From the NCBI GenBank assembly GCA_021787935.1, contig JAJYLC010000011.1:1-38723 (forward strand): a stretch of DNA of 38,723 bases, read 5' to 3'. This document shows positions 1 through 38,723 of this stretch, piece by piece (position 1 is the first letter of the stretch; every line of letters starts with the position of its first letter). The notes under the pieces were generated by a model. It ran no database searches and was not told the DNA's origin. It saw only the letters and a list, made by a program, of their open reading frames with translations. The position numbers and the translations under genes are program-made. The DNA comes from Chloroflexota bacterium (GTDB lineage Bacteria > Chloroflexota > Dehalococcoidia > SZUA-161).

Positions 1-2
1 AT

Positions 3-557
3 CCAACTATACACGTAGGCGATACTATACAATTCACAGCCACAGGAACCTATTGCAATGGCAGCACCCAGAACATCTCCACAAGTGTGACCTGGATGTC
101 AGGAAATACCAGCGTCGCCACCATAAGCGCCACCGGAAATGCTACAGGTCTGGCTGTGGGGACAACACCCATCACAGCCAAGCTTGGCAATATCACCAGC
201 CCGGCTCAAACCCTCACGGTTGTTAAAGCGCCGCCAACACAAATTTTGGTTACTGTCATAATAAAACCTGAGACTTTAAACCTTCACAGTAAAGGCGTGT
301 TCACTGCATTTATTCGGCTTCCAAAAGGTTTCAACGTTGCCGATATTGACCTTGCCACAGTTCAATGTGAAGGTGCAGATGCAATAAAAGGGATGGTGTC
401 TGACAATACTTTGACAGTGAAGTTCGAGAGACAATCCTTGGTAAACGTGTCGACTGGGGATAAAGTCAGCCTAACAGTAACCGGGAAGCTAAAAAACGGG
501 ACGCCATTCACAGGCAGTGACACTGTAAGGATCATAGATAACGGTAATAAGAAATAG
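3..557 (+). CDS. C-terminal part of a secreted/surface protein with a BIG2-type Ig-like domain followed by a second beta domain; 5' truncated by the window edge
   Basis: Frame 3 is open from base 3 (PTIHVGDTIQFTATGTYCNGSTQNISTSVTWMSGNTSVATISATGNATGLAVGTTPITA), a typical BIG2 pattern; followed by IKPETLNLHSKGVFTAFIRLPKGFNVADIDLATV; stop at 555-557. Confidence 0.75.
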   Translation, partial: PTIHVGDTIQFTATGTYCNGSTQNISTSVTWMSGNTSVATISATGNATGLAVGTTPITAKLGNITSPAQTLTVVKAPPTQILVTVIIKPETLNLHSKGVFTAFIRLPKGFNVADIDLATVQCEGADAIKGMVSDNTLTVKFERQSLVNVSTGDKVSLTVTGKLKNGTPFTGSDTVRIIDNGNKK

Positions 558-591
558 CTGGGTGAAAACAACTTAAAGTAATCGCGACTTT

Positions 592-638
592 AGGGAGGCT
601 GAGAGTCGGTCCGGATTCTCGGCCTCCCTTGTTTGTTT
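592..638 (+). terminator. Probable Rho-independent terminator of the surface-protein gene
   Basis: AGGGAGGCTGAGA...TCTCGGCCTCCCT inverted repeat (one G-T pair) followed by TTGTTTGTTT. Confidence 0.75.
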
Positions 639-731
639 ATGTGCTACTGTTGCGGTACTGCTCTATTTTCAAAACAATCTGTCATGTTGATTGAAATCAG
701 CACTTAGACGGATGAAATACTACCTCTTTAA

Positions 732-789
732 GGGTAGCCTGGAGCACCCGCTCCAGGCACCAAGTCGGAGCAGGTGCTCCGACCTACCC
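732..789. repeat. Compound palindromic element: two perfect hairpins enclosed by an outer stem
   Basis: Outer GGGTAG (732-737)/CTACCC (784-789); arm A CCTGGAGC-ACCC-GCTCCAGG (738-757); arm B GTCGGAGCA-GG-TGCTCCGAC (764-783). Confidence 0.8.
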
Positions 790-1025
790 AAATTAAGCAC
801 GAGCAGCGATAAGGCTATCCAAAGGTAATATGACTTAACGTACATTGACAAATACCGATGGCAATGATATAAAGTTTTTGTTCCGCAATGCTTCACTCAG
901 TATATTTTCCCTGCGGATTTTTCCATCGCTCCACAGTCAAAGCTCAACCCAACCGCAGATAAACTTTTAAGGCTGATTTTAGAAAAATGCAAATCAGGTA
1001 AAAGGACTTGATTAAGGAGGCGTTA

Positions 1026-2489
1026 ATGGCAGGCATAACCTCTTACGGTGCTTACATACCGCTGCACCGCTTGGCCAGGACTGAGCTCTTCCGGGCCTGG
1101 AGCGGCATCGGCATGTTAGGCATGTCCGTGCCGGGCGAGAAGGCGGTAGCAAGCTACGACGAAGACTGCGTGACTATGGCGGTAGAGGCAGTCATCGATT
1201 GCATGGGCAAGATAGACCCTAAAACTATCGACGGGCTGTTCTTCGCCTCTACAACCCACCCTTATAGCGAGAAGCAAAGCTCAGCCATAATAGCCGCCGC
1301 GGCCGATATGGGCCGCAACGTGAGGGTTGCGGATTTCGCTGGCTCTTTGAGGACAGGGACTATCGCTATAACCGCGGCTCTCGATGCTATAAAAGCTAAA
1401 TCGGCTAAGAATATCATGGTCGCTGCTGCCGATGCCCGTCCCGCAGCACCCTCAGGTCTTATGGAGCAGGGTTTTGGCGACGGGGCCGCTGCTCTCCTTC
1501 TGGGCGATAAGGATGTCATCGCCTCAATCGAGGGCAGCTATTCGATTTGCGATGAGTTTTCCGGAGTGTGGCGGGCTCATACTGATAGCTTTGTTCGCTC
1601 GTGGGAAGACCGCATGGTGCTGGATAAAGGCTATTCTGAAATCCTCCCCGAGGCCATCACCGGCGTGATGAACAAATTTAATCTCAAGGCCAGTGATTTC
1701 GCCAAAGTGGTATATGACTCCCCCCTCGATGTGAGAGCGCACATCAAGCTGTCGAAGAGCCTGGGATTCGATGCGGCGAAGGTCCAGGATACTATGTTCA
1801 TGAACTTGGGCAATACCGGCACGGCACAGGCAATGATGATGATGGTGGCAGCCCTCGAAGAAGCTAAAGCAGGGGATAAGATACTTTTCGCCAGCTATGG
1901 AAACGGAGCCGATGCTTTCGTTATCGAAGTGAGCCAGTTTATTGAAATCGCCAGAGACCGTCGGGGAATCAAAGCTCATCTAGCATCAAAAAGGATGGTC
2001 AACAACTATGAAACATATCTGCGCTGGAGAGGGCTGATACCTCTGGAGCCGGCACAACGCCCTGAGCTAACACCCACCTCTATCTCAGCGCTGCGCAGGG
2101 ATCGCAAAGCCATCCTGCCCCTCTACGGAGTGAAATGTAAAAAGTGCGGCACTCCGGAGTACCGTCCTCCGGCCTGGGCTGGCGGGAGAGCGCCGGCCAG
2201 GATATGCGTGATGTGCCAGGCCAAAGACCAGTTCGAGGATTACAAGTTCGCTGACAAGAAGGGAAAGCTGTTCAACTTCACCCATGACTACATTGCAACT
2301 ACACCCGACCCTCCGGCCACCAACGTTATTATCGACTTCGATGGCGGAGGCAGAGGGATGTTCGATTTCACTGACCGCGACCCGGACAAGGTAGCTGTGG
2401 GCATGCCTGTGGAGATGACCTTCAGGAAGCTTTTCTTCGATCGCGGTATCCATAACTATTACTGGAAAGCCAGACCGGTGAGAGTCTAG
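1026..2489 (+). CDS. HMG-CoA synthase/KAS III-like thiolase-superfamily protein fused to a C-terminal DUF35-type Zn-ribbon/OB-fold domain
   Basis: ATG at 1026 preceded by AAGGAGG (1014-1020). N-terminal thiolase-fold pattern; C-terminal CKKCGTPEYRPPAWAGGRAPARICVMC Zn ribbon followed by an OB-like region. Confidence 0.75.
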   Translation: MAGITSYGAYIPLHRLARTELFRAWSGIGMLGMSVPGEKAVASYDEDCVTMAVEAVIDCMGKIDPKTIDGLFFASTTHPYSEKQSSAIIAAAADMGRNVRVADFAGSLRTGTIAITAALDAIKAKSAKNIMVAAADARPAAPSGLMEQGFGDGAAALLLGDKDVIASIEGSYSICDEFSGVWRAHTDSFVRSWEDRMVLDKGYSEILPEAITGVMNKFNLKASDFAKVVYDSPLDVRAHIKLSKSLGFDAAKVQDTMFMNLGNTGTAQAMMMMVAALEEAKAGDKILFASYGNGADAFVIEVSQFIEIARDRRGIKAHLASKRMVNNYETYLRWRGLIPLEPAQRPELTPTSISALRRDRKAILPLYGVKCKKCGTPEYRPPAWAGGRAPARICVMCQAKDQFEDYKFADKKGKLFNFTHDYIATTPDPPATNVIIDFDGGGRGMFDFTDRDPDKVAVGMPVEMTFRKLFFDRGIHNYYWKARPVRV

Positions 2490-2499
2490 GAGGATAAAG

Positions 2500-3687
2500 A
2501 TGGCAGAAAGCATAAAGGATAAAGTCGCCGTAATTGGCGTGGGCTGTACCAAATTCGGTGAACTTTGGGACAGAAGCGTCTCAGATATGATAGTTGACGC
2601 CACCACTGAAGCCCTAGAAGATGCGGGAGTCGAGCTTAAGGACATCGACGCGGCATGGGTAGGACACTGGTGTGAAACGTCAGGAATGACAGGGCTGGGC
2701 CTGTCCGGAACCCTGGGACTTCAGTACAAGCCCGTTACCAGGATCGAGAATGCCTGCGCTACAGGGTCAGATTGCCTCAGAAACGCCGCCTATGCCATAG
2801 CCTGCGGTGTGTATGACATAGTCATGGTTGTGGGAGCCGAAAAGCTGAAGGATATGGGCATCGCCGGACTGCCCAATCAGGTCCCCCTGGGCACCCCTAA
2901 CTTGATAACCGCTATCTCGGCGCCGGGACTTTTCGCCATGATGGCCACAAGCTATTTTCACCGCTACGGCCTCAGTCCCCAGGAAGGGAAAAGGATGCTT
3001 TCGCACATCCCTGTGAAAAGCCATCACAATGGAGCCATGAACCCCAAAGCCCACTTCCGCAGGGAGGTGACTCTGGAGCAGGTAATAAACTCACCCATAA
3101 TCGCCTGGCCGCTGGGCATCTTCGATTGCTGCGGCACAAGCGATGGTGCAGCCGCCGCTATCCTGGTGCGGGCGAGCGAGGCCAAGAAGTTCAGGAATGA
3201 CCCTATCTATATCAAAGCACTGCAGATATGTGCCAACCCTGCTGATGGCGCCAGGAGAAACGACTTCGATTTTACGCACATCGAGGCAGGCTATCGCGCC
3301 GGAGTGGCAGCATATAAAGAGGCTGGCATAACGAACCCGCGGGGAGAAATCAGCATGGCCGAGGTGCATGACTGCTTCTCCATTAATGAAGCTATTGTCA
3401 TGGAAGACCTTCAATTCAGCCCCAGAGGAAAGGTGAAGAATGACCTCGAGTCCGGCTTCTTCAATCTTGACGGAGGATTGCCGGTGCAAGCCAGCGGCGG
3501 CTTGAAATGCTTCGGGCATCCAGTAGCAGCCACAGGGCTCAGGATGCTCTACGAGATGTGTCAGCAGCTTCAGGGAAAGGCAGGGCCCCGGCAGGTCAAG
3601 AACGCGAGACTGGGGCTGACCCATAATATGGGTGGGCACCCGGCAGATAACGTCGTCTCCTGCGTCATCGTAGGGCGTGATCGATAG
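2500..3687 (+). CDS. SCPx-type thiolase (acetyl-CoA acetyltransferase family)
   Basis: ENACATGSDCLRNA nucleophile motif, EVHDCFSINEAI, GGLKCFGHPVAATG and HNMGGHPADNVVSCVI. Confidence 0.85.
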   Translation: MAESIKDKVAVIGVGCTKFGELWDRSVSDMIVDATTEALEDAGVELKDIDAAWVGHWCETSGMTGLGLSGTLGLQYKPVTRIENACATGSDCLRNAAYAIACGVYDIVMVVGAEKLKDMGIAGLPNQVPLGTPNLITAISAPGLFAMMATSYFHRYGLSPQEGKRMLSHIPVKSHHNGAMNPKAHFRREVTLEQVINSPIIAWPLGIFDCCGTSDGAAAAILVRASEAKKFRNDPIYIKALQICANPADGARRNDFDFTHIEAGYRAGVAAYKEAGITNPRGEISMAEVHDCFSINEAIVMEDLQFSPRGKVKNDLESGFFNLDGGLPVQASGGLKCFGHPVAATGLRMLYEMCQQLQGKAGPRQVKNARLGLTHNMGGHPADNVVSCVIVGRDR

Positions 3688-3702
3688 CTTACAGGAGCAA
3701 AA

Positions 3703-4899
3703 ATGGACTTTCGCTTCACTCCTAAAGAAGAGGCATTAAGAAAGCAGTTCGACGATTTTTACAGAGAAGAGATGAAGAATGCCCCGCCCGAGTGGGGGAC
3801 ATCCTTCGAGGCCATCTACGGCAGCGACGAATGCTGGGAATTCCACAAGCAAACGGCCAAAAAACTGGGCGCCAGAGGCTGGCTCTCGCGCCCCTGGCCT
3901 AAAGAATACGGCGGCGAAGACGCCCCTCTGATAGAGCAATTCATCTTCAGTGAGGTGCAGGGGTATCACAGAGGAGCGGGCGTCGACCCCCTCGGCGTGA
4001 GCGTACTGGCCCCTTCACTTTTAATCAGCGGGAACGAGGAGCAAAAGAGGGAACATCTGCCACCTATGGCGCGCGGCGAGCGGTTCTGGTGCCAGTGCTG
4101 GAGCGAGCCGGGCTCCGGTTCCGACCTGGCATCTCTCAGCACCCGTGCGGTAAGGCAGGGCGATGACTATATCGTTAACGGACAGAAAATCTGGACAACG
4201 GGGGCACACCGTGCCGATTGGTGTAACCTCCTGGCCAGGACAGACCCCAATCAGAAAAGAGGCCGCGGGCTTTCTTTCTTTCTGCTGGATATGAAAACCC
4301 CAGGCATTACAGTCCGTCCTATCCGCAGCATGGAAGGCTCCCACATGTTTAACGAGGTATTTTTCGACAGTGTCAAGATTCCGGTGCGCAACCGGGTAGC
4401 CGAGGAGAACCAGGGCTGGATAGCCTCTCAAATGTCGTCTAACTTCGAACGCTCTATGATAAATGTGTTTTCTTTCTGCAAACGGGAGCTGGAAGAACTG
4501 GTGGAGTTCTGCCAGGAGACAAAAATCGACGGCAAGAGCTTAGCTCAAAATCCCTTTGTTCGGCACAGGCTGGCCCAGCTTGCCATCGAGGTTGAGTCGG
4601 GACGCTCCTTTGCCTACTCCGTAGTCTGGAGCCAGATCAGATTGGGATTGGTGGCGGCTGGCCCTATGGCAGCAGCAGCGAAAGTCATGGCCACTGAACT
4701 GAACCAGCGCCTCAGCTATCTCGGCTGCCAGATTATGGGCCTCTATGGACAGGTGAAAGAGTCCAGATGGGCAATGCTGCAGGGTAAATATGAGAAGGAC
4801 TACCAGCTATGCGTAGGGCTGAACATGGGTGGGGGCACTTCCGAGGTCATGAGAAACCTCGTCTGCTCGCTGGGCCTGGGGCTGCCCAGAAGCTGGTAA
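3703..4899 (+). CDS. Acyl-CoA dehydrogenase
   Basis: QCWSEPGSGSDLASLSTRAVRQGDDYIVNGQKIWTTGAHRADW FAD/substrate motifs; C-terminal GGGTSEVMRNLVCSLGLGLPRSW. Confidence 0.9.
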   Translation: MDFRFTPKEEALRKQFDDFYREEMKNAPPEWGTSFEAIYGSDECWEFHKQTAKKLGARGWLSRPWPKEYGGEDAPLIEQFIFSEVQGYHRGAGVDPLGVSVLAPSLLISGNEEQKREHLPPMARGERFWCQCWSEPGSGSDLASLSTRAVRQGDDYIVNGQKIWTTGAHRADWCNLLARTDPNQKRGRGLSFFLLDMKTPGITVRPIRSMEGSHMFNEVFFDSVKIPVRNRVAEENQGWIASQMSSNFERSMINVFSFCKRELEELVEFCQETKIDGKSLAQNPFVRHRLAQLAIEVESGRSFAYSVVWSQIRLGLVAAGPMAAAAKVMATELNQRLSYLGCQIMGLYGQVKESRWAMLQGKYEKDYQLCVGLNMGGGTSEVMRNLVCSLGLGLPRSW

Positions 4900-4941
4900 C
4901 AAGAATATTTTAAGAGGCAAGTTCTACAGGAGGTACTGGCA

Positions 4942-5427
4942 ATGGCCGATGGCTCAGAGATAATGGACAAGCTCAAACAGTTGCTCGGTACCACTACAGG
5001 GCCGGTCATCAATGAGGTGGAAAGAGGCGCCATCAGGAGGTATGCCGAAGCGGTAGATGACCCCAACCCACTCTACAGCGATTCGGAATATGCCAGAAAG
5101 AGCAAATATGGCGAGATAATAGCTCCGCCGGGTTTCTTGGGCTGGGCTAAAAAAGTAAATGATGAATCAGTCGAGATGATGAGCAAAGTGTTCGGCACCC
5201 TGATTGAGGCAGGCCTGCTCCGCATCCTCGATGGCGGTGTCGACTACGATTTCTTCCTTCCCGTACGTGCCGGAGATACATTGACATGGTATGCTCGGTT
5301 CGCTGATGCCAAGGAGCGCATAGGCAAAGATGGGGGGAAGATGGTCTTTCTTACTATGGAGCTAACCTTCCTCAACCAGAATGGCGACATGGTAGCCAAG
5401 CGCAGGCAGACTTTCCTGGCTCGCTAA
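4942..5427 (+). CDS. MaoC-like / FAS1-dehydratase-type hotdog protein
   Basis: GAIRRYAEAVDDPNPLYSDSEYARKSKYGEIIAPPGFL matches the N-terminal MaoC hydratase signature. Confidence 0.75.
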   Translation: MADGSEIMDKLKQLLGTTTGPVINEVERGAIRRYAEAVDDPNPLYSDSEYARKSKYGEIIAPPGFLGWAKKVNDESVEMMSKVFGTLIEAGLLRILDGGVDYDFFLPVRAGDTLTWYARFADAKERIGKDGGKMVFLTMELTFLNQNGDMVAKRRQTFLAR

Positions 5428-5459
5428 CTGAAAAGAGAAACGAGAGGGAGCAAGGAGCT

Positions 5460-6689
5460 TTGGCGAGAAAAAGCCTTACGAAGACAAGAAGGACGAAAAA
5501 ACAGGCCCAAGAGGAGACGACTCCGGCATTGCAGGGAATTAAGGTGCTGGATATGACCTGGGTGGGCCCTGGCCCTTTTTGCACCTCCCTTCTCGGCGAC
5601 CTCGGCGCTGAGGTGATAAAGATACACGAACCACATCCTGAACGTCGCGGCGGCCTGATTACTCAGGTGTTCCCCAACTCATCTGATTTCCCCGGCTTCA
5701 GGAACTGTAAGACTCTGGGGCTTAACCTAAAAGCAGAGGAAGGCAGAAAAATCTTCTATGAGCTGTGTAAAACCGCCGACGTCGTGGTGGAAGGATCGAG
5801 GCCGGGTGTTGTGAAACGTCTGGGCATCGACTATAGCAGCATAAAAAAGATAAACCCGGCGATCGTTTACGCCTCGCTTACGGGCTACGGGCAAGACGGC
5901 CCCTACCGCAATCTCGTGGGGCATGATATCAACTACGAGGCTGTCGGCGGCCTCTTAGGTATAACAGGAATCGCCGGCGGAAAGCCCGTGATCCCGGGTA
6001 TACCGATAGCAGACTTCGCCGGCGGAGGCCTGTCTGCGGCAACAGCTATTTTAGCGGCATTGATGGCGAGAGAGAGGACGGGCAAAGGGCAGTTTATCGA
6101 TGTATCAATAACAGACACGATAGTGGGGCTGATGTCTATATGGATAAACCCCTACCTTGCCTGGGGCGTAGCCTGCCAGAGAGGCGAAACCTGGCTCAGC
6201 GGGCAGTGGCCCTGGTACAACGTGTATGAAACAAAGGACAAGAAGTACATCAGCATCGGCGCCATCGAAGCCGGGTTCTATGCCAACCTGTGCCAGCTTC
6301 TGGGCCGTGATGATTTTATCGAACACCAGTATGCGGAAGGCAAGAAACGGGAGGAGGTCTTCCGATATTTCAAACAGACCTTCTTAACTAAGACCAGAGA
6401 CGAGTGGGTAAAAATCCTGAGACAGAAAGATACCTGTGTTGCCCCAGTCTACTCCATCGAAGAGCTTGTGGCAGACCGCCAACTCCTGGCCCGCGGTATG
6501 ATTCAGGAAATGCCCCACCCGGTTTTAGGCAGTGTTAAGCAAGTAGGCTCTATGCTCAAACTGAACCCACCTTCTCAAATCAGGAACTGGAGCACGCAGC
6601 TAGGACAGCACACCGAAGAGATATTACTTGAACTCGGCCACGATGCAAAAAGTATAAAGGCACTACGTCAAAAAGAAGTAATAGGATAG
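5460..6689 (+). CDS. Family III (CaiB/BaiF) CoA-transferase, paralog 1
   Basis: TTG start preceded by AAGGAG; GIKVLDMTWVGPGPFCTSLLGDLGAEVIKIHEP; GQDGPYRNLVGHDINYEAVGG. Confidence 0.9.
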   Translation: MARKSLTKTRRTKKQAQEETTPALQGIKVLDMTWVGPGPFCTSLLGDLGAEVIKIHEPHPERRGGLITQVFPNSSDFPGFRNCKTLGLNLKAEEGRKIFYELCKTADVVVEGSRPGVVKRLGIDYSSIKKINPAIVYASLTGYGQDGPYRNLVGHDINYEAVGGLLGITGIAGGKPVIPGIPIADFAGGGLSAATAILAALMARERTGKGQFIDVSITDTIVGLMSIWINPYLAWGVACQRGETWLSGQWPWYNVYETKDKKYISIGAIEAGFYANLCQLLGRDDFIEHQYAEGKKREEVFRYFKQTFLTKTRDEWVKILRQKDTCVAPVYSIEELVADRQLLARGMIQEMPHPVLGSVKQVGSMLKLNPPSQIRNWSTQLGQHTEEILLELGHDAKSIKALRQKEVIG

Positions 6690-6743
6690 CCTGGCTTCTC
6701 TATTACTCTTAATCTAAGTCACCCCAGCAGCGGAGGTGGAACT

Positions 6744-8012
6744 GTGGCGGGCCAGGAGAATTCCCTGCTATCAGGGTATCGGGTTCTCGATTTAACCGAC
6801 GAGAAGGGGCAGCTCTGCGGCAAGCTTCTCGGTGACCTGGGGGCCGATGTCATCAAGGTCGAACCGCCCGGGGGAGACCCTGCGAGAAACAACGGGCCGT
6901 TCCATAAAGACATCCCACACCCCGAGAAGAGCCTTTTCTGGTTTTACACCAACCTGCACAAACGGAGCATTACCTTAAATCTCGATACTTCTGACGGCAA
7001 AGATATTTTCCAGAAGCTGGTTAAAACCACAGACTTCGTGGTGGAATCCTTCGAGCCGGGATACATGGCCAGCCTGGGCCTGGGATATGCGGAGCTTGAG
7101 AAAATCAATCCCAGAATCATCATGACTTCCATCACACCTTTCGGGCAAACCGGTCCCTATGCCCACTATAAGGCCACCGATATAGTGGGGGTAGCTATGG
7201 GTGGGATGGTGTATATCTACGGCGAGATGGACCGCCCGCCGAACCGGCTTAGCTGTCCTCAATTCTACTTTCTGGGAGGACTTCACGGCGCTACGGGCTC
7301 GATGGTAGCTCACTATTACCGCGAGCTCACCGGCGAGGGACAGCATGTGGATGTCTCCTGTCAACAGGCAGTGGTGCTATCGCTGATGATTGTCGCGGAG
7401 ATCTGGGACATGCTCAAGTACAGCTACAGGGGAATGGGGCCTTTCTATGCAGGCGCCAGGCCTGGTGGCTCCCCTCTCTTCAGCCAAGTGATTTACCCCT
7501 GCAAGGACGGACATGTCTTTTTGCTGGTTACCGGCGCATCTCAAGCCGGTATGATAAGCTCTTCACAGGCTCTGGTGGAGATGGCTAACAAAGAGGGTAT
7601 AGCCTTCGAATTGAAGGACTATCCCTGGCAGACCATCGATGCAGCAACCATAAACCAGGAGGAGCTAACCAGGCTTACTGACGCTATTGCTGAATTCATT
7701 AAAACCAAGACCAAGGCAGAGCTGTCAAGTCTGGCGCTGGAAAGGGGTATCCTGCTCGCCCCGATTACGACAGTCAAGGATGTAGTGGAAAGCCCCCAGT
7801 TCGCAGCCCGGGGATTCTGGCAGGAAGTGGAGCACCCGGAACTGGGAGCAGCTATTACATACCCAGGCTATCCTATCAAGATGAGCGAGGCACCTTACCA
7901 GGTACAGCGGAGGGCACCTTTCATAGGGGAGCACAACGAAGAGGTCTATGAAAAAGAGCTGGGATTTTCGAAGCAGCAGCTAGGCATACTCAAGAGCTGC
8001 GGCGTTATTTAG
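6744..8012 (+). CDS. Family III (CaiB/BaiF) CoA-transferase, paralog 2
   Basis: GTG start preceded by GGAGGTGG; YRVLDLTDEKGQLCGKLLGDLGADVIKVEPPGGDPAR; GQTGPYAHYKATDIVGVAMGG. Confidence 0.9.
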   Translation: MAGQENSLLSGYRVLDLTDEKGQLCGKLLGDLGADVIKVEPPGGDPARNNGPFHKDIPHPEKSLFWFYTNLHKRSITLNLDTSDGKDIFQKLVKTTDFVVESFEPGYMASLGLGYAELEKINPRIIMTSITPFGQTGPYAHYKATDIVGVAMGGMVYIYGEMDRPPNRLSCPQFYFLGGLHGATGSMVAHYYRELTGEGQHVDVSCQQAVVLSLMIVAEIWDMLKYSYRGMGPFYAGARPGGSPLFSQVIYPCKDGHVFLLVTGASQAGMISSSQALVEMANKEGIAFELKDYPWQTIDAATINQEELTRLTDAIAEFIKTKTKAELSSLALERGILLAPITTVKDVVESPQFAARGFWQEVEHPELGAAITYPGYPIKMSEAPYQVQRRAPFIGEHNEEVYEKELGFSKQQLGILKSCGVI

Positions 8013-8043
8013 GCTTTCAGAAAAGAGTGGGGAAGATGGCAAG

Positions 8044-9294
8044 ATGACCGGACAGGTTTTTGCAGGGCTGAAGGTTGCTGATTTTTCCTGGGTAGGAGCA
8101 GGGCCTCAGATCGCCAGGGAGCTTGCTTATTATGGAGCCACGGTAGTCCGCATCGAATGTCATCGCTGGCCCGAGACCACCAGAACAGCAGGGCCCTTTA
8201 AGGACGGCATTACAGGCATTAACAGAAGTGCTTTTACAGCGGCTTACAATGTCAATAAATATGGAATAAGTCTGGACCTGAACATGCCCAAAGGTCAGGA
8301 AATTGCCAAGAAATTGGTCCAGTGGGCCGATATCGTTAGCGATAGTATGTCTGTAGGCGCAATGGCCAAATGGGGGCTGGATTACGAGAGCTGCAAGAAG
8401 ATTAAACCTGAAATAATTTACTTCAGCACGACCCAGATGGGGCAGCACGGCCCCTATAATAAGATAAAAGGCTATGGCTTTATAGGTGTTTCCTATGCCG
8501 GCTACAGTCATCTTAATGGATGGCCCGATAGAGACCCGCTGCCGCTTTTTAACAACTACAGCGATTTCATTTCACCCTATTATCTGATCACAGCGCTTAT
8601 CGCCGCATTGATTCGCAAACGCAAGACAGGGAAGGGAATGTACCTCGACCAATCACAAGTTGAAGTGGGAGTCAGCTTTTTAGCCCCCTCGATACTGGAC
8701 TATATGGTAAATGGGCGGGTAGCCTGCCGCATGGGTAACCGTGACACCTACGTCGCCCCTCACGGCGTCTTTCCATGCAGCGGGACTGACTGCTGGGTCG
8801 CAATCGCTATTACAAATGACGAAGAATGGCAAAGCTTCTGCTCCGCAATTGGCAACCCCGATTGGACCAAAGACGCGAGGTTCTCTACTATGCTGGGCAG
8901 GAAGGGGAACGAGGATGACCTGGAGGAACTCATAGCGGAATGGACTGGCAACTACACAGCAGATCAGGTTATGACTATGCTACAGGAAGCCGGAGTGCCA
9001 GCAGGAGTGGTACAGAAGGCTGAGGACCTTTTTAATGACCCCCAATTGAAACACAGGGAGCATTTCAGATTTTTGGAGCATAGCGAGATCGGACCTCACG
9101 CCTATCAATCTCCGGCATACAGGCTGTCCAAGACCCCCTGTTCAATAACTAAAGCAGCGCCCTGCCTCGGTGAAGACAACGAATACGTCTACAAGAAGAT
9201 TTTAGGCCTTTCCGATGATGAGGTCGCCGACTTACTAATTGAAGGGGTCATTACCACAGACACAGATATGCCCGAGGCGCTGCAAAGCAAGTAG
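8044..9294 (+). CDS. Family III (CaiB/BaiF) CoA-transferase, paralog 3
   Basis: GLKVADFSWVGAGPQIARELAYYGATVVRIE; GQHGPYNKIKGYGFIGVSYAGY. Confidence 0.88.
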   Translation: MTGQVFAGLKVADFSWVGAGPQIARELAYYGATVVRIECHRWPETTRTAGPFKDGITGINRSAFTAAYNVNKYGISLDLNMPKGQEIAKKLVQWADIVSDSMSVGAMAKWGLDYESCKKIKPEIIYFSTTQMGQHGPYNKIKGYGFIGVSYAGYSHLNGWPDRDPLPLFNNYSDFISPYYLITALIAALIRKRKTGKGMYLDQSQVEVGVSFLAPSILDYMVNGRVACRMGNRDTYVAPHGVFPCSGTDCWVAIAITNDEEWQSFCSAIGNPDWTKDARFSTMLGRKGNEDDLEELIAEWTGNYTADQVMTMLQEAGVPAGVVQKAEDLFNDPQLKHREHFRFLEHSEIGPHAYQSPAYRLSKTPCSITKAAPCLGEDNEYVYKKILGLSDDEVADLLIEGVITTDTDMPEALQSK

Positions 9295-9297
9295 CAC

Positions 9298-9313
9298 ATT
9301 TAGTGCACTAAAT
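9298..9313. repeat. Perfect 16-bp palindrome ATTTAGTGCACTAAAT at the junction of convergent genes
   Basis: Sequence equals its own reverse complement; overlaps the stop codon of the minus-strand hydrolase. Confidence 0.8.
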
Positions 9314-10213
9314 CGGGGTTCGAGCCATGAAATCCAGAATATGATGTGCGATTTCTTCGCCCTTCTCCTCCTGAAGGAAATGTCCGGCATCTTTAATCAC
9401 GATCTCAGGCTGTTTCTTCGCCGTGGGAATTAGTTTACGGAAGAATTTATCCCCACCCCTGGTAATAGGGTCACCGTCAGAGAACATGACTAGCGCTGGC
9501 TTGTCCCACTTAGAGAGCGCCTTTCTCGCTTGACGCATTTCTGATGCACCGGGGTCGTCAGGGAGAATAGGAACAAGCAGCGGCCACACTGCCGCTCCGG
9601 CCTTGTAGGAAACATCGGGAAACGGCGCATCATAGGCTGCAATTACCTCCGGCTTAATTTTATCGCCGTGCACACAGCCCATACGTATCACCTGCCCCAC
9701 TGGAAGGTCAGGCGTCCTCTCGGCAAACTGCCGCCATGATAAAAAAGCATGGACTCTGTCCCTGTCTACATCTTCCTCGGCCGTAGGCAGCCCAGTATTC
9801 ATGATAACCAAACGGGCAAATCGCTCCGGTAGCTCGGCTAACAATGCCAGACCGACCAGACCGCCCCAGTTATGTACTGCCAGAGTGATTTTATTAAGTG
9901 CCAGCTTATCGATGAAGTTTGCCAGCGTATTTTTGTGCATACGGAAGGAATACTCGTCTCGCTCCGTGAACTTGTCCGACCGGCCAAAGCCTACGAAGTC
10001 CACTGCCAGGACTCGATATTTAGCTGCAAGGATGAGGATTATCCGGCGATACAGGAACGACCAAGAGGGCTCACCATGCAGGCAAAGGACTATTTCTCCC
10101 CTTCCCTCGTCGATGTAGTGAATACGCAATCCGTTAATCTCGACATATCGGGGTACGAATGCGAAATCGGGCAGGTTGTTAAAACGTTCTTCAGGCGTAC
10201 GAATAATTGACAC
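9308..10213 (-). CDS. Alpha/beta hydrolase resembling haloalkane dehalogenase, with Asn at the nucleophile position
   Basis: [68 protein letters not shown] and [16 protein letters not shown], all DhlA-like. Confidence 0.85.
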
Positions 10214-10300
10214 TATTGTTCTTTCTCACAAATTTTTGCTCAGCAGGACAGGTTTCAGAGAGATATAGGTGCAGCCTTCTACAAAGTAATTTTCATCAGT

Positions 10301-11218
10301 CTACTCGGTTTTGGCACCTGACTCTCTAATCAGGAAGAGCGAAGTATTGCCAGCCCGCAGAACTCTTTCAGCCACGCTTCCCAGTACCCAACGGCTGACA
10401 CCGGACCTGCCGTGGGTGGACATGGCAACAAAATCTGCATGGATTTTTTCTGGAAAGTCGATTATCACCTCAGCCACAATACCGAATATGACTTGATACT
10501 TCGTAGGTATTCCCCTTCTCTGAAATTTTTCTGCCATATCTTTAAGATAATCCGTGTAAAAGGCTTTCATAGACTTTCTTTGCTTTTCTGAATAGGCATC
10601 CCAGTTGTATCCCCCAACAGTATAAACATAATAGTTCGGCTCTAACACGTGTAGCAGGGCCACCTCAGCTTTAATCCTGGAGGCAAGTTCCTCAACATAA
10701 GGCAAGACTACTTCACTTTGCTCTGAACCATCCAGTGTTACTAGTATCCTGTTAACTATGTTCTTGGGAAATTTATTGGGCGGGACATTCCTGGCCCTGA
10801 TAAGTGCCAGCGGCTTTCTCGTAGCCCTTAACACTCTGTCAGCCACACTGCCCAGAGCCCAACGAGTTATGCCTGTTCGGCCATGCGTTGACATCACAAT
10901 TAAGTCGACATTTTCTTTGTTTGCGTAATCTACAATTTCCTGTGCAGGGTCACCAGCCAGGATTATTGACTCAATATCAATTTTATCCCGGCCGGGTTCC
11001 TCAGCGTACTGTTCCGTGTCTTTTTTCATAGCATCAGCAATTTTCTGAAGATAAAACTTATGCATGTTACCATATTTATCTTCGTGCGGGTCCCTGACAT
11101 GTACCAACTTAATCTGCGAACCGAGCCTTCCCGCTAATTTTTCAGCGTATGGTATAGCCTGCTGAGCCAGGTCCGAACCATCCAGTGGCAGAAGGATTTT
11201 CTCATACAAAGTATGCAT
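10301..11218 (-). CDS. Tandem-domain universal stress protein (UspA family)
   Basis: Two UspA domains, each ending in an ATP-binding-like motif (MSTHGRTGITRWALGSVADRVLR and MSTHGRSGVSRWVLGSVAERVLR). Confidence 0.92.
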   Translation of the reverse strand: MHTLYEKILLPLDGSDLAQQAIPYAEKLAGRLGSQIKLVHVRDPHEDKYGNMHKFYLQKIADAMKKDTEQYAEEPGRDKIDIESIILAGDPAQEIVDYANKENVDLIVMSTHGRTGITRWALGSVADRVLRATRKPLALIRARNVPPNKFPKNIVNRILVTLDGSEQSEVVLPYVEELASRIKAEVALLHVLEPNYYVYTVGGYNWDAYSEKQRKSMKAFYTDYLKDMAEKFQRRGIPTKYQVIFGIVAEVIIDFPEKIHADFVAMSTHGRSGVSRWVLGSVAERVLRAGNTSLFLIRESGAKTE

Positions 11219-11315
11219 TCTCCTTATTGTGTATTGATTTGGGCAGATTCAAGCGCGCGGACAACTGTTATGTGACAGTATATCATGGGTTCTGCATAAT
11301 TAGGTATACCGTCTT

Positions 11316-11861
11316 CTATTCTAGCTTTAGCTGGTCTAGAATAGCTTTCGCCGCAATAGGAGCCTCCACCGCTGACTCGACGTCCTGCAGTGAGTCCACT
11401 ATGGGCTGCAGTAACTCCTTAAGGTCTCCTGTGGCCAGGTCGTGAAGTACGTGATGGGCGCCTTCACGCAGCCAGGGTGAGTCCGAACGCTTAATCAGCG
11501 CTTGCAGCAAAGGTACCAGACTCTCACGTCCTACATTGACCAATCCTTCAGCCGCCAGCCAGCGGACATCGAATACCTTGTCTTCCAGAGTCTTTACCAG
11601 AATCTCCGCCGCCGCTGGATCAGCTATGTCAGCAAGCGCTTTCGCTGCCTCCCAGCGAACCTGTTTTCTGGGATTACCCAACAGCTCGATCAGGCTGCCC
11701 ACGGCAGGCCTCCCGATATCTACCAAGGCCCAGCGCGCACGTTCCCGCTCCCGGCCGTTGTTTCCGGTTAGTTTAGCGATCAACAGCTTGATTGTATCTA
11801 AATCAGCCTGCGTATTCCGGTCTGCATCGATATCCCTTGTCTGTTCTCCTGATTCTTGCAT
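11316..11861 (-). CDS. HEAT-repeat protein
   Basis: Repeated alpha-helical units: ARWALVDIGRPAVGSLIELLGNPRKQVRWEAAKALADIADPAAAEILVKTLEDKVFDVRWLAAEGLVNVG. Confidence 0.8.
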   Translation of the reverse strand: MQESGEQTRDIDADRNTQADLDTIKLLIAKLTGNNGRERERARWALVDIGRPAVGSLIELLGNPRKQVRWEAAKALADIADPAAAEILVKTLEDKVFDVRWLAAEGLVNVGRESLVPLLQALIKRSDSPWLREGAHHVLHDLATGDLKELLQPIVDSLQDVESAVEAPIAAKAILDQLKLE

Positions 11862-11897
11862 TGTTACCCTCCTAATTTTCCCCTGATTATAGACTAT

Positions 11898-14399
11898 TTA
11901 TGGCTTCGCCTCTGCTGGCACCAAGGATGGACGTTGCATCTCGAAAATTCTGTATGCCAGCAGCTTTACCCTGTCTTGAACAAAGAACAATCCCAGGCAA
12001 TAGCCCCAGACCAACCCTGCATAACCCCAGCCCAGAGGAGTCATGAATAGCCCGTACACTGCAATGAAAGTAGCTGCAATCTGCGTGCCCACCACCGCTA
12101 CTAGAAGAATCGGCGCAGGGCGCACTGACCAGAAGGACCACCTAGTGCGTGCCACGAAAAGTGTAAGATGACCGCCTACGGAGAGGTTAAGATATACCAG
12201 TGTCTGAGTTACATCATGGCTTAAATGGAAGACCCTATCGCCGAGGTAGAAGATACCGAAGGACCGAATCGTCGCATAGACCCCGATTACTGTAGCTACG
12301 CCCAACACCGTGCGCATGTTCCATGCCTCAGGCTTATTTCCGTAACGGACGTTGTCATAGGCAATGGACAATATGGCACCATCGTTGAGTATGGCCAGCA
12401 GGACTATCATGATCGCTGTTACAGGCCGGAAATTGAATATCAATATGGCTACTGTTAGAAACGCCAGCAAGGCAACTGTCTCGGCAACACGATAGATAGC
12501 GTAGTTAGTCATGCGTCTGAAGGTCTTGCGAGCCTCTTTAATGGCATCGATGATTACGGAAAGGCCGGGAAGCAGGAGCACTATGTCGGCTGCTGCTCTG
12601 GCAGCGTCAGTAGCTCCGGAAACAGCAATCCCGGCGTCGGCCTTTTTCAACGCCGGTGCGTCGTTAACACCATCGCCGGTCATGCCCACAATATGTCCTT
12701 TTTGTTGAAGGGCCTCGACGATGTGATATTTATGCTCAGGAAAGACCTGGGCAAAGCCGTTAGCTTTTTCGATGGCATCAGCCAATTGGCTTGCTTCGTG
12801 GGGACTCGCTTCAGAGAAGAGGCTAGCATCCACGATGCTAGTGCCCAGATTCAATTGACGACCAATCTCCTTGGCGATGGCGACTTGGTCTCCTGTAACC
12901 ATTTTCACTTCAATGCCCATCTGCTCAGCAGTATCAATAGTAGCTTTGGAATCTTCCCGCAGAGGGTCATAGAGCGGGATTACGCCCATAAATTGCCACT
13001 GGCCCTGGTCTTCGGCCCTGGCCACTCCCAGAGAGCGAAAGCCGCGTGATGCGAATTCATTTACAGCTTTATCGACTTGAGGCTTGATCTGGTCTGCATT
13101 GGGGTCAAGAGCCAAAATCACCTGAGGAGCACCCTTGGTCACCCTAAAAACATGCTCATTCTTACCCTTCACTGTAGCCTCCGTGCGCTTATGAACCGGA
13201 TCAAACGGCAGGAAATGAACGACCTCAAAAGAACTCAACTGCCGGCCATCCTTTACACCACCAAGCACAGCCAAGTCGATGGGGTCCTGATTCTCAGCTC
13301 GGGAAGCCAGAGCTGCGCTAAAAATCATCTGTTCTCGCTCTACGTTCGGAAGGGTAAAGGGGTCACCCATAGTCAATTTGTTTTGGGTCAGCGTCCCTGT
13401 CTTATCGGAACAAAGTACATCAACCCCGGCTAGCTCCTCAACAGAAGCGAGCCGTGTAACAATAGCCTGCTTCGTCGCCAGGACTCTGGCTCCTAATGCC
13501 ATGGTCACCGATAGCACCGCTGGCATGGCCACGGGGACAGCCGCAATTGTCAAAACCAATGCGAATTGGAGGACAGTCAGCGTCCCCTCTCCTCTGGAAA
13601 CAGTTACCCCAAATATCAGGACCGCCAGAACTACTGCAATGACTATGAGATAGTCAGCAATCCTTATTACAGCCTGCTGGAAGTGGCTGCGCGTCTGGGC
13701 TGTTGCGACGAGTTCAGCAGTTTTGCCATAGTAGGTATTCTGGCCGGTGCCGTAAACAATTGCATCAATTTCTCCCTGCCTGAGAATAGAGCCCGAGTAG
13801 ACACCTTCGCCGGATTTGCGTTCCACAGGCAGGGACTCTCCGGTCAAAGCAGACTGATCGACTTCCACTGGATCTCCGTTTAACAACCTCGCATCTGCAG
13901 GTACAATATCGCCTATACGCAGCCTGATAACATCACCCAGCACCAACTCACGTGCGGGTATGGTTGCCCAAGAGCCGTCGCGCTTTACCCTGGCTTGAAG
14001 TGCCAGCTTCGCCTTGAGCGCTGCAATAGCGTTACCTGCCTGGTATTCTTCGCGGAAGCCCACAACGGCATTCATCACCAACAGAACAAGTATAACGCCG
14101 AGGTCAGGCCAATGACGCAGAACGCCGGAGAGTACCGCTGCAATTATAATCATACCGGGGATAGGCCCCCAGAAATAAGAAAGGAATTTCAGTATGGGAT
14201 TGACTTTTTCCTCAGCAAGCTCGTTATAACCATACTGAGCTAATCTACTCTCAGCCTCGGCCTTACTAAGCCCATTCTCAGTGGAACCCAAATGGCTCAG
14301 CAGTTCAGACATGGGCATGGTCTGCAAAGCCTTAGTCTGGGATGCCCTGGCCTGCCCCTCTGATTGCTTTTCACCTTTTCTCTGCTTAGACTTTCTCAT
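11898..14399 (-). CDS. P-type ATPase, probable plasma-membrane H+-ATPase (P3A)
   Basis: CSDKTGTLTQNKLT phosphorylation motif, TGES, MTGDGVNDAPALKKADAGIAV; 833 aa. Confidence 0.9.
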   Translation of the reverse strand: MRKSKQRKGEKQSEGQARASQTKALQTMPMSELLSHLGSTENGLSKAEAESRLAQYGYNELAEEKVNPILKFLSYFWGPIPGMIIIAAVLSGVLRHWPDLGVILVLLVMNAVVGFREEYQAGNAIAALKAKLALQARVKRDGSWATIPARELVLGDVIRLRIGDIVPADARLLNGDPVEVDQSALTGESLPVERKSGEGVYSGSILRQGEIDAIVYGTGQNTYYGKTAELVATAQTRSHFQQAVIRIADYLIVIAVVLAVLIFGVTVSRGEGTLTVLQFALVLTIAAVPVAMPAVLSVTMALGARVLATKQAIVTRLASVEELAGVDVLCSDKTGTLTQNKLTMGDPFTLPNVEREQMIFSAALASRAENQDPIDLAVLGGVKDGRQLSSFEVVHFLPFDPVHKRTEATVKGKNEHVFRVTKGAPQVILALDPNADQIKPQVDKAVNEFASRGFRSLGVARAEDQGQWQFMGVIPLYDPLREDSKATIDTAEQMGIEVKMVTGDQVAIAKEIGRQLNLGTSIVDASLFSEASPHEASQLADAIEKANGFAQVFPEHKYHIVEALQQKGHIVGMTGDGVNDAPALKKADAGIAVSGATDAARAAADIVLLLPGLSVIIDAIKEARKTFRRMTNYAIYRVAETVALLAFLTVAILIFNFRPVTAIMIVLLAILNDGAILSIAYDNVRYGNKPEAWNMRTVLGVATVIGVYATIRSFGIFYLGDRVFHLSHDVTQTLVYLNLSVGGHLTLFVARTRWSFWSVRPAPILLVAVVGTQIAATFIAVYGLFMTPLGWGYAGLVWGYCLGLFFVQDRVKLLAYRIFEMQRPSLVPAEAKP

Positions 14400-14586
14400 T
14401 TCTCCTCGTAGCTTGGCCGTAGATTTTCAAAATATGCAACCATATGTGCCCGAAATACAACTCTAATAGTAAGCATTGTCTATAAAGAAGTTATAAAATG
14501 AAATCGAAAAAGGTTAAAAAATCATCAAATTTAGGGAATGGGTAATGTAATATCCCTTTACAAATCTGCTGTAAGTTAGCTGGCAC

Positions 14587-15675
14587 TCAGGTAGTGGATA
14601 CCAGCGCAATAAAGTAGACTACCATGAGAACCAGACCCACGGGGACACCTGTTTTTGCCCACTCTTGCATAGTTATTTTCAGCCTTCCTGCTGCCACTAT
14701 GTTCGGGATATTGCCCGGGATAAGCATGCCTCCTGCGATAAGGAGCGCCATGGTGGCACTGATAATTTGAGATAGTGCCATGGTCGGCCCTATCTCAACT
14801 GCTGTCAGAGTGGCGTTATCCAGAACCGCAGAAATCGTGTTGATCCAGTAAAGTCCCCAGGACGAAATCTTGTCCAGGTACCATACCATCAATGGCTTCA
14901 TGCCTTCACCTAATAGTATGAGCGCAGCAATAAAAACATAAACCCAAATAGCTCTCATTAAAGCTCCCCTGATGGTCTCAGAGTACTCCGGGGCCTTCGC
15001 CTTCGCTTTGAAAGATACCTTACGACCGATATACACCGCTCCAAAAATAGCTGTGGCTATGACGCCGGGAATTATATAGATCCCGAATTTCTGTAATGGG
15101 AAAAGAAAACCTGCATGGTATGGTGCGCCAGCCAGCTTATTCACCAGGATGGTAGATAGAGGTTCGCCTAACGGCGTAAGACCAGCTCCCAGTCCCACAG
15201 CGAAACAGGTCACCACGGTTATCTTCACTCTATCGCTCTTCGAGAAAGGCAGTGCTGCTATAACTTCGGCTAAGATACAGGCCGTAACGATGACAGAGAC
15301 AACACTGGAGAAGAGGCCCAGCAATGCAATAAAAAGGAAAATGAAGGCCGGGGGGCCAAGCTTGCCGGCTAGAGATATGATGGCATTAGCAAAAGGCTTG
15401 TTGAAATAGTAAATGAGAAGTCCAAATATAAGCACCACCTGGAAAATGCCTATGGGCAGCGAGCCAATCATCACAGGGGCCTTGAGGGCATCCTTCGCCA
15501 GTTCCCAGCTCCAGAGGCTGGAAACGCTCACGGCAATCATGCCCATAATCAGGAAGAACGGCTCTAAATGTTCTCCTATTCTTTTAACTACGAAAGGCAG
15601 GACTAGCACTATTAATGTTATAGCGACTAATCCGATTGTGATATAGAGGACTGGCTCCTGTGGGATATGATCCAA
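14587..15675 (-). CDS. DUF1646-like membrane transporter (putative Na+/H+ antiporter-like)
   Basis: Polytopic protein with VVTCFAVGLGAGLTPLGEPLSTILVNKL and ISAVLDNATLTAVEIGPTMALSQI. Confidence 0.65.
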   Translation of the reverse strand: MDHIPQEPVLYITIGLVAITLIVLVLPFVVKRIGEHLEPFFLIMGMIAVSVSSLWSWELAKDALKAPVMIGSLPIGIFQVVLIFGLLIYYFNKPFANAIISLAGKLGPPAFIFLFIALLGLFSSVVSVIVTACILAEVIAALPFSKSDRVKITVVTCFAVGLGAGLTPLGEPLSTILVNKLAGAPYHAGFLFPLQKFGIYIIPGVIATAIFGAVYIGRKVSFKAKAKAPEYSETIRGALMRAIWVYVFIAALILLGEGMKPLMVWYLDKISSWGLYWINTISAVLDNATLTAVEIGPTMALSQIISATMALLIAGGMLIPGNIPNIVAAGRLKITMQEWAKTGVPVGLVLMVVYFIALVSTT

Positions 15676-15856
15676 CTCGTGCTCTTCCTCTAGAGTTTAA
15701 AGGGGTAAATATACTGCCGGGCAAAATTATTCCAGCTCATCTACAAACGTTCTTGCGAAGGAAGGAATAGTCTCCGGCCATTTCAGTCACAAATCTATCT
15801 AACTCTTTAGCTAATATGATAGCGGGCAATGTAGCCTAACCATTTGGGAAATAACT

Positions 15857-16324
15857 CTAAGCTCCGCTCTTTTTGGGCTTTACCAGCAGGATTGGCAGTC
15901 CTGACCCTCTCAGTACAAAGTCCGCAACACTGCCAAAGACCAGGCGGCCTAATCCACTGCGTCCATGGGTAGCGATGGCAATGAGGCCCACATTATTCGC
16001 ATCAGCGTAACTCACGATGGCCTCACCAACCTGCAACCCGCGCAGGGTAACACATTCCACATGCAAACCCTTTTGTTGCAGAGGTTGAGCTAAACGCTCC
16101 AGGTAGGCCTTCGTCTCTTGTACCTCGCTCTCTATTTGCTGTGTTACCGCCTCGGTCGTATAGGCGGGCACCGCTGCTGCCGCCATCGGCATAGAGCTGT
16201 GAGCAGTGATAACTCGAAGAAGCACTAGGGTGCTGCCGAAGTGTACAGCTTCCTCGGTGGCGTAGGGCAAAATCTGCTCAGCAAGCTCAGAACCATCCAA
16301 GCATACCAGGATTTTCTCAAACAT
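15857..16324 (-). CDS. Single-domain universal stress protein (UspA family)
   Basis: MFEKILVCLDGSELAEQILPYA...IATHGRSGLGRLVFGSVADFVLRGSGLPILLVK; ATG at 16324 preceded by GGAGG. Confidence 0.9.
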   Translation of the reverse strand: MFEKILVCLDGSELAEQILPYATEEAVHFGSTLVLLRVITAHSSMPMAAAAVPAYTTEAVTQQIESEVQETKAYLERLAQPLQQKGLHVECVTLRGLQVGEAIVSYADANNVGLIAIATHGRSGLGRLVFGSVADFVLRGSGLPILLVKPKKSGA

Positions 16325-16384
16325 TTCAGAAACCTCCCTCACATTTGTAAGAGCTACCAGCAAGAATGAGCAATGCTATCCTAT

Positions 16385-17554
16385 CTAGGACAGATAGATA
16401 ACATCTTCGGAATGGTCAAGAGATATGAACAGGAGCAAATACTCCTTGAGGTGTCGCGTAATCAGAAAATTATGTCTGACATGCTCTCTGCCATTCTCAC
16501 CCAGCCACTTGGCATATTCAGGGTTAGTCAGAATTTGCCTGATGGCAAAAGCTGTACCCTCTATACCATGAGAAAGAAGCCCGGTAGATTTGTTCTTCAC
16601 CTGCAGGGGAATCCCCCCAACTGCCGAGGCGACTACAGGTTTTGCTTTCCAGAGAGCCTCACTCACAGTAAGTCCAAAACCCTCCTTCAGAGATTTTTGC
16701 AGAACCACTGTTGCAGCCCTTTGTAGTGCGTTGATCTCAAGATCGCTGCCAGGCGGTATAAGCAGGATATGAATATCTGGATCGTTGCCCGCTTTTTCCT
16801 TAACTTCTGCCAGAACCGTGTTGGATTCCGGATCATCAGTAGCTGTCCCCCCAGCCAGAACCAAACGGCAGTCTATACTTCTTTTCACCAACTTAAACGC
16901 TGTGATGACGCCAACCGGGTCTTTTAAATAGTCAAAGCGGGATATCTGGACAATCAGTGGTTTGTCATTAGGAACACCGTACTTCGACAAGACATCTTCT
17001 ATCATTTCCTGGGGTAATTCCCGATTTTTGTCGCTCAGCGGGTCAATCGAGGGAGAGATAAGGAACTGCCGTATGGGAAGCGGCCGGGAGAAGGCCGGTG
17101 CGGAAAATACTGATGCATCGTATTGGGTTACCCAGGGCTCCAGAAAGTTCCAAACCGGCTCGATAGGCTGGGAAACGTCTACGTGGCATCTCCAAATCCA
17201 TTTCTTGCCGATTTCCTTTTTCCTCTCGACCAGGGCGATAGGCTGAGGATCGTGAATAAAAAGGATGTCTCCACTCAGGTTTATCTCCTCGATATTCTTC
17301 TGGCTCGTTTCCTTGAAAAGCGAGATCTCTTGAGGCGAGAGCGGCCCTCCCCTTCCGTGCAGGGCATTGTGGATTTTTTTTGTTACCTGAAAAAACTCCT
17401 CATTGCCCTTAATAACGCTCCATCGAGCGTCCACGCCAAGCTGACTGAAAAGCGGCAACATTCTGCTTAAGATCTCGGCCACGCCCCCGCCAGCATAGGT
17501 GGAATTTACATTCTGGATTACCTTGCCAGAAAGTTTACTTGCCAGCAGTCGCAA
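16385..17554 (-). CDS. treT: GT4-family glycosyltransferase, TreT-like trehalose synthase; true start probably a little upstream of the TTG at 17554
   Basis: VIQNVNSTYAGGGVAEILSRMLPLFSQLGVDARWSVIKGNEEFFQVTKKIHNALHG; the in-frame upstream stretch DDYGPIIGKSSIEEL also looks homologous. Confidence 0.75.
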   Translation of the reverse strand: MRLLASKLSGKVIQNVNSTYAGGGVAEILSRMLPLFSQLGVDARWSVIKGNEEFFQVTKKIHNALHGRGGPLSPQEISLFKETSQKNIEEINLSGDILFIHDPQPIALVERKKEIGKKWIWRCHVDVSQPIEPVWNFLEPWVTQYDASVFSAPAFSRPLPIRQFLISPSIDPLSDKNRELPQEMIEDVLSKYGVPNDKPLIVQISRFDYLKDPVGVITAFKLVKRSIDCRLVLAGGTATDDPESNTVLAEVKEKAGNDPDIHILLIPPGSDLEINALQRAATVVLQKSLKEGFGLTVSEALWKAKPVVASAVGGIPLQVKNKSTGLLSHGIEGTAFAIRQILTNPEYAKWLGENGREHVRHNFLITRHLKEYLLLFISLDHSEDVIYLS

Positions 17555-17601
17555 CTCTTCAATGCTGCTTTTGCCAATAATAGGTCCGTAGTCGTCAATC
17601 T

Positions 17602-18969
17602 TTACTTGACGCGTTTTTCTATAAGCTGTATCAGTAACGATCTCAGTCCCTCCAGTGTATAGTTATAAGGGTCAAGCCGCGCAACGTCCTGCGCAAGCTC
17701 CTTCTCGTCAAGACTGCTTTCCAGCCAGGCAGAAAAGTCGTTCTGCCCTTTGCCCAGGCGAAGCCTGGCTTCGAAAATATGGAAATACAGCGAACTCAAA
17801 CTGATTACTTGCAGGGCCTCCAAAAACTCCCGCAGATCGTGGACTATATAGTTTGTAGGCACTATTACACTAATAGACTTTATAAAGTTAAATTCTCTTC
17901 CTTCAGGAGCTTCTCGATGACCATGCAAATGCTGTGCCGCCTGGCCCAGGTCTTCCTCGATTATGCTGACCAGCCTGTCTTTCAAAGCTGCCAAAGAAGT
18001 GAATTCGAAAGTATCAATAGCAGCTAATCTCTCTCCTAAGATATCATCATCCAGAGCGTCACTGACCCATACTGAAAAATCATTTGCCGGCTCAGGGGTA
18101 AGATAATGGTGCTCCTCTATGAAGTTGTGAGTATGATAATATACAACAGAATCCGGGACTGTTTTGAGGATATCCACCAGTTCACGTAGATTACTTGCTT
18201 TTAACCCGGTCAACTCTTTCAGATGCGCCCGTCCAAAAAAATGAAACGGTTCCCTGGCTTGCTTGAGCTGACGCCCGTAGTTGATAACTGTACCCTGAAC
18301 GATTTTTCGATTGGGAATTGAAACGATGCCGCCACCTAGAGCTTCTATATGTGTATTTGCCCAGTCTATTTCCTTGACATAGCCTTCCTCACCTGTCTCC
18401 AGCTTTATGTAATCACCAATTTTGATCCGCCCTCTGGCGTTTAGCTGGAGTCCGGCGAAGAGGTTAGGCAGAGCTTCTCTCAAAGACAAGACAAGTATCA
18501 GAACTGCCAGGGCTATTGCGATAAGTAGCACAGCCGTCGGTGCACCCCAAACATCAAGCAGTCCCAAAACAACTAAGACAAAGACTACAATCCTCACGAT
18601 ATTATTGGAAATAATGATGGCACGCTGAGACGCCTTATATCTGTCACCGTAGTATGCTATGAATCCAGAAGCCACGTTTACTACCGATAAGGCAAGAGAA
18701 ATTATAAATAATGTCCACAAACCATTGATCGCTCTTGTCTTCCAGATGTGGGATAACGTCGATACTTCTACTGCCAACAAAGCGCTAAGTATTATGCACC
18801 ACAGTATCGATGGAACCCTCGTAGCTGCAACTAGTATGTCATCGCCCTTCCATTCGGTCCTCTCGGCCCATCTAAACATTGCTTTATAGGCACGCCTACG
18901 CAGCCACCATGTAACAATTAGGCCGGCCATAAAAGCTATAAGCGGAAAAACCACATCACTCCAGTTCAT
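17602..18969 (-). CDS. MscS-family mechanosensitive channel fused to a C-terminal domain with an internal duplication (possibly DUF5752)
   Basis: MscS core LREALPNLFAGLQLNARGRIKIGDYIKLETGEEGYVKEIDWANTHIEALGGGIVSIPNRKIVQGTVINYGR; C-terminal half carries two NDFSxW units. ATG at 18969 preceded by GGAG. Confidence 0.82.
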   Translation of the reverse strand: MNWSDVVFPLIAFMAGLIVTWWLRRRAYKAMFRWAERTEWKGDDILVAATRVPSILWCIILSALLAVEVSTLSHIWKTRAINGLWTLFIISLALSVVNVASGFIAYYGDRYKASQRAIIISNNIVRIVVFVLVVLGLLDVWGAPTAVLLIAIALAVLILVLSLREALPNLFAGLQLNARGRIKIGDYIKLETGEEGYVKEIDWANTHIEALGGGIVSIPNRKIVQGTVINYGRQLKQAREPFHFFGRAHLKELTGLKASNLRELVDILKTVPDSVVYYHTHNFIEEHHYLTPEPANDFSVWVSDALDDDILGERLAAIDTFEFTSLAALKDRLVSIIEEDLGQAAQHLHGHREAPEGREFNFIKSISVIVPTNYIVHDLREFLEALQVISLSSLYFHIFEARLRLGKGQNDFSAWLESSLDEKELAQDVARLDPYNYTLEGLRSLLIQLIEKRVK

Positions 18970-19080
18970 GCCAATTCTCCGCAAACCAATGCATTTAATA
19001 CTTCCTTAAACATACCTGCAAAAGATGAACTGCCCCTCATCATGTGAGTAAGTTAAATGATACAGAACATTCTGCAATGT

Positions 19081-20556
19081 TCAGCCTCCGATGTCCAACT
19101 TGACTAACTCAGAAATTATATCCGCAGCCCACTTGTAAATATTGTTTTCACTGACCACCTTACGCATTTTCAGCATTCGTCTCTGTCTCTCCTCCTTTGG
19201 CATCTCCAACGCCCTCCTGATAGCCTCCGCGAAATGGTCGGTGGCATACGGGTTCACCAGAATTGCATCTGAGAGTTCTCTAGAAGCGCCAGTGAATGGG
19301 CTGAGAATCAAAACTCCATCTTCGTCGAAGCGACTGGCGACAAATTCCTTGGCCACTAGATTCATGCCATCGTGCAAAGCGCTCACTATGGCGAAATGGG
19401 ACATGCGGCGCAACGCCATCAAAGAAAGCTGGGGCAGGTGCTCATCTATGAAGATTACAGGCTTCCAGTACCGAGCAGCGTGTTTCCAGTTGACCTCTTC
19501 AACCAGGCTTTCTATCTCCTCGTTTACTTTTTTGTAAGCCGGTATGTGGACCCGGCTGGGGACGCCCGCCTGGACGAAAACCATTCTCCCTTTCCATTCG
19601 CTATGCGTCGTAAAAAACCGATCGATAGCCCTTAGCCTGTGAGGTATCCCCTTAGTGTAATCAAAGCGATCCAGGCCCAGTCCTATCAATTCATCACTAA
19701 TTCCCAACTCGCCTTTCAGCCTTTCGATCTCAGCAGCCACTTTTTCGCTCTGCGCTTCCCTGGATATTGTCTCAAAATCTACACTGATGGGGAATGGTCG
19801 CACCATAGTTCTCTTAGCGCCACGAATCACTTCAAATCTATCTCGATCAACCCTCGCCTCGATCGTCTTATCCACGGTATCAAGAAAGTTATGGCAATGA
19901 TACGAAATATGGAAGCCCAGCAGGTCATTGCCCAGCAGCCCGTCCAAAATTTCCTCCTGCCAGGGGCATATACGAAAGGCCTCCGGATTAGGCCAGGGGA
20001 TGTGCCAGAACTGAGCAACCTTTATGCTAGGATTCCCGTCTTTTATCATTCTGGGCAACAACGCAAGGTGATAGTCTTGAACAAAGACAACGGCTTTCCT
20101 GTCCCCTACTTCATCCAGTACATTGTCGGCGAACAGCTTATTTACTTTTCTGTATGTATTCCAGGATGATTCCTCGAATAAAGGCGCGGTATAAGCAATA
20201 TGACAAAGGGGCCACAAGGCCTCATTGGAAAAATGGTTATAGTAGCCATCTTCATCCTCTTTGGTAAGCCAGACTCGCCTCAGGGCATATTGAGGCGCTT
20301 GTGGCGGCACCATTACCTTGTTTCTTTTGTCCACCACGTCTGCGTCCGCATTGCCGCTTCCGTGGGCGATCCAGGTGCCCCCACAGCATTGCATCACAGG
20401 GTCCAGGGCTACCGTAAGGCCGCTGGCCGGCACCTGGCACTGAATTTCCCGCCCAGAGAAAGTATGAATGTATGGCTCTCTGTTTGAAGCCACAATGAAC
20501 AGGTCATCACGCAGTTTCTTTTCAACCAGTTGACGCAGGCTTGCTTTTGTCCACAT
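19081..20556 (-). CDS. otsA: GT20-family glycosyltransferase (trehalose-6-phosphate synthase, OtsA-like)
   Basis: ASNREPYIHTF, VFVQDYHLALLPRMIK, FWHIPWPNPEAFRICPWQEEIL, LGLDRFDYTKGIPHRLRAIDRF, SALHDGMNLVAKEFVASR. Confidence 0.88.
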   Translation of the reverse strand: MWTKASLRQLVEKKLRDDLFIVASNREPYIHTFSGREIQCQVPASGLTVALDPVMQCCGGTWIAHGSGNADADVVDKRNKVMVPPQAPQYALRRVWLTKEDEDGYYNHFSNEALWPLCHIAYTAPLFEESSWNTYRKVNKLFADNVLDEVGDRKAVVFVQDYHLALLPRMIKDGNPSIKVAQFWHIPWPNPEAFRICPWQEEILDGLLGNDLLGFHISYHCHNFLDTVDKTIEARVDRDRFEVIRGAKRTMVRPFPISVDFETISREAQSEKVAAEIERLKGELGISDELIGLGLDRFDYTKGIPHRLRAIDRFFTTHSEWKGRMVFVQAGVPSRVHIPAYKKVNEEIESLVEEVNWKHAARYWKPVIFIDEHLPQLSLMALRRMSHFAIVSALHDGMNLVAKEFVASRFDEDGVLILSPFTGASRELSDAILVNPYATDHFAEAIRRALEMPKEERQRRMLKMRKVVSENNIYKWAADIISELVKLDIGG

Positions 20557-20559
20557 TAC

Positions 20560-20775
20560 CTATTCAGTCCCCTTCTGTTTCACAGCCTCGCGTTGAGCAG
20601 GAATTGGATTGCCAAAGAATACTTTAGCATGCGGCCAGGGGATTTCAATACCTTCTTCATCAAAGGCCTTCTTCACCCTTTTTCGTATTTCTCCCATTAC
20701 ATCCCACTGCCGCATGGGCTTAGTGTCGCCCACAACCTTGAGGTCGATCCCGGAGTCACCCAGATTATCACCCCT
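20560..20775 (-). pseudogene. Truncated C-terminal remnant of a second MscS-family channel
   Basis: GDNLGDSGIDLKVVGDTKPMRQWDVMGEIRKRVKKAFDEEGIEIPWPHAKVFFGNP resembles the MscS C-terminal beta/alpha domain; no pore or TM helices upstream, where the DNA is the TetR gene in another frame. Confidence 0.7.
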
Positions 20776-21454
20776 CGACAACAGATACAATACTTCTAGG
20801 ATTTGAAGCAGCATTCTTGAGATTCGTACCGGTTTTCTGCGTTTTTCCAGCAGGAGGCCGCTCGGCCAGACCGGCCATATATGATTCCCAGAGGCGCTTA
20901 TTTTTATTGGCAAGCGAGAAGCTTGAATTGCTCAGCGCCCATAGAGTAACAGTGGCATGAACCAGAGCAAAGAAGGTAAGGGCGGCTGTACTCGGGTCTA
21001 TATCCTGCCTGATTTGACCGGACTTTACACCGCGAGCCAGGAGTTCCTCGATCGCGTTCAGGTAACGGTTGATTACCTCAAACATCCTCTTGCGCAAGTT
21101 CTTGTCAGCCAGACGCACAATTTCACTGATAACTATCAAAGAAATTCCACGCCTTTGCTCTACGTAGGAAAGGTGGGCCTTGAGCACATTCCCCAGGCTC
21201 TCCAGAGCCCCGGACTTTTCAGCAGCGGCCTTCTCCACCGTATCCAGCAACGTCTTTTCTATGTCTTCAATAAGCAAAAGTATGATATCTTTCTTGCTCG
21301 GGAAATGGCGGTACACGTCTCCTTCGGAAATGCCAACCTCTTTTGCTATCTCGCGGATGGTCAGCACCTGCATGCCCCTCGCGGCTGTTATCTTCCTTGC
21401 CGCACTCACAATCTGTCGCCGCCTTTCCTCGGTCGGTTCTCGTGTTTGAGTCAT
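20768..21454 (-). CDS. TetR-family transcriptional regulator
   Basis: RRRQIVSAARKITAARGMQVLTIREIAKEVGISEGDVYRHFPSKKDIILLLIEDIEKTLL, typical TetR HTH. Confidence 0.9.
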   Translation of the reverse strand: MTQTREPTEERRRQIVSAARKITAARGMQVLTIREIAKEVGISEGDVYRHFPSKKDIILLLIEDIEKTLLDTVEKAAAEKSGALESLGNVLKAHLSYVEQRRGISLIVISEIVRLADKNLRKRMFEVINRYLNAIEELLARGVKSGQIRQDIDPSTAALTFFALVHATVTLWALSNSSFSLANKNKRLWESYMAGLAERPPAGKTQKTGTNLKNAASNPRSIVSVVEG

Positions 21455-21471
21455 TCTTACGCTCCTAATGT

Positions 21472-21487
21472 AAGTAAACGTTCACTT
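21472..21487. promoter_or_regulatory. Candidate TetR operator (near-palindrome) just upstream of the TetR gene
   Basis: AAGTAAACGTTCACTT; its reverse complement AAGTGAACGTTTACTT differs only at one symmetric pair. Confidence 0.6.
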
Positions 21488-21594
21488 GCACTATAACATC
21501 AACCCTTCCACCCGTCAAGGTCTCTTATCCAGCATCAACACGTTTCACATTCCTGAAAATGACCCGGGAACGATGGTGCCTGCTTTCACTTAAT

Positions 21595-22137
21595 TTATGG
21601 CTGAATTTTATATATCCTTCCTTCTATCTCTGCCTTCTTGAATGCACTCGGTACGGGCACGACCCCAGCATCAACTATCTGGAAGTCAACCGATAAAAAA
21701 GCCTTCTCTACCGCCTCAGTGCATATAAATGCTCTATCTTCTTTGTAGGGAAAGTCCTCAGCTTTCAGTTTCCTAAATTCACCCTTGAGCAACATATTAA
21801 TCCACGAGCCTACTGCCCAGATCATGATTCTCAAATAGAGCCAATGATCGTATTTACTCCTGCCGTATTCGATCAGACCCCAGGGAGCTTTCTCTCTGCG
21901 ATCCTGGTCACAGTTGACCCTGTAGAATATCACATCCTGGTCTTGGTAGAAGCTCAGCTTGCCTATCGACAGGCCCTTAGACCCAATCGACTCCAATATC
22001 AGATAATCCTGGTCCATCTTCCCCCATATGATAAAGTGATGGAATCGATCTGTCTTAGGACTGGCCAAATAGCGATTTAGCCAGGGAACGAGACCACTGC
22101 CTTTAACCGCCCCAATGTCTCCAGGTTGTAAGTCCAT
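21595..22137 (-). CDS. YiiX-like permuted papain-fold / NlpC-P60-related protein
   Basis: MDLQPGDIGAVKGSG...DRFHHFIIWGKMD...DRAFICTEAVEKAF; His and Cys in permuted papain-like order. Confidence 0.55.
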   Translation of the reverse strand: MDLQPGDIGAVKGSGLVPWLNRYLASPKTDRFHHFIIWGKMDQDYLILESIGSKGLSIGKLSFYQDQDVIFYRVNCDQDRREKAPWGLIEYGRSKYDHWLYLRIMIWAVGSWINMLLKGEFRKLKAEDFPYKEDRAFICTEAVEKAFLSVDFQIVDAGVVPVPSAFKKAEIEGRIYKIQP

Positions 22138-22552
22138 TTAGCCTCCTTTCAAACTTGTCGGAATGGACACAGCCCTCGCAAATGTCGTTAATGATAATTA
22201 AATTCGAGAGGATATTCTGGTAGGAGTAATCATAATTGTCGATTTGCTGGTTTGTCAAGAGCATCTTACCCTTGCTTAAATGGCGTATTGACAAGCGCCA
22301 ATCGTAATGCTATAAACATGGGCGTAGGAGATAATCATCAAGACAATTGTTATGGAGAATCTCCCACACCGATTGTGGTAGCTGCGGTGGTTTTTGCCTT
22401 CAGAGGTTTCACCGGTGCTTTGCCGGTCATCATCATTAACCTGAATACCTGCCATTCCAAGCGTAAGCTGGTTAACTGAGAGAAATGTCAAAGTCGTAAA
22501 ACTACACTTGCATTTCTAACTTTTCGTATAGGCTCAGGAAGAAGCGTGCGCT

Positions 22553-24085
22553 ATGAAAGTCCTTCTGGTGCAGCCGCCAAGCCATAGTAAATACGGACTG
22601 CAGGCTTTTATGCTAACTGAGCCCCTGGGCTTGGAATTGATTGCTGCCAGCCTTGAGCCAGAGCATGAAGTGCTCCTGCTGGATATGCGACTTGAGCCTG
22701 GTCTGCACCAGAAGCTTGCCTCCTTTAAGCCGGACGCTGTAGGCGTCTCCGCCAGCTTCACTTCCGATGTCTATAACTCCTTCCAGGTACTGGACATAGT
22801 CAAGGAACACAGCCCATACACCTTCACCTTCGCTGGCGGTCAGCACGCTACCATGGCTCATGCTGATTTCATGGGCAAGGCAAACGCTGTGGTACTGGGG
22901 GAAGGAGAGCTGACTGTGCGCGAGCTTGTACGATGCTGGGAAAAAGAAGAACCGCTGGAGGCGGTGAGTGGTCTGGCCTTCAGCCGCAATCATAGCTGGA
23001 TTAGGACCAGCCCCCGTCAGCTTATCACGAACCTCGATGAGAGCCCTTTGCCGGCACGCTACCTTATCAGGAAATATCTACCCCACTATTTTATTACCTC
23101 ACGCCGACCTATTGCATCTGTGGAGACCTCACGCGGCTGTGCTCACAGATGCAAATTTTGCTCCGTTTGGAGATTTTTCAGAAACACTTTTCGCTCCCGG
23201 AGCCCTCAGAGGGTGGCCGAAGAGCTAAGACAGATCGAGAGTCAAGATGTCCTAATCACTGATGACAGCGCTTTATCCGATCCTGTCCGCAGTGAAAGCT
23301 TAGTAGATGAAATCAAAAAAGCGGGTATCCGAAAGCGCTATCTAATGCAAATAAGGGCAGATTCCATCGTCAGGTACCCTCATGTCCTTACCAAGTGGAA
23401 AAACATTGGACTGGAGAGTGTATTCGTGGGCTTTGAATCAATCAATCAACGGGGGCTTGATGAGTTAGGGAAACGCCTTCCCATAAATTATGTCGAAGAA
23501 GCCATTGCTACTCTTCGGAGTCTGGATATCAATCTCATGGGATCCTTTATAGTCACCCCTGATTTCAACAAAGAAGACTTTGCAGCCTTGAGACATTTTG
23601 TAAAGCGAATGAAGCTGCGCTCGCCGGCATTCTCCATCCTGACCCCCCTGCCTGGCACAATATTGCATGAAGAAAGGTCTCCAGAAATAACCAGCCATAA
23701 CTATGAATTATACGATCTGCTCCACGCAACACTTCCTACCAGACTGGAGCTAAAAGAATTTTACAGGCAATTTATCCGCCTGTACATAAGCGCCTATTTT
23801 CAACATGTCACGCCCAGAGGTCTCTTTAGGCCCTTGATTGAGAGAAGGTTAAGCAGCCATCTCAGCCAGACTTCGGGGTGGCTCAGACTCTTTAGGGATA
23901 ATAACCCCTGGGCTTTGGCTAAGCATCACCGACTGCCAGCAGGAAAGCTTTCCCAGAGTAGATTCTGTAAACAGGTGCTATCGCTGAAACGGCAAATAAA
24001 ATGGGACTCAAAGCCTGATTCCTTAGCAAACTCACCCTACAAAACCAGGTACAGTGAAGATGAAATGCCCCAAATGCCACTCTGA
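22553..24085 (+). CDS. Radical SAM protein with an N-terminal B12-binding-like domain
   Basis: MKVLLVQPPSHSKYG N-terminus, VETSRGCAHRCKFCSVWRFF (CxxxCxxC), VFVGFESINQRGLDELGK. Confidence 0.88.
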   Translation: MKVLLVQPPSHSKYGLQAFMLTEPLGLELIAASLEPEHEVLLLDMRLEPGLHQKLASFKPDAVGVSASFTSDVYNSFQVLDIVKEHSPYTFTFAGGQHATMAHADFMGKANAVVLGEGELTVRELVRCWEKEEPLEAVSGLAFSRNHSWIRTSPRQLITNLDESPLPARYLIRKYLPHYFITSRRPIASVETSRGCAHRCKFCSVWRFFRNTFRSRSPQRVAEELRQIESQDVLITDDSALSDPVRSESLVDEIKKAGIRKRYLMQIRADSIVRYPHVLTKWKNIGLESVFVGFESINQRGLDELGKRLPINYVEEAIATLRSLDINLMGSFIVTPDFNKEDFAALRHFVKRMKLRSPAFSILTPLPGTILHEERSPEITSHNYELYDLLHATLPTRLELKEFYRQFIRLYISAYFQHVTPRGLFRPLIERRLSSHLSQTSGWLRLFRDNNPWALAKHHRLPAGKLSQSRFCKQVLSLKRQIKWDSKPDSLANSPYKTRYSEDEMPQMPL

Positions 24086-27000
24086 AAACCTTCAGACCAG
24101 AAAGTTTTGCCGAGAGTGCGGGACAAAGCTTGCGCTGATCTGTCCCAAGTGCAACTCCGAGAACCTCCTCAGTGATAAGTTCTGCGGTCACTGCGGCCAC
24201 AACATGGGAGAAGCAGCAGCCACTCCAGTCACTGACTACTCCAAGCCTCGCTCTTACATTCCAAGATTTCTGGCCGATAAGATTCTTACCAGTCGCGGCG
24301 CTATCGAAGGGGAGCGGAAACTTGTGACTGTTCTCTTTGCCGATGTCGCCAACTATACTTCTATCTCCGAAAAGCTCGACCCCGAGGAAGTCCACCAGCT
24401 CATGGACGGCTGCTTCAAACTCCTCATGGACGAAATCCATAGATACGAGGGCACCATCGACAAGTTCACCGGCGATGGCATCATGGCTCTCTTCGGCGCT
24501 CCCATAGCCAGCGAAGACCACGCTCAACGCGCTTGCTATGCAGCGCTCGCTATTCAAAGAGCCCTAAAAGAATACGGCGAAAAGGTGAAGGAAGAGTGCG
24601 GAATAGAGTTCAAGATGAGAGTAGGCCTTAACTCCGGCCCGGTTATCGTGGGCTCCATAGGCAATGATTTGCGTATGGATTATACCGCCATCGGCGACAC
24701 CATCAATTTGGCCTCTCGAATAGAGAAACTGGCCGACTCTGGCACTGTTCTGGTTTCCGCAGACACACATAAAATGGCCAAGGATTTCTTCGAGTTCAAA
24801 CCGCTGGGTAAACTGAAGGTGAAAGGAAAGGAGGAACCTGCCGAAGCTTATGAACTCTTAGAAGCAAGCGGGGTCCAGACAAGATTCGAGGCTGCAATAG
24901 CCAAGGGCCTGACTAAATTCGTAGGCAGGGAGAAAGAAACCGAAGCTCTCAAAGAAGCCTTCGAAAAAGCTCAATCTAGCTACGGCCAAGTCGTAGGCGT
25001 AGTGGGTGAGGCTGGGGTGGGCAAATCAAGGCTTCTACTCGAGTTGAGAAGAAGGCTTCCTCCGCGGTATTACACCTATCTGGAGGGTCGGTGCTTACAC
25101 TATGGGAGTGCCATGCCCTATTTGCCTGTGCTGGATATTCTCAGACTCTACTTTGACATCAAGGAGGGAGAGCGGGAGTTTGTAATCAAGAAGAATGTAA
25201 GAGAAAAAATTCTGCACCTGGATGAAAAGTTACAAGACATCCTGCCTCCGCTTCATGAGCTCTTGTCCTTAACTGTAGATGACGAGAAGTATTTGAGTCT
25301 CCAACCTCAACAGCGAAGGGAGAGAATCTTTGAAGCGATCCGTGACCTCTTGGTTCGGGAAAGTCAAAATAAGCCACTCTTACTCGCTGTCGAAGACCTT
25401 CACTGGATCGACAAAACTTCGGAGGAGTTTCTGACTTATTTGATAGATTGGCTGGCGAATGCCAATATTTTACTGATTCTTCTTTACAGGCCGGAATACA
25501 CTCATCCCTGGGGAGGCAAGTCATATTACAGTCATGTCGGTGTAGGACAGCTTTCTATAAAGGCCAGTGCAGAGCTTGTCCAGTCTATCCTCGAGGGAGC
25601 GCAGGTTGTGCCGGAGCTTCGGGAACTTATCGTCAGTAGAGCCGGGGGCAACCCCCTCTTCGTTGAAGAATTCACCTATACCCTGCTGGAAAATGGCTCC
25701 ATTAAGAGGAAAGACAACCAGTATGTCCTGAGCAAAAAAGCCTCCGAAATTCAAGTGCCCGACACGATCCAGGGAATAATCACATCTCGCATAGACCGTC
25801 TGGAGGAAAACCTTAAACGAACCATGCAAGTCGCATCCGTTATCGGCCGAGACTTTGCCTATCGCATCCTCCATACCATCACAGGTATGCAAGAGGACCT
25901 CAAATCAAACTTGCTAAACCTGCAGGGGCTAGAGCTTATTTACGAAAAGAGTTTATTCCCGGAGCTTGAATATATTTTCAAACATGCTATTACTCAAGAG
26001 GTTGCCTATAACAGTTTGCTTCTCAAGAGAAGAAAAGAGATACACAACAAGATAGGGCAAGCTATAGAACAGCTATACGGGGAGAGGCTGGAAGAGTTCT
26101 ACGAGATGCTGGCGCACCACTATTCTAGAAGCGACAACTTTGAGAAAGCTTATCGCTACCTGAAGTTATCCGGAGACAAAGCATCACAAAACTATTCTAT
26201 CGGAGAAGCATTTCGCTTTTACAAGGAGTCAATAACCGTGCTCAACAATGAGCCTGAAGCTGAAGAAAATAAGAGACGAAAACTTGAAGTAATCCTCCTT
26301 ATAGCAGGCCCTATGAGACCACTAGGTTACCCAGAGGATTCCCTGGAGTTGCTAAAGGAAGGAGAAAGGCTCGCTATGGAGCTTGGTGAAGAAAGGAACC
26401 TAGCAGACTTACATAGCAGTATAGGCATGTACTACTCTTTTCATGGAGATCACCTTCAGACAATAAACTACAGCGAGAGCTGCCTTAGGGAGGCATTAGA
26501 AGTAGAAGACGTTGATCTCGTAGCGCGAGTTGGACAGGACCTTTGCAACACATATTTCTTATCTGGAGATCCCTTGAAAATAATTGACGTAGCGCCCAAG
26601 GTGCTCGCCTTGATCGAGAAAATGCAGAAGGAGTCGGAATCATTTGGCAGGCCTCTTAATGCTTATTCGTCAATTCACGCTCATTTCGGGCATGCTATGG
26701 CGATGCTGGGGAGATTTGAAGAGGGAAAGGCACAATGTGAAAAAGCACTTCGCTACGCACTTAAGCTAAATAGCGTATACGGCACAGGTTGGGCAGAAGT
26801 GAATTACAGCTATTTGTACATGCACCGGGGAGACGGCCAGAATACCATAGATCATGCACAGAAAGCCATCGGCTACCTTGATGAAGCACAAGCGTTCATC
26901 ATCATGGGGCTGGCCCGGACTGTATTGGGCATGGGATATTATTTCCTGGAAAATTTAGGAACTGCTCGAGCCTATATAGAACAAGGCATTGAAATCCATA

Positions 27001-27431
27001 ATAATACAGGAATGCCTTTCTTATTGTCTCTCCAATACTATTTCTTAGGTGCAGTCCACCTCAATTCTGGCGATTTGGAGAACGCTCAAAGCTGTGCAGA
27101 GAAGGCTTTAGCCTTATCGCAGACTAATAAGGAGAAACATTTCGAAGGAAGGTCATATGCACTGCTGGGAAAAGTTATGGGCAGAGCCAGTCCGTCACAA
27201 AGTGACAAGGCTGAAGAATTAATCTTTCACGGGATCGACATCCTGGACCAACTCAAAACAAGGCCATGGTGTGCTGAAGGATATCTCTACCTTGGCGAGC
27301 TTTATGCTGATACAGGTCAGCGGGAGAAAGCCCTGGAGTACCTGAACAAAGCCCAGGGAATGTTCCAGGAAATGACCATGGACTACTGGCTGTGCAAGAC
27401 GCAAGACGTATTGTCAAGGTTTCAAAGCTAA
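24060..27431 (+). CDS. Multidomain signalling protein: double zinc ribbon, class III adenylate cyclase, AAA/STAND ATPase, TPR repeats (GTG at 24054 is an alternative start)
   Basis: CPKCHSENLQTRKFCRECG and CPKCNSENLLSDKFCGHCG; VTVLFADVANYTSISEKL...IDKFTGDGIMALFG; GVVGEAGVGKSRLLLELRRRL Walker A; TPR-like C-terminus. Confidence 0.9.
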   Translation: MKCPKCHSENLQTRKFCRECGTKLALICPKCNSENLLSDKFCGHCGHNMGEAAATPVTDYSKPRSYIPRFLADKILTSRGAIEGERKLVTVLFADVANYTSISEKLDPEEVHQLMDGCFKLLMDEIHRYEGTIDKFTGDGIMALFGAPIASEDHAQRACYAALAIQRALKEYGEKVKEECGIEFKMRVGLNSGPVIVGSIGNDLRMDYTAIGDTINLASRIEKLADSGTVLVSADTHKMAKDFFEFKPLGKLKVKGKEEPAEAYELLEASGVQTRFEAAIAKGLTKFVGREKETEALKEAFEKAQSSYGQVVGVVGEAGVGKSRLLLELRRRLPPRYYTYLEGRCLHYGSAMPYLPVLDILRLYFDIKEGEREFVIKKNVREKILHLDEKLQDILPPLHELLSLTVDDEKYLSLQPQQRRERIFEAIRDLLVRESQNKPLLLAVEDLHWIDKTSEEFLTYLIDWLANANILLILLYRPEYTHPWGGKSYYSHVGVGQLSIKASAELVQSILEGAQVVPELRELIVSRAGGNPLFVEEFTYTLLENGSIKRKDNQYVLSKKASEIQVPDTIQGIITSRIDRLEENLKRTMQVASVIGRDFAYRILHTITGMQEDLKSNLLNLQGLELIYEKSLFPELEYIFKHAITQEVAYNSLLLKRRKEIHNKIGQAIEQLYGERLEEFYEMLAHHYSRSDNFEKAYRYLKLSGDKASQNYSIGEAFRFYKESITVLNNEPEAEENKRRKLEVILLIAGPMRPLGYPEDSLELLKEGERLAMELGEERNLADLHSSIGMYYSFHGDHLQTINYSESCLREALEVEDVDLVARVGQDLCNTYFLSGDPLKIIDVAPKVLALIEKMQKESESFGRPLNAYSSIHAHFGHAMAMLGRFEEGKAQCEKALRYALKLNSVYGTGWAEVNYSYLYMHRGDGQNTIDHAQKAIGYLDEAQAFIIMGLARTVLGMGYYFLENLGTARAYIEQGIEIHNNTGMPFLLSLQYYFLGAVHLNSGDLENAQSCAEKALALSQTNKEKHFEGRSYALLGKVMGRASPSQSDKAEELIFHGIDILDQLKTRPWCAEGYLYLGELYADTGQREKALEYLNKAQGMFQEMTMDYWLCKTQDVLSRFQS

Positions 27432-27469
27432 TGAAAGACACATCCCATTTTTGCAAGCGATAATTCCCC

Positions 27470-28489
27470 TCAGATAATCAGCATCGCGTCGCCGAAGCTA
27501 TAAAAGCGGTAACCTAAATTCATCGCCTCGCGGTAGGCCTGAAGTATAAGCTCTCTGCCTGCGAAAGCAGACACCAGCATCAGCAGCGTCGAGCGCGGCA
27601 GATGGAAGTTGGTGATCAGGGCATCTACCGTGTTAAATTGATGACCAGGGCGAATAAAGAGGTCCACCCAGCCAGTAAAAGCCTTTATACAGCCTTCATC
27701 CTCTTGCGCCGCGTATTCGAGTAACCTGACAGTGCTGGTGCCCACGCAGACGACCCGCCTGCCATCGGCTCTGGCCTGATTGAGTTCCCGGACAACCTCA
27801 GATGTAATCTCGCCGTATTCTTTGTGTATCACATGCTCAGCGGGGTCATCCACCTGAACCGGCCGGAAAGAGTCCAAACCCAGGTGAAGCGTTACGAAAA
27901 CGAAACGAACGCCCTTATCCTGAAGGCTCTTCATCAGCTTGGAGGTGAAATGCAGCCCCGCTGTGGGAGCAGCTACGCTGCCTTTTTCCCTGGCATACAC
28001 TGTCTGGTATCTGCCTGGGTTTGTTAGGGGAGTATGAATATAAGGAGGCAAAGGAACAGCCCCGGCTTTCTCCAGCGTTTCCTCATCAGGGAAGCTCACA
28101 ATAACAGCGCCATCATCTTTCTTTTCAATTACCTTTGCTTCAATAATATGACTTTCGCCCAACTGCACCATTGCCCCCGCCTTGAGCCTTCGCCCAGGCC
28201 TGGCCAGTGCCTCCCAGACACCCCGCTCCAGCCTCCTCAATAAAAGAAGCTCTATCTTAGCCCCACCACCCATCTTGCGTCCCAAAAGCCTTGCAGGTAT
28301 TACGCGGCTGTTATTGCACACCAATAAATCGCCAGGATGAAGATAATCTCCCACCTCGTAGAAATGACGATGCTCCATATGCCCATCTTTTCGCGAAAGC
28401 ACCATTAGCCTGGAGTAGTCACGGGGCTCGACCGCGGTCTGGGCGATACGTTCCAGAGGCAGATCATAATCGAAATCGCTGGTTTTCAT
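27470..28489 (-). CDS. queA: S-adenosylmethionine:tRNA ribosyltransferase-isomerase
   Basis: MKTSDFDYDLPLERIAQTAVEPRDYSRLMVLSR, GDLLVCNNSRVIPARLLGRK, TAGLHFTSKLMKSLQDKGV, ITNFHLPRSTLLMLVSAFAGRE. Confidence 0.95.
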   Translation of the reverse strand: MKTSDFDYDLPLERIAQTAVEPRDYSRLMVLSRKDGHMEHRHFYEVGDYLHPGDLLVCNNSRVIPARLLGRKMGGGAKIELLLLRRLERGVWEALARPGRRLKAGAMVQLGESHIIEAKVIEKKDDGAVIVSFPDEETLEKAGAVPLPPYIHTPLTNPGRYQTVYAREKGSVAAPTAGLHFTSKLMKSLQDKGVRFVFVTLHLGLDSFRPVQVDDPAEHVIHKEYGEITSEVVRELNQARADGRRVVCVGTSTVRLLEYAAQEDEGCIKAFTGWVDLFIRPGHQFNTVDALITNFHLPRSTLLMLVSAFAGRELILQAYREAMNLGYRFYSFGDAMLII

Positions 28490-28747
28490 CATTTAAAGAT
28501 TATAAGCGTTCGGAGTCATCTATGTCGAGAGAAAGTTGCAGATAGGCTAACCAACGCCTTTTCAAAGAAACTAGAAAATCATACATTCGCCCTTGCTCTC
28601 TAAGTCATGCAATACAACTTCGCCAGATTCACAATACGTTAGCTAATCTTTATCCGAGAACTCCTGCTAGGCTGTGGGATTAACTGATCATGTTTGGAGC
28701 ATTGATGAAATAGTCAAGTTGGTCTCACTTCTCTAGAAGGGAAATAG

Positions 28748-29047
28748 CTATTCTACTTCGATTAAGGTGCCTTCCCACGCTAGAGCACGACGGATGCTTT
28801 CAATTATTTCTTTTCGTGTTGCCTCATCAACTGGCTTACCAGTTATAACAGGATTTTCGCCTTCCCAAGTCCTGATATATTTTTCATGAATTACCACTGT
28901 AGTGGGCACCTTTGCAAGTAGTTCACAACTTATGAAAAACGCTTTGTCCCCGCGAGTGAATTTTAACCAATCAAGATGTTCCTGAACAGAAAAGCCTTCT
29001 TCTGTTTCAACAATACCTTTGCCTTTTATTCTCTTGAACACACGCAC
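28748..29047 (-). CDS. Small conserved hypothetical protein; possible Imm74-like fold (weak)
   Basis: 99 aa ORF with plausible composition; SCELLAKVPTTVVIHEKYIRTWEGENPVIT...EIIESIRRALAWEGTLIEVE. Confidence 0.45.
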   Translation of the reverse strand: MRVFKRIKGKGIVETEEGFSVQEHLDWLKFTRGDKAFFISCELLAKVPTTVVIHEKYIRTWEGENPVITGKPVDEATRKEIIESIRRALAWEGTLIEVE

Positions 29048-29152
29048 CTCGCTGGTGCTGATGTAGTTGATAAATTATCTTCCTATATACTCAACTTGTC
29101 AGTTTAAGCCCATGCCATTTCAAAATGACCCACTACAAGGCCCCGAAAAATA

Positions 29153-29181
29153 TTGATTTTCTCCCTGAGTCCTGTTATAGT
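29153..29181 (+). promoter_or_regulatory. Candidate sigma70-type promoter of the L25 gene
   Basis: TTGATT (29153-29158), 17-bp spacer, TATAGT (29176-29181). Confidence 0.6.
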
Positions 29182-29200
29182 ATAAAACTGGTTCGCCAAA

Positions 29201-29932
29201 ATGGAAAACATTGAACTGTCAGCTCATAAGCGCGACTTGCTGGGCAAGAAAGTTAGATTCCTGCGCCGCAAAGGTATTACACCTGTCAGCCTTTACGGTC
29301 ACGGCGTTGAATCGTCTGCCCTGCAAATCGAGACCTCTGCACTTAGGAAAGCTCTGGCTAAGGCAGGCAAAACTAGCCTTGTCTCTTTGAAGGTAGGAAA
29401 TTCGAAGCGCCCTCAGATAGCTATCGTCCGGGAAATACAGCGAGACCCGGTTAAGGGAGAACTGCTCCACGTCGACTTCTATCAGGTAAGGATGGACCAG
29501 AAGTTAAAGATTGCGGTCCCGCTGGTGCTCATCGGCAAGGCCCCTGCTGTGAAAGAATTTGGCGGGATACTGGTACAGGAGATGAGCTCCGTTGAAGTGG
29601 AATGCCTTCCTACCAATATGTGCCATAGCATAGAAGCGGATGTATCAAACCTGGTAAATCTCGACCAGGCTTTACATGTCAGTGACCTCCACGTCGGCGA
29701 TGGTGTGGCTATCATAACCGATCCGGGGAAGGTGGTGGCCAAGGTCGCCCGCGCCCGCATTGAGGCAGTGGAGGAAGTCGCAGCACCTGCTGCTGAAGTT
29801 GAGGCTGAGGTTGCTGAGGAAGAGAAGGCAGAAGAAGCCAAGGCTGAGGAAAAACCCGCTGCCGAATCAGCGAAGAAAGCGCCAGCCTCGGAGAAGAAAC
29901 AGCCAGCCTCAGAGAAGAAGCCGGCAGCTTAG
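29201..29932 (+). CDS. rplY: 50S ribosomal protein L25/general stress protein Ctc with a long A/E/K-rich tail
   Basis: ELSAHKRDLLGKKVRFLRRKGITPVSLYGHG; REIQRDPVKGELLHVDFYQVR; low-complexity C-terminus. Confidence 0.92.
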   Translation: MENIELSAHKRDLLGKKVRFLRRKGITPVSLYGHGVESSALQIETSALRKALAKAGKTSLVSLKVGNSKRPQIAIVREIQRDPVKGELLHVDFYQVRMDQKLKIAVPLVLIGKAPAVKEFGGILVQEMSSVEVECLPTNMCHSIEADVSNLVNLDQALHVSDLHVGDGVAIITDPGKVVAKVARARIEAVEEVAAPAAEVEAEVAEEEKAEEAKAEEKPAAESAKKAPASEKKQPASEKKPAA

Positions 29933-29934
29933 CA

Positions 29935-30882
29935 TCAGCCTTTGCCGCCTAAAATGCTCCCCACAAAGGTCCTCTGTCCCGATAGGAACTCTGCTGCCGT
30001 TAGAGCACGCTTTCCTTCGAGTTGAACGCGTAACAGACCCAAAATTCGGTCTCCAGTCTCGACGCCGACAACAGCAGGCTGACCTGGTGCTAAAGCTATC
30101 ACTCTTCCCGGCAGCGATTCTCTTTTGTTATGTAAGGCAACTGCCTCCAGTATCTTCAACAGCTTTCCCTGCCACCAGGTATAGCATCCGGGCCAGGGGT
30201 AAAAGGCGCGTACCCGCCGCGAGATCTCCTCAGCGGACATCTGCCAGTTTATGACACCCTCCTCCTTGGTTATAGGAGCGGTATAAGTGACCTTGGTGCC
30301 GTCCTGCGGCTGCGTCTTCAAAGAACGATCGAACCACAGAGGCAGTGTCTCGGCCAACACGCGAACGCCGGCCTGAGCCAGCCTGTTGCTGAGTGACTCG
30401 GTGGTATCCTGGGGCTCAATCCCGACTATAATCTGGGAAACGATTGGCCCGGTGTCCATCCCAGTATCCATGAGCATGATAGTGACACCCGTCTCACTAT
30501 CTCCGCCAAGGATGGCAGAAGGTATAGGAGTAGCCCCTCTATACTTCGGTAAAAGCGAAGGATGTATATTCAGGCAGCCAAAGGGCGGCATGTCGAGGAT
30601 ATCCTGGGGCAGGATTTTACCGAAGGCAGACACAAGTATCAGGTCGGGTCTGAGCGCGGCCAAACGCTGCACTTCATCAGTATTTCGCAATCCGACCGGC
30701 TGAAATACTTCCAAACTGTGTTCCAGCGCCACCTTCTTCACCGGAGATTGCTCCAGCGTCCGTCCCCTGCCAGTCGGCCTGTCGGGCTGGGTATAGACCC
30801 CGACCACCCGGTACTCGCTTTTAACGAGGTACTCCAGAGCAGGTACGCTGAACTCCGGTGTCCCCATAAACACAATGCGCAT
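29935..30882 (-). CDS. fmt: Methionyl-tRNA formyltransferase
   Basis: MRIVFMGTPEFSVPALEYL, LNIHPSLLPKYRGATPIPSAILGGDSETGVTIMLMDTGMDTGPI. Confidence 0.95.
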   Translation of the reverse strand: MRIVFMGTPEFSVPALEYLVKSEYRVVGVYTQPDRPTGRGRTLEQSPVKKVALEHSLEVFQPVGLRNTDEVQRLAALRPDLILVSAFGKILPQDILDMPPFGCLNIHPSLLPKYRGATPIPSAILGGDSETGVTIMLMDTGMDTGPIVSQIIVGIEPQDTTESLSNRLAQAGVRVLAETLPLWFDRSLKTQPQDGTKVTYTAPITKEEGVINWQMSAEEISRRVRAFYPWPGCYTWWQGKLLKILEAVALHNKRESLPGRVIALAPGQPAVVGVETGDRILGLLRVQLEGKRALTAAEFLSGQRTFVGSILGGKG

Positions 30883-30947
30883 ATTGGACCTCTTTCGGCA
30901 CCTGATATTGTATCACATGTAGGGTCGTTGGGCTGAACTACAAACTT

Positions 30948-30969
30948 GGTTGGAGCGGATGCTCCAACC
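30948..30969. repeat. Hairpin related to arm B of the 732-789 element
   Basis: GGTTGGAGC-GGAT-GCTCCAACC; compare GTCGGAGCA-GG-TGCTCCGAC. Confidence 0.6.
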
Positions 30970-30983
30970 TATCATAAAAATGC

Positions 30984-31012
30984 AGGGGCATCCTTCTGAG
31001 AAGGATGCCCCT
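30984..31012 (-). terminator. Rho-independent terminator downstream of the gatB-secG-UbiA run
   Basis: Palindrome AGGGGCATCCTTCT-G-AGAAGGATGCCCCT; on the minus strand followed by GCATTTTTATG. Confidence 0.8.
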
Positions 31013-31036
31013 GAAGAGACGATGAACAGCTTAGCC

Positions 31037-31936
31037 TTAACCCAATATGATGCCGATAGCCATCAGCATAGGGAAGAGAAGTGTGAGCAGCACATTACGT
31101 GCCATAACCGGAATCAGGCGCTCTATCTGATCATGGTATTTGCGCACCCCCATCACTACCAGTAACCCGAAAGGCAATGTCACAACGCCCAGCAGCGCCA
31201 GATAGGGTAAAATCCCGACCAGCACAGAGATTATCAACGCTAGATATGCCGCCAGCACAAAGGCCATGTAAATCAAGGAGCTCTTCGCACGCCCTATCGT
31301 TATCGGGTAGTGCCGCCTGGACACAGAGGCATCCGCTTCAACATCAGGAAATTGATTGAGCAGAAGCAGGTTGCTCACCAGGAAACCGGGGACAAGAGAT
31401 GCTAACACGGCTGCCAGGCTATACGTCCCCGTGAGAGCAAAATACGTGCCCAAAACCATCAAAGGCCCGAAACCGAGACCCGGCGCAATAACGCACAGTA
31501 AGGGCGACTTCGTTATATGAGTGGTATAAAAATAAACAACTAGAATACCTACAACACCTATGGGAATTATCAAAGGGCCCTGAGCATATATGAAATAGCC
31601 ACCGATAGCGATAATACCAGCGACACATGCAGCACCCAGTATATACACGCTCCGCGGATTGAGCCGTCCGGCCGGCAGCACACCGCTGCCCCCGCTGAAA
31701 GGCGTCTTCATAGTCTTGAAATCCACGCCGCTCTTGTAGTCGAAATACTCATTGAAAACATTGACGGCTATATGGGATAGCAAAGCGCCCACAAAAGCCA
31801 GCGCAAGGTAGAGCATATTTATGGAATGCGAATGTGGTTCATATACTGCAACCGATGCACCTACCATTACCGATATCAGAGCTACCAGAAGGAACGGAGC
31901 CCTTATCTGCATGAGCCATGTTTTTACACTCGCCAT
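31037..31936 (-). CDS. UbiA-family prenyltransferase (MenA-like)
   Basis: NVFNEYFDYKSGVD and LLNQFPDVEADASVSRRHYPITIGR; ATG at 31936 preceded by AAGGAGGAGG. Confidence 0.88.
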   Translation of the reverse strand: MASVKTWLMQIRAPFLLVALISVMVGASVAVYEPHSHSINMLYLALAFVGALLSHIAVNVFNEYFDYKSGVDFKTMKTPFSGGSGVLPAGRLNPRSVYILGAACVAGIIAIGGYFIYAQGPLIIPIGVVGILVVYFYTTHITKSPLLCVIAPGLGFGPLMVLGTYFALTGTYSLAAVLASLVPGFLVSNLLLLNQFPDVEADASVSRRHYPITIGRAKSSLIYMAFVLAAYLALIISVLVGILPYLALLGVVTLPFGLLVVMGVRKYHDQIERLIPVMARNVLLTLLFPMLMAIGIILG

Positions 31937-31996
31937 TTCATCCTCCTCCTTAACCATGTTTCCAGTTCATGCGGCCGACACACCGAACAAATCAGC

Positions 31997-32224
31997 TTAC
32001 GCCGATGAGAACCTGACGCTGAGAATGCAGAGAATCACGAATACGACGATGAGCGCAATGGTGAAACGGAACAGCGCCCGTTCGAAGCCACGTCTGGTCC
32101 TGAACGTAGACTCTCCCGACCCCCCGAATATGCCACTCAATCCTCCTCCTCCTCGTACCTGAGCCAGTACAACAATAACCAGCGTCACAGAAATAATTAT
32201 CAAAGCAATTTGTACAGGTGTCAT
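31997..32224 (-). CDS. secG: Preprotein translocase subunit SecG
   Basis: 75 aa, two TM helices, LAQVRGGGGLSGIFGGSGESTFRTRRGFE. Confidence 0.9.
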   Translation of the reverse strand: MTPVQIALIIISVTLVIVVLAQVRGGGGLSGIFGGSGESTFRTRRGFERALFRFTIALIVVFVILCILSVRFSSA

Positions 32225-32233
32225 GTTACTATT

Positions 32234-33703
32234 TTACTGGCTATGTGCCAGCCTCCTCCTAAGCAATTCATTCACCATCTGGGGGTTCGCCTGTCCCCTG
32301 GTCGCCTTCATTACCTGTCCCACCAGGAACTTTAAGGCTTGCTCCTTACCCTGTTTGAAATCGGCCACCGCCTGCGAGTTCGCCGCAATTACCTGACCCA
32401 GAACCGACTCCAGCTCATTGGCAGTGCTTATTTGAGCCAGCCCTTTTTCCTTCACCACCTGAGATGCGCTCTTTCCACCGCGGAACATTTCCTCGAATAC
32501 TGTCTTCGCCATAGTAGTGCTCAGAGTACCATTATCTATAAGTTCAAGCATCTCTACAAGATGCTGCGGCGTGATCTTAGCATCCTTTATCTCAATATTA
32601 GTGGCATTGAGCAACCTGCTGAACTCCCCTAGCAGCCAGTTAGCCACCGTTTTTGCCCTCTTCTCGGCCTCTGCGCCCTGAGGCAAGGGCTTGAGACAGG
32701 TCTCGAAGTAGTCCGCCATCGCCCTGGAAACAGTGAGCAGATTGGCATCATATCTCGATAGGCTGTATTGAGAGATAAACCTGTCACGCCTGGCATCAGG
32801 AAGCTCGGGCAAGCGAGACCTTATCTCATCCACGAATTTCCGGCTCAATTCCAGCGGCGGCAAGTCCGGCTCCGGAAAATAGCGGTAGTCGTGGGCATAC
32901 TCTTTGCTTCTCTGGGAGACGGTTGCGCCTTTCTCTTCCACCCAGCCCCTGGTCTCCTGCACCAACTTCCCACCCTCCTCGGCAACCTTGCGCTGCCTCT
33001 CCACCTCGTAGGCCAGGGCACGGTACACAGCTTTGAAGCTGTTCATGTTCTTGACCTCAACCTTGGGCATGAACTCGGTGCTGCCGGCAGGCCTGATGCT
33101 GACATTGGCGTCGCAGCGAAAGCTGCCCTCCTCCATGTTACCTGTACACACCCCCAGGTATTGCAGGATACTGTGCAGCTTCATCAGGTACTCACGTGCC
33201 TCCTCGGGGGAGCGCATGTCGGGCTCGCTCACAATCTCCATGAGAGGCACGCCGGAGCGATTCACGTCCACCAGGCTGTAGCTCTCGCCGCTGGGGTCGG
33301 TGCGATGGAAGAGCTTGGCTACATCCTCCTCCTGATGCACTCTGGTAATGCCGATGCGCCTGCTTTTGCCATTTACTTCGATGGTGAGCCAGCCGTTGCG
33401 AGAGAGCGGGTTATTGTACTGGGAAATCTGATATCCCTTCATCAAATCAGGGTAGGGATAGTTTTTTCGGTCGAACCTGGTATGCTCGGGTATAGTGCAA
33501 TTCAGCGCCAGGGCGGTCATCACGGCGTACTCTATAGCCTTCTTGTTAATAGTAGGCAGCACGCCGGGCATGCCCAGGCAGATGGGGCAGACATGCGTAT
33601 TGGGCGGAGCGCTGGCATAGTCTGCGCTGCAGCCGCAGAACATCTTGCTTTTCGTCAGGAGCTGAGCGTGGACCTCCAGCCCGATGATAGTCTCGTATTC
33701 CAT
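32234..33703 (-). CDS. gatB: Aspartyl/glutamyl-tRNA amidotransferase subunit B
   Basis: MEYETIIGLEVHAQLLTKSKMFCGCSADY...CPICLGMPGVLPTINKKAIEYA...DKGLxx-type C-terminal YqeY-like tail. Confidence 0.95.
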   Translation of the reverse strand: MEYETIIGLEVHAQLLTKSKMFCGCSADYASAPPNTHVCPICLGMPGVLPTINKKAIEYAVMTALALNCTIPEHTRFDRKNYPYPDLMKGYQISQYNNPLSRNGWLTIEVNGKSRRIGITRVHQEEDVAKLFHRTDPSGESYSLVDVNRSGVPLMEIVSEPDMRSPEEAREYLMKLHSILQYLGVCTGNMEEGSFRCDANVSIRPAGSTEFMPKVEVKNMNSFKAVYRALAYEVERQRKVAEEGGKLVQETRGWVEEKGATVSQRSKEYAHDYRYFPEPDLPPLELSRKFVDEIRSRLPELPDARRDRFISQYSLSRYDANLLTVSRAMADYFETCLKPLPQGAEAEKRAKTVANWLLGEFSRLLNATNIEIKDAKITPQHLVEMLELIDNGTLSTTMAKTVFEEMFRGGKSASQVVKEKGLAQISTANELESVLGQVIAANSQAVADFKQGKEQALKFLVGQVMKATRGQANPQMVNELLRRRLAHSQ

Positions 33704-34244
33704 CTGTCTTCTCGTTAGCACACTTCCAAATAGTATATCAATGTCAGAGCGGAGTGGCAAGTTTGACAGAGGAGGGCATAGCACAGCCCTGGATTTCAGG
33801 ATTTGGCATTTTTCAATTTTGGGATCGCCTGAGTGCCGGGATTTCTAAGGCCGCCTTCGGCTTCAGCCGAACGCAGTGGGGATAGTCAAGGTAAAAAACC
33901 TCCCTTTAAGGGTAACATCCTACAAACGAAACCCCACATATTCAATTTTCCAGGGGATGTCAAGAGCTTGGTGCAACCAGCAATCAGCTTTAAAGCTATC
34001 AGCCCACAATAGTGAGGCTCGGAGAATGCTGGCTGCGGCTCTTGATTTGGTCGGGATGCTGTGTACATTCAGTCCCGATATTATGGGGCAATAATAGAAC
34101 AAATGTTCTTTAGCTGTCAAGAGGAAGATGTCGCGGGAGGGAAAGTTTATGGCTCGTGGCTGATAGCTCATAGAGCACGAGGACGAAAGACTGAGTACTG
34201 GAGACTGGAGACAGAAGACGGGTGAACGCAGAGGGCGCGGAGGA

Positions 34245-34266
34245 AAGGGGGCATAAATCCCCCCTT
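34245..34266 (-). terminator. Hairpin downstream of the minus-strand CAP/transglutaminase-like gene; candidate terminator
   Basis: AAGGGGG-CATAAAT-CCCCCCTT; weak T-tract on the minus strand. Confidence 0.4.
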
Positions 34267-34322
34267 ACCCCCTCCCGGAGCGAGTAGGGACAGGTTTGCC
34301 AAAAGGGGAATGAATAAGGGCA

Positions 34323-34374
34323 CCAGGATTCCCGCTCCCCGATCAGGACAGGGATAAGTTTCGCGGGAATGACA
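34323..34374. repeat. Inverted repeat ATTCCCGC...GCGGGAAT of the REP-like type
   Basis: CCAGGATTCCCGCT (34323-34336) and TCGCGGGAATGACA (34361-34374) around a 24-bp spacer. Confidence 0.55.
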
Positions 34375-34411
34375 TTTGGGGTAGGAATCTTAAGAGAGGG
34401 AGCTTTCGCCC

Positions 34412-35485
34412 TTACCAGTGTACATCGACCCTGGTGACGATACCCAGCGGCTCCCAATGATAATTGCCCAGAATAGCTTGTAGAGCCTCTATCTGACTCC
34501 TTAGAACCTGCATCTGTTGGTAGGTAAGGTGGCCGGAGTTGTATAAGTTAATATCAGCTTCGTAATTAGCCCACTCCTGCGTCCACTGCTCATAGAACGC
34601 GTAATCGAAAGAAGTAGCCTTATCCAGCGATATAAGGCCATACTGTTGGCCCACTTCTATATAAGCCACCTTGTCGTACTCTGCATAGGCATCCTGACCA
34701 TCCAGACTGCTGCCAAAGGTGGGAGCCTGGAACCCGGGGCCTGTGCAGTCGATAAAAACCAGACCTCTGTCCGTGGTATTGAAAGCGTCCAGGGCGTGTC
34801 CGGGTCCCTCTGCAAAATCAATGCTGACATACGCGGTTTTTATTCCGGCTGCCTCTGCTCTGTTATGCAGCATGGCAGCGAAGTCGGCACATACGAAGGA
34901 ACCCGGGATGTAGAGGTGGGAATTAGTGTCATCATTCATGACAAACTGTTTGACCTGCTCCCAGGTCACATCGACAGCTTGAGGATTCTCCTGGAGCCTG
35001 ATAGGGCTGCCGTTCCCGCCTACGGCATTCAGCACATCGAAGACCTGAGTGTAATAGACCTTATTACCTACAACAGCCACCCCAACACCCGTCGCCCTCG
35101 CCTCGCTCCTGAGCATGGCATCTCTGAGCTCGCTGTTTTTATAGCAGTATTCCACTTGATCTTGAGCGGTGCCCTCAACGAGCCTGGGCGAGCCCCCTGA
35201 GTAGGAGACCCACCACGAATTATGCAGCAGATAGTGAAGCTCAGTGGAATTTTCCAAGTCCTGCGAAAGCTGGCTGGCTGCGAATTGCCTGGCCAATGCA
35301 TCCAAAGCAGGGTCCCTGGCCAGTATGCTGAGGCCGTTATCCTGCCTGATTTTGTTGACCTGAGTGTATATAACATCCTCCACTTCCGATGCTGTGACGG
35401 CAGATGCAATACAGGAGGACAGAATCGCCACGCCGAATGCGATGATTAAGAGGCAGGAGATAAGTAATATTAATCGTTTATTCAT
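34412..35485 (-). CDS. Secreted/lipoprotein-like protein with a CAP-like N-terminal domain and a transglutaminase-like C-terminal domain
   Basis: Signal-like LILLISCLLIIAFGVAILSSC; CAP-like VNKIRQDNGLSILARDPALDALARQFAASQ; transglutaminase-like GSFVCADFAAMLHNRAEAAGIKTAYV...GHALDAF...GLVFIDCTG. Confidence 0.7.
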   Translation of the reverse strand: MNKRLILLISCLLIIAFGVAILSSCIASAVTASEVEDVIYTQVNKIRQDNGLSILARDPALDALARQFAASQLSQDLENSTELHYLLHNSWWVSYSGGSPRLVEGTAQDQVEYCYKNSELRDAMLRSEARATGVGVAVVGNKVYYTQVFDVLNAVGGNGSPIRLQENPQAVDVTWEQVKQFVMNDDTNSHLYIPGSFVCADFAAMLHNRAEAAGIKTAYVSIDFAEGPGHALDAFNTTDRGLVFIDCTGPGFQAPTFGSSLDGQDAYAEYDKVAYIEVGQQYGLISLDKATSFDYAFYEQWTQEWANYEADINLYNSGHLTYQQMQVLRSQIEALQAILGNYHWEPLGIVTRVDVHW

Positions 35486-35916
35486 AGATCTTTTTACGAA
35501 CACTTTAAATTCCCAACATCAAATATGCTATCCTGGCACTTTTGTGAAGTGGAGGAATTTCTGAGGCCCTTCGCTCAGTCCGGGGACATCAGGACACCCC
35601 TACACTCGCACCCAAGGATTTCGGCAACCTAATTAGTGGCACGAAGTTCCATGACCATACGATTACAACTATATACCCGCATTTTACTAGCATACGATTC
35701 GTACGTCAACGTAATACTAGAGGTCGTTTAGTACTTTTTCAACCTCCCTTATCCTCCAATCTTTAGGAATTTCAGGTTTGTCCTGACATTTCTGTGAACC
35801 CCGGCAGAAGGAAGAGACCTCCGCACTCTCCTGATAATAAACAATCTTAGCCCACTTTCTATAGACCTATGCAGGCAGTTTGTGGTATATTCCTCAAAGG
35901 AGACGAGGCTGTGACC

Positions 35917-36555
35917 ATGGACCTGGAGACTGCCCGGCTCAGACTCATGCACCAACTGTCCCGCGAAATTCGCGACAAAAAAGTGCTCGATGTAATGACT
36001 CGTGTACCCCGTGAGCTATTTGTGCCTTCAGGCAGTCAGCATGCAGCTTACGAGAATATCCCTTTACCCATCGAGATGGGGCAGACGATCTCACAGCCGT
36101 TTATAGTAGCCCTGATGACCGAGGCAATGCAGATTACGAACAAGGATAAGGTGCTGGAGGTAGGCACCGGCAGCGGCTACCAGACTGCCATCCTCTGCGA
36201 GCTGGCAAACTGGGTGGTCACCGTAGAACGGCATCAGAGACTGCTAGATAAAGCGAAAAATGTTTTAACCAGGCTGGGCTACACTAATGTGGAGTTCCAC
36301 TGTACCGAAAAGATGCTGGGCTGGACCGAAGGAGCGCCCTACGACGCCATAATCGTTACCGCCGGCGCGCCCAACGTGCCCCAAATACTGCTGGACCAAC
36401 TGGCGGCAGAGGGACGGCTGGTGATACCGGTGGGCTCGCGCTTCGAACAGGAGTTGATGAAGGTGGTAAAGCGCAAAGAAGGACTAGAAACTACCAACCT
36501 AGGGGCCTGCCGCTTTGTCCCCCTCATTGGAGAAGGCGCCTGGGACGAGGGATAG
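35917..36555 (+). CDS. pcm: Protein-L-isoaspartate O-methyltransferase
   Basis: VPRELFVPSGSQHAAYENIPLPIEMGQTISQPFIVALMTEAMQ, VLEVGTGSGYQTAILCELA. Confidence 0.93.
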   Translation: MDLETARLRLMHQLSREIRDKKVLDVMTRVPRELFVPSGSQHAAYENIPLPIEMGQTISQPFIVALMTEAMQITNKDKVLEVGTGSGYQTAILCELANWVVTVERHQRLLDKAKNVLTRLGYTNVEFHCTEKMLGWTEGAPYDAIIVTAGAPNVPQILLDQLAAEGRLVIPVGSRFEQELMKVVKRKEGLETTNLGACRFVPLIGEGAWDEG

Positions 36556-36613
36556 CCAGAGGACGGGCGAGGGTGCCTATCCTACCTGTCTGCGGCTGCA
36601 CCTCCCGACTTAC

Positions 36614-36632
36614 CACAGGCGGGGCGCCTGTG
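36614..36632. repeat. Intergenic hairpin CACAGGCG-GGG-CGCCTGTG
   Basis: 8-bp perfect stem with GTAG-like flank when read on the minus strand (TAGCACAGGCGCCCCGCCTGTGG). Confidence 0.6.
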
Positions 36633-36756
36633 CTACCTAAATACTAAACCCGGTTCGAGCTTTTCTATCTATAAGCCAAAATCCTTAATTAAAGTTGACT
36701 GAGGTGATACAATAAATTGGAAGATTTTTCGCCTTTCAGGAGCAGGCAGCTTCGAT

Positions 36757-37386
36757 TTGACTGTAACATCTATCGTCCTCGCCGGTGGCCTCAGCTCCCG
36801 CCTGGGAAGAGAAAAACTCGCGGAGGTGATTTCTGGGAAAAGCCTGATCGAGCGAGCCATAAGCAGTTTGAGTTCACTGAGCCGAGAGATATTTATAGTG
36901 ATTTCGCAGAAGCAGGCAAGGTCATCCCTATCTTATACATATCCGGGAGCTAAAACCGTGGTTGACCTTTACCCGGGGAAAGGCTCCCTAATCGGTATCT
37001 ACACAGGGCTGGTACATTCCAGCAATTTTCTCAATCTGGTTGTCGCCTGCGATATGCCGTTTTTGAACCTGAACCTGCTGCGTTATATGGTCGATATCTC
37101 GCCCGGTTTCGATGTAGTTATACCAAAGGAGGACGACCAGACAGAGCCGCTTCATGCCGTATATTCCAAAAACTGCGCGGGACCGATGAAAAACCTGATT
37201 GAGCGGGCCGATCTCAAAATAACCGGTTTCCTCGATTCAGTGAAGGTAAGATATGTGGAAAAAGAGGAGTTGGACAGGTTCGACCCGCAACGCTTGAGCT
37301 TTTTCAATATCAATACCGAGTCCGACTTGAAGAAAGCCAGAATGCTGGCAGCACGAGAGAATTCAAAAAGAAAGAGCAGGAAATAA
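36757..37386 (+). CDS. mobA: Molybdenum cofactor guanylyltransferase (MobA-like)
   Basis: TTG start; VTSIVLAGGLSSRLGREKLAEVISGKSLIERA, VVACDMPFLNLNLLRYMV, TEPLHAVYSKNC. Confidence 0.9.
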   Translation: MTVTSIVLAGGLSSRLGREKLAEVISGKSLIERAISSLSSLSREIFIVISQKQARSSLSYTYPGAKTVVDLYPGKGSLIGIYTGLVHSSNFLNLVVACDMPFLNLNLLRYMVDISPGFDVVIPKEDDQTEPLHAVYSKNCAGPMKNLIERADLKITGFLDSVKVRYVEKEELDRFDPQRLSFFNINTESDLKKARMLAARENSKRKSRK

Positions 37387-37407
37387 TCGTAGCTGCCTGA
37401 ATAGAGG

Positions 37408-38670
37408 ATGCAGGGCGTGATATCTGTTGAGGAAGCACTGGAGAAAATCCTGAGCTATGTTAACGTCCTCGAACCGGAGGATGAACTCATCCTGAATAGC
37501 CTGGGGCGTGTCCTGGCGGAGGATATCTACTCCGACATAGACATACCGCCGCTGGACAACTCCGCCATGGACGGCTACGCTGTGCGGGCTGAGAGCACGA
37601 AAGATGCCAGCCCTTCCTCCCCGCGCATACTTCGCATCATCGGTGAGGTGGCCGCTGGCTATATAGCCAGTGAGGAGGTAACACCAGGCACTACTATCCG
37701 TATTATGACCGGTGCTCCCGTACCTAAAGGCGCTGACGCCGTGGTCCAGTTCGAAGATACAGACGAGGAAAAGCGCAAGGCAGCCAAGAAACCCCTGGAT
37801 GAGATCGGCATACTGCGTCAGGCGGCGAAGGGATTGAACATCAGGAAGGCTGGAGAAGATATCTCCAAAGGCAGCCTGGTCTTAAGTGCGGGGACAGTGC
37901 TCCGTCCCCAAGAGATTGGCGTTCTGGCCTCCCTGGGAAGAGATGTCGTATCCGTCATCCGACGGCCGGTGGTGGCTGTACTGGCGACCGGGGATGAGCT
38001 TGTGGACATAAAAGAGCAGCTCCCGCCAGGCAAGATATACAACAGCAACACCTACAGCCTTGCCGCGCAGGTAAGCCGCTATGGCGGCGTTCCCAAAATA
38101 CTGGGGATTGCCCGGGATAACATCGCGGCTTTGGAGGATAAAATAAAGCAGGCGCACGATGCCGACATGCTTATAACGTCCGCAGGGGTGTCCGTAGGAG
38201 AATACGATATAGTCAAGGATGTCCTGGCGCGGCTGGGAGAGGTAACCTTCTGGACAGTGCGCATGAAGCCGGGCAAGCCGCTTGCTTTTGGACTGCTGAA
38301 TCTGGGTAAAAAGAAAGTACCGCATCTCGGATTCCCGGGAAACCCGGTAAGCTCCATGATAACATTCGAGCAGTTCGCACGGCCTGCTATCCTGAAAATG
38401 CTGGGGAAAAAGGAATTCGCCAAACCCACTATCAAAGCCAGGAGCGAAGACCGTATCAATAACAGGGATAAACGGCGTATCTATGCCAGAGTAAGGGTAG
38501 CCAAACGCAATGGGCAGTATTTCGCCAGCCTGGTGGGACCTCAGGGGTCAGGCATATTGACCTCTATGGCACTGGCCAACGGTCTGATGATTGTCCCCGA
38601 AGATAAGGCAGCAATCGAGGCGGGCGAAGAAGTCCAGGTGCAGATGCTTGACTGGAACGAGGAGATGTAG
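37408..38670 (+). CDS. moeA: Molybdopterin molybdenumtransferase
   Basis: DIPPLDNSAMDGYAVRAEST, IMTGAPVPKGADAVVQFEDT, LATGDELVD, TSAGVSVGEYDIVKDVL, GFPGNPVSSMITFEQF. Confidence 0.95.
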   Translation: MQGVISVEEALEKILSYVNVLEPEDELILNSLGRVLAEDIYSDIDIPPLDNSAMDGYAVRAESTKDASPSSPRILRIIGEVAAGYIASEEVTPGTTIRIMTGAPVPKGADAVVQFEDTDEEKRKAAKKPLDEIGILRQAAKGLNIRKAGEDISKGSLVLSAGTVLRPQEIGVLASLGRDVVSVIRRPVVAVLATGDELVDIKEQLPPGKIYNSNTYSLAAQVSRYGGVPKILGIARDNIAALEDKIKQAHDADMLITSAGVSVGEYDIVKDVLARLGEVTFWTVRMKPGKPLAFGLLNLGKKKVPHLGFPGNPVSSMITFEQFARPAILKMLGKKEFAKPTIKARSEDRINNRDKRRIYARVRVAKRNGQYFASLVGPQGSGILTSMALANGLMIVPEDKAAIEAGEEVQVQMLDWNEEM

Positions 38671-38714
38671 ATGGTTCCCATAATATGCGTCGTCGGTAAG
38701 AGCGGGGTGGGCAA
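38671..38714 (+). CDS. mobB: 5' end of a MobB-like P-loop protein, truncated by the window edge
   Basis: MVPIICVVGKSGVGK directly after the moeA stop codon; Walker A start. Confidence 0.7.
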
Positions 38715-38723
38715 AGATCGGAA
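38715..38723. other. Probable residual Illumina adapter at the end of the assembled sequence
   Basis: Final 9 bases AGATCGGAA equal the start of the TruSeq adapter AGATCGGAAGAGC and replace the expected Walker A Thr/Ser codon. Confidence 0.7.

Follow-up and report, generated by a model that had tools for sequence, protein, structure and literature searches.

The MscS-DUF5752 fusion gene

The stretch of DNA analysed here, referred to as the window (38,723 nucleotides), exhibits an ORF (17602..18969) that joins an MscS-type pore to a DUF5752 domain. The ORF and all the features described below lie on the same strand (-). The predicted protein is 455 aa long when read from the ATG at 18969 and 460 aa long from the TTG at 18984, and the gene is present as a single copy in its genome. 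Its N-terminal pore module (18253..18969) consists of predicted transmembrane helices and the MscS beta-domain, without the alpha/beta domain of the MscS cage. Pfam identified the beta-domain (PF00924) at residues 172-237 of the 460-aa form (18274-18471) with an E-value of 5.2e-14. In the pore module the AF2 model exhibits five long helices, and a TM3-type helix leading into the beta-domain was found both in this model and in its Foldseek matches to MscS/YnaI (E-values from 5e-9 to 1e-7). PF21088 was left unmatched by the Pfam scan of the fusions. An earlier note on this DNA had proposed an MscS-type channel core, and the PF00924 match bears this out. In the nearest relative the channel has its ancestral start, MHW.AENW; in the window (18960-18997) an apparent 10-bp duplication has shifted this start out of frame, and a new ATG at 18969 restores MNW.

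The C-terminal 215 residues correspond to DUF5752 (PF19027; 17617..18252, residues 245-456), matched at an E-value of 1.7e-64 and 217 bits (the cut-off of the family being 23 bits) over model positions 2-208 of 208. The earlier note had tentatively named this family, and correctly. The domain has a homologue in OrfY of Thermoproteus tenax (PDB 4cso), which is also the sole PDB match found by Foldseek for its model (pLDDT 90; TM-score 0.78, E-value = 7e-15). The likeness extends over the whole domain, with 28% identity. OrfY is, however, a free protein of 216 aa without a channel part, deposited as 'ORFY PROTEIN, TRANSCRIPTION FACTOR'. As OrfY is the only fold match, no sugar- or nucleotide-binding fold is recognised by Foldseek in the DUF5752 model. 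A DNA-binding fold was likewise not matched by Foldseek, such a lack of match not amounting to proof, and Pfam identified in the fusion protein neither a cyclic-nucleotide-binding domain nor a helix-turn-helix or other DNA-binding family. The full-length model matches OrfY as well as MscS/YnaI, and the YnaI-MscS chimera 9h2v is matched both by sequence (E-value = 1.1e-10) and by fold (E-value = 5.0e-9). This full-length AF2 model is a monomer (pTM 0.51), and the position that it gives DUF5752 with respect to the pore is uncertain. Among the papers searched, none deals with DUF5752 or with OrfY, and a paper on trehalose in S. acidocaldarius makes no mention of OrfY, of an operon or of a hypothetical gene partner.

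DUF5752 is made of two related units, unit 1 (17920..18246; motif YYHTH...NDFxxW) and unit 2 (17608..17901; motif YFH...NDFxxW), each a beta strand with helices; AF2 places one long strand before the helices in both. Aligned with each other, the units share 29% identity across 98 residues (BLAST E-value = 2e-12), an alignment scoring 17 s.d. above 5000 shuffles, and a comparison of profile against profile gives an E-value of 2e-20. The internal duplication seen by the earlier note is thus upheld by self-alignment, and a chance likeness of the two units is ruled out by the BLAST, shuffling and profile comparisons. The Y/H/NDF/W residues are strongly conserved, forming invariant columns in both units of the alignment.

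Recurrence of the fusion and the place of the cage domain

Full-length or near full-length DUF5752 domains were found 43 times in 39 of 393 Dehalococcoidia genomes, and 39 of these 43 hits lie within open frames of 447-518 aa, which puts the fusion in about 10% of the sampled Dehalococcoidia. These 39 fusion-length frames among 393 genomes rule out an assembly artefact or a frameshift fusion, and answer the earlier note's question of whether homologues carry the fusion. A search of genome contigs with short peptides yielded, besides MscS-only matches, a single full relative, L017 (L085 is the same contig). Carriage by plasmids or viruses was rejected, as relatives of DUF5752 were absent from the plasmid set and the viral contigs searched.

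PF00924 and PF19027 are both present in all the fusions scanned (35/35), and PF21082, the alpha/beta domain closing the MscS cage, is present in none (0/35). Since, in addition, DUF5752 starts directly after the last strand of the beta-domain in the alignment, it occupies the place of the MscS alpha/beta cage domain. The fusion thus has the pore helices and beta-domain in common with MscS/YnaI but exhibits DUF5752 in place of their C-terminal alpha/beta cage. An ordinary MscS in the operon of the nearest relative (L017) has retained PF21082. The genome of the window exhibits one further MscS beta-domain and one MscL, and no more.

The trehalose operon

The gene directly downstream (16385..17604) encodes a treT-like GT4 enzyme, identified by PF21269 (E-value = 3.7e-54) and PF00534. 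The product exhibits the N-terminal domain and the GT4 part of TreT, the closest solved structure being 6zj4 (E-value = 2.7e-118), followed by 2x6q (E-value = 9e-91); its score lies below the NCBIfam equivalog cut-off for Thermococcales. We consider it a putative trehalose synthase (NDP-glucose + glucose -> trehalose). Its annotated start is the TTG at 17554, but the conserved frame continues back to the stop codon of the channel gene; the 47-bp gap given in the earlier note is an artefact of that start. Upstream lie otsA, encoding a GT20 trehalose-6-phosphate synthase (19081..20556; E-value = 3.8e-126), and, at the head of the operon, a TetR-family regulator (20768..21454) identified by Pfam and present at the same place in L017. 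The same-strand neighbours named by the earlier note, OtsA upstream and TreT downstream, are therefore as it described them. After treT, still on the same strand (11898-16363), we find genes for a universal stress protein, a DUF1646 membrane protein and a plasma-membrane-type H+-ATPase, in an order identical to that of L017.

The usual order of the operon is (tetR-mscS2)-otsA-otsB-mscS/DUF5752-treT. For 42 of the 43 DUF5752 hits counted above (full-length or nearly so), treT comes directly downstream on the same strand, the 43rd lying at a contig end. The DUF5752 and TreT domains are separated by 104-162 nt, and the commonest spacing between channel gene and treT, in a tally that counts some loci twice, is a 4-nt stop/start overlap (GTGA). 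In some genomes the channel gene ends in TAA and treT has lost its overlapping GTG start, with the treT frame nonetheless conserved up to the stop (compare 17554-17604 in the window). Within the stretches fetched, otsB accompanies 28 and otsA 25 of 36 fusion loci. At three fusion loci (L023, L058, L076), GlgA, a GH57 branching enzyme and a further GH57 protein replace otsAB and treT is kept; the genome of L058 has a second MscS-DUF5752-treT copy in an otsAB cluster. TreT domains occur in 182 of the 393 genomes, often without DUF5752; a full DUF5752 without treT was never seen where the contig permitted the check. In a TreT tree, the DUF5752-adjacent sequences cluster, and TreTs of the same class that lack DUF5752 form a separate, well-supported group. 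Of the unlabelled rows, three are placed close to or within the DUF5752-adjacent TreTs: L036, which is actually DUF5752-adjacent; L110, at the start of a contig; and L103, which has a long branch.

The window differs from the usual order by two losses. Its nearest relative, L017, whose fusion protein is 85% identical, exhibits otsB at the place matching 19019..19060, and BLASTN finds no counterpart in the window for L017 7206-7974. Another otsB, 63% identical, is found elsewhere in the genome of the window (G000:C5). The second, ordinary mscS, an intact gene of 448 aa in L017, is reduced to a remnant of its C-terminal end (20560..20780; PF21082 E-value = 1.3e-6) that overlaps the end of tetR. 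Two neighbouring genes being missing by comparison with L017, the fusion has thus been retained while otsB and the second mscS were lost.

Stand-alone DUF5752 and conservation

DUF5752 also occurs without a channel. In G019, which belongs to another class of the phylum, a DUF5752 protein of 214 aa is encoded between TPSP and TreT (locus L022); a second stand-alone case was not found in that class. In G574 (locus L144), a 229-aa DUF5752 protein is followed by TreT and a trehalose-phosphatase-like frame (otsB). The survey envisaged by the earlier note, for further fusions and for stand-alone copies beside treT, thus yields both. Pairwise identity averages 63% for DUF5752, 68% for TreT, 65% for OtsA and 51% for OtsB, against 41% for the pore, so DUF5752 is about as conserved as the trehalose enzymes and far more than the pore to which it is attached. 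Correlations of pairwise identities between domains are high for all members of the operon (r 0.66-0.85) and do not single out a DUF5752-TreT contact. Given the stand-alone copies beside the enzymes, the lasting association of DUF5752 would be with the enzymes, the channel being an addition; the identity values agree with this. The earlier note had linked the domain to the trehalose machinery. The association is strongly supported by gene order, with treT next to nearly every hit and stand-alone copies beside TPS/TPP and TreT; binding of DUF5752 to TreT, binding of a sugar and a coupling of turgor to synthesis are steps that we infer.

Comparison with known systems

A similar gene association is described for T. 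tenax (PMC3634074), where an MscS-like channel gene is co-transcribed, in an operon (msc-gt-tpsp), with genes for a TPS/TPP enzyme and for a glycosyltransferase of family GT4, a combination like the one studied here. Channel, GT4 and TPS/TPP functions are also encoded together at our loci, otsB being deleted in the window and retained in relatives. According to that report, GT binds TPSP and is required for (activates) its TPS activity; the physical GT4-TPS/TPP complex is thus proven for T. tenax only. The same source describes GT as PimA-like and distinct from TreT, and MSC as a protein of 197 aa resembling only the transmembrane part of MscS, through which its authors propose that trehalose is released under stress. 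Unlike in T. tenax, DUF5752 is fused to the channel here, and OtsA and OtsB are separate proteins. By this comparison, the arrangement in the window can be regarded as a bacterial analogue of the T. tenax operon, with DUF5752 added to the channel. The fusion suggests in turn that the short T. tenax MSC and OrfY may be a split form of one device.

Proposed role of the fusion

We propose that DUF5752 is a docking or regulatory part of the trehalose-synthesis machinery (TreT, together with OtsA/OtsB) that has become joined to an MscS-type pore and would hold the synthases at the channel mouth. We give this reading a probability of about 0.45. It is suggested by treT as the constant partner, the clustering of the DUF5752-adjacent TreTs in the tree, the stand-alone form beside the enzymes, the enzyme-like conservation of the domain, the replacement of the cage and the T. 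tenax precedent. In Dehalococcoidia, DUF5752 would have been grafted onto the pore at the position of the cage, and in a channel multimer the DUF5752 domains would then form a ring on the cytoplasmic side, keeping the trehalose synthases at the valve opening. At high osmolarity the enzymes would fill the cell with trehalose; upon down-shock the valve would open, trehalose would leave, and the movement of the pore might release the attached synthases or switch them off. The direction might also be the reverse, the state of the enzymes or of the sugar setting the opening threshold of the valve. Physical docking, its stoichiometry, the direction of signalling and the mechanosensitivity of the fusion are all presumed in this scheme. 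The three loci with glycogen genes in place of otsAB speak against docking, although they have treT, and the gene order and translational overlap are compatible with simple co-expression too.

Another reading, somewhat improbable in our opinion, is that DUF5752 has trehalose, trehalose-6-phosphate or a nucleotide sugar as its ligand and thereby sets the opening of the channel, contact with the enzymes being unneeded. Its location directly behind the beta-domain is that expected of a gating module, the Y/H/NDF/W residues are strongly conserved in both units, and there is a precedent in the bCNG channels, a branch of the MscS superfamily gated by cyclic nucleotides, whose MscS-type pore bears a sensor domain (Caldwell 2010, Malcolm 2012, cited in PMC4560390). 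Like the fusion, these channels combine such a pore with a different C-terminal module; theirs is a cyclic-nucleotide-binding domain, of which the fusion has none. The fold search, however, returned OrfY rather than a ligand-binding fold, and the H/NDF/W motif, being present also in small one-unit proteins elsewhere, may simply hold the fold together. Sequence evidence by itself does not separate docking from ligand gating.

We think it unlikely that DUF5752 is a passive substitute for the cage, serving as an assembly scaffold, a molecular sieve or a crowding sensor, with its place in the operon reflecting only co-expression of valve and osmolyte. The exact replacement of PF21082 in the 35 fusions would fit such a role, as would the description of the MscS cage itself as a sensor of crowding (Rowe 2014, cited in PMC4560390), but the stand-alone copies beside TPS/TPP and TreT without a channel would be left unexplained, and DUF5752 exceeds the pore in conservation. 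From the PDB title given to OrfY, one might instead take DUF5752 for a DNA-binding transcription regulator tethered by the channel. This is highly implausible, with no match to a DNA-binding family or fold, a separate TetR at the head of the operon and a permanent fusion to a membrane channel being ill-suited to such a function.

Pursued further, the docking reading would make of the fusion a membrane metabolon, a mechanosensitive valve carrying on its cytoplasmic face the synthases of the solute that it lets out and switching them by membrane tension, with DUF5752/OrfY as the coupling element in bacteria and, in the form of separate proteins, in archaea; we regard this wider picture as speculative and doubtful. 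The fusion bears on how cells match osmolyte synthesis to the opening of osmotic valves, a single polypeptide and a single operon joining the two here. It also provides a functional lead for the DUF5752/OrfY family.

One-unit relatives of DUF5752

Dehalococcoidia also encode proteins of about 100 aa with one unit, homologous to both halves of DUF5752 (E-values of 1e-11 and 5e-13), and the duplication therefore probably arose from such a one-unit protein. The family exhibits the pattern CHDG...NL.EL...H...NDFxxW and was seen at L025 7806-8285 (G000:C45), L086, L088-L092 and L138 6424-6741. At L138 the one-unit gene is directly upstream of a treT from the other TreT group, and the genome of the window encodes a one-unit protein fused to a DUF5679 domain. 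Larger proteins of about 580-600 aa (L093 5650-7419, L129 8306-10075, and similar ones at L007-L010, L013 and L015) also carry, at their C-terminus, one weak unit resembling those of DUF5752; in L093, to which the Pfam scan was confined, this unit is preceded by HAD phosphatase-like and HerA-like ATPase domains.
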